A stretch of 64,000 nt of DNA from assembly GCA_030374765.1 (NCBI GenBank), contig JARGXX010000092.1, forward strand, positions 62,001-126,000. The letters are read 5' to 3'. The first letter of the stretch is position 1. Each line of letters starts with the position of its first letter. A program made the position numbers and the translations under genes. This DNA is from Agarophyton chilense. Taxonomy: Eukaryota; Rhodophyta; Florideophyceae; Gracilariales; Gracilariaceae. The notes beneath the pieces were generated by a model. The model did no database searches. It saw only the letters and a program-made list of their open reading frames with translations, and was not told the origin of the DNA. Shown here one piece after another: positions 1 through 64,000 of the stretch.

Positions 1-17
1 GTGAGGTGTAATACCCT

Positions 18-2858
18 CTATTGTAGGGTGTGCGGCACCACTATCCTCGGGCGAGGTCCAACGGTCCTGATTAGGTAACCCTGATCGTCGTCCTCGAAAA
101 GTAACTGAAATCCTCCGTTGAGGCGAGCCCGAATCCGTGTACAGAATAGGTCGAGCTGTTGCTCGCGTATCATCTCCTCTGGAGAGATAGGTATAAAAGA
201 GCCGGTCGGCGAATCCAGACTCTCGTTGACGAGTATATCGTCACAAACATCATCCGTCAGCGGTTGAGCTCCTCCCTCGAGGTCCGATACCATAAAGCAT
301 GGGATGTCATCGTCCTCGTAGGGTTCCGTTTCCGCTGTTGTTCCCAAGCGGGATAGTGCATCAGCCTGAGTGTTCAGCTTCCCTTTCTTGTACAGGATCT
401 CAAAGTCGAATTCCGACAGTCGGAGAGGCCAGCGCATAAGGCGGCCCGAGGGTTCGGAGATCTCCAGGAGCCAAGGCAAGCATGCGTGGTCCGTATGGAC
501 TTTGAAACGAGTACCCATCAGATAGGGGCGAAGTGTAGCTAAGGCCCACACGACGGCTAAACATTCTTTCTCGGAGACCGAGTAGTTCCTTTCATGGACA
601 TTCAGGGAACGTGACCAGTACCCAATAGGGTGACGTTCACCATCCTCAGAGGATTGGAACAGTGCACACCCTACTTGGTTTGCACTAGCATCGGTGTCCA
701 CTTCGTAAGGGAGCCCAGGATTGGGTAGAGCCAAGATTGGCGGTGATGTTACGGCATTCATCAGTGCCGTGAAGGCAGACGCTTCCGCGTCGCCAAAAGG
801 TTCCAGTTCAACTGGTTGTCCCTTCGTCAGGAGCCTGTTTAGGGGGGTGGCCATATCCGCAAAGTTCGGGACGAATCGGCGATACACGGTACACAGACCT
901 AAGAAGGATCGCAACTCCGTTTGAGTTTTCGGGTGTTTTGCTTCCTTCAAGGATTTCACTCGTACTTCATCGATTGAAAGCTGTCCGGGACGGATGATAT
1001 GACCCAGATACTTAACCGAATCGGTGAAAAACTCGCACTTCTTGAGTTTCAAGGTGATTCCCGCGTCGCGGAGTATCTTCCTTACGTCCCTGACGTGTTC
1101 GAGGTGGTCATCCAGGTTGTTGGAGAAGACAATAATGTCGTCTAAATACACTAGACACGTCCTCCACTTGAAGGGAGCCAACAGAATGTCTATCGCCCGT
1201 TGAAACGTTGCGGGGGCATTTGTCAACCCAAAAGGCATCCTCCGGAATCGGAAAAGTCCTTGATGACACACGAAAGCCGTTTTGTCTCGATCTTCCTCCC
1301 TAATAGGGACTTGCCAGTAGCCCGCATTGGCGTCGAGGGTAGAGAAAACAGTAGCGCTCCCAAGGGAGTCGATGTATTCGTCCATCCGAGGGATCGGGTA
1401 CACATCCTTAATGGTTACCTCGTTCAGGCGTCTGTAATCGATGCAGAAACGCCACGATCCATCCGGTCTCGGAACTAACACCACTGGTGAGGCCCAAGCG
1501 GACTGGGCAGGTTCAATTACGCCCGCTTTAAGCATCTTCTCCACCTGAGATTTCTCCTTTTCTCGAGCTTTCGGTCCAGCCCTGTAAGGGTGTTGGGCAA
1601 TAGGCCGAGTGTTCGGTAACAAGTCGATGCGGTGTTCTGTAATCCCAATAGTTCCAAGGGAACCATCCCACATGGGGGTAAATTCACGAAGCATGTGCCT
1701 CAGCTTCTCCCGATGAGATGCGGGTACATGGTTGAGATCCCATTTCTCCAGTTCCTGAACAGGATCCGTCTGGTCTGCTCCTGTGACAGGGGCCGTAACT
1801 TCCTGAGATTTAAAGTGTTCAGCGTGTGGAGCTGCAGTCGTATGCTCACCGTCTTCCGCGATTTCGGCAGTGTCCTCCCCCTCCTTAGGGTCCGCCACAC
1901 CAAGGACCTCTGCGATAGAGATCTTTGTAGGTACGACCGCATGCGGGTGTGGAAGAACAGAACCCAGGATCTGGTGTTTGACCAAATGCTGCGTTGTCTT
2001 TCCAAAGTTGGCTACCAAAACCTTGAAAGGTTTATCCGGTTTCACGGAGACAACCCCATTCGCAAGGGCGAGTTGAAGCCGCGTATACAGAGACGGGTTC
2101 GGTTGTACCATATGCACACCAATTTGCTTGGTAACAACTGTGACCCAAACCTGGGTTTCTGGCGGGATAGCCACTGACTTTGCAACCTTTACCTGTGTAG
2201 ACACCGGGTCCTTCTTCACAGATTTCTGCGCGACGGGGAGAGGAACGCGTGTTCGCGCTGCTCCCTGTAAGGGTTTACGAACGATTGGGATCGTAGACCC
2301 GTCTTCGAATTCCACAGTTTTATTCCGAGGACGGATGGCTTCCACGAAGCGGTCGCAAAAGCCACAACCCAGTATGACTGGTGCTGCAAGTGACTTGCAT
2401 ACAATAAACTCCAGTTGAACGAGATAGGAGCCTAACCTCACCATGAGGGAAATTGTACCCAGTGTCCGTAGCGGGTGGTTGTTCGCATCGGCGATATCCA
2501 AAAGTGGACTGGTACGAACTTGGACCCGGAGCAGAGGGGGTAACATTTCCACATGAATTAAGTTAGGAGCGGCTCCTGTATCCAGGACAGATATTTGACG
2601 AACCATAAACTGGTTGGACAGGCCGAAGTCGGCGAATACTTTATAATTCTGCTTGGCCATTACCATAACTCGATCCGGAATACGGATATTACGGGACCGT
2701 ATCCATGGGCGACGGAGGACACTAAAGTATCCCGAGTTAACGTCGGTGTCAGCCGTTTTCCTTGAAAGGATAGTCACAGCTGGGGAGCGAAGCTGGAGCG
2801 CCTCGGGAGTCTTCAACTCCGGCTTAGAAGACGCCCCTCCCGCAGGGGAGACTCCCAA
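18..2858 (-). CDS. Ty3/gypsy Pol polyprotein (protease-RT-RNase H), premature stop before integrase
   Basis: This is the enzymatic polyprotein of element A1. It shows an aspartic protease motif DTGA near residues 93-96, a gypsy-type reverse transcriptase with YLDD near 571-574, and an RNase H whose DTDAS begins near residue 720, followed by the usual connection region ending NTQADALSRL. The first codon here is TTG and no ATG is suitably placed. The frame stays open upstream into the end of gag, so Pol is probably made by -1 frameshifting from gag rather than by its own start. The frame ends at a TAG (18-20) right after the motif that normally precedes the integrase zinc-binding domain, and resumes in frame to the window edge. 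I read it as a nonsense mutation in an otherwise well-kept 946-codon frame. Confidence 0.9.
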   Translation of the reverse strand: MGVSPAGGASSKPELKTPEALQLRSPAVTILSRKTADTDVNSGYFSVLRRPWIRSRNIRIPDRVMVMAKQNYKVFADFGLSNQFMVRQISVLDTGAAPNLIHVEMLPPLLRVQVRTSPLLDIADANNHPLRTLGTISLMVRLGSYLVQLEFIVCKSLAAPVILGCGFCDRFVEAIRPRNKTVEFEDGSTIPIVRKPLQGAARTRVPLPVAQKSVKKDPVSTQVKVAKSVAIPPETQVWVTVVTKQIGVHMVQPNPSLYTRLQLALANGVVSVKPDKPFKVLVANFGKTTQHLVKHQILGSVLPHPHAVVPTKISIAEVLGVADPKEGEDTAEIAEDGEHTTAAPHAEHFKSQEVTAPVTGADQTDPVQELEKWDLNHVPASHREKLRHMLREFTPMWDGSLGTIGITEHRIDLLPNTRPIAQHPYRAGPKAREKEKSQVEKMLKAGVIEPAQSAWASPVVLVPRPDGSWRFCIDYRRLNEVTIKDVYPIPRMDEYIDSLGSATVFSTLDANAGYWQVPIREEDRDKTAFVCHQGLFRFRRMPFGLTNAPATFQRAIDILLAPFKWRTCLVYLDDIIVFSNNLDDHLEHVRDVRKILRDAGITLKLKKCEFFTDSVKYLGHIIRPGQLSIDEVRVKSLKEAKHPKTQTELRSFLGLCTVYRRFVPNFADMATPLNRLLTKGQPVELEPFGDAEASAFTALMNAVTSPPILALPNPGLPYEVDTDASANQVGCALFQSSEDGERHPIGYWSRSLNVHERNYSVSEKECLAVVWALATLRPYLMGTRFKVHTDHACLPWLLEISEPSGRLMRWPLRLSEFDFEILYKKGKLNTQADALSRLGTTAETEPYEDDDIPCFMVSDLEGGAQPLTDDVCDDILVNESLDSPTGSFIPISPEEMIREQQLDLFCTRIRARLNGGFQLLFEDDDQGYLIRTVGPRPRIVVPHTLQ

Positions 2859-2860
2859 GT

Positions 2861-2873
2861 TTAGTTTTTCGAA
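2861..2873 (-). promoter_or_regulatory. Candidate -1 ribosomal frameshift site at the gag/pol junction
   Basis: On the minus strand gag ends TCG AAA AAC TAA. The pol frame is exactly one base upstream and open through this point, so a single -1 slip on G AAA AAC before the stop would join Gag to Pol. The A-site half (AAAAAC) matches known retroviral slippery sites. The P-site half starts with G rather than three identical bases, so the heptamer is non-canonical. I could not evaluate a downstream pseudoknot. Confidence 0.4.
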
Positions 2874-4891
2874 GCGGACCCCACCGAATTCGGTGCAGCT
2901 GCCTCGAAGGGGACCGATTGTTCCCCGTTCGCGGGTACAAGTTCTGTATCCTTGTCAGCAAGGTGAGCTCGGAGTATCCTTTGTTCCTCATAAAACCTCC
3001 TCGGGACTCGAGCTTTCTCCTCAGGGGTCAGAGCCTCGTACTGAGCGATAATTCGTGAACCCTCCCGCAGGGGAAATGTGCAGTCTGGTGCTTTGTGACC
3101 ACGGAGGTAACACAAATAGCAAATCAGCTCTGCCGGGTTCGGTTGTGGACGTGAATCCACGCGACCTGGCGCTGTATCCCTCCATCCGGGGCGAGAGAAC
3201 CGAGCAGCGGTATTCGCAAAAGGTAGCGATGCCGCTGGCACCCGCCGTCCGTGGGTATAGAGCGCAGGGTCTTCATCCGTAGTCGGAGCGGATGTCGACG
3301 GCAACTCAGACGTACCCATAGATTCGGGGTTACTTCCCATGAAGTGAATGTTATCATTGACCCCCACAGGGGCAGGGCCTCCTGCGAGTGACAAAGACGA
3401 GTTACCTCCATCGGCGAGGAGTGCACGTGTCGGCCGACTGTTTCGGTTCTGCAGGACACGAAGAGTATCCCCCTCAGCCTGGGCGTACTGAACCAGTTCC
3501 AAGTAGGTCAGCTTGCGCTTCTCTTCCCGATGTCGGGCAACCAATGCCCTTATCGAGGGGTCCAAACCATCCACAAACATGGAGCATCTCTCGTAGGCGG
3601 GGAATACATTCCCGCATCGGTGAAACGCTTTATTCAAGCGAGTTGAATACACCGTTTCGGTTTCCATCGGCTTCTGCCGCGTATCCCTTAATGCAAGGAT
3701 TGCTTCCTGAATCGCATTTCCAGTAGCGTATGACCTCAAGAGGTACTGCACCGCTTCGGGCCAGCACGTGACTCCACCTTCCGAGGCTCGGGATGATCCA
3801 CGGACGGAGTTGAACTGGTCTTCAGCCATCCCCTTTAAGAAATAGGGTAATGCAAGATACGCTTGCGCTTCACTCATACCGAGGATGTCAGCCTCCTGGA
3901 CGAACCTCGCAAGGAAATCGAGAACCAGAATTGGGTCTGTTCCTGTGAACTCCCTCTTCTGTAGGGTGATGCTCAGCCTTTTGATGTAGTCCTTGACCTT
4001 ACCCGTTCCGCGGGATGTTCGATCTCCCGAAGGGTTATCCAACCGGTAATAGCGGTACGATAGCAGCTTCCGATAGAGAGGATTCGTCGGCTTCAGCTCC
4101 CTTAATCCAAGGTGTTTCCTACCCTTCTTCCAGGTACGAATTGCCCTTTGAGAGGTGTAAGTAGCCTTCGACCGAGTCGCCCGGGATGACCAGCGTTCAT
4201 CTTCACTATCCGAAGATTCGGGGGACGAACTCGATGACGAGCGATTGGGATCGGAATCCGATAAATCCTCTTGGAGGTGAACCCTCTTCTTTGACTTGCG
4301 GCGGTCCCGTTTAGCGGAGCGGTGTTCTTCGTCTTCCGAAACGTCGGGTTCATCCTTTGAGGCTTCCGCGTCTCCGTCCATACGGATAATGGCCTCAAGG
4401 GTGTCCAGCCGAGCTCGGAAGCGTTCCGTTTGCACGCGGTGTTCCTCCACGAGGCTCCGGGACTCCTGGATAAAGACCCCAGTGGTACCAAAGCTTTCCA
4501 AAAGGGAGTTCACATCCCTCCTCAGGGTACGAAGGTCATCGGCGACTCCCCGCACCTGGGCGTCCTCCACCTTGAGGCGGAGGGTAGTAACCTCCTGAAG
4601 GAGCTCGATGTGAGCCGCGTTGGCGATATCGATTCGAGTCTCCAGGCGCTGTAATTCAGGGTCGGCCCGACTTCGGGGTGCTGCTGAGGGGGTCTCCACC
4701 ACTGGAGCTGGGCCCACAGCCACGACCTCTCGAGTACCTGAAACCACTGAGGGTGCTCTCTGAGTGTCTGGATCGATACCGGAATCGTTCCGACCTTCGG
4801 GAATAGAGCTCCTCGACCTAGGCGGGGCCGGGGGCACTGAATCTGCTTGACGGTTCGATCCAGTCCTGGAACCACGGGTAGGCGGCGACAT
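2861..4891 (-). CDS. Ty3/gypsy Gag polyprotein, intact
   Basis: Gag is the capsid and nucleocapsid precursor that packages element RNA. This 676-residue frame begins with ATG about 0.2 kb downstream of the primer-binding site. The first ~70 residues are Pro/Ser-rich. Heptad-like charged segments follow (roughly 80-170), then an acidic Ser/Asp/Glu stretch (roughly 180-235), a capsid-like helical region rich in Leu and Phe (roughly 290-480) and one CCHC zinc knuckle, C-x2-C-x4-H-x4-C, at about 591-604. The stop codon is immediately preceded by an A-rich run, and pol opens in the -1 frame. The A2 copy is about 97% identical by eye, with a few substitutions in the C-terminal third and no indel. 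Confidence 0.9.
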   Translation of the reverse strand: MSPPTRGSRTGSNRQADSVPPAPPRSRSSIPEGRNDSGIDPDTQRAPSVVSGTREVVAVGPAPVVETPSAAPRSRADPELQRLETRIDIANAAHIELLQEVTTLRLKVEDAQVRGVADDLRTLRRDVNSLLESFGTTGVFIQESRSLVEEHRVQTERFRARLDTLEAIIRMDGDAEASKDEPDVSEDEEHRSAKRDRRKSKKRVHLQEDLSDSDPNRSSSSSSPESSDSEDERWSSRATRSKATYTSQRAIRTWKKGRKHLGLRELKPTNPLYRKLLSYRYYRLDNPSGDRTSRGTGKVKDYIKRLSITLQKREFTGTDPILVLDFLARFVQEADILGMSEAQAYLALPYFLKGMAEDQFNSVRGSSRASEGGVTCWPEAVQYLLRSYATGNAIQEAILALRDTRQKPMETETVYSTRLNKAFHRCGNVFPAYERCSMFVDGLDPSIRALVARHREEKRKLTYLELVQYAQAEGDTLRVLQNRNSRPTRALLADGGNSSLSLAGGPAPVGVNDNIHFMGSNPESMGTSELPSTSAPTTDEDPALYTHGRRVPAASLPFANTAARFSRPGWRDTAPGRVDSRPQPNPAELICYLCYLRGHKAPDCTFPLREGSRIIAQYEALTPEEKARVPRRFYEEQRILRAHLADKDTELVPANGEQSVPFEAAAPNSVGSASKN

Positions 4892-5098
4892 GCTGCAGAC
4901 ACGACACCGACGATTCGGGGTAACGATGAAATTCGATCACGAGATTCCCGGAGAACGGATGACGTAACACAAAACAAAAATAAAAACCAATTCCACCCTT
5001 TCCAAAGGGGACCACTACAACAAATCTTCACGACCGTGTTTCCTCTTCCAGGAGATATTCCAACACGTGGATGACCAACCCAAAAGTCCGAGAACGGA

Positions 5099-5116
5099 TT
5101 CTAAGTCGGGAGACCA
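5099..5116 (-). other. Primer-binding site of A1
   Basis: An 18-nt site starting TGG lies two bases inside the LTR end. Its complement ends in CCA and reads as a plausible tRNA 3' end: a seven-base acceptor strand TCGGGAG, discriminator A, and the conserved C at T-stem position 61. The same 18 nt recur in A2 and in the composite element at 25669. Confidence 0.8.
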
Positions 5117-5118
5117 CT

Positions 5119-6032
5119 TGTGGAGCAAAACCCGGCGACGGGAAGTGCTCTCAAGGTGTTCGAAGCCTTGCTCCTTGGGGGAGGCAGACTCAGAGACAGA
5201 GCCCTCCGTTCCACCCGTAGTGCGGGGTGTAACTCCCACGGGGGATTCCGGCAGTACCGACGGAGGTGAGGGGTAGAAACCGTTGGATCGGGAATGGGTA
5301 TGGGTATCCCAAAGAATGGGGGAAAATCCGGCGAAGAGGAAAAACGGGGCGAGGGTCGGGCACTAACAGGCACCGGACCCGAGAACCAGAAAAGGGGCGA
5401 AACAACAAAAGAAACCCAATACAGGGGCGAAAACCTGTCCTCGAAAGGAAACACAAAAAGCACGCAACAAGTAAGCAGAACCCTCACGGGGTATCGTGCA
5501 CGCAGGTCGTCTGAGCGGTCCAAAGGGGGTGGTTGCACGGAACCCAAACGTGGGCACTCTCCAAGTGGAGTCGTGTCCCTACGCAGGCGTTGCTAACCAG
5601 AGCCCGTTCCGGGTTGTAAGGCCGAAACGATGGCGACGAAGAACCTCTAAAGGTATCGAAGACCAACCTTGGTTACCATTTACTCTGAGCTCGGACTGTC
5701 AGATCTCGCCTCCCTAAGTAGGGCCCACTAACTAAATTCTACAGTAGTGCACACCTGCTCAGGGCCATACACGTGGAGATCCTACTGCCAGGGCCCAAAA
5801 ATCCAACGTTCTAACAAATATCCGAAATTCGGTGCCAAAATTAAGCCACGTGTATCACGGGGCCAATCCAACCATGGGCCATCCGAATTTTCCCTTATAG
5901 GCGAAATATAACCAGAAAACAGTGCCCCCTCAGCACACCTTAGAGGGGATCATAATCATAACCCTCGGAGGGTTCAATCCTCATTCTATGAGTTGCATCT
6001 TCAAGTATCCCCTAACTGGGCGTTGCTCTACA
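5119..6032 (-). repeat. 5' LTR of A1 (LTR family 1, 914 bp)
   Basis: On the minus strand it starts TGTAGAGC and ends GCTCCACA. It aligns end to end with the LTRs at 7836-8749, 13735-14648 and 30950-31865. The flank outside it (6033-6037) is ATGAC, which matches the far flank of A2 and not a visible A1 duplication. Confidence 0.93.
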
Positions 6033-6037
6033 ATGAC

Positions 6038-6316
6038 AGACTGATCTATTTAAAGTGCATACAAATTAATCCGGATACGAATATGTTGGATGCAATACAT
6101 TACTGCATTGGATATCGATATGTTCCAGTTCGTGTTTCCAGACCTTGCTCTCGTTCTCGTATTACACCCTCTGTTCGTTATGAATTGAAAGAGGAGCGCA
6201 TGCTTTTGTGTCGTACTAACGACAACTGCTTTAAACCTCCACTTGCAAATAGTATCTCGCGCGTAATCGATGAACAGTATGCTGAGAACATTGTTTTACG
6301 CCCAAAGGTACCATAA
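6038..6316 (+). pseudogene. Displaced 3' part of a host ORF split by element A2
   Basis: Ninety-two sense codons followed by a stop start right after the 5-bp ATGAC at the LTR boundary. The partner lies at 14649-15272 on the minus strand, which ends with the same ATGAC at the other element's LTR. Joining the two at one copy of that 5-mer keeps the reading frame, giving a protein of roughly 300 residues. I do not recognise a domain in this half. The other half has a weak ankyrin-like look. The frame also runs back into the LTR, but those codons belong to the element. Confidence 0.55.
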
Positions 6317-7835
6317 ATGGTATAATTCGGCAGAGCAGCAGGTTGTGTTATCTAAAAATCCAAGCGCGTTATCTTAGAGGGAGTTTACTTCGATGTACAC
6401 AAGCACCGCTCGGGGGTAGGTTGGTCTCTTACGTAAACGTCCGGAATATTTTTACTACGACTACGGACCTCGAACGTCTATCATTTCATATGCGTTGAAT
6501 TCGATCGCCAACAGATACTCGATTCCGTGGAGCAGTGTCCACTACGTCTTCGTGAAGAATCCCTGAAGTGCTGCGTCGGTAATCCTTGATAGTTCCGACG
6601 TATACCTGAAATGAGGAAGGTAAAAGAGGTCAAGATGGGAAGGGGAGAAAGCAAGAATGGGTAGGCTAAGAGCCATAAGAAGCGCATGTGGAGCATCAAA
6701 TAGTCCTATGGTATGAATTTAGATACCCGTTGGGCGTCATGGAATACATCTTGTTATAAAAGACCCGATACTAGTACATCGTTAACTCTCCTATGCATGA
6801 ACAAGTTGTGCTTATTCAATTCATAAGCTAGATTACTGTGAGATAGCGCTGAAAGGCGTGTAAGTTTCCTAGAGGCGCGATCCGTGCGGAGTCCGTAAGC
6901 AGGGCGTGCGTGTCACACGAGGCCGGTCGGGGAACGGTGACGCGTGGAGACGAGCGCCAGCACCGGGCGGTCGTAGGGAGACTAGGCGGTTGGGAACGTC
7001 AGGCGCGATCGAGGTACGCGCGAAGAGTCCAAACGGCTTGTAAACCTGTAGATATCCCGTGCGGAGTAACGCTTCAGGTCTGCTTTAGAAACGATACTTA
7101 GACTAGGACGGTGGTGCTTACCCTTTAATGTTTGGAGCGTGGCGGGGAGCGGAGGTGCATAAGTAGTGTGCACCTCCAAGCTGCAACCCGCATTACAGTC
7201 CGTGGTGGCGCCTGCACCCACGTGGCGGAAATATCACGGGGTGGGGGACGCCAACTACCTACAACTATGCTACGTGTTAACCCACTGTACATGTCCGTCC
7301 GGTGTGCCATCTTCGCACACGTGTGCGCCCAGGCCACTTGCACTCAGTCCTGACCACGCCCTTCTTACCTGACAACCCGCTCGGATTCACTATACTACAC
7401 ACCGCCCTCCTAGAGCGCGCGACGTCCTCGGAGCGCCAATATCCTAGGCGGTATCTGGTTGAGCTCGCACCGAGCGGACACGGCGTTACGTTCGCGGACC
7501 GACACGAAACGCGCTAGAAGCGACCGGTCGCGTTATACGGGCCCGTTCGGAGATCCGCATTGTGCCACAGCCGCTCGGAAAGGCCTGTAATAGCGCAGCC
7601 GTCCGGGAGTAGACGTTATATCGCAGCCGTTCGGTAGTGCTCGTCAAACCGCGCCCGCCGGCGAGCGGTCGTCGGTGGTGTATTTGAGCACGTCTATGTC
7701 CCGGGCGGAGTGACGGGTAGACTCCAGAGAGAACCGTTGCGGCAGTTCCAAAGAGTACGGACTCAGAGGCCGCGTGTCCGTTTGGTTCAACCATGGAGGA
7801 CAACAACAGCGCTGTCAACCGTGACCGGTGCCTTA
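6317..7835. other. Spacer between the A1/A2 inverted arms; no recognisable gene
   Basis: Composition changes near 6860 from AT-leaning to GC-rich. The short open frames here lack domain signals or coding bias. The only structure I see is a degenerate 28-bp tandem array at about 7542-7680. The last five bases (CCTTA) are probably the target duplication that once flanked A1. Confidence 0.5.
7542..7680. repeat. Degenerate 28-bp tandem repeat, about five units
   Basis: Units begin near 7542, 7570, 7598, 7626 and 7653 with a GCC(C/G)(C/T)TCGG-like core. The spacing is 27-28 bp although the rest of each unit has diverged strongly. It looks like an old minisatellite. Confidence 0.45.
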
Positions 7836-8749
7836 TGTAGAGCAACGCCCAGTTAGAGGATACTTGAAGAGGCAACTCATAGAATGAGGATTGAACCCTC
7901 CGACGGTTATGATTATGATCCTCTCTACGGTGTGCTGAGGTGGCACTGTTTTCTGGTTATATTTCGCCTATAAGGGAAAATTCGGATGGCCCATGGTTGG
8001 ATTGGCCCCGTGATACACGTGGCTTAATTTTGGCACCGATTTTCGGATATTTGTAGAACGTTGGACTTTTGGGCCCTGGCAGTGGGATCTCCACGTGTAT
8101 GGCCTTGAGCAGGTGTGCACTACTGTAGAGTTTAGTTAGTGGGCCCTGCTTAGGGAGATGAGATCTGATAGTCCGAAGCTCAGAGTAAATGGTAACCAAG
8201 GTTAGTCTTCGATACCTTTAGAGGTTCTTCGTCGCCATCGTTTCGGCCTTACAACCCGGGACGGGCTCTGGTTAGCAACGCCTGCGTAGGGACACGACTC
8301 CACTTGGAGAGTGCCCACGTTTGGGTTCCGTGCAACCACCCCCTTGGGACCGCTCAGACGACCTGCGTGCACGATACCCCATGGGGGTTCTGCTTACTTG
8401 TTGCGTGCTTTTTGTGTTTCCTTTCGAGGACAGGTTTTCGCCCCTGTATGGGGTTTCTTTTGTTGTTTCGCCCCTTTTCTGGTTCTCGGGTCCGGTGCCT
8501 GTTAGTGCCCGACCCTCGCCCCGTTTTTCCTCTTCGCCGGATTTTCCCCCATTCTTTGGGATACCCATACCCATTCCCGATCCAACGGTTTCTACCCCTC
8601 ACCTCCGTCGGTACTGCCGGAATCCCCCGTGGGAGTTACGCCCCACACTACGGGTGGAACAGAGGGCTCTGTCTCTGAGTCAGCCTCCCCCAGGGAGCAA
8701 GGCTTCGAACACCTTGAGAGCACTTCCCGTCGCCGGGTTTTGCTCCACA
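7836..8749 (+). repeat. 5' LTR of A2 (LTR family 1)
   Basis: Starts TGTAGAGC and ends GCTCCACA, 914 bp. Two CACGTG palindromes lie at 8016-8021 and 8092-8097, followed by a region ending in the shared pyrimidine-rich 3' part. The plus-strand and minus-strand open frames inside it recur in every LTR copy and are not treated as genes. Confidence 0.95.
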
Positions 8750-8751
8750 AG

Positions 8752-8769
8752 TGGTCTCCCGACTTAGAA
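8752..8769 (+). other. Primer-binding site of A2
   Basis: Identical 18-nt TGG-starting site two bases after the LTR, complementary to the same putative tRNA 3' end as in A1. Confidence 0.8.
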
Positions 8770-8976
8770 TCCGTTCTCGGACTTTTGGGTTGGTCATCCA
8801 CGTGTTGGAATATCTCCTGGAAGAGGAAACACGGTCGTGAAGATTTGTTGTAGTGGTCCCCTTTGGAAAGGGTGGAATTGGTTTTTATTTTTGTTTTGTG
8901 TTACGTCATCCGTTCTCCGGGAATCTCGTGATCGAATTTCATCGTTACCCCAAATCGTCGGTGTCGTGTCTGCAGC

Positions 8977-11007
8977 ATGTCGCCGCCTACCCGTGGTTCC
9001 AGGACTGGATCGAACCGTCAAGCGGATTCAGTGCCCCCGGCCCCGCCTAGGTCGAGGAGCTCTATTCCCGAAGGTCGGAACGATTCTGGTATCGATCCGG
9101 ACACTCGGAGAGCACCCTCAGTGGTTTCAGGTCCTCGAGAGGTCGTGGCTGTGGGCCCAGCTCCAGTGGTGGAGACCCCCTCAGCAGCACCCCGAAGTCG
9201 GGCCGACCCTGAATTACAGCGCCTGGAGACTCGAATCGATATCGCCAACGCGGCTCACATCGAGCTCCTTCAGGAGGTTACTACCCTCCGCCTCAAGGTG
9301 GAGGACGCCCAGGTGCGGGGAGTCGCCGATGACCTTCGTACCCTGAGGAGGGATGTGAACTCTCTTTTGGAAAGCTTTGGTACCCCTGGGGTCTTTATCC
9401 AGGAGTACCGGAGCCTCGTGGAGGAACACCGCGTGCAAGCGGAACGCTTCCGAGCTCGGCTGGACACTCTCGAGGCCATTATCCGTATGGACGGAGACGC
9501 GGAAGCCTCGAAGGATGAACCCGACGTTTCGGAAGACGAAGAACACCGCTCCGCTAAACGGGACCGCCGCAAGTCAAAGAAGAGGGTTCACCTCCAAGAG
9601 GATTTATCTGATTCCGATCCCAATCGCTCGTCATCGAGTTCGTCCTCCGAATCTTCGGATAGTGAAGATGAACGCTGGTCATCCCGGGCGACTCGGTCGA
9701 AGGCTACTTACACCTCTCAAAGGGCAATTCGTACCTGGAAGAAGGGTAGGAAACACCTTGGATTAAGGGAGCTGAAGCCGACGAATCCTCTCTATCGGAA
9801 GCTGCTATCGTACCGCTATTACCGGTTGGATAACCCTTCGGGAGATCGAACATCCCGCGGAACGGGTAAGGTCAAGGACTACATCAAAAGGCTGAGCATC
9901 ACCCTACAGAAGAGGGAGTTCACAGGAACAGACCCAATTCTGGTGCTCGATTTCCTTGCGAGGTTCGTCCAGGAGGCTGACATCCTCGGTATGAGTGAAG
10001 CGCAAGCGTATCTTGCATTACCCTATTTCTTAAAGGGGATGGCTGAAGACCAGTTCAACTCCGTCCGTGGATCATCCCGAGCCTCGGAAGGTGGAGTCAC
10101 GTGCTGGCCCGAAGCGGTGCAGTACCTCTTGAGGTCATACGCTACTGGAAATGCGATTCAGGAAGCAATCCTTGCATTAAGGGATACGCGGCAAAAGCCG
10201 ATGGAAACCGAAACGGTGTATTCAACTCGCTTGAATAAAGCGTTTCACCGATGCGGGAATGTATTCCCCGCCTACGAGAGATGCTCCATGTTTGTGGATG
10301 GTTTGGACCCCTCGATAAGGGTATTGGTTGCCCGACATCGGGAAGAGAAGCGCAAGCTGACCTACTTGGAACTGGTTCAGTACGCCCAGGCTGAGGGGGT
10401 TACGCTCCGTGCCCGGCAGAACCGAAAGAGTCGGCCGACAAGTGCACTCCTCGCCGATGGAGGTAACTCGTCTTTGTCACTCGCAGGAGGCCCTGTTCCT
10501 GTGGGGGTCAATGATAACATTCACTTCATGGGAAGTAACCCCGAATCTATGGGTACGTCTGAGTTGCTGTCGACATCCGCTCCGACTACGGATGAAGACC
10601 CTGCGCTCTATACCCACGGACGGAGGGTGCCAGCCGCATCGCTACCTTTTGCAAATACCGCTGCTCGGTTCTCTCGCCCCGGATGGAGGGATACAGCACC
10701 ATGTTGCGTGGATTCACGTCCACAACCGAACCCGGCAGAGCTGATTTGCTATTTGTGTTACCTCCGTGGTCACAAAGCACCAGACTGCACATTTCCCCTG
10801 CGGGAGGGTTCACGAATTATCGCTCAGTACGAGGCTTTGACCCCTGAGGAGAAAGCTCGAGTCCCGAGTAGGTCCTATGAGGAACAAAGGATACTCCGAG
10901 CTCACCTTGCTGACAGGGATACAGAACTTGTACCCGCGAGCGGGGAACAACCGGTCCCCATCGAGGGAGCTGCACCGAATTCGGTAGGGTCCGCTTCGAA
11001 AAACTAA
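8977..11007 (+). CDS. Ty3/gypsy Gag polyprotein of A2, intact
   Basis: This 676-residue Gag is collinear with the A1 protein, with ATG start, acidic Ser-rich stretch, capsid-like helical region and the CCHC knuckle at about 591-604 all kept. The conservation of a full-length gag in a copy without pol suggests selection on Gag, or recent descent from a coding element. It stops at the same TAA. In A2 the sequence after the TAA is unrelated to pol, and the gag frame itself continues open for 169 more codons. In the -1 frame only a short stretch to about 11115 is open. Confidence 0.9.
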   Translation: MSPPTRGSRTGSNRQADSVPPAPPRSRSSIPEGRNDSGIDPDTRRAPSVVSGPREVVAVGPAPVVETPSAAPRSRADPELQRLETRIDIANAAHIELLQEVTTLRLKVEDAQVRGVADDLRTLRRDVNSLLESFGTPGVFIQEYRSLVEEHRVQAERFRARLDTLEAIIRMDGDAEASKDEPDVSEDEEHRSAKRDRRKSKKRVHLQEDLSDSDPNRSSSSSSSESSDSEDERWSSRATRSKATYTSQRAIRTWKKGRKHLGLRELKPTNPLYRKLLSYRYYRLDNPSGDRTSRGTGKVKDYIKRLSITLQKREFTGTDPILVLDFLARFVQEADILGMSEAQAYLALPYFLKGMAEDQFNSVRGSSRASEGGVTCWPEAVQYLLRSYATGNAIQEAILALRDTRQKPMETETVYSTRLNKAFHRCGNVFPAYERCSMFVDGLDPSIRVLVARHREEKRKLTYLELVQYAQAEGVTLRARQNRKSRPTSALLADGGNSSLSLAGGPVPVGVNDNIHFMGSNPESMGTSELLSTSAPTTDEDPALYTHGRRVPAASLPFANTAARFSRPGWRDTAPCCVDSRPQPNPAELICYLCYLRGHKAPDCTFPLREGSRIIAQYEALTPEEKARVPSRSYEEQRILRAHLADRDTELVPASGEQPVPIEGAAPNSVGSASKN

Positions 11008-11517
11008 ACATCGGATACTCCCGAACCTGGGCCCGCTCCCTCAAGGGCCCAGTCAACGAACTCTTACAGAGTTACTCCCCCACCGGAGGTAATCAAACCT
11101 CCTGGCTCTCCGCTTAAGGAGGGGGAGGAGGACTTAGTTCCTTCGCAGGACGATGTTTCGGCGTCAGCCAGTCGCCCTAACAGGGAATCTAGTTCTCACA
11201 GTGAGACGACGAGTCCGACCGAGCCGGCGACAGAGAAGTCACAACCCCAACGTATGGGTAGCGACATCACCGCCGACCCAGCCGAGCACGACGTCAGAAA
11301 AGATAACGAAAACCCGCCTAGGGAGAGTCGTGTGGAGAACTCCGCACCCGGAACGCCTACAGAGCCGACGATCACCCGCCGCCGCGGAAGAGACACTGAG
11401 GTGTCGCACACTCAAACCCCGCTTTCTCGGGAACGAGCTGTGTCAGCGGACCCGCACGGGGAAGATCTCGACGACGAGGTTGACCAAATTTGGCTCTCCG
11501 TTATGGAATGGGAATAG
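11008..11517 (+). CDS. In-frame open extension after the gag stop (unknown, disordered)
   Basis: From the codon after the gag TAA to a TAG at 11515-11517 the same frame is open for 169 codons. It encodes a Pro/Ser/Glu-rich, apparently disordered product with an acidic end (LDDEVDQIW). There is no start codon at its beginning; the first ATG is at 11254. It could be reached by stop readthrough, or be the remains of a longer gag whose end was replaced. No family recognised. Confidence 0.4.
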   Translation, partial: TSDTPEPGPAPSRAQSTNSYRVTPPPEVIKPPGSPLKEGEEDLVPSQDDVSASASRPNRESSSHSETTSPTEPATEKSQPQRMGSDITADPAEHDVRKDNENPPRESRVENSAPGTPTEPTITRRRGRDTEVSHTQTPLSRERAVSADPHGEDLDDEVDQIWLSVMEWE

Positions 11518-11685
11518 GAACTCCTATGGAGACACTGGAACCCTCAAGAATGGGAAAGAAATGAGTGAGACCCGTCGGGGACAGCTCAGGAGAGTGCTAG
11601 CGCGTGCCTAAAGCGCCCCCTCATATCCGCTTGCGGAGTGGCAACCGGCGCCCGCGCATTTATGTGGCCCACGTCGAATGGCACC

Positions 11686-11785
11686 GAGCCAATCAAAAGG
11701 CTCTGACGACCAACTGTCGCGCAACCCGCCTCACGGAGCCAATCAAAAGGATCCGACGACCAACCGTCGCGCAAACCGCCTTCGT
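11686..11785 (+). repeat. Two-copy tandem duplication, 50-bp unit
   Basis: The unit beginning GAGCCAATCAAAAGG occurs at 11686 and again at 11736 with a few substitutions. It lies in the non-coding middle of A2. Confidence 0.75.
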
Positions 11786-12117
11786 CGCACGGCGCGTTGC
11801 ACCAGAGCAACCTTCGTCCCCGTAGCTCGGGTTGACGTTGAAGTCTTACCCCCCTGAGACTGGAGACGCTACCGCGTCGCGGTTTCTCAACCGTCACGGA
11901 ATCTAAGAACACCGTTGCTATCAGGAAGATCTCAGATTTAAGAAGAACCCAAAAGTGGGCCGTTTTGACTCCGTAGACGGAAGTTACAACGTAGCCCACA
12001 GGCCACTCGGCGCCGTTTGGACGAAGTGCAGAGACCCGCTCGCAACACGGAAAGGAACCCACCGGGGTGTGTCTAGACCCTACGTTGACACCCTCAAGGG
12101 AACTAGAGCGTTCCAAG

Positions 12118-12357
12118 ATGGAAGAGAAGCCCGAACAGGGAAAAGTGTACCCGCAGGAATTCGTTATCGATCGCATCGTGCGTCACATCTACACCCCCGA
12201 GGGAGAAGTTCGCTACCAAGTCCGATGGTACGGATTCTCGCCTGAGGAGGATACAGTGGAACCCATTGAGCACCTTCCGAGGTCTAAGGTTTTACCCTAT
12301 CACCGACGCGCTCGGGTAACCTTGCCTCCAGGTCTGGATCGTGCCCAAGTCGGGTAA
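12118..12357 (+). pseudogene. Chromodomain remnant of a chromovirus integrase tail
   Basis: The frame from an ATG at 12118 reads a chromodomain: FVIDRIVRH, then YQVRWYGF, then EPIEHL. This is the usual order of the first strand, the middle Tyr/Trp core and the C-terminal helix of integrase chromodomains, which bind methylated histone tails. Upstream, a different frame (about 11955-12110) has fragments resembling the end of an integrase (RPYVD), so this is the 3' stub of a deleted pol. The frame is open about 50 bp further upstream, but from a GTG. Confidence 0.7.
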
Positions 12358-12529
12358 GCCACCACGGGAACTGGTGTGGATGCGACCTCGAAGTGAGGAA
12401 GATGTTGGACCTCTGAAGAGGAATTGAGGAGAGTATCCCGAAGAACACGTATTTAGAGGGAATGTCTACTGGCCCTCGGCCTAGCGCCGTTAACCGGGGA
12501 ACACAACACCGGTTATCGGGACAGTTTAT

Positions 12530-12700
12530 AATGAAAAAGGAAAAGAAGACCCACGAAGTGGAGAAGAAGATTAAGAAGAAGATTGGACCCTAGGAAGGGA
12601 AGAAGATGAAGAAGAAGATGAAGAAGATCCTACGAAGGAAGAAGAGAAGAAGTAGAAGTTGAGATTCTAGGAAGGAAGAAGAAAAGAAGTCATGCAAATA
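12530..12700 (+). repeat. Purine-rich low-complexity tract
   Basis: Nearly uninterrupted runs of GAAGAA and AAGAAG between the chromodomain stub and the antisense frame. No coding or promoter signal recognised. Confidence 0.7.
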
Positions 12701-12756
12701 TCAGAAGTTTACTATTGTCGCCAAGCGATGGACTCTACAATTGCCCGAAGGCGAAA

Positions 12757-13692
12757 CTACGGAAAGCCCGAGGAGGGACCCGCCCCACCGTTGGGATTCT
12801 GACCCTGATGGTACGCCGAGGCGAAAGCCAACATCTGGCTCACATCCGTCATACCCGGGGGAATCGGAATGCCTGCGTTCACGAGGCCTTGTCGCACACT
12901 ATCCGCTTGCGGAGTGGCAACCGGCGCCTGCGCAAGGGTGTTCACACCCCACCCGGGGGAGCAGATGAACCGCCACCGGATGCATTCGCCGCCGCAGCTG
13001 AGGTCGTTCCCACTGGTTGGAAGGGTGCAGATGGCACCACAGGGAGTACTCCACTAGGAGCTGGCACGTCGTTATCCAACGCTGGATCGTCCAGGTCTAC
13101 TGGAGGCTCGTACTCGTAATCGTCGGTATAAATGAACCCCGTCGGGTGTCCCACCGGCATCGGTCGAGGCGAGTCAATCAGCGCCCGTGCTTGCGCCGCG
13201 CTGATGCGAACCCCTTCGAAGGGATTGTAATAGACCCAGTTACCGGAGCCCGGATCGTACCGGCCAGGAGACTTGTCTCGCGCGGATCCTTCCCCTGCGG
13301 GCTGATTTGCCACTGGAACTCGATCCCATTGGGTGTTGTCGATCACGTCCAAGATTGGATACAAATCCTGCACGTTGCTGGCCGAACCCAACGCTGGGAC
13401 AAGGTCGATCTGACGCATGATGGTCCGTAGCATCGGAGAAATCTCCACCCTGCTGGGGAGCTTCGTTGTCCGCCAGCGCGGAGGCTGATGGCCCCGAGAG
13501 TGGGTTGATGATGTATGGGTTCATTCCCTTGAGAGGGCTAGTCGAAACCGCTGTTGCGAGAAGTTGCTTATCGCCGAAAGTCGGAGGAGTAGAAGAAAGT
13601 TGTACCGATGTGCCGGTTCTGTGGCGATCCTCAGAAGTGGTGAAGGACCCCATTGGGAGATTAGTATGTATAGTGATCGGAAAGTTAGACAC
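12757..13692 (-). pseudogene. Antisense reading frame near the 3' LTR, two frameshifts, unknown product
   Basis: Three overlapping minus-strand frames (13692-13240, 13448-12942, 12945-12757) follow one another at frameshift points near 13450 and 12943. Together they read about 300 codons with protein-like composition: a Thr/Ser-rich start, a middle with NWVYYNPFEG and a C-terminal Gly/Pro/Ala-rich tail. No ATG lies at the beginning; the first internal one is at 13653. It may be a captured host gene fragment or an antisense accessory ORF such as some LTR elements carry. I do not recognise the family. Confidence 0.4.
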
Positions 13693-13721
13693 CCGCGGCT
13701 CGGAATGTTCTTCCTCGTCTT

Positions 13722-13734
13722 AAGGAGGGGGAGA
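13722..13734 (+). other. Polypurine tract of A2
   Basis: AAGGAGGGGGAGA directly abuts the TG of the 3' LTR, as expected for plus-strand priming. Confidence 0.85.
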
Positions 13735-14648
13735 TGTAGAGCAACGCCCAGTTAGGGGATACTTGAAGATGCAACTCATAGAATGAGGATTGAACCCTCC
13801 GAGGGTTATGATTATGATCCCCTCTAAGGTGCGCTGAGGGGGCACTGTTTTCTGGTTATATTTCGCCTATAAGGGAAAATTCGGATGGCCCATGGTTGGA
13901 TTGGCCCCGTGATACACGTGGCTTAGTTTTGGCACCGATTTTCGGATATTTGTTAGAATGTTGGATTTTTGGGCCCTGGCAGTGGGATCTCCACGTGTAT
14001 GGCCCTGAGCAGGTGTGCACTACTGTAGAGATTAGTTAGTGGGCCCTACTTAGGGAGGCGAGATCTGACAGTCCGAGCTCAGAGTAAATGGTAACCAAGG
14101 TTGGTCTTCGATACCTTTAGAGGTTCTTCGTCGCCATCGTTTCGGCCTTACAACCCGGAACGGGCTCTGATTAGCAACGCCTGCGTAGGGACACGACTCC
14201 ACTTGGAGAGTGCCCACGTTTGGGTTCCGTGCAACCACCCCCTTTGGACCGCTCAGACGACCTGCGTGCACGATACCCCGTGAGGGTTCTGCTTACTTGT
14301 TGCGTGCTTTTTGTGTTTCCTTTCGAGGACAGGTTTTCGCCCCTGTATTGGGTTTCTTTTGTTGTTTCGCCCCTTTTCTGGTTCTCGGTTCCGGTGCCTG
14401 TTAGTGCCCAACCCTCGCCCCGTTTTTCCACTTCGCCGGATTTTCCCCCATTCTTTGAGATACCCATACGCATTCCCGATCCAACGGTTTCTACCCCTCA
14501 CCTCTGTCGGTACTGCCGGAATCCCCCGTGGGAGTTACACCCCACACTACGGGTGGAACGGAGGGATCTGTCTCTGAGTCTGCCTCCCCCAGGGAGCAAG
14601 GCTTCGAACACCTTGAGAGCACTTCCAGTCGCCGGGTTTTGCTCCACA
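13735..14648 (+). repeat. 3' LTR of A2 (LTR family 1)
   Basis: 914 bp, TGTAGAGC to GCTCCACA. Followed by GTCAT (14649-14653), the reverse complement of the ATGAC next to the A1 LTR. Confidence 0.95.
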
Positions 14649-15272
14649 GTCATGTTTCAATTTAAAATGAATTTCTCGGTTCCATACACTCTGGTCACTT
14701 CGAGTGTTAGCTAAGACGTCGCCGGTAACCGAATGAAAATGGATTGGATGTGAGTCGTAATTCTGTTCATCTTGATTCTGTGCGTAATATTGAGGCCCAT
14801 CATAGCGACGTATATTGTTTCTTCTTCGTAACAAAGTGTTCGTACGGATGAAAATAACAAACTCAATGCAACACTTTTGAGAATTAGTGCTATCTTCGTA
14901 TATACCGTACCTCTGAGCAGTTACATAGTCAACCAGAAGATTCAGACGTTCAAGGCACCATCTGAGGACATTAATAATTCCAAGACTGGCAAGTTGTGAT
15001 GCACGAAGAAGTATACCATCTCCATCGAAGTGCTCAAGAAGATGCCGTTCGCACCAACAAGTGTCTGCTCTACTAATCTGTAGGACCTTTTCCATGTTCC
15101 ATTTCTCTGCAAGGCATTCAATAAGATGACCGTATTGGTTTGAAAAATATCTTTCCTTCAAACGATTAATCAATAGGTTGTGTAGTAAAGAATCTCTAGC
15201 TTGATCGGCCATAGTTGGAGGAGCATGGCGCTGATTCTTGGACCCGGTTGCCTGATCACGGCGTTTATTCAT
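14649..15272 (-). pseudogene. 5' part of a host ORF interrupted by element A2
   Basis: The minus strand reads open from upstream of 15347 to the A2 LTR at 14649. The first in-frame ATG is at 15272, and the frame runs on into LTR codons. The visible protein has a helical stretch (LLRASQLASLGIINVLRWCLERLN) that resembles a degenerate ankyrin-type helix pair, then a Gln/Tyr-rich tail. At its break the last bases are ATGAC. Joined there to 6038-6316, the frame continues to a stop. The retrotransposon insertion cut it, and a later inversion carried off the 3' end. Function unknown. Confidence 0.5.
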
Positions 15273-15347
15273 CACATAGCGGTTAAATAAGCGATGGACT
15301 TGTTTTGCAACAACTGTCGGCAATATCACATGGTGAGACCATTTCAC

Positions 15348-16953
15348 TCGTTTTCCTTGCAGCGAAGATACTTAACTGTGCTGCGCGGGGAACGAGTTTC
15401 CGCCTCACAACTGATACCACGATAGAGTTTGAACACCTTCACCACTAAAAACGGCGTTTAAGGCATCATTTTATTCTTTTTCAACTTTTTCTTCGCATTA
15501 TGACGGCCGTGGCTTTTGCATAATTCATAAAGCTCGCTTTTGCCTGAAAAGTTCAACTTTAGTGCTCTTCGTAAATATTCAGCGCCTGTTTGTTGAGAGC
15601 TTGATATTTAAACGATTCATATATTGAGGACTCCAAATTTGCCGCACTGTCTCACTTCTTTGTTGGAAAGTGGGTGCTTTTGTTCTTCAGAGCCCTCATC
15701 GATCTTTGGATCAAGGGACTCCTCTGTTTTGAAATTAAACGCCTGAAGAGTCCGCAGTAGAGACCCAAATCAGTTAGAGAGCTCACAGTGGACGTGGTAA
15801 AGTGCAACGTGGCATCAGCATTCGTGTGTAACGTACGGCTTGGCCGCGATCGTTGTGATGTCTTGGCAACAACTGTTGCCGGCCAAGAGGAGGTATGTGG
15901 AATCTAAAATTGATAACGTGCGACACTTGTGACAACACAGAGTGGTGTCGGAGATCCGGCGTCTCGCTCCCGGGACAATTAAACAAACCCCGGAGCGGCC
16001 AGTGGGAACATAGTCGCTCTAGATGGACAACGGAATAATAGGTTCCTCTTTCTGACTTCGCACGCGCTCAAAGATAGTTTAACTGCGCAACGCTGCCACT
16101 ACAACTACGATATTCTGTACTGACTTTTATCACACTGATGGTGGGCTTGCCGGTCCTATATTAATGACTCGCATTGTACGAAGGGTATATATGGTTCTGT
16201 TGTGCGACGATGAGAAAACCACTGATCTCCCTACAAAAGCAATTCGAGACTCTCTACTTTTGAGTGGCTTGAGTTTTTGAAGAATCAAGCGACACCCAAT
16301 GAGACAACCATTTTTCATAGCGATACTATAATAGATATAAGGAAACGAATCACATGCCAGGTTGACAACTAACTGCTTCTGTCGTCACCCAATCAAATCT
16401 ATACCTTTTTAATATAGTAGAGTTAAGCTTTTAGGGTCAAAAGAGGTAAGATTTTCACGTATTTGTGTGTATTGTATTCTTTTCGTTTTTATTGGTGTGC
16501 TAGTATCGTGTTGGGCTCGTATCCAAAGGTAACTGAAACATCAAGGTATGATGGAACGTTGAAGCCACAAATAGAATCCTTCCGGACGGACTGTTTGATA
16601 TCAGGGCAATGTCGCTGGGGTGCAGTCAGTGGGTGGAGTTGTTGCATTTCAACTTTCGAGGAATGTAATTCCCATTTCTGAGCATTTTGGGAAACTCACT
16701 GACTGTGTATGCCGAAGGTGTCGGCTCAGAGCTGCAAACTACACGTGGATGACTGTAATACGTTCTCCTGTGGGCCACTTGGAACCGTGCGCACCAGCGG
16801 GAGCGCAGTCCAGCGCTGGATACGGGTTCCAGCGCTGCGATGCCCTACAACTTGCCATAAGCGTTTTATCTTGCAGTTTGCAAAATCGTTCTACTAGGTG
16901 TTTTCGTAATCAGATATCCTTACAAGTTGAATCGCGTTTCAGGGGCGAGGAGA
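15348..16953. other. Intergenic region, no gene recognised
   Basis: Only short open frames without domain signals. A TTTCAG just before the next gene's ATG could be a 3' splice site of an upstream non-coding exon, but no donor can be assigned. Confidence 0.5.
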
Positions 16954-17718
16954 ATGTATGGGCTACCATTAACAGCGGGTGTACCGCCCCGCACCAGAGA
17001 TGAGTCAGTGAAGGCCTCAGCAATGGGCGCTCCCATCACCCATACTTCGCGTCCGATCGTCACCGGCTCTTCAGTGATCGCTATGAAATGCAAAGACGGG
17101 GTCGTGATCGCGACTGATACTTTGGCTTCCTACGGATCTCTTGCCAGATTTAGGCAGATTTCGCGACTCTACCAAGCAACAGATCATTGTGTGATTGGAG
17201 GCGGTGGCGATATGTCCGACTTCTACGAGATCTGCGAAACAGTTAGAAAGGAAACTACTACAGAATATTGTTATGATGATGGTCATATGATAAGCGCCAG
17301 TGCGGTGCATCAAATGCTAGCGAGGATTATGTACAACCGACGGAACAAAATGAATCCTCTTTGGAACTATCTTGTCGTTGCGGGTTGGCAGGATGGCAAA
17401 CCTCTGTTAGGATATGTTGATCTTGTCGGAAGTCATTTTAAAAGTGATGTAATTGCCACTGGGTATGGTGAATATCTTGGTTTACCTCTGCTTCGAAAAG
17501 CTTATCGTGATGATATTACCGTGGAGGAGGGGAAGAAGGTTTTAACGGCGATTCTCAAGGTTTTGTATTATCGGGATGCTAGAACGATTGATCGCGTGCA
17601 AATTGCTTGTGTGACGGAGAAGGGAGCTGTTGTTGAAGAGCCTGTCAAACTTGAAACTGAATGGAGTTATAAGGCCTTCATTAGCGGGGCCAGGAAGTCA
17701 GATGTCTCAACTTGGTAA
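16954..17718 (+). CDS. PSMB4: 20S proteasome subunit beta-7 (PSMB4/PRE4 type)
   Basis: A non-catalytic beta subunit of the 20S core particle, found in cytosol and nucleus, which helps lock the two beta rings. The protein carries the family pattern in order: VTGSSV at the start of the mature domain, VVIATDTLASYGSLARF, YNRRNKMNPLWN, LGYVDLVG, ATGYGEYL and VLYYRDARTIDR. About 254 residues, close to the usual size. The frame is open before the first ATG (16954) only through a TTG. A second candidate start is the ATG at 17023, directly before the conserved region. The catalytic N-terminal Thr of active beta subunits is not expected here. No intron interrupts it. Confidence 0.92.
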   Translation: MYGLPLTAGVPPRTRDESVKASAMGAPITHTSRPIVTGSSVIAMKCKDGVVIATDTLASYGSLARFRQISRLYQATDHCVIGGGGDMSDFYEICETVRKETTTEYCYDDGHMISASAVHQMLARIMYNRRNKMNPLWNYLVVAGWQDGKPLLGYVDLVGSHFKSDVIATGYGEYLGLPLLRKAYRDDITVEEGKKVLTAILKVLYYRDARTIDRVQIACVTEKGAVVEEPVKLETEWSYKAFISGARKSDVSTW

Positions 17719-18415
17719 AGCATATCTATCTTTTTTCTTTTGAGAAGAGACCGCTACACGGTTTGAGCTATGTGGCTGTCCTGCGGAACGAAGCATAGCG
17801 TTTTTTCTGCAGCTAGTTTGGCTGAGTTTTGTACACCTCCCCCCATGATATCGTGTGGGTAGATGCTGTTGTGCTCTGTTCTGTTATCGTACACATCCCT
17901 CTTTCTGATGGGGCAGCCCGAATTGGGGGATTTTACAAATTGATTCCGCAATCTTGTCAAAAGAAGTATTTCCCGTGAAGGAACAAAGGCACATCTGCCA
18001 TTCAGCAAAAGGATGAACCTTTTTTTTTCAGTTGAAACTTTGGGAGCGCATTTGGATCATATATGGCCTCTATTGGTCAAGTATCCGTGAGGGGAGGTAG
18101 AAACAGACGTTCGAAACAATCATGGAGGCATCACCCGTTCTACGTAAAACCTCTGTTTCTACTAAAGTGGTGCATTGTTCCAACAGCTATCGAACAGCTC
18201 ACTCGGTTTATTCAGCTCCCTTTTGTTTCAAGGTTCATCTGGTCTGATTTGGTTATTTCCGGTGCATACACCCAAGGAGGATCATCGTACACACCTAACT
18301 CACTCTTCCGGTTCTCGTCTAACCTACCCAACATAAATCGATGTTCGCGTACCTTTAGAAAAACAAAGTTATATTTCAACACAGAACCGCGACCGAGCTG
18401 ACATGACCCATCGGA

Positions 18416-19563
18416 ATGGGACAGGTTGGGCTTGAAGCCGCAGATATAAGCGAATTGATTCACGGGAAAGATTTGGCACCGCTCGTCACAGAAGGATACG
18501 TAGTGAATGAAAAGGGGGGGAAACTTACTCTCCAAGAGGTGACATTACCGCCAATGAGTGCAACAATGGTGCAGTGGAAGCTCGATTTCGTAGGGTTATG
18601 TCATAGTGATATCCGCATGCGAGACAATGATTTCGAGATTTCCAGCTATCCCCTGTTGCCTGGTCATGAAGGTGTTGGAACTATTACTCACATCGGATCC
18701 AGAGTAAGAAGCTTAACGGTGGGAGACACTATTGGTATCGGCTGGTTGCGAGACTCGTGCATTTATTGCAGATATTGCAAAGAGGGCCGAGAAAACATTT
18801 GCGAGAAAGGATACCAAGGATTGTTCTTGTCAACAGAAGCTGGTATGTTTGGAGCTTCTCCTTTGCAATACAATCTTCACGATGGCTGCTTTGCTCGCTA
18901 TCAGAGAATCGCGGATCGAATTGCCATTAAGATACCGGACGGTATTCCTCCTGAACTTGGTTGCCCCTTAGTTTGCGCAGGAGCCACAGTGTACGAATCT
19001 TTGTGCGATTATACGTCATGTGGAATGAACGTTGCGGTATTAGGAATTGGAGGACTGGGAACATGTGCAATCAAACTAGCTCGCTTACGAGGCTGTTTTG
19101 TTTGGGCTCTCAGCAGCTCCGAGTCGAAGAGGAAGGGTGCGATAACAGCTGGCGCTCATTATTTCATAATCATGAAGAGTGATGATGATCGCTCCAGAGT
19201 TAAGGTCATCTCGATTTCATCATCGATACTACTCCTGTGAACACGCAAGTGATGACGCTTCTGCCGCTTCTGCAAATCAATGGTACTTTCTGTAAGGTTG
19301 GAGTACCATCGGCAGCAGACAGCGGCTTTACTGCCGATTGGAGGCCTTTAATGTTTTTGCAAAGAAGAGTTGCCGGTAGTGGTTCCTGTGGTATGAAACG
19401 CACTGCTGAGATGTTGAACCTGGTATCTGCCAATTTGGAGTTCATGCAAGATACTGATTTATGGAGGTCTGAACGTGTTCCCATTAGTGAGATCAACGAA
19501 TGTATGGAGAAAGTGCAGAGTAGAACGAATCAATCCTATCGATACATATTGGAGTGGGATTAA
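18416..19563 (+). pseudogene. Zinc-dependent medium-chain alcohol dehydrogenase (CAD-like), one frameshift
   Basis: The family interconverts alcohols and aldehydes with NADP(H). The first frame from ATG 18416 shows a catalytic-zinc Cys in GLCHSD, GHEGVG, the structural zinc site C-x2-C-x2-C-x7-C (in SCIYCRYC) and a third catalytic ligand in PLVCAGATVY. A dinucleotide-binding GIGGLG and a helix follow. At about 19205-19213 the frame breaks. The natural continuation (IIDTTPVNTQ through the substrate-binding end, stop 19561-19563) is in the frame one base back. That is a one-base deletion, or equivalently a two-base gain. All catalytic residues precede the break. Either a young pseudogene or a sequencing error; there is no intron-like sequence at the break. 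Confidence 0.85.
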
Positions 19564-20508
19564 GTTAAGGTCCCCGAAGCTGGGCGCACATACGTTCGAG
19601 CATTCAGTCAGAAGGTACTGTAGATAGTACGGTAATAGTATTAACCCATCTGGACAGTTTCATTCTTCTGAGTGTTTTCCTAAACAAATTAGGTTGAGGT
19701 CTTGTGCGGACCATTGCCTGATAAAGGGTGTATTGACTAGCTCCCATCGCTCAGAAAGTGTGACGAAGACTCAAATAGACGTCTTTTCCAGAGATTTTGG
19801 AGAAAGAATAGTTGCTGACTAGATAGAAGTGTTGACAAGTTTTCATCGATTATTGATACGAAATGTTCGACTCAAATCAGAGGATCACGATGAGTTTGTG
19901 GAATCAAAGTTCAGAAGCATACTCGGTCCGTGAAGGATTGTCGTCCTTTCCGTGACGAATTCACGCTCAGTAATAGCGATAGGCACCGGTAACGAACGGG
20001 TCTATTCAAGGCGCATCTGTTCTCAAATGAAAAGAAGAACACCTGTCAAAATAAGGCTATAGCATCTTCGATGAGGATAAGGTTTACATTCAGAAACAAT
20101 TCCAAGCTTCATGAGAGAATAATAGGATATGGAACAAAGTAGGTACGGCTCTGTTCGCAGAGCATCCAACCTTTCAATTTTGAGTGAGTGCGATCCTCGC
20201 AGTTAAGAATACCAGAGTTTTGTCATTGTCATACGACTTAGCATCACGATTATCGGCCATCACGGACCCTAAACTTTTTTGATTTAGCGTTCTACTTAGG
20301 AACTTGATGGTCAAAAAGCACTGGGAGAACGGCTGGCCTGCGGTTCTATACCAGATACACATTGGAGCATAGAGATACAGGACACAGGAGAACGCGAGTG
20401 CGAGCCCTTTCTGGTTGATAGACTCCGAGAGTACATGCGATGCACCGTACGTCTGTACACCACCATTCACTTACATTGGGGACCAAATCAGGAAAATGAG
20501 CGTCATCA
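19564..20508. other. Intergenic region, no gene recognised
   Basis: Short open frames only. It separates the ADH gene (+) from the 3' end of the AAA ATPase gene (-), so the two converge here. Confidence 0.5.
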
Positions 20509-22611
20509 TCAAATGTACATGTCATTCACTGATTCCATTCCGGGACCGTTTTTACCATTTTCACCAGCTGAGAAAGATCCATACGTCTTGTTCCAATTCA
20601 CATAACCAGAGAGTTCATGCTTTCCTACGCTAGCTCTCACGACTCGTGAAGCGTACTCAAAGTCCGATATTCGAATGGCCCTTACGCTAGAAGCTTCAAC
20701 GCTGCCGATCTTATCACCCAGTTCCCGCACAGGCCCCAACGAGGCTTCCGCGCACAAAGCATACAAATCGCTTCCAGAGTATCCATCAGTTATCTTCGCT
20801 ACTTGCTCTATTTCATCCTCCCTCACATCATTTCCCTGCTGCTTTTCGAGCAAACGTCGCACCAAACTCTTTCGTGCTGACATATCGGGTAGTGGGATGT
20901 ACAATCGTTTCACAAGTCTTCTTCTGGCGGCTTCGTCCAGTTCTTGCGGACGATTCGTAGCACCAACAACCAAAACGCGGTCTTCTCTGCTAGTACCTGC
21001 GCCATCCATTTGGACGAGGAATTCGGTTTTCAACCTTCTGGAAGACTCATGTTCATTTTCATTTCTGGAGGTGAGTATGCTGTCAATCTCATCCACGAAC
21101 ACCACGCTGGGTTGCATTGCTCTTGCGGTCAAAAACAGGGCCCTGACGGTCTTTTCAGCGTCACCTATCCACTTGGACATCAGAGAAGATGCACTAATGT
21201 TAAAGAACTTGGCTTTCGACTGAGAAGCAATCGCTTTCCCAATCATGGTTTTTCCAGTACCCGGGGGTCCGAACAATAGCAACCCCTTTGGCGGACCTCT
21301 CAGTCCGACAAAAATATCTGGTCTTTGCATTGGCCATATGACAGCTTCCTTGACGCATGTTTTGGCAAAGTCCAAACCTGCAATGTCATCCCATTGGACG
21401 TTTGGGCTTTTCTCGAGCATCTCCTGTGTCACCAGCTCGACAAAGCGAGGTTCAGCGCCTGGGACGTCAGGAATGTCCTGGGGTTTTTCCTGGCCTCCCA
21501 GCAGTCGGGAGCGCTTCGCGCGGAGATTGTCGACGCTTTGCAACTGGTGGGCGAGATCTCTGAGACTTGAAGAAAGCTCAGATGGTCTTCTCTTCAAGCC
21601 CAACCTGGACCTTGCGGTGCGGAAGGTAGAAGTGGAGGTAGTATTGGAGCCATAAGACTTGAGTAAGGGGTGAGAAACCCTTCGGGCTAAAAGTTTGCGC
21701 GGGGGGGCCGAGAGTGGATCGATCTTGGGTGCTTCGGGAGCTGCTTGGTTGATAGCACCGTTTTCTCGGCGCAGTAGCTTGTGTTTGGCGCGTGGAGGCA
21801 GTGAGGAATGTTCGGAACGCGCGGCGTTGAAAAGGGCTGTTACAACCTCCTTTGAGAGCGGGGTGAGAAACAGTGACGGCTGCTCAATTTCAATGGTGGA
21901 CGATGGGGGCGGATAGTTGAATGGTGAGAAAACATCTGGGGATTTTGTGGGTCGTTTTCGAGGTGGAAGAGATGCAACGGAGCGAGAAATGGACAATGTG
22001 TCTAAAGCCATGTGAAGGGAAGTATCGTTGAGTGCGACGAGACGTGAATATCGCTGGTTTTGCATGTCCAGGGCGGAGGATGGGTGGGTAGAACGCGTGG
22101 GCGAGAAGGGATAGAGGCGAGGAGGAGACAGGTGCGGAGGAGGTTGGGAGGGTACGGTGGGAGGAGGTTGGAGGCGGTTTTGGGGGACTGGGGTTTGGGG
22201 GAAGGGGGGGGAGGGTGGGCGGTGGGGTGGGCGGAGATGGATGATAGGCGAGGGCAGGCGAAGGGCAGCAGGCAAAGGGCAGGCGGCCGCAGTGAGGCGG
22301 TGTACGCGGGTGGGTGCTGTGGCACGGTGATTTGGTATTTTGAGAGCGGCTGTGCTGGCCTTTGCAAACGCTGTTTTCGCGCATGCATGGCTTTTCGGTT
22401 CGAGTACAGTGGTGAACGCCTCCGCCGCTGTGGTTTCATGGCCATGGCGGCGGTGCGACGTGGCCCGGAGAAACGTTTGCTCGCATTTCGACTCCGCGTG
22501 GAAGACGCTTGGCGCTTCTCTTGCTCCGATTTGAACGCCGAGTGCTTGCGGCTGCGATTGCTTCTTGCTGTGCCCATTTGTTACGGCGACATACTCATGC
22601 TTTCGACGCAT
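20509..22611 (-). CDS. FIGNL1: Fidgetin-like AAA ATPase (FIGNL1 type)
   Basis: A 700-residue single-exon protein of the meiotic-clade AAA ATPases. FIGNL1 is known in animals and plants to remove RAD51/DMC1 from chromatin and limit crossovers; other members sever microtubules. Residues 1-370 are low-complexity, Pro-rich around 110-180, with no domain I can name. From about 400 comes the AAA module: VQWDDIAGL, Walker A GPPGTGKT at about 448-455, pore loop KWIGD near 480, Walker B VVFVDEID at about 503-510, sensor [14 protein letters not shown] with arginine fingers near 563-565. The C-terminal end YVNWNKTYG matches the Vps4-type helix typical of this clade. The ATG at 22611 lies only 99 bp after the stop of the upstream MOSC gene on the same strand. 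Confidence 0.88.
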
Positions 22612-22710
22612 CCACCGCGGGGGAACGGCTTGGTCGAACGTACCAACAGCACCAGCTCTACGTTTATAAGCTTTTGCTGCTCACGTTTGCTTTGTTATCA
22701 CCTTTATCTT

Positions 22711-23352
22711 TCAAGTCTCGTCTTCTTTTGCAATCTTCTTCACAATATCGCCGACCTTTACTTCTCCCCCCCTCACGACCGAAAAATATATACCACGCAA
22801 CCTTCGCTGTCTACCCAAAGGCATACTCACAACCTTCAATGCATCTTTTCCATACCGTTCAGCAAATTTACTGCAACCTCTGTGTGGCTTCGATGTGACC
22901 TCCAGTACAACCTGTTCACCAACCTGCACTCGATCACCTGTGTCAAGGTTATCCTTTCCAAGATCCATATCAAAGAACAAATTGTCCCCCGCAGCAGCCC
23001 ACTCGAGCCTATTTTCACCGTTTGTGATCACTCGAATGGCTGCTTCGGACATTATGCATATTTGATCAGTTTTGCCCATGTCTTCCCGCTCAATCCATCC
23101 AGAATTTAACATTCCCCGCTCAACTGTTAACCTAGTTTTCTCCACCAAGCAACGCATATTTATATCGGGCCGTTCCACTATAAGTGATACTCTTCCGTTG
23201 TCAAGCGGCGCTTCCATGGGCTTGTCTGCCAACAGTTGCTCCGCCAGTTCTGAGAACGGCCTGAAAGGTACGACCGATACCAGGTTCCCACACTCTTTGC
23301 TGCGTTTGTATCCTGCAGGAAGAATGGGAGCACTTGTGACTGCTGCTGCCAT
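22711..23352 (-). CDS. Small MOSC-domain protein
   Basis: MOSC domains (molybdenum cofactor sulfurase C-terminal) bind or transfer sulfur or pyranopterin-linked molybdenum. This 213-residue protein is a stand-alone domain of the compact type common in bacteria. Diagnostic stretches are GDNLFFDMDL, then GCSKFAERYG with the conserved Cys taken as the sulfur carrier, then RLRGIYFSVV and VGDIVKK near the end. No transit peptide is obvious; the N-terminus MAAAVTSAP is only mildly basic. ATG at 23352. It lies tightly upstream of the FIGNL1-like gene on the same strand. The lack of the sulfurase domain and the bacterial look raise the possibility of old transfer, which a tree would test. Confidence 0.85.
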   Translation of the reverse strand: MAAAVTSAPILPAGYKRSKECGNLVSVVPFRPFSELAEQLLADKPMEAPLDNGRVSLIVERPDINMRCLVEKTRLTVERGMLNSGWIEREDMGKTDQICIMSEAAIRVITNGENRLEWAAAGDNLFFDMDLGKDNLDTGDRVQVGEQVVLEVTSKPHRGCSKFAERYGKDALKVVSMPLGRQRRLRGIYFSVVRGGEVKVGDIVKKIAKEDET

Positions 23353-25239
23353 TGCGTGAGATTAGAGCTGTAGAAGCCCAAATGTCGAAGCACTTGGTCG
23401 CTTGCCCGCTAGTGCGCTTTGCCCGCTGTGATGGCAGTGTATTGCACGAAACACGGTGGGTATTTAACTGAAGGGCAGGCAACGATAGTGTCGAACACGC
23501 GAGATTGCGGAGCGCAGGTTAAAGAGACCTCGTACGCACAAATCAAGGTTGTGCGAGTTTCATAGAGTGCCATCAAAACCACAGCAAGAGAAGGGCATCG
23601 CAGAGATGTACACTTAGAAAACACAAAGATATTTGTGCTCAATATGGCCAATCACCACCCTCTAGCGAGAGGATGTCGACGAAACAATGAAGAAAGTCTG
23701 AAGAAAATTTGAAGAAATCATTCTCCGTTTGCCAATCATGGGGACATGCCCTGTAACAGTAAGAACTGTAAGACATAACGAACTGTAACTACTGGAATTG
23801 TATATAGATTGTCGGCCTCTCCGTGGGGCTCTGCCCACGTGTGGCGCGGACGCAGCCCCCTCGCGAGCTGAAATACCAAAACCATCCCTCGAGCGGTGGA
23901 AAGGGGAGGGGGGGGGGGGGGGAGAGAGAGAGGGACGAAGAAGAAGAAAAGAAACGGAATGGTACGCTTGCCCGTGTCAAGCCTGTCATGGTACCCCATC
24001 CAAGGTCTTCAAATACGATGGTGTTTGAAGGTAATAATACTGGCGTTATGTCTGATGGATCCGAAAAAGCCGACGTCAAGCGTTTTTTTTTGCGTACAAA
24101 AATGTCGCCATGCGCAAAAAAAAAAAAAAAAAAAACAGTGGATTTTTATCTGTCACTTTATGGCTCTGTGTTCGATTTACATGAAAAAATTGCAGACTCA
24201 TGTCCTCTGACCAAAAAAGCAATGCAGTAAAAGGCTGTGTTTAAACAAATTATAACAGAAAAACCAGTCGAAGCACGATGTCTATGATGCAGCTTTTCGC
24301 GACTTAGACCCTTTCATTCTATTATTCCTTTTGGTCGAATTAGATGCGCTGCATAAGCTTTTATATTTTATTCATATTACTTTTTTGGATCGCTACCGAT
24401 CGCTGTAGCCTTTGTCCTTTTCATGGCTTTGTTTTACATGTACAAGATGTATTCTAACAATAAATCAAAAAACAAGGCCATCGTGGAGTATCATGTTGGT
24501 CAAAAAAATACTTTTTGGAGCTGATTTTTCATCTTCTGCGGTACTTGAAATGAATTATAAAAAAAATTGAGTATGCTCTTTACCAGACTACTTACCAGCT
24601 TCAAAGTCAGGTTGAACCGTTGTTAATGAAAATTTTGGAGATTTATTTTCTCGTGAAGAAGAAGTTAGGCTGCAAAACTTCAGCAACGGCGGACAATTAA
24701 TAGACTTAGAGTTGCTAAAAGTCGACTTCATCCTATGAATCGTTGTTTTTAGAATCCGTACTGTAAGTTGAAGTGTTTGCACTACGGTATTATGCGTCTT
24801 TTGAATTCTACTTGTTTGTTAGAGCTATAAAGAGTGATTTTAGCTTTTCTAGGTTCGATGAAGCGAGGTTTGAGTTAGAAAAAGCGTCGCATTCTGAATG
24901 CACCTGAGGTCGACCGTTCAAAATACTACAAAGTCGCGATATAGCATTCATAAGCTATTGCTTGGGCTATAGTCGATTAAGAAAAATTATGAGAATAATT
25001 TCTTCATGGAAGGGTTTGGACAAGAGAAACTTAATTAAAAAGTACTATATTTAGTGTACACTGTAAGGTGTCATCACCAAATATTTTATTTCGTATTATC
25101 TAGATAATTGTGTAGTGTCAAGCCACGTATATGCATTAATGTACAGTACTTTCTTTGCCTATTGGCACATTACAAGGCGCAAGGCCCAGGTAAGGAGAGC
25201 AGAAGGTTAACCAACAACCAACCTCAACACCATCTTGGT
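23353..25239. other. AT-rich intergenic region with homopolymer tracts
   Basis: No gene recognised. It holds a run of about two dozen G residues around 23903-23926 followed by (GA)n and (GAA)n, and a run of about 20 A at 24116-24135. The frames over the G tract code only for low-complexity sequence. Confidence 0.6.
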
Positions 25240-25668
25240 CACTCCTGGAAATTCTAAAATGGTTCACCACAAAAGAACATCTATAGTGCCAGTTCTTAAC
25301 CGTTCTGAGCTAAAGCTCTTGTTCCGAGGATACCCTATACTGTTGCGCATTTACCGCTCTTATCCTACAGCTTTTTGTGTGTTTGTGTCTTGTTTCTTTG
25401 TTGTTTTCTCTACTGTTGCCTGGTTATTTGTTTTATCACAAGGGTGGTCGAGCCAGTCTCGTGTGCAAAACGGACCGCCATATCTGAACATCCGCTTCGT
25501 GAACACCCGTATTATCCCCATTGTTTAGGCACACCTTGTTACGTTCCGCACACTCTCTTCTTACTTAAGAACCGTCGCTCGCAAGCGGACACCCGCTCTT
25601 CGCACTTATTTATGTGGACACCCACTGCATCGAGACCTCTACAGTCTTCAGTGAAATGCCACATAAAT

Positions 25669-25686
25669 TGGTCTCCCGACTTAGAA
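25669..25686 (+). other. Primer-binding site of element B
   Basis: The same 18 nt (TGGTCTCCCGACTTAGAA) as in A1 and A2, five bases after a CCACA that probably ends the LTR. Sequence on both sides differs, so the match is functional conservation of primer choice. Confidence 0.75.
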
Positions 25687-25985
25687 GAAAGTACACTTGC
25701 GTGTGGAATGTTGGTCGATTGGACCGGAAATATCGTGTTTCGCATGTTTGAATGATTTTCGTTGGATTCTTGTGCGTTGTATTGAGATCAGTGAACTAAA
25801 ACTTGAACCGTCATCACGGAATCTACATTTTCAGAAGACATTTCGAACCGGATCTAACCGTTCGACACGTTCGTCGGTCAACCCGAATACTACTTGTGAC
25901 TCTTCACTGTTTGTTTGTTCTATTTGCTGAAAGTTTCTATCTTTGTCTATATTTGTTGTATCGATCGCGATTTATGAATTGTTTT

Positions 25986-26872
25986 TGAAGTTAAATGCCC
26001 TTCAAGGGGGCTTCTTCCCAGGACTTAGAGATTTCGCTCGATTGAGGACTAGCTTGGTCTATGAAAAGCTATATCGCTATTGCGTGCCGACGGCCGGTTA
26101 GGAGCGGAGGTGCACACTGGTGGAACACGTGGACAGCACGGATGCCGACGCTCGAGTACGAGGCGTGCCACACGTAGTCCGGACTGTACCTAATTGTTAG
26201 TATTACTTAGTAATTTTTAGTATTTAATTAGCTACGCTATCGCTATTTAGTGTCTAGTTTTCGGGCGCGCGCCCACTGTCAGGGGCCGCGCGCCACACTA
26301 CTTAGGAGGTTGAGCACTGCTCCCCAGTAAACACCCTCTTGGGAGAGACCAAGGAGGGAGTCTTGGCTCTGAACTCTTCGCCTTCGGCGCGTCTTCACCG
26401 CATACTGCGTGAGCGCCCGTTGCACATTAGTTCATCCACCCCTCTATCGACCAGAGTGCTACCACCACCGTGGGTTCATATTTAATCGCGGACACTTGTC
26501 GTAGTCTCACCCCTGTATAGGGTTTCGCCCCCGTTTCCTCTTGTTCTCCTTTTTGGCTCTCGTGAGTGGCCGCCCCACTCACCCCGCTCGTCCACCTTAT
26601 ACGATTGTTTCCTGGCCCCCTTTCGGACAATCGCCGTGGTACCGCTCCGCCTAAGATTTGTCACACCCCGGACTGTGCCGTGCTCACCTAAACACTCTAG
26701 GTATATCCCGCCGGATTGGCCTCGGTCTTACACCCGACTCCGTCGTGCCTTTCCAGAGTGGCTCTGTTTCTGTGCTGCGCTGGGACGCGTCTCCTCCGCC
26801 TGAGGCATGTCTCTCAAGAGAGAAAGATCCCGAACATCTTCGTGGTGTCTCCGCTCCAAGCGTTGTCCTACA
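25986..26872 (+). repeat. Solo LTR, family 2 (887 bp)
   Basis: Starts TGAAGTTAAATGCCC, ends TCCTACA, and is bordered by the 5-bp duplication GTTTT (25981-25985 and 26873-26877). Internally it resembles family 1 (CACGTG at 26126-26131, the CCCCTGTATAGGGTTTC-like motif). Inserted into the leader of element B and reduced to a single LTR. Confidence 0.85.
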
Positions 26873-27129
26873 GTTTTCATTGAGAAATTGTGTTTGCGTC
26901 GTTCGCTTTTGTTATCTGGATTGCAAGTGATAATTTGCTCCCATGTGGATAAGTAGCTGACCGTATTCGGATAGAATTGAGTCCGCGGCACCCCGCTTAG
27001 CCACCTCTACAGAGGCTGGCAACCGCCTATAACGTCAGACGAAGAAGAAGTCTAAATCGACAGGAGGCGCAGCTGCACATTCGGAGGTTCCGACGAAGAT
27101 CGGTCTCGAGACAACTACCTCATCTAAAC

Positions 27130-29112
27130 GTGACATCACGGAAGGTGCAGCCTTGTGAGCTGAATTACACAAAACTCCGTGCGGAATCTCCAACGCAGAA
27201 GTTTCGTCTGGAGAAGATTCCAGGTCAAGCTAACTTGTTAAAATTGTCATTAAAGACGTTAAGAAGAGAGCCCACGGCTCTGGAGAATCGAAATCTAGAT
27301 ACGAATCGGATGGCCGAGACTGTTCGGACAATCCGCGAAGATCTAAATCAATTGCTAGAAGAGCAAAAAAATGCCACAGGGGCCTTACCAGCTATTCCGG
27401 GTACCGTTGAGGAGGTCCTCTCACGTATAAACCCTCGCTTACAGCGATTGGAGACTGTGGTGAATGCCCCGTTGAAAATTCCGCACCCGGAAGTACAGGA
27501 GGTAGGACTCATCGTTGCTGATGCGCGGTCGCGCAAGAAATATTCGAAGAAGTCGAAGGTACAGATTTTATCTTCAAGACGCTCTAAATCGAGAGAACTC
27601 GCAAGAATACATGACACCGATGGAGACGGAGATGATTCCGATTTTACGGATTCCGATAGTTCGGATACGGACGATCCCGAGAATGGAAGTTCATCTTCTC
27701 ATGATACCTCGAGCGAGGAGGACACTCTCCGTTCGAGTAAGAAAAGAATTGGTAGCTAACTTCTGTCCCGCAAGAAGGGGTCGCCCTACAAGAATATGAA
27801 ACCGCTTTCGTGTACGAACCCGCTTAACAGGAAGATTACAAATTATCGTGTATATCGTCTCAAGGTCCGAAAGGGGAAGCGAACAGGCCGCAAGACAGCC
27901 AAAGTGAGAGATCACATGAAGCGTTTGAAGATTGGCCTCGATGGTCTTACTTTTTCTGTGAAGGATCCCATTCTTATATTTGAATTTCTCAATCGCTTTG
28001 TAGTCGAAGGCGACACGCTGGGGACTAGTGAAGCTCAAGCATTCGTGGCAATTCCACACTTATTGGTTGGATTTGCATTGAAGCAATACCCTGCTGTGAG
28101 TGGTTCACTTACCGTCGATGAAGGTGGAGTCACCAGTTGGGCCGAAACTGTGCAGTACTTTGTGCGTAGTTATGCAACTTCTAATGCAATTCGTGAAGCT
28201 ATTCTGAATCTCAGAGATATTACCCAGAAGCCTGGAGAAAAGGAGGTTGAGTACAGTTAAAGATTGAGTAATGCAGCTACACGCTGTGGAAATGTCCATT
28301 CTAAGGACGAGAAGATGACACTTTTTGTCGATGGACTCGACCCGACTATCAAGTCATTGGTAGCACGTCATCGGGAGAAGCAGTCGAGAATCAGTTTTCT
28401 GGAATTAGTGCAATATGCACAGGCTCAAGGTGAAGCCGTTCGCGCTCGTAGCGGAGGTGGAACACGTCGTCTAGGGACATACCCCGTTGCTAACAGGGAT
28501 ATAAAATGCCCTTTCAAACGAGGTAAGTTTTTGCATCTGGAGTCGCCACAGGAATCACGCGTTTCGACGTTTACGCCTCATGATGCCAGCTATATTGGAG
28601 AAGACACAGTTAAATATCGGGATGATCCAGAGGGGTCAGTGCCTAATTCGAATTTGCCGTTAACTGATTCCTATGTGAAAGATGATATATTGGCTATGGA
28701 GCCACGCCGTTATCATTCCAGAAGGAGTCCGATGGTCCCGCCCACGGATGGATTTACTTCTCCGAAGCCTGGTTGGGTGGATATCCCTGGTACAGAACAG
28801 CCACATCTGAGGTTGAACAGGGACGGCCTGATATGTTATGGGTGCTATGGAAGACATCATTTGTCATCAGAGTGCACTCTGCCCTTTACACAGGTAAATC
28901 GAGTTGTCTCGACCTATGAAGCTCTCTCGGAGCAAGAACGAACCCGTGTACCGGGACAATCATATTGGAAGGCTAAAGCTGGGGGACTTGCGGATATGGT
29001 ATGCAGAACTCATGCGAGAGCTCAGAACTCTGAAATATCACAGGGTTCAGCCCCAAAAGTACAGAGGAACGCCGATGTGGCGAGGGAGAAACCCGCGTCA
29101 GCGGTAAATTAA
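27130..29112 (+). pseudogene. Degenerate gag of element B
   Basis: Homologous to element A Gag in the same order: acidic Ser-rich stretch ending near 27750, a capsid-like region around 27850-28250, FVDGLDP and SLVARHREK near 28320-28390, and a CCHC knuckle CYGCYGRHHLSSEC near 28833-28874. The frame changes near 27760-27796, there is a TAA at 28258-28260, and no ATG at the start (GTG at 27130). Gag of a second, older family. Confidence 0.75.
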
Positions 29113-29132
29113 GTGAGGGAGCCCTCAGGGGG

Positions 29133-29360
29133 TTGGGTGGATTCAAACCCACCATACCGATAGGGGTACCGAAATTGCCTCGCTCTCGGGAATTGAAACC
29201 TAAGGTCCTACTGAGACCAGGAAGATCTTCGAATGTCGGAAACTATGTACAGTTTGACTGTATGTTGAAACGTCCTTGGAAACGATATGTGTGCCGAAGT
29301 AGGAGGACGAATCACGTCATGATAATGGCCCGAAGGAACTACAAGGTCTTTGACGACGTC
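29133..29360 (+). pseudogene. Start of pol of element B
   Basis: The segment through NYKVFDDVG aligns with the N-terminal Pol segment of A1 (NYKVFADFG), then the similarity ends abruptly. Confidence 0.6.
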
Positions 29361-30949
29361 GGTTCTTGGTGAAATTGTACTTGGAAATCTGTTCCTACTA
29401 CATTCAGGTCTAGATGTTACCGATTTCATCGCAAGTAACATTGACCGCCTATCGTCTCTTGACTATGGAGCTTGGAACGAAGAAAAGCGTCCTTTCAAGA
29501 TAGGAAAAATCGGAATTTGGCTTCTTACTGAACCGAAGCCGTCCGAAGAAATCGATATTTCTGAATATCTTTCCGGCATTTGTAATATCGTACCCAATGG
29601 GGACTTTCCATTGACAGATGAAGATGCAGTCGACTATATGGATCTTGACAATTGGTAACAAGATGAAGAAGAGCTTTCTGCTGCCATTACCGATGCTGCT
29701 GAACGAGGCTCAAGCCATTTATCTGAGATCTCTAAAGAACCATTTAAAAAGTTGATTTTTGGGTCCAAAGATGTATTCCGCGTCAAGCTGTTAGGCAATC
29801 CTCCAGTTGATGTCCCTCCGATGGTAATCAAGTTCGAAGGCAACGAAAAGCCTGTAACAGTTCGTCAACGAACTTATTCTCCTGAGCAGCTCGATTTCAT
29901 GAAGAAGAAAGCAGATGAACTCATTTAAGTTGGATATATTTATCGAAATCCAACATCCAAGTGGGCTTGCGCTCCTTTGATTGTTCGTAAGCCTGGAAAG
30001 GGTCGTTTTCGTTTGACAGTTGATTTAAGGCCTTTTAACGCACAGACTAAGAAGAACGTCTGGCCTATGCCTCATGCGGACCCGATTCTTAGCTCGACTT
30101 TCTGGTTCGAATGTTTTCTTCAAGTTGGATTTTATTCATAGGTATTGGCAATTCCCTCTTGCTAAAGAATTGCAGGAATGTCAATCATTTCACACGCCGT
30201 TTGGAGTTTTTAGCCCAATAAGAGTACTTCACGGTGCGACCAAAACTGTTTCCTATTTTCAGGCAACCATGGAAAATCTCTTCTCCAATCTCGATCTTCT
30301 CATTTGGTTAGACAATATGCTTGGATTTGCCCCGGATGAAACTGCTTTAATCGGGAATCTAAAATCAGTCCTTGAGATCTGTCTTTAAAGTGGATTTAAG
30401 CTTAATTCTGTTACGTGCGAGCCTATAGCCAAGAAAGTTCGGTTTTGTGGACGTATAATTAATTCCGATGGTGTTAAGTTTAACCCACGAAATTACAAAG
30501 CATTAACGACAATGACTTCGCCTATGACTGTTGGATCTCTTATGGAACTGGTTCACGGCCCAAACTGGATGTGCACTGCTATTCCAGCATTTTCTGAGTT
30601 GATCAGACCATTACATGATCTTCTTGAAGGGCAGTACACTCTGCACAAAACTCGAAAGAAATCAAGGCTTGCTAATCGCCCTCTTTCGGCTTGAGAGACC
30701 GAGTACGATACTGCTTTCAAATCTCTCATTCATGCAATCATCAATCAAGTTATACTTGCTACGCCAAGTCCTAAGAATCGTCTGTGTCTATTTACGGATG
30801 CATCATCCACGCATTGGGCTGTTTGTCTTACACAATTTGATCCTGAAGAAATCAAAAATGGAGTTCCTCCTCCGCAAGATGGGAAACACTCTCCAGCTGC
30901 TTTTGTATCTGGAAGTTTTCGTGGGGCGTCCTACCGATGGACCACTCCT
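29361..30949 (+). pseudogene. B2 protease end, reverse transcriptase and start of RNase H
   Basis: RT palm motifs and the RNase H start (LCLFTDASSTHWAV) are readable in successive frames. The RT active-site segment reads WLDN in place of an xxDD box, so it is inactive. The block is cut at 30949 by a family-1 solo LTR; RNase H resumes at 31871. Confidence 0.75.
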
Positions 30950-31865
30950 TGTAGAGCAACGCCCAGTTAGGGGATACTTGAAGATGCAACTCATAGAATG
31001 AGGGTTGAACCCTCCGAGGGTTATGACTATGATCCCCTCTAAGGTGTGCTGAGGTGGCACTGTTTTCTGGTTAGAGTTCGCCTATGAAGTGAAAATTCGG
31101 ATGGCCCATGGTTGGATTGGCCCCGTGATACACGTGGCTTAATTTTGGCACCGATTTTCGGATATTTGTTAGAATGTTGGACTTTTGGGCCCTGACAGTG
31201 GGATCTCCACGTGTATGGCCCTGAGCAGGTGTGCACTACTGTAGAGTTTAGTTAGTGGGCCCTACTTAGGGAGATGAGATCTGACAGTCCGAAGCTCAGA
31301 GTAAATGGTAACCAAGGTTGGTCTTCGATACCTTCAGAGGTTCTTCGTCGCCATCGTTTCGGCCTTACAACCCGGAACGGGCTCTGGTTAGCAACGCCTG
31401 CGTAGGGACACGACCCCACTTGGAGAGTGCCCACGTTTGGGTTCCGTGCAACCACCCCCTTGGGACCGCTCAGACGACCTGCGTGCACGATATCCCGTGG
31501 GGGTTCTGCTTACTTGTTGCGTGCTTTTTGTGTTTCCTTTCGAGGACAGGTTTTCGCCCCTGTGTTGGGTTTCTTTTGTTGTTTCGCCCCTTTTCTGGTT
31601 CTCGGGTCCGGTGCCTGTTAGTGCCCGACCCTCGCCCCGTTTTTCCTCTTCGCCGGATTTTCCCTCATTCTTTGAGATACCCATACGCATTCCCGATCCA
31701 ACGGTTTCTACCCCTCACCTCCGTCGGTACTGCCGGAATCCCCCGTGGGAGTTACACCCCACACTACGGGTGGAACGGAGGGCTCTGTCTCTGAGTCTGC
31801 CTCCCCCAGGGAGCAAGGCTTCGAACACCTTGAGAGCACTTCCCGTCGCCGGGTTTTGCTCCACA
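30950..31865 (+). repeat. Solo LTR, family 1 (916 bp)
   Basis: TGTAGAGC to GCTCCACA, bordered by the 5-bp duplication CTCCT (30945-30949 and 31866-31870). It sits inside the RNase H region of B2; excising it with one duplication rejoins that region. Confidence 0.95.
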
Positions 31866-31870
31866 CTCCT

Positions 31871-32965
31871 GAACAAGAATGCTACGCAATTATCGAAAGC
31901 GTTACTCGCCTGGCTCATATACTTGCAGCCTGTGGTGAATTCTCTTGTACACTGACCACAAGAATATTCTTTATATGCTATCTCCTACAAGGTATAATGC
32001 GAATGTTGCGCGCCATTTTGTCCACAAGACTCAACGTTGGGCTCTTCGACTGGCAGAGTTTATTTCACAATTGAAAACATACCAGGTGAGCAGAACATAT
32101 GGGCCGATATTCTCACTCGCTGGGCAGCGCCTGGTTTTAATGAGACTCCCGCCCGTCGCCCATCTGCACTCCAAGTACCTCTCATAACTGATGATCTACC
32201 TGAGCTACCTTCTCCGGATGTTATTGCATTGTCGCAAGAAAAAACTCCACCACCTGAAGGAAGTGAATATGTTCTATCAGAAGATTCAAAACTTTGGAAA
32301 AATTCTGATGGTAAACTATACATCCCTGACAATGATCAAGAACTACAGCTTCGCATTTGTGTATCTGCACATTGCAGACTAGGAGGACACCGAGGAATTC
32401 ATCCAACTCAAGAAAATATTATAGACAAAGTGATATGGAGTACAATGGACGCTGGCGTTAAGTCTTTTGTGCAGAGTTGCTTCGTCTGTATAATCTCTGC
32501 TACTGGATCTAAAGCTCCTCGTCCACTTGGTCAACAAGTCCATGCTCAACATGTTTCAGAACTCTTACATTTCGACTTTCTTTTCATAGGAGAGTCGACG
32601 AGTGAACATGAGTATATTCTAATTCTCAAAGATGACTTTTCCGGTTATGTCACTTTTCGTGCATGCAGAAATGCTGACGCTGCCACGACGGCTGAGATTC
32701 TCATGGAATACTTTACTAAGTTCGTTCCAGTATAAAATTGGTTCTCCTACCAAGGCTCTCACTTTGTCAACAAGGTCATGGAGTGCTTAACTGATTCATT
32801 CGGGGCGAAGCACCGATTCTCTACTGTTTATGCCCCTCGTTCTAACGGAACAGTTGAATCTGTTTGCAAAGAAGTACTCCGTTTATTACATGCCTTAAAT
32901 ACGGAGACTAAGACTCCTGAAATTGAATGGAAAAGAAATGTTTCTGCTATCCAAAGAATTATCAA
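31871..32965 (+). pseudogene. B2 RNase H end and integrase core
   Basis: After the LTR come RNase H remnants (ECYAIIESV), then the integrase zinc region with C-x2-C (SCFVCIIS), the first catalytic Asp in LLHFDFLFIG, and later YAPRSNGTVES with the catalytic Glu. A stop near 32733 and frame changes show it is dead. Cut at 32966 by a family-3 LTR. Confidence 0.75.
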
Positions 32966-33830
32966 TGAAGAGCAACGTCCTCCAGGGAGGTTTTTGGGGA
33001 CTTAAGTTTTTTCCAGAGCCTCCGGCGTGCAACCTCGTTATGAGTAGGAGTAATCCATTTTTACGGGGATAACCGGAACGCCGGTGATGCATCGGCGGGA
33101 CCGGGTGCCATACACGTGGCCGCAGCGCCCGCGCGACACGTGGCCGCCAGATTGGCCCCTTTTGTTAGACGGACATTTAGCTATTTAGGATAGTCTTTAT
33201 TTATTCTATTCTACGGTGACTACAGTACTTAGGCCGCCGGCCTCGCGGCCGCCGGTCCAGTAAAGTCTCCCCAACAAGGGTGATCTTGGTCTTCCAGATC
33301 TTGGCTCTGGGTCGAACCGCCTGCGCGGATATACAACTCCTTACGGAAGGATTTCCCGTGGTGCACGGCTTCTTAACCCCCTTGGACGTTCAAGCAGCCT
33401 TCGTGTGTTGGGTATCTATTCCCACTTTCGTGGTTCTGCCCGTGTATACAGTTTGCTACACCCGGCAGTGCCGGCTATTCCCGAGTCCCCTCTTGCGACT
33501 CGTGGTCAACCTCGCCCTCTTGCCTCCGTTCCCATTTTCCTTCCCTTTTCTTCCCCTTCATTGGGCAATTCTCGCTCTTGCGGCTCGCACTGACACCTGT
33601 CGTGCTCGCCACTCTCGTGGGTTTTGCCTCCTCAGAGGATACGCAAGCACCGCTTCGGCGGATATTCTCGGCTTCTTTCAGCCTCCCTGCGCCCGTCGCG
33701 ACGGTTCGGCTCCGGCTCACACCCGGCATTGCGCGCCGATCCCTAAGAGGGCTCTACGGCGCCGGCTACGTCGTGAGAGGAAGATCCGGACGTCTTCGTA
33801 GGTTTTCCCCCTTGGGGGCATTGTCCTACA
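32966..33830 (+). repeat. Solo LTR, family 3 (865 bp)
   Basis: Starts TGAAGAGCAACGTCC, ends TCCTACA, flanked by the duplication ATCAA (32961-32965 and 33831-33835). CACGTG boxes at 33113-33118 and 33137-33142. The 3' half has the pyrimidine-rich signature of families 1 and 2. Confidence 0.92.
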
Positions 33831-33835
33831 ATCAA

Positions 33836-34558
33836 CAACCCGCCTTGTCGCCGTCTTGGTGGTAGAGCACCCATTACCGTTCATACTGGAATGAAGTCCG
33901 GGAATCCACTACATCTTGTATTATTTGAAGCCAAGATTCGAAAGACTCGCTCTATGAATGAGACTCGTATCCTACAAACGCTCAAGATCGAAGAACTCTA
34001 GAAATCTTTAGATGAAATGCACAAGGAGATGAACGCTACCTTGGATGAAGCAAGGCAAAAAGCTATTGAGCCACAAAATGCCAAAACTCACATTGTTCGT
34101 CACCATCCCGTTGTCGGTGACTATGTCATAGTCGCATGTATGTTCGGCGCTAGTACTAATATGTCCACTAATGGGTTGGACCTCGTCATGGTACTCGTAT
34201 TCTCTCGAACTGGACCGTGGAGTTGGAGCACCTTCTACATGATACAATCCAAGTTTCTCAAATATGTCGTATTCGACCTTATGCTGATTCTATGGTGGGT
34301 ATCCGGGTCCAGATGAAGGAAGTTGTTGAATATACGGATCGAATCTGGTAATCTGTCGACTCGATCAACTCTATCAAGGAAGTAATAAAGGACACCTTCA
34401 AAGTCCTGGTGAGCTGTAAAGTTCTATCTTTTGCTTGTGACTCTTTGAAACCGCTATTTATCATGTTTGAAGATGTTCCAGCAAAACTACGACACTTTTT
34501 CCGAGACACAACTATAACTCGTCTTCTCCGTTCCGCTAAGAAATCTCTTCGCAAGTAA
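33836..34558 (+). pseudogene. B2 integrase C-terminal part and chromodomain-like end
   Basis: The reading resumes with RLGGRAPITVHTG, a typical integrase continuation, then a helical stretch. It ends with a segment resembling the terminal chromodomain-like part of gypsy Pol (FIMFEDVPAKLRHFF) and a stop just before a purine-rich GCTGGGGGA. Confidence 0.65.
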
Positions 34559-34574
34559 CTCAGTGCTGGGGGAC

Positions 34575-34823
34575 TGTGGTGACCCGAATGGACATTTGAC
34601 CAACCTCAATTGCTTTCAAGGTCTAAATATATTTGGAATCCTTTCATTCTGAAAACCTTATGTGGTAATTCAGTATAAATACCCATCCATCCTAAATAAT
34701 ATAAAGTCAGGGAATAAACAGACTGACAACCGACCTTCACGATTTTCATTCTAAGGCTACCTTGCCTACCTTGACCAAAGCTCTACATCTATCACTACCA
34801 TCTCAACACCGACTGCCCCAACA
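34575..34823 (+). repeat. Probable 3' LTR of element B2
   Basis: Begins TGTGGTGACCC right after a G-rich polypurine-like stretch and pol stop, and ends near CCCCAACA, about 249 bp. No partner LTR is present in the window, so the right boundary is uncertain. Confidence 0.45.
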
Positions 34824-36549
34824 AATATGATGCATCAAAAGTTTTGTTTTTGAAACAGTATTTTTACTAATAAATCTTGTCACTCTGATTTTGTTAGGTT
34901 CACTGTGGCCAGCACGTCGATTTTCGGATATTTTGGGAAAGAGAAATGATTTTTAAACAAACTTTACTTGTTAAGATTTGGCGGGGAATAGCGAGCAGCT
35001 GTAATGCTGCTGTCAGCCATGCCAAGCGTCGCGTACCTCGGGCCGGGGATGTCGCGCGCGCGGTACTTCAGTGCACTGCGTATGGGGCTCCATGTCACTG
35101 CCTGCTCCTCATGTCTATTTTTCTTCTTTTTTTCTTTTCGGTTTTACTTCCAATCACGGAGACATCTCATCATGTCTATTTTGTTTTCTAAAGTTCTTTA
35201 CTGCAACGTGTTCACGACATGCACGCAAAAGGCGGATATCCTTGGTTCTGAGTCAACAAATGATTGATCTTCATCCAGCACACTGCTGAGTGCAGGAATA
35301 GTCGAAATTGAGAGGGAATCCTGTTGTTGCTCTAGTTGCTACGATGCCTTTTCTCAATCATGGGGGATAAGAAGTTCTGCCACACCCATCCAGGGGTGGC
35401 CGGGATTATTATTTTGACATCTGGTTTGCCTGGCGAGGGCGGGCGGTGGGCAGTGACCGGCGGCACGCGATGCTATTCTAGTGAATAGACGCCAAGATTT
35501 AGTTATGGGCAATGGCGGGCGCTGCTAAAATTTTCCTTATTTCAGATCGTGGCCCGAAATGGCCCTCGTTATTTAAACAGCAGAAATGACAAATTCTGGC
35601 TTGTTTCTCAACTACAACACATTTCAAGCTATTTAAAAAGGGCTATTGTATGTTGATTTTCTGGCATTAGTTCACAGCGCAGATCTCATGTGATTCTTTT
35701 CACTCACCGAAATAATTAAAACTACCGAACCCACACACGCACAGAAAGAGGGCCTCGCAGCCCAAGTTTTTACTTGTCGTAAGACAAACATTCGTAAACA
35801 TCGATTTAACCGCTAATCCTGGGGCTATACCCTTATGCAGGTGGCGATGCTCTCACAGCATCCAGATAAATCCACTCGGCTTTCGTGGAAGTTCCATTTC
35901 TTTAGTTTCGAAGCCACCACTGTCTCTCGGCTTCCAGCAGTTAGCAATCCTACCTGGTTGCAAACTGTTTCGCTTCAATTGTCAATCAGGAAAGGGCATC
36001 CCCATCGTGGGCCATTTGTCTCAGAACAGCAGAGAAACAACTTGTATAGGGGAAATCTCAGTCGTTTATGGTTGAACAGTACACGTCAAATATAGAAGTG
36101 GTGCAATGAATTACGCCTTCCTTCATTATCAAACGATTGCATTCACATTTGTGTTGTTGCCATTAACCACCTTTGTCGCATCCATCACGAAGGATGGAGA
36201 ATGTTTAATACGTTTTAGACCTGCATTCACCGGTAGAGCCTGGCGTTTTCGAAATGGGAGGAGTCGTAGCCAGACTTGGAGAAAATGAAAGGGTTTTCCC
36301 TAGCTGGTTTGGATATCTTATCGGTCTGTGTTTCTCTTGCGCGTTTTTGCCGTTATCATCACAGCTATTCAAATTTCTCTGAACAATGCTAAATGTATTC
36401 TTTCCTCTATTTTCAATCTTCACAACCTTTTTACTATATTCTAATGTTGGTACGTCTACAAGTACATTAGCCGGTCATTCGAGACCGAGAAAAAGCCTTG
36501 CGATCCTCATGTGCTTTCACCAAGGACTGTCTTGTATGGTCTTTTGTCT
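34824..36549. other. Intergenic region, no gene recognised
   Basis: AT-rich with short open frames; no domain, repeat or RNA signal that I can support. Confidence 0.5.
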
Positions 36550-38412
36550 CTAGACTAAACGATGCAATGACTCTACGATTACTTTCCCCCGAATACTGGA
36601 ATTCTTACGCTCCGATTTGTAGAGGTCTTCCTCCACAGGAAATATCTCCTGCTCTTTTGCAGTCAAGATCTTTTCCATTTCCAACCGCTTATGCAACTCC
36701 TTCTTTAAATCTTGTTCAAATTCATCCGAAAGTTTTGTCGCCTCTCGAAGCTCTGATTGCAGCCGCTGTACATCTTCCTCCTTGCTGTTTACAACATCCC
36801 TTAGAACGTTCAAGTTCTTTTCAAGAGATTTCAGCGTCTTTGATAAGGATTCAAAAGCCAAAGGATCCCGTGCTTGCAACCGGCTACCATGTTTTGGATT
36901 GGAACCTAGAGAGAGAATGCGTTTGAATTCTGCTAGATTGGTTGGCCCCTCTTGTAGGTTTGGAACAACTTCAGTCTCCGCGGAATCGACGCGAATGGAT
37001 CCGCGCCGAATGCTGTCTGTTTGGTTGATCTGTTCTTCTAAGTTATCAATAGCTTCTCTTTCAGAGCGTGACCCGCTCGTCAGATGACGAAGCCGACTAG
37101 TTAACTTTTGGAAAAGTCTTGGTGGACTGTAACGCCTTCTTTGGGTGTTTGAGCGCGATAAAAGGCCATGAAGCATCCTTCCGCTCTTCGGGGCTGAGCC
37201 ATTTTCCAAGTTCTCGTTTGCAGCAGGGCCCCCATCTTCTTCTTTCTTCGTTACATGGCACACCTTGCCTGTTTTCTTCCTCTGGAAAAGCCCTGTTTGA
37301 CTTCTTCGTTCGTGTTGGTCGTTCGAACGAGAGACTTGGACTTTTGGCTGCTTGCTTTCACTGTATGGCGCCAAAGCGTCATCCCCGTGTTCGTTTGTAG
37401 CTCTTATATCCGTTTCAGAAACCCATTCTTGGTCGTTTCTCCCATTCATGTCTGTTTCATTTCTACTACGAAATACTGACGCTCCCACTCTTCCAAGTAG
37501 TTTGGACCCCTTGCGTACAAGCAATTCGAGAGGCCTCTTTAGTCTGCGAGGGCTAGAACTCTCCGAAGTACTGGAGCTACTAGTGAGCAAAATTTTCATC
37601 TCGTCCAGTACCCGTTCTAGCCCATCCAGGTGTTCCTGCACTGCATGTGAGGAGCATTTCGCTTCCCTGAGCTGTTTGTGGTAGTTCATGCATCTCAAGG
37701 AGGCCTGGGTGGCCACCAATTCCGCCATCTCCGCTTTATGAATTGCCTGAAGCGCCTCTACCTCGCCTGTTACTCTTGCAGTTTGCAACCGCTGAACTCT
37801 ACTTTCCAACACTTTTGTTGTCTCTAAAAGAGTCTTCTTATGTGCTTTCAACTCACGGTTTTCGGTCCTTGCTTCATACAAGGATTTGGAAAGCTTCTCG
37901 TTCCTCTCTTCGTATTCTGCGCAGACGTATTCGAGGTCATGAGTTTCTTTCTTCGCTAGGTGAAGGTCTTCCTTCGCATTCCGGGCTTTTTCTGAAATCT
38001 CCCCTAAGCGACGTTTCAAAGAGATGATAGAGACTTGATCTTCGCTGACCGACCCTTTCCCCTGTCCACATTGATTCTTGAGAGATTTGTGGATTGCTTC
38101 AAGAGTAGCAAGTAGCTCCCGCTTGTGTACCTCCGTTGAAACACTGACAGCCAAATTGTCCTTTACATTACCGCCGACGCTTGAGAGAACCTTATCGATG
38201 CTTTCAATTTTGCTCTGTTGCGCATGGCGGAGCAGTTCCTTCCAAAACTCAAGGGCCATGGTATCAAGGTCAGCTTTCAGCTCGGGTTTCAACGTGGAAT
38301 TCTCCATTGAATTTCCATTATTCTTCGTATTATTGCATTGCGAATGGGCTTCAAGAGGCTTCTTCTCGAAGAACGCCATCAGACTCGCAACGGATTGCTT
38401 CAATGTGGTCAT
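36550..38412 (-). CDS. Long coiled-coil protein of unknown function
   Basis: A 620-residue single-exon protein starting at the ATG at 38412; the open frame upstream has no ATG. After a short N-terminus with MAFFEKK come a helical region and then a long heptad-rich coiled coil (roughly residues 110-300, with runs such as LKRRLGEISEKARNAKE). A Ser-rich basic linker (about 300-510) has repeated Arg-rich patches, and a second coiled coil (about 525-600) reads SLEKNLNVLRDVV. The layout fits a structural or scaffold protein of cytoskeleton, Golgi or chromatin. The N-terminal segment with paired Phe resembles, but does not match, a PCNA-interacting box. No close family recognised; likely a real host gene given its length. 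Confidence 0.75.
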   Translation of the reverse strand: MTTLKQSVASLMAFFEKKPLEAHSQCNNTKNNGNSMENSTLKPELKADLDTMALEFWKELLRHAQQSKIESIDKVLSSVGGNVKDNLAVSVSTEVHKRELLATLEAIHKSLKNQCGQGKGSVSEDQVSIISLKRRLGEISEKARNAKEDLHLAKKETHDLEYVCAEYEERNEKLSKSLYEARTENRELKAHKKTLLETTKVLESRVQRLQTARVTGEVEALQAIHKAEMAELVATQASLRCMNYHKQLREAKCSSHAVQEHLDGLERVLDEMKILLTSSSSTSESSSPRRLKRPLELLVRKGSKLLGRVGASVFRSRNETDMNGRNDQEWVSETDIRATNEHGDDALAPYSESKQPKVQVSRSNDQHERRSQTGLFQRKKTGKVCHVTKKEEDGGPAANENLENGSAPKSGRMLHGLLSRSNTQRRRYSPPRLFQKLTSRLRHLTSGSRSEREAIDNLEEQINQTDSIRRGSIRVDSAETEVVPNLQEGPTNLAEFKRILSLGSNPKHGSRLQARDPLAFESLSKTLKSLEKNLNVLRDVVNSKEEDVQRLQSELREATKLSDEFEQDLKKELHKRLEMEKILTAKEQEIFPVEEDLYKSERKNSSIRGKVIVESLHRLV

Positions 38413-40592
38413 TTTTGAAGAGATAGAATTGAAATGGTTGGAATTGAATACTTTCTGGAGTTTGTGAGATTGAGTGCGGAAAGCTGTGCTTGTGCAATGA
38501 GGGGTTGAAGCGGTTGAATGGGTGAACTGCAGCTTGTGCCCCAAGTTTTATACTGTTCTTCTCATCGCCTGGCCTTACATTGAGAGCCAACAAGTTAATG
38601 ATTTCTTGGCTGGGAGAGAGTTATTGTTTCCAGAAGAGCTTGTCAGATTAATTGTTGAATTGAATACTCATTTAGCAATATTTTGTGGCTGATGCGTAAT
38701 GATTACGTCGCAGGAGTTGCTCTCGCCGTCACAGGAGAATGCAAGTGATATTTCACGAGATGCCCATTGTAATGTAATGCTACCAACATGGGTCAATGTG
38801 AGCTTTTTCCTTCTTCGATTTCATTTGGGATGAGCTGTAGTAAGAACGCTAGCTTTACTCCCTTTCCGGTTTCAATCCGAGAGTGTGCCAGTAAAGATTT
38901 CTTGGCGGGCAGTTCCATCTTTCGCTTGGTGAATTGAAACACAAATGAGACCATGGGTGAGTTGGCGGGAAAAAATGCAAAACGAAATCCATACTGTCAG
39001 AAGCTTTGCGAGTCGTTGAAACCCCGCCGAGGCCACAGACGGTGATATGTCACTTGGCTTGTTCCGCTAATACCCATGGGTCTACTTTTCGTTACGAACC
39101 GAAATGCTACACTCTACCCGAGCATTTCACCACAGAAAACGGCTATTTAAAATACTTTCCGTTCGACGCTGAGCCGTTTATATTTTGTGTTTCCAAGCCG
39201 AAGAGGAACTACTTCACACACGTACCTCTTCCTCTTTACGAACGCCATATCTTCAACTGACATGGTTCATTCTATTCGACCAGTACTTTGAGTCTCTTTC
39301 GTTTGGTCCTAGTAATTCATCACACCGGCAACGTTTGTCATCCGACATTTGAACAGAAAGTTGTCTATGTTTCTTTTATCGATATACCATCCTTGCAATG
39401 AAATGCTTTCCTTTTTGTTCATGAGCGACCTCACGTTTGAAGAAAGAGCGCAGTTGTGCAAACGGTCTACTGTTCTCAGCGGAATAGTCCTAATCATCTT
39501 CAGACGTTCTTGCTTTCATTATTCTACCCGTCCACTTATGCATTCATCTCGAAGACACTCGTGCTCCTACGTTTTGTTTTGTATGTCCGCTCATGTTGAC
39601 GATGTCAGCTAGTACTCGAATTCCTGGTGTATTCGTTCCATTGTAAGCGATCTCATTCACCGGAATCTGATTCCTGCATGAGATCGCACAGTTTTTATAC
39701 ATACAAACAAGTTTTGGCGAGAAACATGCCACCTGGGACTTCGACAACACTTAATGTTGTTCACAAAATCGCTCATCGCTCGATGCAAGCTGGTACATAA
39801 GAGGACATCTTTATTACTGTGTTTACCTTCGCAGAATTAAAACACGAAGCTTCGACGGTTGCGCAGACGCACTGTGAGTCACGGGGTGAAGGTGAATACT
39901 AGGAGTCGTATTGACTATAGTAAATCTGAAGGCCAACTTCTCAGGCACCGAATGGAAAATATTGTGCACCGCACTGCTTTGGTATCTTTACTAACTCTGG
40001 GAGGGATGTATTCGAGTGGACCACACCATCACCTACTCACACAAATAGAGTTTCCCAAAATCAATTCTATCGGAGATACAGCATTAATAATCTCGTCGTC
40101 AAAATGTGCACCATACTTTGACATAGTTGCCCATAATTTTGGATACAATTGCTTTTTCTTCCAATGATCGTTCAAAATTAAGTACATGGAGAATCTACTC
40201 AGGGTTTTTTGGCGTTGGGATCTATCACCTTCAGCATTCCGTTGAACATTCACAGCCCCAACCGACATCGCAAACTGCTTCAGAAAATATCTCGTACATG
40301 AATTCACCTGATTTTGTTATCATTAAAAGCAGAATGACCCCGCGTAAAAATAATTGAAAATCCCCCAGAACTAACAACCCCTAAGGGGGGTCACAACCCC
40401 TAAATGACCCCTATTTTACGTAGACACCTCTATTGTAAAAGGGGCCAAACAGCCAAATAATCCTACATTATATACGCTTCAGAACCGTCTAGCAATATTA
40501 TATCATGTAACAATATAATTCAACAATTGTCCCATAAGCGCCACTATCAAACGTAGAGATGTTGTATACAGAACTGTCCACTGATTAAACAT
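38413..40592. other. Intergenic region, no gene recognised
   Basis: Short frames only. Around 40375-40425 CCCCTAA-type motifs and their complement recur a few times; too few and irregular to be telomeric. Confidence 0.5.
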
Positions 40593-40824
40593 TGTTGGAG
40601 AATTGATCGTTACAATCCGACAAGAACGACTAATCTTGTAGGAAATGTATCGGAATAGTGGCCCAGAGTTTGTAACCAAAATGATAGGAACTAGGTACAA
40701 ATTTTGAATAGCATGGGACCAGTGATCTGAAGCTGGAGGATAGTTTGGCAGCCTATAAAGAGCAGCCTGAACCACAACCAATAAAAACTGGCATCTATTT
40801 GGATTTGTAAAACCTTGAAAAAAA
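40593..40824 (+). repeat. 5' LTR of copia element C
   Basis: Starts TGTTGGAGAATTG and aligns along its length with 45480-45714. The 3' end is defined by the adjacent primer site. Confidence 0.8.
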
Positions 40825-40841
40825 GGTTATGGGCCCAGCAC
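40825..40841 (+). other. Half-tRNA primer-binding site (initiator tRNA-Met, anticodon region)
   Basis: GGTTATGGGCCCAGCAC is the exact complement of the anticodon arm of eukaryotic initiator tRNA-Met (GUGCUGGGCCCAUAACC), not of a tRNA 3' end. Drosophila copia uses the same kind of internal site after tRNA cleavage. Confidence 0.85.
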
Positions 40842-41711
40842 ACTCAAACACTTCCGCGTAAAATACCACACAACTAATCGAGCGCAATGAAAGAAAATCT
40901 TAGTGAAGTTTCGAAGCTTTCAGTTTTGTTGCCCAAAGCAGATAACTATTCCATTCCGTTGATAAGCTCGAATTCTTTTTGCAAGCAGAAGTAGTCTGGC
41001 GCTTTGTAGGCGGTTGTAGAGTTGATGAGGCGGTAGAAGAGCCATGAGTGTCTTATGAATTTGATGTGCTATATTGAAAAGCACAGTGTTTTGCATTAAG
41101 CAAAACTCATCGGGCTATAGGGCTGATCGCGATTATCAGCAAGATACATGATCTAGATATATCGCCCATTGCCATTATCAGCACGAAACGACAGTCAGTG
41201 CCCAAGCGAACGAGCACAAGCACATGACCAAGAGAACATTACAAGATCTGTTTTAAATTCAGTAAACAGAGGTGAGTACGCGGAGAGAGCCACCGGAGCC
41301 CAGCGTTGTGCTGAATCTAATCGTCGCTTATCCCACACTCTGTAGATACACCTCACTTTTAATATGAATGGTAACATTGACCAACACGTTACAATGGTAC
41401 AAAACCTTTACTGGAAAAGAGATCAAGAACTGACATGGAAGGATGATCAGTGATCAGATATTTCGTTTCCGAGTATATATCTTTCCATCCACGAAGTTTT
41501 TGTATCGTTAGTTGTCGACGTGAATGATTTTACTGTATTCTGAACCAAGCTCAAGAATAACTTCCAAATGATATCGCAGGCTAGCGTGAATGCGTTAGTA
41601 AAAAATCGCCAAGACTGAACAATGAACACCAATGAGAGTGTTCTAGAGTACATAAGTCGCTTGAAAGCAATTGGGTCTAATTAACGTGGCATTGGCTACA
41701 GTATAACAGAT

Positions 41712-42246
41712 TTGAAGCGAATGAAAACACTCTCGAGAGGTTTATCGAAGGACTTTAGGGTCACGAAAGAAGTCATAAAATGCACGAAGAAGACCTATGA
41801 TGACTTATTGGTGGTGTTGACTCAGAAAGAAGGTGAACGAACCAAGGATGAAGTAAAGGCTGGTAACGATAAATTGGGAGCCCTCCAAGCAAGTGGTTTG
41901 GGCAGAGATCAGAAAAGCATGTAGGTTGTTCAAGGCATGGAGGTTTTCAACCGGCAAAACATGCTACTTTTTTAACGAGAAGAGACACTTGAAGCGCAAC
42001 TGTTGGTTCAATTTAGAGAGTAGGATCTATAACGGGTCCGAGAAACACGACAAGACTCAGAAGAACGCACGTAGGTGTGGTGAAACAGCCGATAGAAGTG
42101 CATGTTTCACTTTCATCGCAATTACTACATCATTCAAAGAAGACTTAAAGACACCAATAGATTTCAAGAACGATGAGAAGCTTGGAGCTGATCATGGATC
42201 GGTTACAGAACAAAAGGCGTTGAGTAGTCGGCAGAGTAAGTGGTAG
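41712..42246 (+). pseudogene. Gag relic of copia element C
   Basis: Two overlapping frames with a charged C-terminal Gag segment and a zinc knuckle in which the second Cys has become Phe (C-x2-F-x4-H-x4-C). Nonfunctional. Confidence 0.65.
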
Positions 42247-43299
42247 TGGACCCCGGCGCATCTGTTCACCTGATGAATGACCTCCACAACTTCTGTGGTC
42301 CCGTGAAGGGGTCTGGAAAGAAGTTCATCTAGGTTGGAAACGGAGCAAAACTGTTGGTTGAAGGCCGAGGAGACGTGAGATGTAGCGTGAGAGTGCGAAC
42401 AAATGATGAGATCCTCCATCTTGAGAAAGTCCACTCCAAAGCTCATATGTAACCTTCCCTCAATAAGCGTCATAAGGAAAAGAGGCTTCTCCCTTTTTTT
42501 TTACTACTGATGAGTTTGAAAACGGCTTTGTGTTGATAGGAGTACAGGGCAGTAGCAAAACAATTGGCTATTGCGGTAGAGTGCGACGAAGGGCTCTATG
42601 AACTACACCTAACGCCTCGATCAGAGGGTGAAGATTCTGCATTGATTACCAAAAAGAACCAGAGTTGTACGAAGGTATTTCACAACAGATTGAGCCATCT
42701 CAGCCACTAGTATCTACGAAAAACGCTCGTGGTTGTGAAGGGCGTATCGTTGGAAGGATTCAAGAAGAAGGTTCATTGTGAGCCATGTGCGCTAGAAAAG
42801 GCAGTGAGAGAACCCCGAATGCCTATGACTGAGAAGGAACGAATGACAATGATAATGTTAGCACTCGTTCATACCGATGTAATGGGTCCAGTCAACGCCC
42901 AGTCTCTCTGTGGAGCAAGGTATATTGTGACTGCATATGAATACAAGAGGTGCCTTCCTCCATGAGCTTCCTGAGAAAGAGGTCCTTCTATGAGGATGCG
43001 TTAAGCAGGTAATATCTGAGTTTGGAACTCAGTCGGGACTGAAGCTCAAGATCTTTCGGTTTGATAATACATGAGAGTATGAGAGCAATTCATTTACAAA
43101 GTGATTGCAGGACAAAGGGGCTGTCCTTGAGCCTTCCCCAGAGTATAGACCAGAGTCAAGCGGCAAAGCCGAACGTTTGAATCGTACACTCAATTCAAAA
43201 GCGCAGAAAATGCTGCTAACATTGGCTGGAACTCTTCGCTATACTGAGTTATGGGATGGAGCTGTACGTAATGCGAACTATCTGCGTAGCCTAATGTAA
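42240..43299 (+). pseudogene. Protease and integrase relics of copia element C
   Basis: Protease reads VDPGASVHL where copia has D-(S/T)-G, so the flap-site Ser/Thr is lost, and a TAG follows. Integrase shows the zinc region (FHNRLSHLS then CEPCALEKAVREPRM), the first catalytic Asp in LVHTDVMGP and, after a gap with stops, the Glu-containing PESSGKAERLNRTL ending at 43299. Confidence 0.75.
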
Positions 43300-43868
43300 A
43301 CGAAGCGAGGCGATCAGCGCTAGGTGAATTCTCTTGAAACGTTCACGGGCAACAGGCCCAACATATCACATTTCTGGGCATTTGCAACATAATGTTTTGT
43401 TTACGTATCAAAGGAGAGAAGAACAAAAAGTGAGAATTACAGTGCTCACTCTAAGGAAGAGTGCTGGTGGGTTTCGATAAGGGAACTTGTTACAGAATGA
43501 ATCTACCAGGGGCATCGAAGACCATTGTTTCGAAGGATTCGTCGTTCAATGAGTCTGTCGTAGGTTGGAACAGGAAGGTCATAGTCTCTCAAGACCTTGA
43601 CTTGTCTACACTCGGCTCCATCATTCAAGAATTGATTCCTATGAAGGATAATATCACAGGTTCTGATATAGAAGATTCTAACACCGATGAAGGGGCCATT
43701 TCGGGCGATAGGAGAGGCACTTAACCAATAAATGTGCACAAAGAGGCCAAATAAGAGGATGTTTTCGTTGATTCCAAACAAGGTTTTACTTACGACCCGG
43801 AGGAAGTCATTCACTATCCTGCGGAGCTATGAAGATCTACCAGAACTCGCGAACGGACGTCGCCCTAC

Positions 43869-45493
43869 ATGCGGGACACCGCGCTTACATTGATTACAAA
43901 GAGAGTGCTGACTGATTCAACGGCTTACTACCCCAGCACTCATGAAGAGTCTATGCATGCTCCGGATGCAAAGAACTGGGTTCAATCAACGGAAGGAGAG
44001 ATGGAAAACATGAAGCAGCGTGGAGTATGGAAACTCGTCCCACCTCCGGCAAACTGCATTCCAATTGACAACCGATAGATAATCTTCAAGAAGCGTGATG
44101 AAAACAGTCAATTGACCCGGTACACGGCTGGTTTGGTCGCGCGCGGTTTCAACTAGCGAAAGGGAATGGACTATGGGGAGTTGTTTGCGCCAGTAGCCAA
44201 GAATGAAATCATCGTATCTCTACTATCCATGGCAGTAGAAAAAGATCTTCTCATGGTACAGTTTGACGTCGGAACTGCATTACGTTACAGCGATCTAGAA
44301 TAGGAGTTGTACAAGACGCAGTCCAAAAGGGTTTGTCACCCAGAGCAAAGAAGGTCGTGCACTACGTTTGATGAAGGCAGTCTATGGCACAAAACAAACG
44401 TCATGTGCCTATAGAAAGAATTTTATTTCTGTGATGGACCAAATCGTATGTACTCAATCACAAAACGATTCGAGTTTGTTTTTCTATGGCAAAGGATCGA
44501 GAAGTGTTTGTATAGTGATTTATGTAGATGATGGTTTGGTAACCGTGAAAGAAAGAAGTGAAATTCAGCAGTCCACGAAGATGTTGCAAACTTTCATGAA
44601 AGTAAGAATTACTGAAACCCCCAAGACGTTTCTTGGTGTGAGTATCCAACGCGAGTCTAAGAAGAACCAGATTTACATTCATGACAAACCCATGATCTTG
44701 AAGCTCTTGAAACGCTTTAGAATGTCTCATGAGGCCGATTTCTACATCCCTTTGCAACAATATGACTTGCGGGAGACGATAAAAAGGAGGAAAAGGCCTT
44801 CTCTACAGGAAACTAGTCGGATCAATGATGCCCTTGGCCAACACAGTTCGATCTGATATTTCAATTTCTGTTTCCTACTTGGCGCGTTTTATGCTGTTTT
44901 ATAATCGTGAGCACTGAAATGCAGCGAAAAGTATGTTGAAGTCCTTGAAGAATACAGTTGATGCATATACTGTCTACAAGAAGGGCAAAGGCGTACTGGT
45001 ATGATACTCAGATGTGGATTTTGCCAGTGATTGTTCAGACCACAAGTAGACTAGTGGTTACAGTTTCACGTTTTGTGGGGGAGCCATTGTATGGCGTTCG
45101 AAGAAACAAACTCTTTTTGAGCAGTTTACGCTTGATGCCGAGTATGTTGCGATGTCATTTGAAGTGCGTAAAAGTTTAATGATACGAAGACTTTTTGCTG
45201 ATGTTTATATCGTGGTAGGAATGCTTTTGACCATCTTTCGTGATAACGAGAGAATGATGAAATCCAGCAAGGAGGAAACCATCAACGAAACGAGAAAACA
45301 TATCGACGTAAAGTATCATTTTGGGCGCAAGGCTGTGCAGGATGCCTGCTTTCGTTTGATGCATTTGAAGCCTGCCCAAATGAGTGCTGATGTTTTTACC
45401 AAAGCGCTACCAAAAGAAAAACACATGGTAATGTGTAACCTGATGGGCATGATAGTAAGAAGGCTGGAACGAGAGGAAGTGTTGGAGAATTAA
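43869..45493 (+). pseudogene. RT and RNase H relics of copia element C
   Basis: RT begins with NWVQSTEGEMENM, passes several stops (for example 44076-44078), keeps LMKAVYGTKQTSCAY and an intact catalytic IYVDDGLV near 44518-44541. RNase H remnants end at KHIDVKYHFGR and SADVFTKALPKEKH, as in copia, and the last codons enter the 3' LTR. Confidence 0.8.
45471..45479 (+). other. Polypurine tract of element C
   Basis: GAGAGGAAG directly precedes TGTTGG of the 3' LTR. Confidence 0.7.
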
Positions 45494-45714
45494 AACTTAC
45501 AATCGGACAAAAACGGTTACATCTTTTAAGACCGGTATCGGAACAGTGGCGTAAATTTTGTAACCAAAACAATAGAAACTAGGGCACTTTTAAATAGCCT
45601 GTGTCCAGTGCTTTGAAGGCGGAGGATAGTTGGGCTGCCTGTCAAAGGAAGCCTGATCTACAAACAGTAAAACCTGGGATCTATTTAGATCGGTAGAACC
45701 TTGAATAAGAAACA
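45480..45714 (+). repeat. 3' LTR of copia element C
   Basis: TGTTGGAGAATT to GAAACA, 235 bp, diverged from the 5' LTR. Confidence 0.75.
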
Positions 45715-47778
45715 GAATTGGAGGCGGTGCAACAAAAAAATGCAAGTCCCTCTATTTCTTTGTCCCAGAGCCATTTCAACGTCATCCGGCGCAATGCGTC
45801 TTGAAACCGTTGAGAAATATTAGACATTTGTATTTAAGCTCGGTGTGTGGAAGAGTGCTTTCATAACAAATACGACGGGGAGAAGGGCATGCGGCTGCTC
45901 GCTGCGTACGCAGCAGGTGCTGATCCTGTACTGATCCCTCGGCTTGCATGAGCTAGCTGCTTTCATGATCTCAGAGCACCTTCGTCAGATTGTTGCCACG
46001 CAAAAGCGCTTTCTTCGTTACATATGCCATACGTCCATGAAACATCTGCAACTCTGTCATCCTAAATCTTTCTCAAAGTGCTCCTTCAGTCGCAAAGCAG
46101 TGCTCAAAAAAAAAAGTTATTGAGGATGCCTTTCTGTTACCCTACAGACCGCAGTGTCTGAGTAAGCAGTCTGAAACGTACATGCTCCATGATAACATTG
46201 TTCGTTTTAATTGAAAGCTTGAGAACCACATTAAGTGTATTGAAATCGACAGCGAGGGGGAGACGCCAAAAGGCTCTTGCCTGACCCATTGGCTTTTTTC
46301 TTTGTTTGCCGGCGATCGCCCTGCGATAAATTTCCCAGATCCGCATACCTTCCCTATAGCGGTAGTTGGAGTTTTGGAGTCGTTTGGGATTCCAACAGTT
46401 CAAAACTAAACTTCTCATCCTGCAAAGTTCTTTCTAATTTTCTACGTGCAACGCATTGCATCGTTCAATGCCGATCCAGACCCCGCTCAAGCGTAGACGT
46501 AAAAAAAGAGACTCGAAATCAGCCAAGATACGCACAGATGTAGTGTTAAAACATCTCCAACCCACGCCCTATTTCGTATTATTTTATGATAGAGCAAAAT
46601 TTGCGACCCTCTCTCATCAGTTTCTTCCTATTGGCTACTAATTGAATGGAATAGAAGACAATTTTCTGTAACGGAGGCCTCGATAGACGCAGACCTCCTG
46701 CTATTCTACTTTATAGAATTTGCACCGAATGCGATACCATTGCCTAAGTTTTGGTCCTATAAATCCCAAACAGCCGCTAGCCTAACCAAGCATAATTCCG
46801 CACCAAGTTTTAACTCCATCAGTCCAAACCATAAAGTGCTGTAGACTGCTCTTGAAGAGCATTCTATGGTACTATGTTGTTTACTGGTAGTGTATTTACA
46901 CTGTGCGAACCGCACTTTTGTTTGGGTTTTTATCGTTTGCTTTTGGATTTTATTCAAATAAATAACAAAAAATGTCTTCTATTGCTTATAAACGGAAGAA
47001 GAAATTTTTTTTTATCTTGCTGTGCCCATGGTGCCGTTTGGGCAAAGCACTACTGCTAACTAAAACATTTCAATGACACAATGAGATTTACCGAGCATAT
47101 GAACTGACGTTGGACCAGGAAAACGTACACAAATTCACAAAAAGATAGCGTTGATAACTGGACAGTACAGTGTCGTCTTAATTAGATCTATCAGTCCGAT
47201 CTAAACATTTTTCATCACCCTTTAAATTCAAGAGACGCTTTACCCCATCCAGACCTATTTCACCACTTTCTTGAACTCGATGCTGTGCTAAAAGTTTACA
47301 TGGACTTCCGTGCTCCGTTTCCAGTAACATATTGTAAAGCACAAAACAAAACAAATCTGCGTTTCTGAAAACTCTTTTTAAAACTTCTTTTATTGATCCC
47401 GCAGATCAAAACATTTGACAAAAACCAAATACGCGCATCAAAAGCTGATGAATAAAATTTCCATTGTATTCTAATGAATAAGGGTGCAGAAATGAATGAT
47501 CCATAGGAACATAATATTCACAACATGCCAGCAGAGAAGAATACCAGACTATAACAGTTAAAACCGGACACACCGCAAACGTCGAGTTCCAATAACGCCG
47601 GAGGCCGACCCATCGTAGAAGACACTAGAACTAAAATACTTGAGACTCTAGGCGGTGCTTGAATTTTACCATAGTGAAGTTGACCGACCATGAGGTGCTG
47701 AGGTTCAATTCCGGCTGTAGCGGCCATGTTTCAAGAATATTTAATACTCCGTTTACCAAGAAGTCCATACAACGCTGG
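45715..47778. other. Flank inside the inverted duplication, no gene recognised
   Basis: AT-rich with short frames. A 14-bp perfect palindrome (GCTGCGTACGCAGC) is at 45901-45914. A minus-strand 69-codon frame (47518-47727) is intact in both copies, but the copies are too similar for that to be evidence of coding. Confidence 0.55.
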
Positions 47779-50056
47779 TGCGCAAATTTTGTACAGATGA
47801 CTTACAATGAGCCTACGTAGTGAAAAAACGTGAGACTACCAATTCTGATGCAATTTGTACAATACATTTTGTTCGGGAAGAGTTTTCGGTGTAGTACAGA
47901 CTCTCTTTTAGGCTCACCGACGTTCTGTTGTTTTCTTTTAGTCTTAAAGAAGGTTAGGTTTTGTTGTTTAGTTTTATTCAAAGCAGATTAAGTACCAAGG
48001 TGCAGCCGCCAATGAGAGTACGGTTTTACAGAGGAGCCAAACGGTTCCAGGAAGGAGGAGACGGCCTCGGGACGCAGAAAAACAATCGTATTACATCTTT
48101 TGGGCTTAAGTGCGGTGATGTACTGCGTCCGCGTTAGCCAAGATTCTCATTTCCGGTCATGAACGCTCTTCATTCCGTGGGCGGTTGAATTCATCTCTGT
48201 TTTCGTGCACGGTGCGCTTTTTGTTGGAATGAGAGACACTATGGATCCACTTTGGTTTCGAGCGCCGTGATTGGGCATTGTTCGTCAAATGGTTCGCTTA
48301 AAAAGAAGGATCGTGTAGTTATTCTGAGGGTGTGGCAGCCGAGTCACTGAGACTAGATTACCCGCGATGGGGCCTATTTCATCTTAAAGCTTTTTAGATG
48401 GGTTTAATCTTAAACAGGCATACAGCGCCGTCGCCTCTGCGATCCCGTCATTTATTCTTGTCTCCCTTCAGCACTTCCCGAGTCCTCGCTGCCACGCCTT
48501 CGTACATCGTTAGATGGTCTCTTTGCATCGTAGTCCTCAACAGATTTCTCTTGAATATGGACGACCTCCTCTCATCGCTGTCCTTTCCTTGGGTCTGAAT
48601 CATGCTTTCCCATTTCACTGCTTTCGGAGTTGCAATCTCCAATTCCAATCGCCCCCTCGCAGAGGGATCCAAGTGGCGAGGACACCTGCTTCCACGCATA
48701 CAGGGGCGACCTCTCGTTCCAAATCTTCGACTCCCGACAGGCGGGACATATTGCTGAAGCCCAAATGGGAAGTCGGTGCGGTCACCGGAGCTATATTGTC
48801 TACTACCTCATTGCGCTGTAGTACTTTTGATCCCGGGGGTGGTTCCGCGACTTTTCAGCGCTCCTGCTCTTCTTACATCAACCTCGGTCAACCTTCTTCA
48901 AGCCAGTTGCGGACTACCGTAGCACCCACCCCCTTCGTGGGTGCTTACGGTTTGAGCGGCCAGTGAAGGAAGCCCAACAGCTATTTTCAATCACACGAGG
49001 AATCCCAACCGGGTTCCCTTCAGTGAGCGCTATGTTGCTATCATGCATCTCACCGGCGAGTAGGTCGCCTTACGGAGGGTTTACCGCGCCGTGATAAGTG
49101 TTCAGACGGCATCCGTATGCCAGGGTTTTGGTGCAATGCCACGAGGTAAACAGACCACAAAAATGTTCGAATCTTCCTCTCACGTAGAGAAATCAGCGAA
49201 CAGAGCCTCTTTAGCTGAATACGACTAAGTCGTAATGTATGCTCGAGGCTAAACTTCACGAAAAGCAGCGATAGTTTGAAAGAAGCTGTAGAAATATCAA
49301 AACTTGTGTAGGGGATCATTTGAGAAGTTCAGTGGTTTTAATGAAATAGTGACGGCAACAATATGATGTTGAAATCATGACTCTACGAGTGCAACATTAC
49401 AACAACTTACGAAAAGGGGAACATAAAACCACGAGAGTGGGGGTAGAATAAAGCAAAAATAAGAAAGGACAAAAAGGGGCAAAAAAACCCAATTCAGGAA
49501 TGAAAAATCACAAACTGTGCGTATATTGAGCATACAACAGTATCGGTGAAACTCCTGTTGAAGCAAGGGGGAGAGAAAGATTGTAGGCTGCACCGACTTC
49601 CATTTGGGAGGCGTGAGTACTCGAGAAGGCGAACAATTCAAGACCCAAGAACCCTTCGTTGAGGAGTTTACTTGCTGTTTAGGTGGAGTAGATGACGGCC
49701 TATGCATTATTGGCTACTGTAGTAAATCTTCTTATATACATGTAAAATCTTAGAATAAATATCTAAGGTATCCAGTAATGCTAGTAACCACTTGAGCCAC
49801 AGCTCAGGCTTACGTGTACAGCGAATGCACATGCTGCATAAATGGGCAATGATGCTACTCCTAAGGCGGTCTTTTTCATCACTCTCACATCCGCCAAAAA
49901 CTCCGAATTCTTAGGAACCCATTTACCAGGGGCTTACAAACTATATCCCCCTTCTTAGACGCGAATCCAAGGGTGTCACGGTGAGCCAAGCGACGGAGAA
50001 TGGGCATAAGCATGTGCTCGGCGGGCTGGCTTCTTCCCGGTCTCACCGGTGTACAC
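47779..50056. other. Non-coding or unrecognised region left of element D
   Basis: The longest frame (48514-48966, 150 codons, +) has unremarkable composition and no domain I know. At 49430-49510 the minus strand has a faint likeness to the 3' half of the family-1 LTR, possibly a relic. A long hairpin lies at 48916-48950. Confidence 0.4.
48916..48950. repeat. Hairpin with a 14-15 bp stem
   Basis: ACCGTAGCACCCAC and GTGGGTGCTTACGGT pair with a single one-base bulge around a short C-rich loop. No gene end is known here, so its role is unclear. Confidence 0.6.
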
Positions 50057-50262
50057 TGTGCAATACAGGATTCCCACCTGGCACAGTTCCGCCGGCGCTG
50101 CATTCCGAAACTCACTCTTGCTTCACCCCGAGACACTGTGGACAGAGGAGCAAGAAAGGACACCTGGTGCCCGTTCCACCTTCCTCGGTTCCACCGCGCG
50201 TTGCGAGTGCATACTAAACACCAGACCAACAGCCCTCCCGCTCTTCGTACGACTGCTTTCCA
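50057..50262 (+). repeat. 5' LTR of element D
   Basis: 206 bp, TGTG to CCA, aligning with 56794-56999 at roughly 85% by eye. Confidence 0.8.
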
Positions 50263-50278
50263 TAGTTATGGTCCCAGC
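50263..50278 (+). other. Degenerate half-tRNA-iMet primer-binding site of element D
   Basis: TAGTTATGGTCCCAGC directly follows the LTR and differs at only a few positions from the element C site GGTTATGGGCCCAGC, so the same anticodon-arm priming is likely. Confidence 0.6.
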
Positions 50279-51479
50279 GGCAGAAGCTGATATGTCTTTT
50301 AATCCGACAGACCCGCTAAAGTTTGATCCGACCAAGGATATAAAAAAATGGCGCTGCAAAGTCTGTCGATGGGTGAATACTATTTCTACCGCTGCCAAGT
50401 AGGGCACCGATCGTCGTTACCAAACAATATTTGCGACTCTAGGTCTACAGCTGTACTACAGAGCTTTACCTAGTGCTCAGAAATCCGTGGTCGACGAAGC
50501 CCAAGAAAAAGGAATTGTTGATTACAAGCAAGAGGACCAAGTGAAAGCGGTAGGCAAAATTGTTGAACTTGTCACAGTCGATCCTCCAATTGCTGTTGTT
50601 TCTCGTTTGATTTCTTCCTTCAATCGTGTTACAAACTGCCGTCGTAACAAGGATGAGCCTCTGGCTAGCTTCCTATCACGTTTCCGCGGCTTTGCTGCCG
50701 ATCATCTCATGCACGGTGGACCCTCATCCTTGTCTCAGGTTGGAGAAGTTCTGGCAATAAATCTAATCAACAATGCATCTTTGAGGGACGAGACGTTGAC
50801 CAATGCCAAACTACAACTCATCTCTCTCGCCGAAGCTCACATGAGAAGTGGAAGTTATACTGGGGATACCCGGCACCACATGAATCTTGTGAAGTTTCAG
50901 GAGTCCGTAAAAAACCTCCGTGAAATGCTATCGAGGCCTCAACTTTAGATTTCGAGGCGCGATAATCACAATATGAAGAAGGCAAAGCTTTTGGTAACCA
51001 AGAGAAGGATCAATGAAGCGGTCGTTGAGTTCGAGGGACATCTTCCAGACCATCACTCAAAGACCAGCCCAACTCCTTCTATCAACAAGCTTCTTCAACC
51101 CTCCCGCAGATGCCGTCTAAACTTAGATGACGCCGTTACAGTCATACCGAATCTTTCTTTTACCCTTTCGAGCTCTGCTGCTCACTACACAAGGGAAGAC
51201 CTTGAAAACATCGTGACATCTCTTCGGACAGCGTGGACGACTTCTGCTCAGTTGATCTCTTCGATGGCTCGTACTAAGCAGACGGTTCGCAAATCTGTTG
51301 GCGGAAAACCCCCAAAGGGCCAACTTGCAGGCAAAGCGGGGAGAATTACGAGCGAAGCATATCTTAACCAGTATCTAGGCAAGAATATCGTGAAACTTCT
51401 TTGTTCCGAACCACAGCGTGGCGTGCGGAAAATCTACGCAATCACATTCCAAGTTAGCAAAAAACCTGGTGCAATTTAG
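50268..51479 (+). pseudogene. Gag-frame ORF of element D with two TAG stops
   Basis: One frame runs from an ATG at 50268 to the TAG at 51477-51479, broken only by TAG codons at 50400-50402 and 50946-50948. The N-terminal half looks like copia Gag: WRCKVCRWVNTIST, then IFATLGLQLYYRALP, then a helical region with PLASFLSRFRGFA and SLAEAHMRSG. The C-terminal part after the second TAG is not Gag-like to my eye and contains the histone H3-tail-like segment. The frame has no CCHC; a CCHC of copia type lies on the other strand at the right end of the element. Confidence 0.7.
51264..51344 (+). other. Histone H3 N-terminal-tail-like segment
   Basis: Starting at an ATG in the gag frame, the translation begins ARTKQTVRKSVGGK and continues with a QLAGKAGR stretch. 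Against the universal H3 tail, 19 of the first 26 residues are identical, including R2, K4, R8, K9, S10, K14, K23 and R26. Changed are A7, T11, A15, R17, K18, T22 and A25. After residue 26 the similarity ends completely, so there is no histone fold. It may be a captured H3 5' end or a selected mimic. Confidence 0.75.
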
Positions 51480-52614
51480 CGAAAACGAAGCCATTATCTT
51501 GCTTGGGCGCAAGATAACGCATTTCATTCGGCTATTTCGAGGCACTTGGTTTGGGGAGTTGATTCTATTTCGCTTGGGCCTTACATAGGCCTTGAATGAC
51601 GACGAAGATCCCGATATGGCTTTTGAACGCAACGACTGGATGATAAAGAAGGTGTGGTTGTCACGAGGAGGTCGGGGTGAGATTAAGGACCAATTCTATG
51701 CTTTGGAGCAAGGCACGAGCGTCGTATGCCGCATAGATATGCAAACTTTCCGAATCGAGTATAGACAGGCAGTCGGAGGTGATGCAACGAGAAGTAGGGT
51801 GACATATGGTTGCGAAGGAGCCGAAGGAACCTTTCACTGGGGTGGCAAGGATCGGTACGAGACGATCAAGAGCATTCTTGCTACTTGCAGCGCACGGCCA
51901 GATCAAATGCTCACCGTGCATCAACCCGAAGCGCGCTCGCCGTCTCCTCGCATCCAAAGTTTCCATCTCCGTCATTCCTCTGTGCAGTTTCGCGACGAGA
52001 CATTTCTATGCCTTGAAGCTATTTTAAGTAATGCATTGGCGCTCACCATTGGAACCGAGAAGTCTGCAGAGTGTTGGGAGAATCTCATGGATCGGGTTAG
52101 GAAGAACGCAGACGATAATGAGGTATATCTGAACGCCATTACAGGTCTTGGGTTTGATGATGTTATTGAGCTTAAGCATTGGAACCGTAAGGCGCAAAGG
52201 GAGGTTCGAGGGAAGTTTCAGGACCTCAAAGATATTCAGGGGTTTGTGAAGGAAAGGATCTGTGTTGTTAGCCTCGAGTATCTTCGTGATGAGACTTGAC
52301 ACCGAAAAGAAAACTTTGATTTGGATGACTTTCTCGATAGCGGAAAAGTATTCCTTGCTAGTCTTCAGGCGAATGGCCGATACCTGCATGCAATTTGCAT
52401 AGATGGAGAGTGCAACGTGATAATTGATCCAGTGGAGAAGTATCACTTGGATCTCACGCAGGTTGCCCTTTAGTTCTGTATAGGATCGGACCGTTCTTTC
52501 AATCAAATTGCAGAATGTCGCGTAGTGCGCTTGCTCCCAGAGAGGAAGGATGGGAAACGCACTCGCCGCGGGAAGAAACGTCGTCACCAAGAAGGTTCTT
52601 CAAACAGGGTTTGA
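51478..52614 (+). pseudogene. Unknown degenerate gene between gag and the inverted pol of D
   Basis: After the gag-frame stop another frame reads SENEAIILLGRK, passes a TAG (51586-51588), runs 235 codons from 51592, then continues past a TGA (52297-52299) and a TAG (52471-52473) to end with a very basic tail. The readable protein includes GFDDVIELKHWNR. Its last part, GRYLHAICIDG followed by IIDP, recalls the His-plus-Asp end of papain-fold peptidases such as OTU or Ulp1; that is a weak impression. Whether it belongs with the H3-like segment upstream as one former gene is open. Confidence 0.4.
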
Positions 52615-52634
52615 AATCTTTGCCATAATACATC

Positions 52635-53345
52635 CTAAGCCTTAGAGTTCCATGCCCCAGGATGGTGGCCGATAGTAGATGTGATACATTTGCTGAGTAT
52701 TCCTTGAACCATAGCTTGGTTAAATTGAGTAAATAAATGATGATTGCCCTTTTTTAATGCGTCGACTAAGTTGAGACTTCCCGCTATCCAACGCATGGAG
52801 GATATGTCTCCAGCTTCGAAGAAGTGACGGAGGCGCGACACGGTGAGCCGCAATCGGTAGTCTCGGCATTCGTGAAGGGTAGTAATCGTTGAGTACAAAA
52901 CAAATGAGTCGACGTGAAGGACGAGCCAACCGAAATCCAATGCACGTACTTTCATGAATTCCCTAAGTAGTATGGATCTGTCTGCGGATTCTGCTGCCGC
53001 AAGAATTACAGCACCAATTGAACTAAAGGATATGCGTCCTTGCTTCGCGCTATGCCAGTCGACGGTGTGATAAGAAACGTTTTCACCTTGGGAGAAGGCG
53101 ATGCCACTGATGTATCCAGTTTGACCGTAGGATGATTTTCCAGTGCTGGCATCAGAGAACGTCACTATGTGGCAAGCGTTCATGTCATCCGAATCCATCG
53201 CGGATTTTGGAGCCATGTACTTCACGACCGGACGCAGCTTAAAGACGAGGTTGAGGATCTGGTTTTCCGGCAGAAGATGCCTAACGCGCATCTCTGGGAC
53301 CAGCTGCTGCATGAAGCCGGCAGCGTACGCGGCTTGAGGCAGCAC
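52635..53345 (-). pseudogene. RNase H of element D
   Basis: Copia-type RNase H: VTFSDAS with the first catalytic Asp, then YISGIAF, a Glu-containing helix ESADRSILLREF and the spacing toward VLHVDSF. The frame is open for 236 codons, preceded by the end of RT in another frame. Confidence 0.75.
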
Positions 53346-53387
53346 ACCATGGCCGAGGTAGTTGAGTTTTCCAGCAACAGACTTGAT

Positions 53388-54140
53388 TTATCGGACTTCT
53401 TTTTGGGTGCATAGATACTCGGACTGCTTCCTCCTATCCCTCGAGATCGAAATGGGAGCGAGCTTTTCCATAAGCACTGCCATGGAGATCTTGATCGAGA
53501 AGTATTCATATTGCCGAATCCAAAGGCGGCTGAAGATAATCTCGTTCTCAGAAAGTGCTCTGCCAACCTTGAAGCGAGCTGAGACAGCCTTGGAGAATTT
53601 GTTCATCTCACTCTTTGATCCAGCAAGGAGAAGATCTTCCACCAATTTGGCCACGAGTAGAGATATACATCCATGGTCGTCCGACAATATGAACATCTAT
53701 GGCATACCAGGGACAGTACGGAATCCGTAGTCGCACAACCATTCCTCGATGCATAGCTGCCAGAGACGACCGAACTCTACTAGGCCATATGCTGGCTTGA
53801 GTAGCTTCCATACTTCGTCTAATAACTGTGTCCATCCCTTTGGAGGCCGCATGTATATATCTCGTTTGAGGTCGCCTGATTGCAGATACGCTCTAGAAAT
53901 GTCAATGCTTCCAAGGGTGAGGTGTAGTAAAGTTTCGAGGGAAAGCAGAAGTCTGATGCAGGTGAATTGAGCCTTAGAGGAGTCAGATCGATTGTTATCC
54001 TTTTGGGAATCCCGATTTCCATGTAGTATCAGACGGCACTTGAGCTTGAGCTTACCACTCTCTCCATCGAACTGAAGAAGTGATGGGAGGATATGATATT
54101 TGATTTTCGCGGGAGTCCTTTGATGAAGATCGGCTTGCAT
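53388..54140 (-). pseudogene. Reverse transcriptase of element D
   Basis: Two frames. The first shows KLKCRLILHGNRD, GSIDISRAYLQSG and RDIYMRPPKGW, the fingers and palm motifs of copia RT. The second carries the active-site stretch AKLVEDLLLAGS, where a catalytic VDD-like box has become VED. Inactive. Confidence 0.75.
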
Positions 54141-55921
54141 GCCTCGGCTTCAGAGTAGTTTCTCTTTTCTGCTTCGATGGCCTTGTCGATTACCCATCGC
54201 GGGGCGAACTGTAGCTTAGCTTCTGTGGCTGGTTGGTCTCCAATGATCTTCTTGATCTGCTGGAGAATTCTTTGCTCCGAAGGCAATAGATTTTCGCCAA
54301 TTGTAGGGAACCTAAGCGAGGTGTCACCAACATCTCTGCAGAGTTGAGGGTTCCTGACATCCATTGAGGGTGCGTCCACAGCCGTTGTGTCTTCCTTCGA
54401 CGCGAAGAAGGATAAAGAGAACGAATGCAGAGACCACAAGCTTGGTTCGTCCGATATGCGTGGGTCGAAACTCAAAAGGTCTTCTATGCTCTGCACAGGT
54501 AAGTCTGTGATTTCTTCATCTTCTTCTTCTTGGGCGTTAGTGTCCGGGAAGGACGTGTATCCAAGCTCGTGTTTGTCCAGTTCCTGTGGAAGGGATGAAC
54601 GTGAGACTAACCTTATGTCCTCGTAGGCGATCTGATGCTTCGGTCCCTGGATTTTTTTGCTCGGAGAGACCGATAATATATGGTCAGTAGTCGTGACCAC
54701 GAAAGCCTTGTACCAGGCACCATGTTTTCCAACTCTCTTAAAGACATATACCGGAATGGTTGGTGCCGGAAGGTCTTGTGATAAAGGATACGATGGCTTG
54801 GTACGAAGTAAGGTGTGCACGGCACGCCTGGAAACTTGTTCGTTGTAGGAAGAAAGGAGCTTCTCTGGTAGCATCTGCTTGGGTAACCCAGAAACAGAAG
54901 GATTGTAGCCGTGAACAAGCTCGAAGTTGCTGACTGACTTGTTACCATACAGCACATTCTTCAGGAATGTGGATTTGGAGAGGATCTCAAAGTCCGTGCG
55001 ATACACTTGACGAGTTTCCATCGGATTAGGTTCGTCGAGAAGGAGCGTTTGGACAAATGTGCGGATTGTCTCGTTGCTCGATTCAACGCTTCCAATTTTG
55101 CTGTGGCGTCGAGCAGGCCGTGGTTCGAATGAAATCTGATTCTCGGCACACAACCGCTGAATAGAGTCGTTATTGAACTCTGAGTCTCCCGATATTTTTC
55201 ATGGAGGCCCAAAGACATCAAACCAATGAACGACAATCATGCAAGCGGTATCAGTCATATCCCTTGAAATCATCAAGACAGTAACGGAGAGACCAGTTGA
55301 TAATTCCTTCATATGCAGAATTGGGAGGTTTCCAAACTCGCGTATGAATAGGGAATCCACCTGAAGGTGCTCGTTGAACTCACTCAGTATCCTCTTGAGT
55401 GATATCTTTCGAGAGTGTAATTGGCGGCCAGACCTTTTGCATGAAGTGCAAGAATTGTAGGCCTGTTCGAGCTCACCAGCAAGTGTTCGATTTAGTATCC
55501 CGCCTCGACTGCAAAGCTTTTTCATGTCCTTGGTGGAGAGGTGGGACTGACAGTGAAGCTTTGTGGCGAAGCGGCGGGCATGTGTCTGATCCATGTCGTC
55601 CTTTCCAGAGAATTTGGCGATCGGATTAGGATTCCTAGAGAGAAAGGAAGAATGAGAAGAGAAGAAGGATTTGAACGACTTCATTATCGCAGGAACGACG
55701 AATAAGTGTGGTCGGCGGTCAATTTCTTCTCGTAGGACGTACGTTGACAGAACTGCGTCGTCCCGAGAGATTCCGACCGAAACGGGCACTACGAGCGTGT
55801 TGTCCGAATCCATGAGGTCAGAACGTGACACTATGTCGTTCCCCACTAGCAGAGGACCATCGCCTTCCGTAATGTAGCACTTAATGTCTGCTTCCACATC
55901 GTTCAGTCCTTTGATCTTCAA
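54029..55921 (-). pseudogene. Integrase with protease end and linker of element D
   Basis: The frame 55921-55199 contains a protease end (PLLVGNDIVSRSDLM), the integrase zinc region with KLHCQSHLS and CTSCKRSG, and the first catalytic Asp in LQVDSLFIRE. The next frame (55153-54029) carries the third catalytic region (GSVESSNETIRT) and a long acidic linker leading into RT. Upstream near 56060 the protease active site reads DIGCPRS in place of DTG. Confidence 0.75.
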
Positions 55922-56144
55922 CCTCCAACTTACATATACCAGTTTCAGATTTGAACATTCTGGACCAAAACCGTGAAAAAGGGGTCACAGTCGAGGTCTT
56001 TAACGTGAAATTGGATGTCCATTACGATTGATAGTGCGGCGGCAGATTCGATGCCTCCCACACTGCGGGGACAACCAATGTCAATGATGGGGTTCGGATC
56101 TCTTGTACCACTAACCACATCAGAAGGCGCCCCAACCCATGACT

Positions 56145-56780
56145 TTAGGCATGATTGCGCTTCGATGGGGCAGCGCCTGGCGTAAGATCCGCGTTAGATC
56201 CACGGCTCCGGTCTCTGGAGGCATCTTTCCTGGAATGTCTTCCTCCACGACGAGGAACTGTGGACCTACCGTCTGAGTCGTTGCGTTGGAGTTCGAACTT
56301 CCTCTTCTTTGTAAGAAATGAGGGACTTGGGCACAAGTCATTGCCCACCATGTGCTCGGTATCACCACAATCGAAACAGAAAGACGACTTTACACCTTTT
56401 CCGGCCTTAACATCGGTGCGTTTCCTCTTTGCGTTGCCGGGTTTGAAAGATACGGTTGATGCATTTCCTTCCTTCCTATTTCCCAAGCGAATTAGTACGC
56501 TCTGGTTGGATTTGGAAATCGGAAATAAGGCAGTTTGGACTTTCTGACCCTCGACTTCCACGTCAAAGGTTTTCCCCAGAGTGATGGAAGCAGTGACGTC
56601 GCGAATATGGCGTAGTGGCGCGTGCGTGGCAAATCGAGAAGAAAGAGAGAGGTAGTTGCAAATCGCTGAAGGCCCGCACAGCCCGTGAGGAAGACGCGCG
56701 AAAGAAATATCGCGTTTAGGGTCAGAAAGGTTGCCGGGCATTTGACCGCACTCCAAAAAATCTAATTTTATTGTATCGCG
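56145..56780 (-). pseudogene. Gag C-terminal part with CCHC knuckle, element D
   Basis: Minus-strand frame with a variant zinc knuckle C-x2-C-x4-H-x6-C (CFDCGDTEHMVGNDLC) and a basic Ser/Arg-rich end. The open frame runs back through the LTR to 56966, but only codons inside 56780 are element-internal. In a normal copia element this would directly follow the gag N-terminal half, which here is 5 kb away on the other strand. Confidence 0.65.
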
Positions 56781-56782
56781 CC

Positions 56783-56793
56783 AAGGCGGGGGG
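56783..56793 (+). other. Polypurine tract of element D
   Basis: AAGGCGGGGGG abuts the TG of the right LTR and fixes the element's polarity as plus. Confidence 0.75.
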
Positions 56794-56999
56794 TGTGCAA
56801 TACAAGATTGCCACCTGGTGCAATGCCGCCGGCGCTGCATACTAAAACTCACTCTTGCTCCACCCCGAGACACTGGGGACAGAGGAGCAAAAGGGGACAC
56901 CTGGTGCCCGTTCCACCTTCCTCGGTTCCATTGCGCGTTGCGAGTGCATACTAGACACCATACCAACAGCCCTCTCGCTCTGCGTAGGACTGCTTCTCA
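56794..56999 (+). repeat. 3' LTR of element D
   Basis: 206 bp, TGTGCAATACAAG to CTCA; followed by TATAC. Confidence 0.8.
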
Positions 57000-57570
57000 T
57001 ATACACACTCACTTAAGATTTCATCTCCGAAAAACAAACAATCCGACTCAACCGAACATGCGCCATTGCGATTCCTTTTACAGATCTCTTGGTCAATTCT
57101 CCCGAACTGTCAGGTATTCATTCGAATCCTCGGTCTGTTATACCACCTGCGGCGATAAAAAAACGGTGATGACGACAGTCCTAACCCTTCGCGGTTCTTT
57201 TCCGGGTTTAAACCTGTGCCCCTTCCACAAAGCTGTAGTGCGCCTGTAGCGCATAATGTTTGAGTGAAAATATGTATCCGTCTCACATGTGGCTTGCTTA
57301 TGACAACCTCTTTGGTCCGCAACCGTTCACCAGCGCTGTCAGTGGAGACATAGCCGATATGTGCGCGGCCTTGGTTTTCTGTTTTCAAGGCGACCAATCC
57401 GATATTGAACCTTCCCAATTCGTAAAGAAGTGATCATCCCGAAAGGGTCGTGTACCCTCCCGATGTAGGGTGGTTTTCGACTTCTCGATATGATACTGAT
57501 GTAATCGAATAAATACCGAGTTAACTTCTGCACTCTTCTAGCTTCTAATCCCAACTTCTAAAAGATCCGT
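57000..57570. other. Gap between element D and a gypsy relic, no gene recognised
   Basis: Short frames only on both strands, no domain signal. Confidence 0.4.
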
Positions 57571-58068
57571 CTATGTTCCATCTTTTCCTTCTCTTCCACC
57601 ACTGTGGCTAGAGTATCTCACTTGTGCGTTATCGATCGTTGCCGGGATCCCTGTCCGTATTTGGCGGTGATACGAAACCACTCTTGAACGCAAGAGGTGC
57701 TCAATTAGTTCATCCGAGTCGGCCTCGAGACCATAGCTGTACGAACTGAGAAGACACTGAACGCAACCATCCGGATGGTATAAATGTTCCACAATATGGT
57801 CGATGACGAACTTCTGGTCATAGAGCTTCCGGCTTGGTCGTGCTTGTAACACGCACTCCTCTCTGAGATGGAGATCTGGGTCGTGCTCCAATAGCTTACG
57901 TGCTAATGTACTTCCTGACGTTGATGAAGTGGAAGATGGAGGTTGGGCTACTATGCTTCGTGCACTGGGAAGTTGACCGCCTTGTGCGTTGATTGGTATA
58001 CATCCCGAGAACGGTACCGTGCTGTCGCATGAGCGCTCCAACCGATGACTGGGAGCGCCCCGCGCCAT
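57571..58068 (-). pseudogene. Chromodomain relic of a chromovirus integrase tail
   Basis: 165 codons from an ATG at 58068. The middle reads KFVIDHIVEHLYHPDG then DELIEHLLRSRVVSYHR, clearly related to the chromodomain stub in A2 (FVIDRIVRHIY, EPIEHLPRSKVLPYHR). The Trp of the core (YQVRWYGF in A2) is replaced in CLLSSYSYGL, so binding function is probably lost. Ends at 57571. Confidence 0.65.
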
Positions 58069-59302
58069 GATTTGTAACCCCTCCTCACGTTAGGGCTCTC
58101 GTGACAGCGTCGTCGGACAGTTCGAACGCTAAGGGGTTACAGTACCTCGTCCAAAGATTTCCTCCAAGTCCTCGGTATTGCTTTTTCCCAAGGGCCAGGA
58201 ATGTGGGTGGAGCGTATCTCCTTGGGGAAACTTGGCGTTGCGAGGTACTCTGTTGGAGGTCACAACCTCACTTGGCAACGAGATAGTTCTGCCTTTTGCA
58301 TGTGAATTGTCCCTGACCGGCTTGTCCATCACGACACTGGCGGGGTCTACCTTAGTATCCTCCACCCCCTCTCCAGATGCAGCGGTAGCAGTAGCGGTAG
58401 CGGTAGGAACTCCCACCCAGCAAGGGTAAACATCATGCTGCGGCGTGAGAGATGGACACCTATGAGTAGTTTCCGATAAGAACAGCAAATCAGAGAGGTC
58501 TAGAGTAAAATTTGCCAGGAAAGAAGGACCTGCAACCACTCAAGTGGGTTTCGCTACTGAGGTGTGCCTCGAACCTCTATCTATGGTTGAGGGTTGTATA
58601 CAGACAGAAAGTGCTTCTAAGAGCGGCTGGGGGCCAATGGCAATGCGGTGCGAGAGATGCGCTCCTGACAGTCGGCAATTCTTACCACAATGGCATCGTT
58701 CTTGATAGAGTCTACCTTATATGGTCCGTCCGCAATCGGCGAAAATTTGGGGCGTTCTCACTCGGAAAGATTCCTGTATTACTTACCGATGAAGACGTAG
58801 TCTTCTGATATGATCAGTAACACCGTACTGTCTAGATTGAAGTCAAAATCACGCTTGTAGGAGGCTTTAGCACGGGCTATTGAACTGCAAGCAGCTAGAT
58901 TCAATTTGGTCAGCTTTGATTTCAACTTGTGGCAGTAATACTTCGAGGAAAAAAGCCTTCTTGCGTAGCCTGGGATTCTGATGCGATAGCGGGCAAAAGA
59001 CAGTACAAAAACCAATCGAAAGAAGTCGAAAACTTTGTACGGTGTAACTGCAAATTGTATGTGAACGCTAAAGTGTAAATAAAGTTGTGACAACGTCTGG
59101 GGTGACCGGCCATGTAAGAACGGAAAGATGCAAGTAGCGTTTGGTTAAACGGCTCGAAGTTTCCAGTACACGAAGAGATGTAAGTCGTTGTGAAGCACTT
59201 CCTATGGAGCTTCTATAATAAGAATGGTGTCAAAATAGGAAGTGTTAAGAGCATCTTTTGTCAGGTTGGCTAAATGTCAGTCACTTGTCCATAATTTGAG
59301 GT
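58069..59302. other. Probable remainder of the gypsy relic and unrecognised sequence
   Basis: A minus-strand frame (58539-58129) upstream of the chromodomain relic may be degraded integrase or linker sequence and includes a (GCTACC)n-like repeat near 58380-58410. From 58600 to 59302 I see no supported feature. Confidence 0.35.
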
Positions 59303-61366
59303 CCAGCGTTGTATGGACTTCTTGGTAGACGGAGTATTAACTATTCTTGAAACATGGCCGCTACAGCCGGAATTGAACCTCAGCACCTCATGGTCGGTCA
59401 ACTTCACTATGGTAAAATTCAAGCACCGCCTAGAGTCTCAAGTTTTTTAGTTCTAGTGTCTTCTACAATGGGTCGGCCCCCGGCGTTATTGGAACTCGAC
59501 GTTTGCGGTGTGTCCGGTTTTAACTGTTATAGTCTGGTATTCTTCTCTGCTGGCATGTTGTGAATATTATGTTCCTATGGATCATTCATTTCTGCACCCT
59601 TATTCATTAGACTACAATGGAAATTTTATTCATCAGCTTTTGATGCGCGTATTTGGTTTTTGTCAAATGTTTTGATCTGCGGGATCAATAAAAGAAGTTT
59701 TAAAAAGAGTTTTCAGAAACGCAGATTTGTTTTGTTTTGTGCTTTACAATGTGTTACTGGAAACGGAGCACGGAAGTCCATGTAAACTTTTAGCACAGCA
59801 TCGAGTTCAAGAAAGTGGTGAAATAGGTCTGGATGGGGTAAAGCGTCTCTTGAATTTAAAGGGTGATGAAAAATGTTTAGATCGGACTGATAGATCTAAT
59901 TAAGACGACACTGTACTGTCCAGTTATCAACGCTATCTTTTTGTGAATTTGTGTACGTTTTCCTGGTCCAACGTCAGTTCATATGCTCGGTAAATCTCAT
60001 TGTGTCATTGAAATGTTTTAGTTAGCAGTAGTGCTTTGCCCAAACGGCACCATGGGCACAGCAAGATAAAAAAAAATTTCTTCTTCCGTTTATAAGCAAT
60101 AGAAGACATTTTTTGTTATTTATTTGAATAAAATCCAAAAGCAAACGATAAAAACCCAAACAAAAGTGCGGTTCGCACAGTGTAAATACACTACCAGTAA
60201 ACAACATAGTACCATAGAATGCTCTTCAAGAGCAGTCTACAGCACTTTATGGTTTGGACTGATGGAGTTAAAACTTGGTGCGGAATTATGCTTGGTTAGG
60301 CTAGCGGCTGTTTGGGATTTATAGGACCAAAACTTAGGCAATGGTATCGCATTCGGTGCAAATTCTATAAAGTAGAATAGCAGGAGGTCTGCGTCTATCG
60401 AGGCCTCCGTTACAGAAAATTGTCTTCTATTCCATTCAATTAGTAGCCAATAGGAAGAAACTGATGAGAGAGGGTCGCAAATTTTGCTCTATCATAAAAT
60501 AATACGAAATAGGGCGTGGGTTGGAGATGTTTTAACACTACATCTGTGCGTATCTTGGCTGATTTCGAGTCTCTTTTTTTACGTCTACGCTTGAGCGGGG
60601 TCTGGATCGGCATTGAACGATGCAATGCGTTGCACGTAGAAAATTAGAAAGAACTTTGCAGGATGAGAAGTTTAGTTTTGAACTGTTGGAATCCCAAACG
60701 ACTCCAAAACTCCAACTACCGCTATAGGGAAGGTATGCGGATCTGGGAAATTTATCGCAGGGCGATCGCCGGCAAACAAAGAAAAAAGCCAATGGGTCAG
60801 GCAAGAGCCTTTTGGCGTCTCCCCCTCGCTGTCGATTTCAATACACTTAATGTGGTTCTCAAGCTTTCAATTAAAACGAACAATGTTATCATGGAGCATG
60901 TACGTTTCAGACTGCTTACTCAGACACTGCGGTCTGTAGGGTAACAGAAAGGCATCCTCAATAACTTTTTTTTTTGAGCACTGCTTTGCGACTGAAGGAG
61001 CACTTTGAGAAAGATTTAGGATGACAGAGTTGCAGATGTTTCATGGACGTATGGCATATGTAACGAAGAAAGCGCTTTTGCGTGGCAACAATCTGACGAA
61101 GGTGCTCTGAGATCATGAAAGCAGCTAGCTCATGCAAGCCGAGGGATCAGTACAGGATCAGCACCTGCTGCGTACGCAGCGAGCAGCCGCATGCCCTTCT
61201 CCCCGTCGTATTTGTTATGAAAGCACTCTTCCACACACCGAGCTTAAATACAAATGTCTAATATTTCTCAACGGTTTCAAGACGCATTGCGCCGGATGAC
61301 GTTGAAATGGCTCTGGGACAAAGAAATAGAGGGACTTGCATTTTTTTGTTGCACCGCCTCCAATTC

Positions 61367-61601
61367 TGTTTCTTATTCAAGGTTCTACCGATCTAAATAG
61401 ATCCCAGGTTTTACTGTTTGTAGATCAGGCTTCCTTTGACAGGCAGCCCAACTATCCTCCGCCTTCAAAGCACTGGACACAGGCTATTTAAAAGTGCCCT
61501 AGTTTCTATTGTTTTGGTTACAAAATTTACGCCACTGTTCCGATACCGGTCTTAAAAGATGTAACCGTTTTTGTCCGATTGTAAGTTTTAATTCTCCAAC
61601 A
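61367..61601 (-). repeat. 3' LTR of copia element C' (mirror copy)
   Basis: Position-by-position mirror of 45480-45714. Confidence 0.75.
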
Positions 61602-63212
61602 CTTCCTCTCGTTCCAGCCTTCTTACTATCATGCCCATCAGGTTACACATTACCATGTGTTTTTCTTTTGGTAGCGCTTTGGTAAAAACATCAGCACTCA
61701 TTTGGGCAGGCTTCAAATGCATCAAACGAAAGCAGGCATCCTGCACAGCCTTGCGCCCAAAATGATACTTTACGTCGATATGTTTTCTCGTTTCGTTGAT
61801 GGTTTCCTCCTTGCTGGATTTCATCATTCTCTCGTTATCACGAAAGATGGTCAAAAGCATTCCTACCACGATATAAACATCAGCAAAAAGTCTTCGTATC
61901 ATTAAACTTTTACGCACTTCAAATGACATCGCAACATACTCGGCATCAAGCGTAAACTGCTCAAAAAGAGTTTGTTTCTTCGAACGCCATACAATGGCTC
62001 CCCCACAAAACGTGAAACTGTAACCACTAGTCTACTTGTGGTCTGAACAATCACTGGCAAAATCCACATCTGAGTATCATACCAGTACGCCTTTGCCCTT
62101 CTTGTAGACAGTATATGCATCAACTGTATTCTTCAAGGACTTCAACATACTTTTCGCTGCATTTCAGTGCTCACGATTATAAAACAGCATAAAACGCGCC
62201 AAGTAGGAAACAGAAATTGAAATATCAGATCGAACTGTGTAGGCCAAGGGCATCATTGATCCGACTAGTTTCCTGTAGAGAAGGCCTTTTCCTCCTTTTT
62301 ATCGTCTCCCGCAAGTCATATTGTTGCAAAGGGATGTAGAAATCGGCCTCATGAGACATTCTAAAGCGTTTCAAGAGCTTCAAGATCATGGGTTTGTCAT
62401 GAATGTAAATCTGGTTCTTCTTAGACTCGCGTTGGATACTCACACCAAGAAACGTCTTGGGGGTTTCAGTAATTCTTACTTTCATGAAAGTTTGCAACAT
62501 CTTCGTGGACTGCTGAATTTCACTTCTTTCTTTCACGGTTACCAAACCATCATCTACATAAATCACTATACAAACACTTCTCGATCCTTTGCCATAGAAA
62601 AACAAACTCGAATCGTTTTGTGATTGAGTACATACGATTTGGTCCATCACAGAAATAAAATTCTTTCTATAGGCACATGACGTTTGTTTTGTGCCATAGA
62701 CTGCCTTCATCAAACGTAGTGCACGACCTTCTTTGCTCTGGGTGACAAACCCTTTTGGACTGCGTCTTGTACAACTCCTATTCTAGATCGCTGTAACGTA
62801 ATGCAGTTCCGACGTCAAACTGTACCATGAGAAGATCTTTTTCTACTGCCATGGATAGTAGAGATACGATGATTTCATTCTTGGCTACTGGCGCAAACAA
62901 CTCCCCATAGTCCATTCCCTTTCGCTAGTTGAAACCGCGCGCGACCAAACCAGCCGTGTACCGGGTCAATTGACTGTTTTCATCACGCTTCTTGAAGATT
63001 ATCTATCGGTTGTCAATTGGAATGCAGTTTGCCGGAGGTGGGACGAGTTTCCATACTCCACGCTGCTTCATGTTTTCCATCTCTCCTTCCGTTGATTGAA
63101 CCCAGTTCTTTGCATCCGGAGCATGCATAGACTCTTCATGAGTGCTGGGGTAGTAAGCCGTTGAATCAGTCAGCACTCTCTTTGTAATCAATGTAAGCGC
63201 GGTGTCCCGCAT
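61588..63212 (-). pseudogene. RT and RNase H relics of copia element C'
   Basis: Same broken reading frames as at 43869-45493, including the intact IYVDDGLV motif and the same stops, showing that decay preceded the duplication. Confidence 0.8.
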
Positions 63213-63356
63213 GTAGGGCGACGTCCGTTCGCGAGTTCTGGTAGATCTTCATAGCTCCGCAGGATAGTGAATGACTTCCTCCGGGTCGTAAGTAAAACCT
63301 TGTTTGGAATCAACGAAAACATCCTCTTATTTGGCCTCTTTGTGCACATTTATTGG

Positions 63357-63976
63357 TTAAGTGCCTCTCCTATCGCCCGAAATGGCCCCTTCATCGGTGT
63401 TAGAATCTTCTATATCAGAACCTGTGATATTATCCTTCATAGGAATCAATTCTTGAATGATGGAGCCGAGTGTAGACAAGTCAAGGTCTTGAGAGACTAT
63501 GACCTTCCTGTTCCAACCTACGACAGACTCATTGAACGACGAATCCTTCGAAACAATGGTCTTCGATGCCCCTGGTAGATTCATTCTGTAACAAGTTCCC
63601 TTATCGAAACCCACCAGCACTCTTCCTTAGAGTGAGCACTGTAATTCTCACTTTTTGTTCTTCTCTCCTTTGATACGTAAACAAAACATTATGTTGCAAA
63701 TGCCCAGAAATGTGATATGTTGGGCCTGTTGCCCGTGAACGTTTCAAGAGAATTCACCTAGCGCTGATCGCCTCGCTTCGTTTACATTAGGCTACGCAGA
63801 TAGTTCGCATTACGTACAGCTCCATCCCATAACTCAGTATAGCGAAGAGTTCCAGCCAATGTTAGCAGCATTTTCTGCGCTTTTGAATTGAGTGTACGAT
63901 TCAAACGTTCGGCTTTGCCGCTTGACTCTGGTCTATACTCTGGGGAAGGCTCAAGGACAGCCCCTTTGTCCTGCAA
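63357..63976 (-). pseudogene. Integrase relic of copia element C' (to window edge)
   Basis: Mirror of 43105-43724: PESSGKAERLNRTL with the catalytic Glu, a stop, then the integrase C-terminal frame. Runs out at the window end. Confidence 0.75.
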
Positions 63977-64000
63977 TCACTTTGTAAATGAATTGCTCTC

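Follow-up and report, generated by a model that had tools for sequence, protein, structure and literature searches.

An antisense accessory protein with a histone H3-like N-terminus in a Ty1/copia retrotransposon family of the red alga Agarophyton chilense

A family of Ty1/copia retrotransposons in the red alga Agarophyton chilense carries an antisense accessory gene whose predicted protein begins with a sequence resembling the N-terminal tail of histone H3. One copy lies in a 64,000-nucleotide stretch of contig JARGXX010000092.1, the whole of which is called the window here (coordinates below refer to it). With a probability of roughly 0.4, we propose that the start of this protein is an H3-tail mimic at a free N-terminus, captured long ago from a host H3 gene, which would be bound or modified by H3K4/K9 readers or writers and thereby serve as a decoy or tether.

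The window sequence at 51264-51344 (+) translates to MARTKQTVRKSVGGKPPKGQLAGKAGR. Our recount agrees with the preliminary description of this locus, in which 19 of the 26 residues after the Met were equated with the H3 N-terminus, with K4, K9, S10, K14, and K23 retained and the likeness ending at R26. The H3 tail used for this comparison is also that of the host's own H3 genes. A 377-codon open frame in another copy (L009, start MARTEQTARKSVGGKTPRRQLAGKAAR) matched H3 chains in PDB across residues 1-30 with an E-value of about 1e-5, which identifies an H3 N-terminal tail in the accessory protein; past residue 30 no H3 similarity was found, and the frame had no Pfam match, so no histone fold was detected. 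When a 41-residue H3 query was searched against the host genome, it retrieved the family (best E = 7.8e-7; window copy E = 2.6e-5). In addition, when the window peptide was shuffled 20,000 times with its composition preserved, its H3 identity was never reached. The PDB match, the shuffles, and the genome search rule out a chance resemblance. The features of the window copy are listed below.

50057..50264, + strand: left-end terminal-repeat piece (direct repeat, 89% identical to 56794-57001)
50265..51212, + strand: gag-side region ahead of the breakpoint (label by position; ORFs 50049-50402 and 50487-50948; no Pfam match; copies elsewhere)
51213..56552, no strand assigned: internal segment inverted relative to other copies (junctions in other copies; right end approximate, 56550-56554)
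51264..51344, + strand: H3-tail-like peptide, predicted accessory protein N-terminus (translation, 19/26 H3 residues, family alignment)
51264..51479, + strand: first open piece of the accessory ORF, from the tail Met to the first stop (within ORF 50973-51479)
51592..52299, + strand: longest of the later open pieces in this accessory ORF (ORF list; protein matches with stops at G000:C92:113457-114395)
52635..53345, - strand: RNase H end of pol, adjoining the accessory ORF (by position; ORF; Pfam match sub-threshold)
53697..54140, - strand: Ty1/copia reverse transcriptase (PF07727 RVT_2, E = 5.2e-14)
54029..55921, - strand: further pol ORFs (54029-55153 and 55199-55921), integrase/protease region by position only (no Pfam match above cut-off)
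56794..57001, + strand: right-end terminal-repeat piece (direct repeat; adjoins the accessory-ORF end in copy L010)

The copia-type reverse transcriptase and the direct terminal repeats, which are 89% identical over 208 bp, assign the element to Ty1/copia; this level of identity also suggests an old insertion. ORFs are present at the place expected for an integrase ahead of the reverse transcriptase, and Pfam gave no integrase match there. As the upstream ORFs have no Pfam match, the label "gag" rests on position and on a zinc-knuckle-like motif seen by eye. One of the pol ORFs (54029-55153, minus strand) has a weak Tudor-like match (PF18336, E = 0.002) under the curated cut-off. The retroelement region is flanked by an inverted repeat of 2736 nt, 99% complementary, at 45081-47816 and 59265-62000.

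The peptide had originally been placed in a gag-frame ORF. It does share its frame with the upstream ORF in the window copy, but 51212/51213 is an inversion breakpoint, and the stretch of ORF 50973-51479 before 51213 is upstream sequence placed there by the inversion. Homology with other copies starts at 51213-51219 in nearly all of 40 loci (later in L029, L035, and L040). From 51213 it is continuous into the RNase H region in other copies, and in many loci it runs on through the accessory ORF into the minus-strand RNase H end of pol. Elsewhere in the genome, the sequence ending at window base 51212 leads into the opposite strand at approximately 56554; of 42 gag-side match rows, 34 adjoin such a stretch within 40 bases. 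Beyond the break, the sequence from 56551 onward is joined to 51213 in L010 and in three loci of the gag-side search. Judged by these junctions, the segment from 51213 to approximately 56552 is inverted in the window copy, either as a genuine inversion or as an assembly error, and this is why the peptide seems joined to gag.

Strand counts at the gag-side matches agree with this. Among 40 such matches (2 of the 42 rows were left out as second pieces, and 46 of 111 accessory-ORF rows were used), the accessory ORF was found on the opposite strand within 7 kb in 21 and within 7-30 kb in 8 more; 10 had no accessory ORF in reach, and a single one, the window copy, had it on the same strand. Together with the inversion junctions, these counts rule out that the peptide belongs to gag; it opens an antisense accessory protein instead, seen here in a rearranged copy. 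The usual order of the family, as reconstructed from the copies, is LTR, gag, pol, antisense accessory gene, LTR. The accessory gene of the window copy is disrupted by stops and frame changes, as the stops noted earlier had indicated, and no complete intact copy of the family was seen among the copies examined.

To describe the family, the source genome was searched with the DNA of positions 51200-51500, which gave at least 40 matches of 68-100% identity (44 candidates, 40 scored). All 40 fetched loci matched the ORF in tblastn, and 38 of them covered the tail Met, L029 and L040 being the exceptions. The preliminary description had named two outcomes that would speak against it, namely a segment confined to this copy that aligns in its DNA to a host H3 gene as a one-off insertion, or absence from every other family member. 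Neither was found; the alignment shows the tail to be family-wide and refutes such an insertion in the window copy. The codon alignment took in 39 of the 40 loci (L039 dropped out), and the closest copies retain 21/26 H3 residues. Once five near-identical rows were removed, 33 rows had 25 or more tail codons; of these, 8 were nearer to H3 than the window copy (20-21/26), 6 including the window copy were equal at 19, and 19 were lower.

Several H3 residues are retained in most copies: A1 in 30/33 rows, K4 and Q5 each in 29/33, K9 in 28/33, S10 in 23/33, K14 in 23/34, and K23 in 28/34. Position 14 is Q in 7/34 rows. T11 is found in 1/33 rows, and K18 and T22 in 0/34, these three positions being mostly V or D, R, and G, respectively; K27 is absent from the tail. 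The divergent copy L087 has MGRTKQTARKSTG, which matches H3 at S10-T11-G12. The tail stands at the very beginning of the protein, the place it has in H3. The accessory gene is thus predicted to encode a protein of at least 377 residues, with an H3-tail N-terminus followed by a body without known relatives. For the 377-aa frame no fold could be assigned by Pfam or by PDB profiles. Outside the source genome, a search of about 5.8 billion proteins gave no homologue of the H3-tail protein at E ≤ 0.01, nor did it yield a transcript of this family.

Selection was analyzed on a tree of 32 copies by comparing inner-branch with terminal-branch changes. In the ORF frame, nonsynonymous and synonymous changes numbered 499/350 on inner branches and 1695/690 on terminal branches (OR 0.58, P = 9.2e-11); the shifted frames gave ORs of 1.27 and 1.20, and the 51-bp leader an OR of 1.01. 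The accessory protein was under protein-level selection on inner branches. A comparison of the tail segment with its flanks, proposed in the preliminary description, gave a divided answer: the body (residues 28-377) is selected (OR 0.57, P = 1.4e-10), but the 27 tail codons alone are not significant (OR 0.72, P = 0.34).

Within the protein, amino acid changes on inner and terminal branches were 8:68 for residues 0-10 versus 464:1530 for residues 28-377 (P = 0.008), where the former counts include changes to stops and the latter exclude them (with stops 495:1631, a similar ratio). Synonymous changes lean likewise (8:24 vs. 329:619, P = 0.34). Of 367 sliding blocks, 12 were as low as or lower than residues 0-10, that block included. 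Residues 0-10 carry the fewest inner-branch changes within the tail (P = 0.08 vs. residues 11-26). No inner-branch amino acid change was observed at M, A1, R2, K4, Q5, K9, G12, Q19, L20, K23, A24, and A25. Fitted across the entire tree, a codon model was of no help: its omega of 0.92 for the tail mixes changes before and after insertion. These results indicate that the protein is selected and that the tail is conserved, though not uniquely.

With regard to the origin of the tail, the family was aligned with three host H3 genes, as the preliminary description had advised. Codon positions 1 and 2 agree at 0.74 and 0.77, but position 3 only at 0.30-0.39; codons are identical at 0.28-0.40 of identical residues (expected 0.30), and the flanks agree with the host genes at 0.17-0.25. 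The resemblance to host H3 is therefore one of amino acids, no match at the DNA level having been found in this alignment, which points to either a mimic or a capture made long ago. That this family took up a host H3 gene recently is rejected by the third codon positions. Host H3 genes share only 11-14/26 codons among themselves, so the codon comparison alone cannot separate old capture from convergence. The alternative first offered for this peptide, a captured H3 gene end or a mimic, stands: the tail is family-wide, the protein is selected, and agreement with host H3 is confined to the amino acid level.

A second repeat family (L047, L048, L049, L050, L058, and L060), distinct from the one with the accessory ORF, carries a truncated H3 gene start with a frame change and stops. 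This start is 81% identical in DNA to the host H3 gene L041 over 143 bp, and L047 and L049 share more than 3 kb. By its DNA identity, this second family is a case of recent H3 gene capture.

The 377-aa protein also matched a distant family in the same genome (family B; 23% identity over 337 positions), which has open frames of 471 codons. Its arginine-rich start, MAVTRQRVRAQRTRRVPRSHVRGLAMRVS, aligns gap-free with the 377-aa protein from residue 1 and in fixed register equals H3 at 9 of 29 residues, a value reached by 0.035% of 20,000 shuffles. At the one locus examined (C4), a family B gene stands antisense next to a Ty3/gypsy-type pol whose domains are RVT_1, RNase H, and integrase, suggesting that related accessory genes accompany both copia-type and gypsy-type elements. 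This arrangement of the paralogous antisense gene was seen in L061:397-1671 (+) and L076. Five family B copies (L074 and loci on C96, C88, C77, C100, and C71) match residues 1-129 and 323-424 in a 276-codon frame and have a common internal in-frame deletion. A database search with family B yielded one protein, P0002 (98% identical), from the EukProt transcriptome set, and this was also the only match of a family profile search. As the P0002 ORF starts at residue 26 of family B, this transcript, from the sole relative known to be expressed, starts beyond the tail and does not show it.

The C-terminal part of the protein recurs in further families, where Cys, His, and Asp motifs could be lined up by eye; L066 and L067, the two that were read N-terminally, start differently. 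The motifs might correspond to a papain-like triad, but copy L009 has Tyr at the His place; the C-terminal part had no Pfam match, and the best PDB profile match had E = 0.77. The window contains a weak match to the C-terminal part of this protein group at 6428-6691 (+). An ORF at 14547-15347 (-) resembles family C copies such as L066 by eye and has no P0002 or Pfam match.

How might an H3-like tail function in such a protein? Removal of the initial Met from Met-Ala starts is a general rule. After an early acquisition of the tail from a host H3 gene, this removal would expose A1-R2-T3-K4 to K9-S10 as in mature H3, where H3K4/K9 readers or writers could bind or modify it; the accessory protein, as a decoy or tether, might then lessen silencing of the element or be placed on chromatin. 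The mimic reading is favored by the family-wide tail with K4, K9, and K23 mostly retained, by the selected frame and the third positions diverged from host H3, by the few inner-branch amino acid changes in residues 0-10, by the position of the tail exactly at the protein start, and by a paralogue start that is weaker but H3-like. Against it are the tail alone without significant selection, the synonymous changes and sliding blocks that temper the signal in residues 0-10, the failure to find an intact copy or a transcript of the family, the loss of T11, K18, and T22, and the expressed relative that starts after the tail. Candidate partners appear to exist, since domain matches indicate H3 readers of the chromodomain and PHD kinds in the genome: chromodomain matches number at least 150, with 150 scored out of 1935 candidates, and PHD matches 9, many of them probably in mobile elements. 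Chromodomains had been claimed elsewhere in the window, and among the 150 matches listed none lies inside it. Phycobilisome matches in the source genome fall almost entirely on one contig (14/15 on C39), as fits a red algal host.

The likeliest roles of the tail may be binding or titrating H3K4/K9 readers and writers, or use of the histone import path. It is rather unlikely that the tail is a nuclear import signal only, with its basic, importin-bound character mattering and not its being read as H3. The importin Kap123 binds the H3 tail through K14 and K23, both of which import needs (PMC5677370), and nuclear localization or signals are described for the accessory proteins of Grande and PvRetro13 among antisense LTR-element genes (PMC7264820); the arginine-rich paralogue start and the lack of inner-branch amino acid change at K23 fit such a signal as well. 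However, K14Q strongly lowered H3 import (PMC5677370) and Q stands at position 14 in 7/34 rows, and the fewest inner-branch tail changes are in residues 0-10, though only at P = 0.08 versus residues 11-26. Position 14 and the first eleven residues together lean toward reader binding, without deciding the question. A more far-reaching form of the mimic reading is unlikely: an antisense-encoded decoy with a true H3 tail would compete with nucleosomes for H3K4/K9 readers and methyltransferases and weaken silencing, being old and of common descent in copia- and gypsy-associated genes.

Selection clear on the body and not on the tail, along with the other N-termini of L066 and L067, would fit a relic, in which an H3 fragment persists at the protein start without any H3-type function; yet synonymous sites are saturated relative to host H3 although most residues are retained, and residues 0-10 are among the less changed blocks, so that we consider a relic unlikely. 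Had the tail converged on H3 from a basic N-terminus such as the paralogue's, which aligns gap-free from residue 1 with 9/29 places equal to H3, the lack of a DNA-level H3 trace would be explained. Such convergence is very unlikely in view of identities at places without obvious need (e.g., G12, A21, A24, and A25) and of the S10-T11-G12-like sequence of L087. A recent H3 gene fragment does occur in the second repeat family, but nothing was found in favor of a chance likeness, or of a one-off host H3 insertion in the window copy, and the probability of either is negligible given the PDB match, the shuffles, the H3 query search, the third-position divergence, and the family-wide presence.

Antisense additional ORFs between pol and the 3' LTR, termed aORF-3R, are known from maize Grande, rice RIRE2, Silene Retand, and PvRetro13 (PMC7264820, PMC11963269). 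The accessory ORF resembles them in lying between pol and the 3' LTR on the strand opposite to gag-pol, in occurring in many copies, across which its in-frame signal (P = 9.2e-11) shows it to be kept as a protein, and in that the function of aORF-3R is unknown. In contrast, those genes belong to plant elements, the named ones mostly Ty3/gypsy, whereas the present one has an H3-tail start and belongs to a Ty1/copia element of a red alga; the main texts of PMC7264820 and PMC11963269 make no mention of an H3 tail for aORF-3R (the word "histone" has no occurrence in either). In orchid Ty3/gypsy elements, which have taken up an m6A RNA demethylase domain (PMC9289625), a family of LTR elements has likewise fixed a protein part of host type. 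There, however, that part is an enzyme domain, whereas here it is a tail only, on the antisense strand.

In the open-licence literature we found no case of a transposon protein with an H3 tail or of H3-tail mimicry in retrotransposons. Histone mimics include influenza NS1 and G9a, and the stretches of such mimics are short and internal or C-terminal. In the protein predicted here, 26 residues open the chain just as the tail does in H3. Mimics of the EZHIP type (PMC6513997) likewise are non-histone proteins that contain a short stretch resembling a histone.

Antisense accessory genes of LTR retrotransposons are already known and their function is not; the H3-like start offers a concrete, testable one, namely the engagement of H3 readers, writers, or importers. 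If this is true, a transposon could turn a histone tail on the chromatin machinery by which it is controlled, or have the tail work alongside that machinery.
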